Below, piece by piece: positions 1-6,120 of a DNA stretch of 6,120 nt (positions within the stretch are counted from its first letter, which is position 1; each line of letters opens with the position of its first letter). Origin of the DNA: Deltaproteobacteria bacterium (lineage in GTDB: Bacteria > Myxococcota > XYA12-FULL-58-9 > JAUUZB01); the NCBI GenBank assembly GCA_030590185.1, contig JAUUZB010000287.1, positions 1 to 6,120 of the forward strand, given 5' to 3'. Position numbers and translations under genes: made by a program. The notes under the pieces were generated by a model, which saw nothing but the letters and a program-made list of their open reading frames with translations, made no database searches and had not been told where the DNA came from.

Positions 1-127
1 GCAGGCCGAAGCGGCCGGCGTGGCCCGCGAAGTGCTTGGCGCCTGCGCCCTGGGCCGAGCCGGCCACCAGCGTGCCGGCGGCGCCGCCCGCGAGTCCGGT
101 GAGAAAGCCGCGACGTGAGACGCTCAT
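1..127 (-). CDS. Tat-exported protein, N-terminus only; probable HmcB/DsrO-like periplasmic ferredoxin subunit
   Basis: Only the first 42 codons are inside the window; the gene runs off the left edge. I translated it by hand. It starts MSVSRRGFLTG, a twin-arginine motif (SRRGFL) followed by an Ala/Gly-rich hydrophobic stretch and a likely cleavage site near SAQGAGA. After it comes KHFAGHAGRFGL. In HmcB/DsrO-type ferredoxins a similar Gly-rich, Arg-Phe/Tyr-Gly segment leads directly into the first CxxCxxC cluster motif, but that motif would lie beyond the window. The ATG overlaps the stop codon of the 16-heme cytochrome gene by 4 bp (ATGA), and an excellent Shine-Dalgarno precedes it, so the start is firm. 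Established knowledge: HmcA is encoded next to the Tat-exported iron-sulfur protein HmcB in Desulfovibrio. The ferredoxin assignment is inference from this context and the leader. Any other Tat substrate cannot be excluded. Confidence 0.7.
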   Translation of the reverse strand, partial: MSVSRRGFLTGLAGGAAGTLVAGSAQGAGAKHFAGHAGRFGL

Positions 128-1803
128 CGCTTCTCCTCCTTGGGGGCTTTGGGAACGGCCTCGGCGTGACAGTCGATGCAGCCGGTCTTCTTGATGCTCA
201 TCGACTCGTGACAGCCGATGCACTGGCGGTGGTAGGCGGCCTTGAGGCTCGGTTGGTCTCGGGTGGGGTGGGCCTTGGCGCCGTGGCAGGAACGGCAGGC
301 CGGCGGCCGGGTTGCGGGCGGGCTGTGATGATGGCAGCCGGCGCACAGGGTGGTGTCGGTGTGGAAGGCTCCGGCGAGTTTGTTCTCGCGGGCCTTGCGG
401 TCGAGGGTGGCGACGATTTTGCCGTGGGGGAGCTTGGAGGGTTGGTAGTCGCGGGCGAGGAGGTTGATGACTACGGTTTCGGGGAAGGCCTCCGAGAAGG
501 GGGGGAGCGGGGCGCGGGTCACGGGGGGGGACGGGGGCGGCGGGGGTTCCGGTGACAGTGTCGGCTCCGGTGACGGTGACGGTGACGGTGACAGTGACAG
601 TGACGGTGACGGTGACAGTTCCGGCGTCGGCGACAGTTCCGGTGACGGTGACGGTGTCGGGATGTTCGCGGTTGGGTCGGTGCCCTCCGGGAGCGCTGGC
701 GGGAGCCCGCCGCTGTGGCAGGTAGCGCAGGACTGCTCGGCGGGGGGAGGCGGCATGGCGGCGTGGCAGCCGGCGCAGGCGGGCACGTCGGTGGTCTGGC
801 GATGGCAGCCGACGCAGCTTCGGTCCGAGGTTGGCTCGTGAAAGGCGTTCGCCAGGGTCACGCCGCCGCCGTCCGGGCTACCGGTGAGGGTGTGGCATTT
901 GTCGCAGGCGGCGAGGGTCTGGTGGTGACAGGTGGAGCAGGACTCGGTTAGGGGCTCGTGGAGCTGGTGGTCGAAGGGTACGCGGCCGGCCTTGCCCCCG
1001 GCTGCTTGGATCCAGGTCCGGTCCGGTTGACCGCGCATCAGGCGGGGAATGGGATCGAGTTTCTTGATCGTGGCCCGTTCCTCGGCGCCGTGACACCCGG
1101 CGCAGCGTGACGGGCCGGTCTTCTGGTTCTTCTCTTCTCCGCCGAGGTGGCAGGTCACGCAGGCATCGTGGGCGGCGTTTCTCAGCGCCGGGGTGCGCTC
1201 GACCCGTTCGGCCCCGTGACAGTCGGTGCAGGCGCTCTCCTTGCCCTTGGCATAAACGAGCTTCTTGGCCTGCTCATCGTAGACGTGGTGGCAACCGTCG
1301 CATTTGTCCTGATGCGCGATGACGTGACGCGCGTGGAGCGAGTAGTCCATGCGCATGGCGAGCCGCTCGGCCGCGACGCCGGGGTGTGACCCATGACACT
1401 CGGCGCAGGTGACCGGCAGATTTCGTTTGAGCTCGACGCTCTTGGTGGCGTGACAGTCTAGGCAGCGCTGGTGGTAGAGCTCCATCAGGGCGTCCCGGGT
1501 GAGGGGATCCGGCCGGCGCTGAAAGGTGAACACCGGGCGTCCGTCTTCGCCCTTCGGGTGGCAGGCAACGCAGCCTTCCTTGGCCAGTGCCGCGACGTGC
1601 TTGCCGTGGGGGAACGCCACCAACGGGCGTTGCAACGAGCCGAGGGACGCGGGCCAGGGGATCTCCAGGGTGGAGCCATCGCTGGCGCGCTCCGCAACGC
1701 CGTCGCCGTTGCAGCCGATCAGGGCCACCCCGATTACCAGCGAGAGAGCTCCAAGCAGCTTCATGCCCTGTCTCAGATGTACCATCACTTCGTTCTCGCT
1801 CAC
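124..1803 (-). CDS. hmcA: HmcA-like 16-heme periplasmic cytochrome c, probable lipoprotein
   Basis: A 559-residue exported multiheme cytochrome c. Sixteen CxxCH motifs begin near residues 78, 114, 133, 168, 192, 215, 234, 289, 300, 330, 343, 359, 487, 503, 528 and 542. They group as 3+4+4+1+4, the class III (cytochrome c3) module plan known for Desulfovibrio HmcA, and the length is also close to that protein. Extra histidines before the modules (FPHGKH, YSLHARH, FDHQLH, AFH, AYH) are the expected distal heme ligands. The N-terminus carries a lipoprotein signal, MKLLGALSLVIGVALIGC from residue 14, with lipobox LIGC and Cys31. Residues 380-438 form a Ser-Pro linker that isolates the last four hemes. 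The listed GTG start gives a GTGA overlap with the upstream iron-sulfur gene; ATGs at 1785 and 1764 are alternatives, and no start has a clear Shine-Dalgarno. Likely role: an electron wire between small periplasmic cytochromes and the membrane complex. The symbol follows heme count and layout. A different 16-heme family is possible but less likely. Confidence 0.85.
   Translation of the reverse strand: MSENEVMVHLRQGMKLLGALSLVIGVALIGCNGDGVAERASDGSTLEIPWPASLGSLQRPLVAFPHGKHVAALAKEGCVACHPKGEDGRPVFTFQRRPDPLTRDALMELYHQRCLDCHATKSVELKRNLPVTCAECHGSHPGVAAERLAMRMDYSLHARHVIAHQDKCDGCHHVYDEQAKKLVYAKGKESACTDCHGAERVERTPALRNAAHDACVTCHLGGEEKNQKTGPSRCAGCHGAEERATIKKLDPIPRLMRGQPDRTWIQAAGGKAGRVPFDHQLHEPLTESCSTCHHQTLAACDKCHTLTGSPDGGGVTLANAFHEPTSDRSCVGCHRQTTDVPACAGCHAAMPPPPAEQSCATCHSGGLPPALPEGTDPTANIPTPSPSPELSPTPELSPSPSLSLSPSPSPSPEPTLSPEPPPPPSPPVTRAPLPPFSEAFPETVVINLLARDYQPSKLPHGKIVATLDRKARENKLAGAFHTDTTLCAGCHHHSPPATRPPACRSCHGAKAHPTRDQPSLKAAYHRQCIGCHESMSIKKTGCIDCHAEAVPKAPKEEKR
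135..141 (-). promoter_or_regulatory. Shine-Dalgarno AAGGAGG for the Tat-exported protein gene
   Basis: On the minus strand AAGGAGG lies 7 nt before the ATG at 127-125, inside the last codons of the cytochrome gene (the Lys-Glu-Glu-Lys tail). It is the best ribosome-binding site in the operon. It fixes the start of the downstream gene and suggests strong independent initiation in addition to coupling through the ATGA overlap. Confidence 0.85.
549..662 (-). repeat. Hexanucleotide tandem repeat encoding a Ser-Pro linker
   Basis: Read on the plus strand, 569-616 is eight uninterrupted RGTGAC hexamers (mostly GGTGAC, two AGTGAC). The same 6-bp phase continues less perfectly on both sides (GGTGAC at 551, 641 and 647, with AGTTCC, GGCGTC and GGTGTC variants). 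On the coding strand each unit reads TCA-CYG, giving Ser-Pro, or Ser-Leu where the transition occurs. This explains the SLSL step inside the SPSP run. The tract lies within the interdomain linker of the 16-heme cytochrome (about 490-666). Copy-number change would keep the frame. Confidence 0.9.
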
Positions 1804-3119
1804 GGCTCGGGCCGCTCGATGACCTTGACCAGCAGCTCATTGATGAAGCGGACGTGCATGCCGAGCTTGTAGTGCCCGATGACGTCCTCGATGCCGCTGT
1901 GGCAGTTGTGACAGGGCGTGATGCAGATGTCGGCGCCGGTCGCCTCGAGCTGCTCCGCCTTGACCCGGATGCTCTTCATGCGACTGAGCTTCCAGGGCGG
2001 GCCGCAGTTGATCACCCCGCCGCCGGCGGCGCAGCAGTAGTTGTGCTCGTGGCGGGGGTCCATGTCGCGAAAGTCTTCGCAGATGGCGTTGACCACGTAG
2101 CGGAGCTTGTCGTGCAGACCGCGGCCACGCACGATGTTGCAGGGGTCCTGCACCGTGACCGACTCCTTGATCTTCTCTTTGATCTTCAGCCGGCCGCTCT
2201 TGATCAGCTCGTAATAGAACTCGACCGCGTGGACCATCGGGACCGGCGGCTCCTTCCAGCCCAACCACTTGGGCCCGTCGTACACCGCGCCGCGGTAGGC
2301 ATGACCGCATTCACCCATCACCACCCGCTTGACCTTGAGGGCCATGGCCCGGTCCCAGTGCAAGCGCTCGACCCTGCCCATGATTTCAAAGTCGCCGGAG
2401 TACATCGCCATGTTGGAGTTGTCCCAGCCGTCGGCGCTGGGCATCGTCCAGCTCACGTTTGCCGCCGTCATGATCTGCGACATGTTGCCGAGTAGCTGGG
2501 CGAGGATCTTGGGCTCCGGCGCGATGACGCTGTACATGATCTCGGCGCCCTCGACGTCGAGGGGGATCTTGGAGCCGGGGAGCTCGTCGCGGGCATCCTC
2601 CTCCTGCCAGATCAACGTGTCGATCCACTCGTCCGGCTGAACCCACATCTGGTTCATGGTGGCGGCGTGGCTGTTGGTGGTGTCCTGGAGGTACTGCGGC
2701 ACGACCCCCAACAGGCTGCAGATGCGCCGCACGGTCATGATGAGATAGGAGATGTCGATGCCGAAGGGGCAATACATGCTGCAGCGCTTGCAGGCGCCAC
2801 ACTCGGTGAAGGCGATGCGTGCGGACTTGCGCAGCAGGGCACCATCGACCTTGCCCTTGCGGCGCACCATCTCCCACAGGGTGTCCTTGACCTTGGCCAC
2901 CGGGGCGTAGTCCGGGTCCTTGTCCCGTGACACGTAGGAGTGGCAGGCCTCGGCGCACAGGCCGCAGCGCACGCAGGTTTCGAGGTAGACTTTGAGTCGC
3001 GCCGCGCTCTCGTTGTCGAGCACGTGGCGGATGACCTTCTCGATTTTTTCCGGCGTTAGCTTGGCGATGGCGTCATCGATGCCGGGATCGACCACTGCTT
3101 CGTCGACTGGATCAGACAT
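1800..3119 (-). CDS. tmcB: TmcB/HmcF/DsrK-type iron-sulfur protein with CCG domain (HdrD-like)
   Basis: A 439-residue protein with no signal peptide, expected on the cytoplasmic face of the membrane. Two ferredoxin-type motifs bind [4Fe-4S] clusters: CVRCGLCAEAC (residues 49-59, followed by H rather than P) and CGACKRCSMYCP (107-118). The C-terminal half holds one complete CCG (cysteine-rich) motif: C327 in DPCN, C362-C363 in YCCAAGGG, and C403/C406 in PCHNCH. This arrangement binds the noncubane cluster of heterodisulfide reductase. The expected first CCG unit is degenerate: ECGHA at about 270 keeps one Cys, and the region near residues 230-234 (DGWDN) has no CC pair. Thus a single catalytic cluster is predicted, as I recall for the DsrK/HmcF/TmcB group. 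It would take electrons from the cytochrome b subunit and pass them to a thiol/disulfide or other cytoplasmic acceptor. GAGG lies 9 nt before the ATG; the gene is 18 bp downstream of the membrane subunit. HmcF is an equally valid name; the neighbouring propeller gene favours TmcB. Confidence 0.88.
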   Translation of the reverse strand: MSDPVDEAVVDPGIDDAIAKLTPEKIEKVIRHVLDNESAARLKVYLETCVRCGLCAEACHSYVSRDKDPDYAPVAKVKDTLWEMVRRKGKVDGALLRKSARIAFTECGACKRCSMYCPFGIDISYLIMTVRRICSLLGVVPQYLQDTTNSHAATMNQMWVQPDEWIDTLIWQEEDARDELPGSKIPLDVEGAEIMYSVIAPEPKILAQLLGNMSQIMTAANVSWTMPSADGWDNSNMAMYSGDFEIMGRVERLHWDRAMALKVKRVVMGECGHAYRGAVYDGPKWLGWKEPPVPMVHAVEFYYELIKSGRLKIKEKIKESVTVQDPCNIVRGRGLHDKLRYVVNAICEDFRDMDPRHEHNYCCAAGGGVINCGPPWKLSRMKSIRVKAEQLEATGADICITPCHNCHSGIEDVIGHYKLGMHVRFINELLVKVIERPEP

Positions 3120-3137
3120 GTCTCGTTGCCTCGCTGG

Positions 3138-3785
3138 TTACCAATCCCGCGACCGGCGCACGGCGCCGAACTCGCTGCCCATGTACGCCCGGGTGAACAC
3201 GAACCAGATCACGTGGGCCAGGCGGGTGAAGGGAATCGCCACCAGCCACACCACTCCGGTTGAAATGTGGAGGATGACGGCGGTCCGCGCCGGGAGCCAT
3301 TGTTGGTGGGCGATGAAGCCGGTGAGGAACGGCGACACCACCAACAGGGCGATGGCGTAGTCGCGCCAGGTCGAGACGTTGCGCACCTCCGGCGCGGCGA
3401 TGCGGCGCAGGACGAAGAAGGTCACCCCGATGATCACCACGATGGTCATCACGTCGGTGGCGAGCGGCGGTAGGCTCCACCAGCTGATCCCCCAGGCCTC
3501 CTCCCACAGCACCGCGTGTCCCATGGCGAACAGTGGTGTAATCAACACACAGAGGTGAAAGGCGAAGGAGACGGCGCTCATCACCGGATGGGCCCGCATG
3601 TTGAGGCTGTTGTAGGGGATCATCCAGTGCATGAGGGAACGCAGGCCAAACTTGACGCTCATGGTCGGGAAGACCGTCTTTTCCTGCTTGGCCAGCAGCC
3701 CCATGCTCATCAGTCGGTAGAGGGTGCCGCCGACTAGGCCGATGAAGGCGAGCCACACCAGCGGTCCACTCACGAGCTCGTACAT
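3138..3785 (-). CDS. tmcC: Membrane cytochrome b subunit, TmcC/HmcE/DsrM (NarI-like) type
   Basis: A 215-residue integral membrane protein with about five predicted helices (roughly residues 5-28, 68-92, 108-127, 141-158 and 168-196), the size and topology of the gamma/NarI-like subunits of nitrate reductase, DsrMKJOP, Hmc and Tmc complexes. Candidate axial heme b ligands are H66, H77 and H90 in or near helix 2, and H173 and H191 in helix 5; NarI-type proteins use His pairs from these two helices for two b hemes. H53 and H160 are further histidines near helix ends. The loop SLMHWMIPYNSLNMRAHP between helices 1 and 2 resembles DsrM/HmcE-type proteins. It likely carries electrons between the periplasmic cytochrome module and the CCG protein encoded 18 bp downstream, and may couple to quinone or proton movement; that is inference. 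GAGGAGA lies 6 nt before the ATG, in the 15-bp gap after the propeller gene. TmcC versus HmcE cannot be settled by sequence alone here. Confidence 0.85.
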   Translation of the reverse strand: MYELVSGPLVWLAFIGLVGGTLYRLMSMGLLAKQEKTVFPTMSVKFGLRSLMHWMIPYNSLNMRAHPVMSAVSFAFHLCVLITPLFAMGHAVLWEEAWGISWWSLPPLATDVMTIVVIIGVTFFVLRRIAAPEVRNVSTWRDYAIALLVVSPFLTGFIAHQQWLPARTAVILHISTGVVWLVAIPFTRLAHVIWFVFTRAYMGSEFGAVRRSRDW

Positions 3786-3800
3786 CTCTCGTCTCCTCGT

Positions 3801-5063
3801 TCAGCCTATGATCTCGGTGACCGGGATCACCTCGCGCAGGTACTTGCCGTCCGCGACACCGCGCACCAGGAGCTTTTGACCGTCCGAACTGAAGACCGGA
3901 TCCCAGAGGCGCTCGCGTTGCTGCCCCCAGGGTCGGCCGTTGATCGCGAGGCTGTAGTGCCCGTCGCGATCTACCTTGGCGGCCACCAGCTCACCGTTGG
4001 GGCTGAAGACCGGGTCCCAGATCATGTCGAAGGTGCTCGACCAGGGCTGGCCATCGACCGCCATGGTCCAGCGGTTGTCGTCCTTGACGATGGCCGCCAC
4101 CCGCCGGCCGTCCGGGGAGAAGTGGGGCTTCATCACCAGATCGCCGACCGTGAACGGCCAGGGTCGGTCGTCAACGGCGATCGTCCAGCGTCCGTAGCTC
4201 GGCGCGACCACCGCGGCGAGACGCGCCCCGTCCGGGCTAGCGACGGTGTTCCAGAGTTGCACGTACCGACCGTCCCAGACTGGTTTGTCGTTCTCCGCCA
4301 GGGTCCAGGCGCCCCGCTGGCGGACCGGCATGACGATCCGGTCGGTGCCGCGGAAGATCGGCTCCCAAACGCAGCCATAGGGAGTAGCCCAGAGTTTCTC
4401 ATTCTCGGCCACCGTGTAATCACAGACGTCGGTGCGCACTTCGGCGGCGACCCGTTGACCGTCGGGGCTGAGGATGGGGCCATAGACGTTGAGGAAGTGC
4501 TGTGCCCAGGCCTTGCCATCGACCGCCAGACCCCAGGTGCCCTCCAGAAACTTGAAGATGTCGGCTTCCGGAAGCTCCTCGACCTGCACCGTGGCCGCCA
4601 CGTGTTGGCCGTCGTCGCTGAGCGCGTACTCGCGTAGGGAGAAAAAGTTTTCCTCCCACGCCTTGCCGTTGACCGCGATCGAGTAGGCCATGTCGCGTTT
4701 GATCTGCACCGCGATAGCGCTGCCGTCCGGGGTGAGCTTCGGGTTCCAGACGAACTCCCAGCGCTCCGGCCAGAGCTCGCCGTCGACCCCGACGGTCCAC
4801 TCGTCGTCGACCCGCACCAGGCTGAGCAGGCGACCGTCCGCCGTGAACTGCAGCTGCAGGGCCTTTTCGAGCTCATCGGCCCAGGGCTCGCCGTTGGCCA
4901 CCACCCGCAGGCGATCCGGCTCCATCTCCACCACCGCCCCGAGCCGCTCGCCGTCGGGGCTCACCGCCACGTAGAGGATCTGCTCGCCGCCCGGGGTCAA
5001 GGCGTTGAGGTCGGCCACCTCTCGCTTTTCGATCCCCCAATTCCAGCTCTCGAGCTCGACCAT
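3801..5063 (-). CDS. tmcD: TmcD-like cytoplasmic beta-propeller (WD40/PD40-like) protein
   Basis: A 420-residue soluble protein with no signal peptide or membrane segment. From about residue 28 to the end it consists of some ten imperfect units of 36-50 residues with the pattern [W/Y]-x-P-x-[F/L]-S-P-D-G-x-x-[V/L]-A-A-x-V, then [W/Y]-[T/S]-[I/L/M]-A-V-[D/N]-G-x-x-W. This is the rhythm of WD40/TolB-like (PD40) blades; the conserved Trp at blade ends makes it Trp-rich. Unit 4 has an insertion (PEADIFKFLEGT). Established knowledge: TmcD of the Desulfovibrio transmembrane complex is a Trp-rich protein with WD40-like repeats and unknown function. It is the first gene of this operon, directly behind the sigma54 promoter, with GGAGA 4 nt before the ATG. 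With no catalytic or cofactor motif visible, a scaffold role on the cytoplasmic face for the CCG subunit is my inference. Other PD40-repeat proteins are possible; the adjacent cytochrome b and CCG genes make TmcD the best match. Confidence 0.78.
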   Translation of the reverse strand: MVELESWNWGIEKREVADLNALTPGGEQILYVAVSPDGERLGAVVEMEPDRLRVVANGEPWADELEKALQLQFTADGRLLSLVRVDDEWTVGVDGELWPERWEFVWNPKLTPDGSAIAVQIKRDMAYSIAVNGKAWEENFFSLREYALSDDGQHVAATVQVEELPEADIFKFLEGTWGLAVDGKAWAQHFLNVYGPILSPDGQRVAAEVRTDVCDYTVAENEKLWATPYGCVWEPIFRGTDRIVMPVRQRGAWTLAENDKPVWDGRYVQLWNTVASPDGARLAAVVAPSYGRWTIAVDDRPWPFTVGDLVMKPHFSPDGRRVAAIVKDDNRWTMAVDGQPWSSTFDMIWDPVFSPNGELVAAKVDRDGHYSLAINGRPWGQQRERLWDPVFSSDGQKLLVRGVADGKYLREVIPVTEIIG

Positions 5064-5064
5064 A

Positions 5065-5072
5065 CTCTCTCC
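5065..5072 (-). promoter_or_regulatory. Ribosome-binding site GGAGAGAG of the first operon gene
   Basis: GGAGAGAG on the minus strand ends one base before the ATG at 5063; its GGAGA core is 4 nt upstream, slightly close. It supports this ATG as the start of the propeller gene and leaves a leader of only about 37 nt from the predicted transcription start near 5100. Confidence 0.65.
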
Positions 5073-5110
5073 GAATCCGTCTGCGGTCGTTCCGTTGGAC
5101 CAAGATTATT

Positions 5111-5127
5111 TGCAAACAGTGCGCCAA
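5111..5127 (-). promoter_or_regulatory. sigma54 (-24/-12) promoter for the Tmc/Hmc operon
   Basis: On the minus strand the element reads TTGGCGCACTGTTTGCA. The GG and GC dinucleotides are separated by exactly 10 bp, and 11 of the 13 defined positions of the YTGGCACG-N4-TTGCW consensus match; the misses are the A and final G of TGGCACG. An A/T-rich stretch (AATAATCTTG) follows the -12 GC, as is common at these promoters. The predicted start point is near 5100, about 37 nt before the ATG of the first operon gene. No comparable sigma70-type -35/-10 pair was seen in this gap. Transcription would need RpoN and an active enhancer-binding protein. Confidence 0.8.
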
Positions 5128-5197
5128 CCTCGACCGGGGGAGAGCCGCGTTTGGCCGCCCCGTGAGCGCGCCCCGGGGCAACCGGCCGCTGCCACGT

Positions 5198-5215
5198 TGC
5201 AACTGCTGCGTTGCA
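5198..5215. promoter_or_regulatory. Operator/enhancer-like inverted repeat TGCAAC-N6-GTTGCA (promoter-proximal)
   Basis: This is a perfect 6-bp-arm inverted repeat, TGCAAC-TGCTGC-GTTGCA on the plus strand, centred about 106 bp upstream of the predicted sigma54 transcription start. That is a usual distance for upstream activating sequences of Fis-HTH enhancer-binding proteins. It abuts a second 18-bp inverted repeat without a gap. A further half-site GGCAACC lies at 5177-5183, nearer the promoter. Which protein binds it is not shown by the sequence. Confidence 0.6.
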
Positions 5216-5233
5216 TGTTGCGAAACGGCAACA
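5216..5233. promoter_or_regulatory. Operator/enhancer-like inverted repeat TGTTGC-N6-GCAACA (promoter-distal)
   Basis: This is a perfect 6-bp-arm inverted repeat, TGTTGC-GAAACG-GCAACA on the plus strand, centred about 124 bp upstream of the predicted transcription start and 18 bp (close to two helical turns) from the centre of its neighbour. Its TGT...ACA ends resemble NtrC-family binding sites. It lies 11 bp downstream of the stop codon of the regulator gene. No T-run follows the dyad on the minus strand, so a terminator role is unlikely. Confidence 0.6.
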
Positions 5234-5244
5234 CGAAGAGGGCC

Positions 5245-6120
5245 CTAGGATTCGATCTTGTAGCGCTTCAATTTGCGCCAAAGGGTCGTGCGGTGCATGC
5301 CGAGCTCGCGGGCCACGCGGGTGACGTTGCCGTTGAGTCGTTCGAGGGTGTTGCGGATGGTGCGCTCCTCGAGTCGGGCTTGCCGGACGCGCCAGGGCAT
5401 GGTCGCGGGCGCATCGGGCCCTGGGCGGTGGGGCGGCAGGGCGAGGTCGTCGACGTCGATCAAGCGTCCCCCGCAGGCCGCGTGGGCCTGGCCGAGCACG
5501 TTGCGCAGTTGCCGCACGTTGCCCGGCAGATCCGCCGTCATCAGTCGTTGCATCGCAGCGGCGCTCAAGCCCTCGACGAGATCTCTGCCCTCCTCGCTGC
5601 TTCGCTCGGCGTTGAGGGCTTCGATGAAATGATCGACCAACAGGGGGATGTCCTCCCGGCGCTCGCGCAGTCCGGGGAGGATGAGATGGAGGACGTTGAG
5701 GCGGTAGTAGAGGTCCTGGCGAAAGCTGCCGTCCGTGACGCCCTCCTCCAGCCGGCCGGTGGCGGTGGCGATCAAGCGCACGTCTGAAGCGTGCGCGTCA
5801 TCCTCGAGCCAAGCGAGCAGCGAGCGCTGCAACCCGGCGGGGGCGGCGCCAACGTTCTCGAGGACCAGGGTGCCGCCGGCGAGTCGCTCGGCGAAGTCGG
5901 CTCCGAGGTGATCGACCAGGCGTTGGTCGCGTCCCACCTCGTCGCAGCGCAGGTGCAGCAGCGGGCTCTCGGCGCAATCGCAGCCGAGACGGTGGATGGT
6001 CTCGGCGAGGGCCGCCCGACCCGCGCCGGGCTCGCCCATGATGACGAGCGCCGCTCGGCTGTTGGCGAGGTTGGGTAGGGCGTCGAAGATCTGCCGCATC
6101 TCCGGCGTGCGACTCACGAA
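5245..6120 (-). CDS. NtrC/EBP-like regulator with degenerate AAA+ domain and Fis-type HTH (C-terminal part)
   Basis: The reading frame is open to the right edge, where VSRTPEMRQIF corresponds to the start of a sigma54-activator AAA+ domain. The GTG at 6117 is therefore probably an internal Val, and any sensory N-terminus lies outside. Numbering from that codon: a degenerate Walker A, GEPGAGRA (28-35), with Arg in place of the Lys; a degenerate Walker B, GGTLVLENV (81-89), with EN in place of DE; no GAFTGA anywhere between them; a shortened pre-sensor-I segment (WLEDDAHASDVRLIA, 103-117). Better kept are FRQDLYYRLNV (132-142), with both arginine-finger positions, LRERREDIPLL (150-160), and the sensor II region PGNVRQLRN (198-206). 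A Fis-type helix-turn-helix fills 246-290 (NGNVTRVARELGMHRTTLWRKLKRYKI). Known family members use ATP hydrolysis and GAFTGA to remodel sigma54 holoenzyme. This one looks unable to do so, but should still bind DNA, perhaps at the palindromes just behind its stop codon. It could be a repressor, a co-regulator or a partner in mixed hexamers. Confidence 0.85.
   Translation of the reverse strand, partial: FVSRTPEMRQIFDALPNLANSRAALVIMGEPGAGRAALAETIHRLGCDCAESPLLHLRCDEVGRDQRLVDHLGADFAERLAGGTLVLENVGAAPAGLQRSLLAWLEDDAHASDVRLIATATGRLEEGVTDGSFRQDLYYRLNVLHLILPGLRERREDIPLLVDHFIEALNAERSSEEGRDLVEGLSAAAMQRLMTADLPGNVRQLRNVLGQAHAACGGRLIDVDDLALPPHRPGPDAPATMPWRVRQARLEERTIRNTLERLNGNVTRVARELGMHRTTLWRKLKRYKIES

What the first reader, a model, noticed from the sequence alone, without database searches (positions are those of the whole stretch)
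5750..6040. sigma54-activator-like regulator that has lost its ATPase and sigma54-contact motifs
Seen: the Walker A signature reads GEPGAGRA instead of GESGTGKE, Walker B reads LENV instead of LDEI, the segment from Walker A to GGTL is about 13 residues shorter than in NtrC with no GAFTGA, and the segment between Walker B and sensor I is also about 10 residues short, where the second sigma54-contacting loop normally sits. The frame is uninterrupted, and the R-finger segment, sensor II and Fis HTH are intact, so this is not simple decay. Inference: it is a DNA-binding protein derived from an enhancer-binding protein that no longer remodels sigma54 holoenzyme. It may repress, compete with, or co-assemble with a true activator at the adjacent sigma54 promoter. 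Its partner, or a redox- or ligand-sensing N-terminus, lies outside the window.
Basis: partly seen in the sequence, partly recalled or inferred. Interest (0 to 1): 0.75.

Follow-up and report, generated by a model that had tools for sequence, protein, structure and literature searches.

The report
ATPase-dead sigma-54 regulator beside tmc operon
A bacterial gene-switch protein has lost the motor that normally turns its target genes on, yet it seems to have kept its DNA grip at just such a motor-driven switch for an energy-metabolism operon, so it probably works as a brake or modulator, and it belongs to a small group of similar proteins.

Summary
Minus-strand frame 5245-6120 is the C-terminal part of an AAA+ enhancer-binding protein with Walker A GEPGAGRA, Walker B LENV, no GAFTGA loop and no second sigma54 loop. 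It is no lone error: 18 of 226 listed relatives have Arg for the Walker A Lys (207 have Lys, one has no AAA+ domain), and all 18 lack GAFTGA and the Walker B Asp. With the window they form one clade (100/100 without those columns) inside canonical PAS/AAA+/Fis activators. Arginine fingers, sensor II Arg and the Fis helix are mostly kept. The new point is the DNA. Canonical relatives, with orp/mrp-like genes behind them where scanned, often carry an inverted repeat GTTGC-N5/6-GCAAC just downstream (23 of 43 with one mismatch; 0 of 30 controls), then a sigma54-like promoter. The window has that layout: dead regulator, repeat 5217-5232, sigma54-like promoter 5126-5111, tmcD. One other genome has an intact activator in the same place before tmcD. 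Best reading: a PAS-controlled paralogue that occupies the enhancer of a sigma54-dependent tmc promoter and antagonises or tunes an intact activator; mixed rings are the main rival. Identity is well supported; mechanism is inference.

The parts
5245..6120 (-). Degenerate AAA+ / Fis-HTH regulator (C-terminal 291 residues; N-terminus beyond the window)
   Evidence: relatives carry an N-terminal PAS domain
6013..6036 (-). Walker A remnant GEPGAGRA (Lys to Arg)
   Evidence: Arg in 19 of 19 clade rows, Lys in 87 of 87 canonical and control rows; 18 Arg, 207 Lys, 1 gap among 226 listed proteins
5851..5862 (-). Walker B remnant LENV
   Evidence: Asp lost in 19 of 19, Glu kept in 4 of 19
5698..5724 (-). 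Arginine-finger segment FRQDLYYRL, intact
   Evidence: first Arg 16 of 19, second Arg 19 of 19
5260..5295 (-). Fis-type recognition helix HRTTLWRKLKRY
   Evidence: identical over 12 residues to canonical regulator L091, whose locus carries the same repeat type
5217..5232 (.). Operator-like inverted repeat GTTGC-N6-GCAAC, 12 nt after the regulator stop codon
   Evidence: 1 found, 0.04 expected, 9 of 200 shuffles of the window had one; same element downstream of canonical relatives
5196..5216 (.). Further GTTGC/GCAAC half-sites next to the repeat (TGCAAC-N6-GTTGCA)
   Evidence: a second dyad, perfect or nearly so, also follows the repeat in L079, L080, L088, L089
5111..5126 (-). sigma54-type promoter-like site TGGCGCACTGTTTGCA before tmcD
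   Evidence: 2 mismatches, correct GG/GC spacing; not rare over the whole window, supported by position
3801..5063 (-). tmcD, first gene of the probable target operon
   Evidence: NF045725, 508.5 bits against cut-off 440
3138..3785 (-). tmcC
   Evidence: NF045723, 285 bits against cut-off 240
1800..3119 (-). tmcB-like Fe-S protein
   Evidence: NF045724, 711 bits, just under cut-off 735
124..1803 (-). HmcA-like cytochrome c with 16 CxxCH motifs
   Evidence: NF045713, 478.6 bits against cut-off 400

Best explanation
The gene encodes a member of a small clade of PAS/AAA+/Fis regulators that arose inside a family of PAS-Cys sigma54 activators resembling DVU2106, the activator of orp operons. The AAA+ fold is predicted to be kept, but the residues for ATP hydrolysis and both sigma54-contact loops are gone. 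The Fis helix is kept, so the protein is predicted to bind the GTTGC-N6-GCAAC repeat between its own gene and tmcD. That repeat lies upstream of a sigma54-like promoter, which by the established mechanism needs an ATP-hydrolysing activator. An intact paralogue encoded elsewhere should therefore bind the same site and switch tmc on, while the dead one occupies the site and blocks or tunes it, with its PAS/Cys domain setting when. Shown by computation: the losses, the clade, and a repeat-promoter module shared with intact relatives. Inferred: DNA binding by this protein, the partner, and the sign (antagonist).
Against: No intact paralogue could be looked for, because no genome is held for the window. 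No DNA of the other 18 clade members was reached, so the module is seen beside only one dead member. The window's sigma54 match is not rare over the whole window (2 found, 1.12 expected, 61 of 200 shuffles had as many), and no shuffle control was run for the sigma54 sites behind the canonical repeats. In 20 of 43 canonical loci not even the one-mismatch repeat was found downstream, a few of them with short flanks. Of 40 tmcD loci in the phylum of G001, only L038 has the GTTGC..GCAAC repeat within 500 bp upstream and only L053 has a sigma54 match scoring 9 or more there, so this wiring is not the usual one for tmc. The invariant Walker A Arg could mean residual nucleotide binding.
Confidence: 0.5

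Rival explanations
1. Mixed-ring subunit: the dead protein co-assembles with an intact paralogue, donating arginine fingers in trans while contributing neither ATP hydrolysis nor sigma54 contact, so the mixed ring is a tuned activator rather than a blocked one.
For: Arginine fingers kept in 16 of 19 and 19 of 19, sensor II Arg in 18 of 19, while cis-acting ATPase residues are lost. In PspF the R-fingers act on the neighbouring protomer, and clear density for the hydrolysis-ready state was seen in one protomer (PMC12054792, passages seen).
Against: The second Arg of YRL may be structural. The ring interface was not modelled. No partner is known.
Confidence: 0.25
2. A sigma70-type regulator like VpsR, TyrR, HupR or R. 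capsulatus NtrC: it activates or represses a housekeeping promoter without sigma54.
Against: A sigma54-like site with an enhancer-like repeat at a usual distance lies next to it. No sigma70-like site was found at 4950-5300, but only 0.1 would be expected by chance and the scan is crude, so this counts little.
Confidence: 0.15
3. Residual or altered activity: the Arg P-loop still binds a nucleotide or a cyclic dinucleotide and acts as a ligand switch.
For: Walker A Arg is invariant, 19 of 19, in a conserved GxxGxGR context. In VfmH three Arg, one just after Walker A, are needed to bind c-di-GMP (PMC10714721, passages).
Against: No direct evidence here. Walker B, sensor I and the glutamate-switch column are all degenerate.
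Confidence: 0.07
4. Pseudogene in decay, or a sequence or assembly error.
For: Long stem branch (1.05-1.2 changes per column); a few members lack further residues.
Against: Open frame, 18 relatives with the same losses, 36 clade-specific conserved columns.
Confidence: 0.03

Closest known systems
DVU2106-type sigma54 activators of orp operons
   Same: Canonical relatives share GAFTDA with DVU2106 (PMC4641369 passages), a palindrome upstream of a sigma54 promoter (PMC3897727 passages) and orp/mrp-like target genes where scanned.
   Different: Here the ATPase motifs and both sigma54 loops are lost and the predicted target is tmc. DVU2106's own sequence and palindrome letters were not seen in any call, so kinship to it is inferred from the targets and motif.
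GAFTGA-less bEBP homologues: VpsR, TyrR, DhaR, HupR, YplP, Rhodobacter and Caulobacter NtrC
   Same: Lost the sigma54-contact motif yet are described as regulators (PMC3162934, PMC10274813; passages).
   Different: TyrR, DhaR, HupR and the NtrC cases are described as sigma70-acting; Caulobacter NtrC needs its Walker A and B residues and R. capsulatus NtrC needs ATP binding (PMC10274813). Here the Walker motifs are lost too and the neighbouring promoter looks sigma54-dependent.
Hetero-oligomeric bEBP pairs such as HrpR/HrpS (recalled, no call)
   Same: A ring of two different paralogues
   Different: Both partners there are near-intact AAA+ activators, as recalled.

Membership tests
sigma54 enhancer-binding proteins (functional) | Sigma54_activat domain homology | tested here: met
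   PF00158 67.5 bits, cut-off 20.2
sigma54 enhancer-binding proteins (functional) | Walker A Lys | tested here: not met
   Arg, as in 19 of 19 clade rows
sigma54 enhancer-binding proteins (functional) | Walker B Asp-Glu | tested here: not met
   Glu-Asn in the window
sigma54 enhancer-binding proteins (functional) | GAFTGA loop 1 | tested here: not met
   segment 12 residues short, no motif
sigma54 enhancer-binding proteins (functional) | ATP-dependent open-complex formation | not testable with these tools
   needs purified protein
PAS-Cys activators (DVU2106-like) | PAS domain with C-x8-C-x3-C | tested here: inconclusive
   N-terminus lies outside the window; 16 of 16 clade rows that reach the motif have all three Cys
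PAS-Cys activators (DVU2106-like) | phylogenetic placement inside the family | tested here: met
   the exact sister group differs between the two trees
PAS-Cys activators (DVU2106-like) | GTTGC..GCAAC repeat then sigma54-like site | tested here: met
   the element is defined here from 43 loci, not all of which have it
PAS-Cys activators (DVU2106-like) | GAFTDA-type loop and intact ATPase residues | tested here: not met
GAFTGA-less, sigma70-acting bEBP homologues | loss of GAFTGA with DNA-binding domain kept | tested here: met
GAFTGA-less, sigma70-acting bEBP homologues | acts at a sigma70 promoter | tested here: inconclusive
   no sigma70-like site at 4950-5300, 0.1 expected; sigma54-like site present

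The most novel reading that the evidence does not exclude
A whole clade of pseudo-ATPase enhancer-binding proteins that work at sigma54 enhancers, either as built-in antagonists or as non-hydrolysing ring subunits that lend arginine fingers to an intact paralogue, with one relative (P0218, PAS joined directly to Fis HTH) hinting that the lineage can shed the AAA+ domain altogether.
Probability: 0.5. Interest if true: 0.8.

Novelty: new variant of a known kind. Interest (0 to 1): 0.62.

Why it matters
sigma54 promoters are held to be silent until an ATPase ring acts. A conserved dead paralogue at the enhancer would add a layer not usually considered: a natural dominant-negative or a mixed ring. 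It would also tie control of a sulfate-respiration-type electron-transfer complex to a PAS/Cys sensor. The repeat found here (GTTGC-N5/6-GCAAC) makes the idea testable by simple DNA-binding and competition assays, and offers a site model for a widespread activator family.

Tried and rejected
Own genome: none is held for the window, so the N-terminus, rpoN and a paralogue could not be sought.

Dead clade in sequenced genomes: class of G194 (8 genomes), class of G006 (3), phylum of G001 at E 1e-105 (395 genomes, 4 candidates each scored) and at 1e-85 (148 genomes, 12 each), phylum of G005 (343, 5 each), phylum of G002 (349, 5 each). No dead member was seen among the loci returned and examined; matches without a locus were not inspected. 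The best hits (L091, L092) are canonical. Empty answers here are weak, as the tool warns. The single genome-contig scan with the window protein gave five relatives, all with a Walker A Lys; the viral scan with A2 gave two, also with Lys.

sigma54 site and repeat upstream of tmcD in general: mostly absent in 40 loci, so 'tmc is generally under this control' was dropped. 40 of the 41 over-cut-off tmcD places were fetched.

Terminator reading of the repeat: rejected. The scan found no terminator-like site there (its one hit is at 5007-5021, + strand), and no T run follows the repeat in the window or in the 13 canonical copies printed.

Sister group of the dead clade: unstable between the two trees, so not claimed.

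Papers: PMC3133258 (cited as the first DVU2106 paper) is not held. An Fe-S redox-sensing report on the DVU2106 protein ('OrpR') is recalled only; 'OrpR' with sigma54 gave 0 papers. A search for degenerate or inactive-ATPase enhancer-binding proteins gave one paper, seen as a listing only. That such a clade is undescribed rests in an open-access library only. All papers cited were seen as passages, none was read whole.

Not done: dN/dS (no DNA for the relatives), a ring model, and a shuffle control for the sigma54 sites that follow the repeats.

A recount over all 226 proteins listed shows the split is by motif.

Full report
What is there. The window's minus strand carries, in order, the end of a regulator gene (5245-6120), tmcD (3801-5063), tmcC (3138-3785), a tmcB-like gene (1800-3119) and an HmcA-like cytochrome with 16 CxxCH motifs (124-1803). 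The regulator frame is open and matches Sigma54_activat, AAA_lid_14 and HTH_8. The two loop segments are 12 and 9 residues short of the canonical mean.

A clade, not an accident. The protein search listed P0001-P0016 at 42-62% identity and canonical activators from P0017 on at 34-41%, without a sharp step in score. The profile search added P0121 and P0122, while P0014 and P0016 were not in its list. Over all 226 proteins listed in the two calls, the Walker A Lys column holds Lys in 207, Arg in 18 and a gap in one, P0218; both lists are cut at the best 120. With the window that makes 19 dead rows. Walker B Asp is lost in 19 of 19 and Glu kept in 4; sensor I Thr is lost in 19 of 19; GAFTGA is absent in 19 of 19 (P0002 has other residues in those columns); the Loop 2 columns hold one residue at most. 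Lys is present in 87 of 87 canonical and control rows. The first R-finger Arg is kept in 16, the second in 19, the sensor II Arg in 18. The glutamate-switch column is mixed in the clade (6 R, 3 S, 3 K, 2 N, five others) and N in 64 of 77 canonical rows. The PspF residues for these roles are named in PMC12054792 (passages); placing them on this alignment is mine.

The DNA. The regulator stop and tmcD are 181 bases apart. Twelve bases after the stop lies GTTGCGAAACGGCAAC (5217-5232; 0.04 expected in the whole window, 9 of 200 shuffles had one), beside more GTTGC/GCAAC half-sites. A sigma54-type site TGGCGCACTGTTTGCA lies at 5126-5111. On its own that match is unremarkable over 6120 bases (2 found, 1.12 expected, 61 of 200 shuffles with as many); its place is the argument.

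The same module in intact relatives. I took 43 canonical PAS-Cys regulator loci (L076-L092 and L095-L120) and 30 control bEBP loci (L121-L150). All 43 have the Cys motif. The exact repeat (spacer 4-7) lies within 350 bases downstream in 11 of 43, 0.03 expected from base shuffles, against 1 of 30 controls; two more have it upstream. Allowing one mismatch with spacers 5-6 gives 23 of 43 against 0.45 shuffled, 0 of 30 controls, and 2 of 43 for the first 350 bases inside the genes. The loci are not independent: L079-L082, L088 and L089 come from one class of 8 genomes. In 11 of 11 exact-repeat loci a sigma54-like site scoring 9-12 of 12 follows within 500 bases (no shuffle control for that step). 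In the window the repeat and the promoter-like site start 106 nt apart. Some canonical loci carry a second dyad directly after the first. Ten ORFs downstream of the repeat in eight of these loci were scanned: nine match MrpORP, all below its cut-off, as ORP-like (Nitro_FeMo-Co) or Mrp/NBP35-like proteins, and one is a HAMP/PAS sensor. That resembles the D. vulgaris orp system, whose activator DVU2106 has GAFTDA (PMC4641369 passages) and acts through palindromes upstream of sigma54 promoters, at -131 and -88 (PMC3897727 passages). The DVU2106 sequence and palindrome letters were not seen, so equality of sites is not claimed.

Link to tmc. In a draw of 395 genomes from the phylum of G001 (the genome of a MAG titled Desulfobacterales), 40 have TmcD over cut-off. 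Of 40 tmcD loci fetched, 8 have a GAFTDA regulator within the fetched stretch and one, L038, has an intact one directly upstream of tmcD, with the repeat GTTGCATAATGCAAC and, read by eye from the printed letters, a TGGCACG-N4-TTGT site before tmcD that my script's GC rule did not count. So the window's arrangement exists with an intact activator in place of the dead one. In most of the 40 loci neither repeat nor sigma54 site lies within 500 bp upstream of tmcD, so this wiring is occasional.

How it most likely works. Shown: loss of catalytic and sigma54-contact motifs, retention of the DNA-binding helix (12 residues identical to L091, whose locus has the repeat), and a sigma54-type repeat-promoter module next door. 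From established knowledge: sigma54 promoters need an ATPase activator. Inferred: an intact paralogue acts in trans at the same repeat, and the dead protein blocks or tunes it, gated by its PAS domain. Retained R-fingers keep the mixed-ring reading open. Known GAFTGA-less homologues (TyrR, DhaR, HupR, some NtrC, probably VpsR and YplP) are described as acting without sigma54 (PMC3162934, PMC10274813; passages). No sigma70-like site was found here, but only 0.1 was expected and the scan is crude.

Verdict. Identity as a member of an ATPase-dead clade is strong; the antagonist mechanism is about even odds; mixed rings are next.

Noticed in passing
window 124-1803 (-): HmcA-like cytochrome with 16 CxxCH motifs and a long Pro/Ser-rich linker between its two heme parts, placed behind tmcDCB: a Tmc/Hmc hybrid operon.
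   Followed up: partly
window 2-127 (-): Start of a further gene with a twin-arginine-like signal (MSVSRRGFLTG), cut by the window end; possibly the next hmc/tmc subunit.
   Followed up: no
P0218 (189 aa, 2432-base contig): PAS with the same Cys pattern joined directly to a Fis HTH, AAA+ domain missing; possible end point of the lineage or an artefact.
   Followed up: partly
L079-L082, L088-L092, L108, L109: Element GTTGC-N5/7-GCAAC, sometimes with a second dyad, then a sigma54-like site, behind canonical PAS-Cys activators of orp/mrp-like genes: a candidate operator for that family.
   Followed up: yes
L046, L047, L050, L052: Two tmcB-like genes flank tmcD/tmcC in these loci.
   Followed up: no
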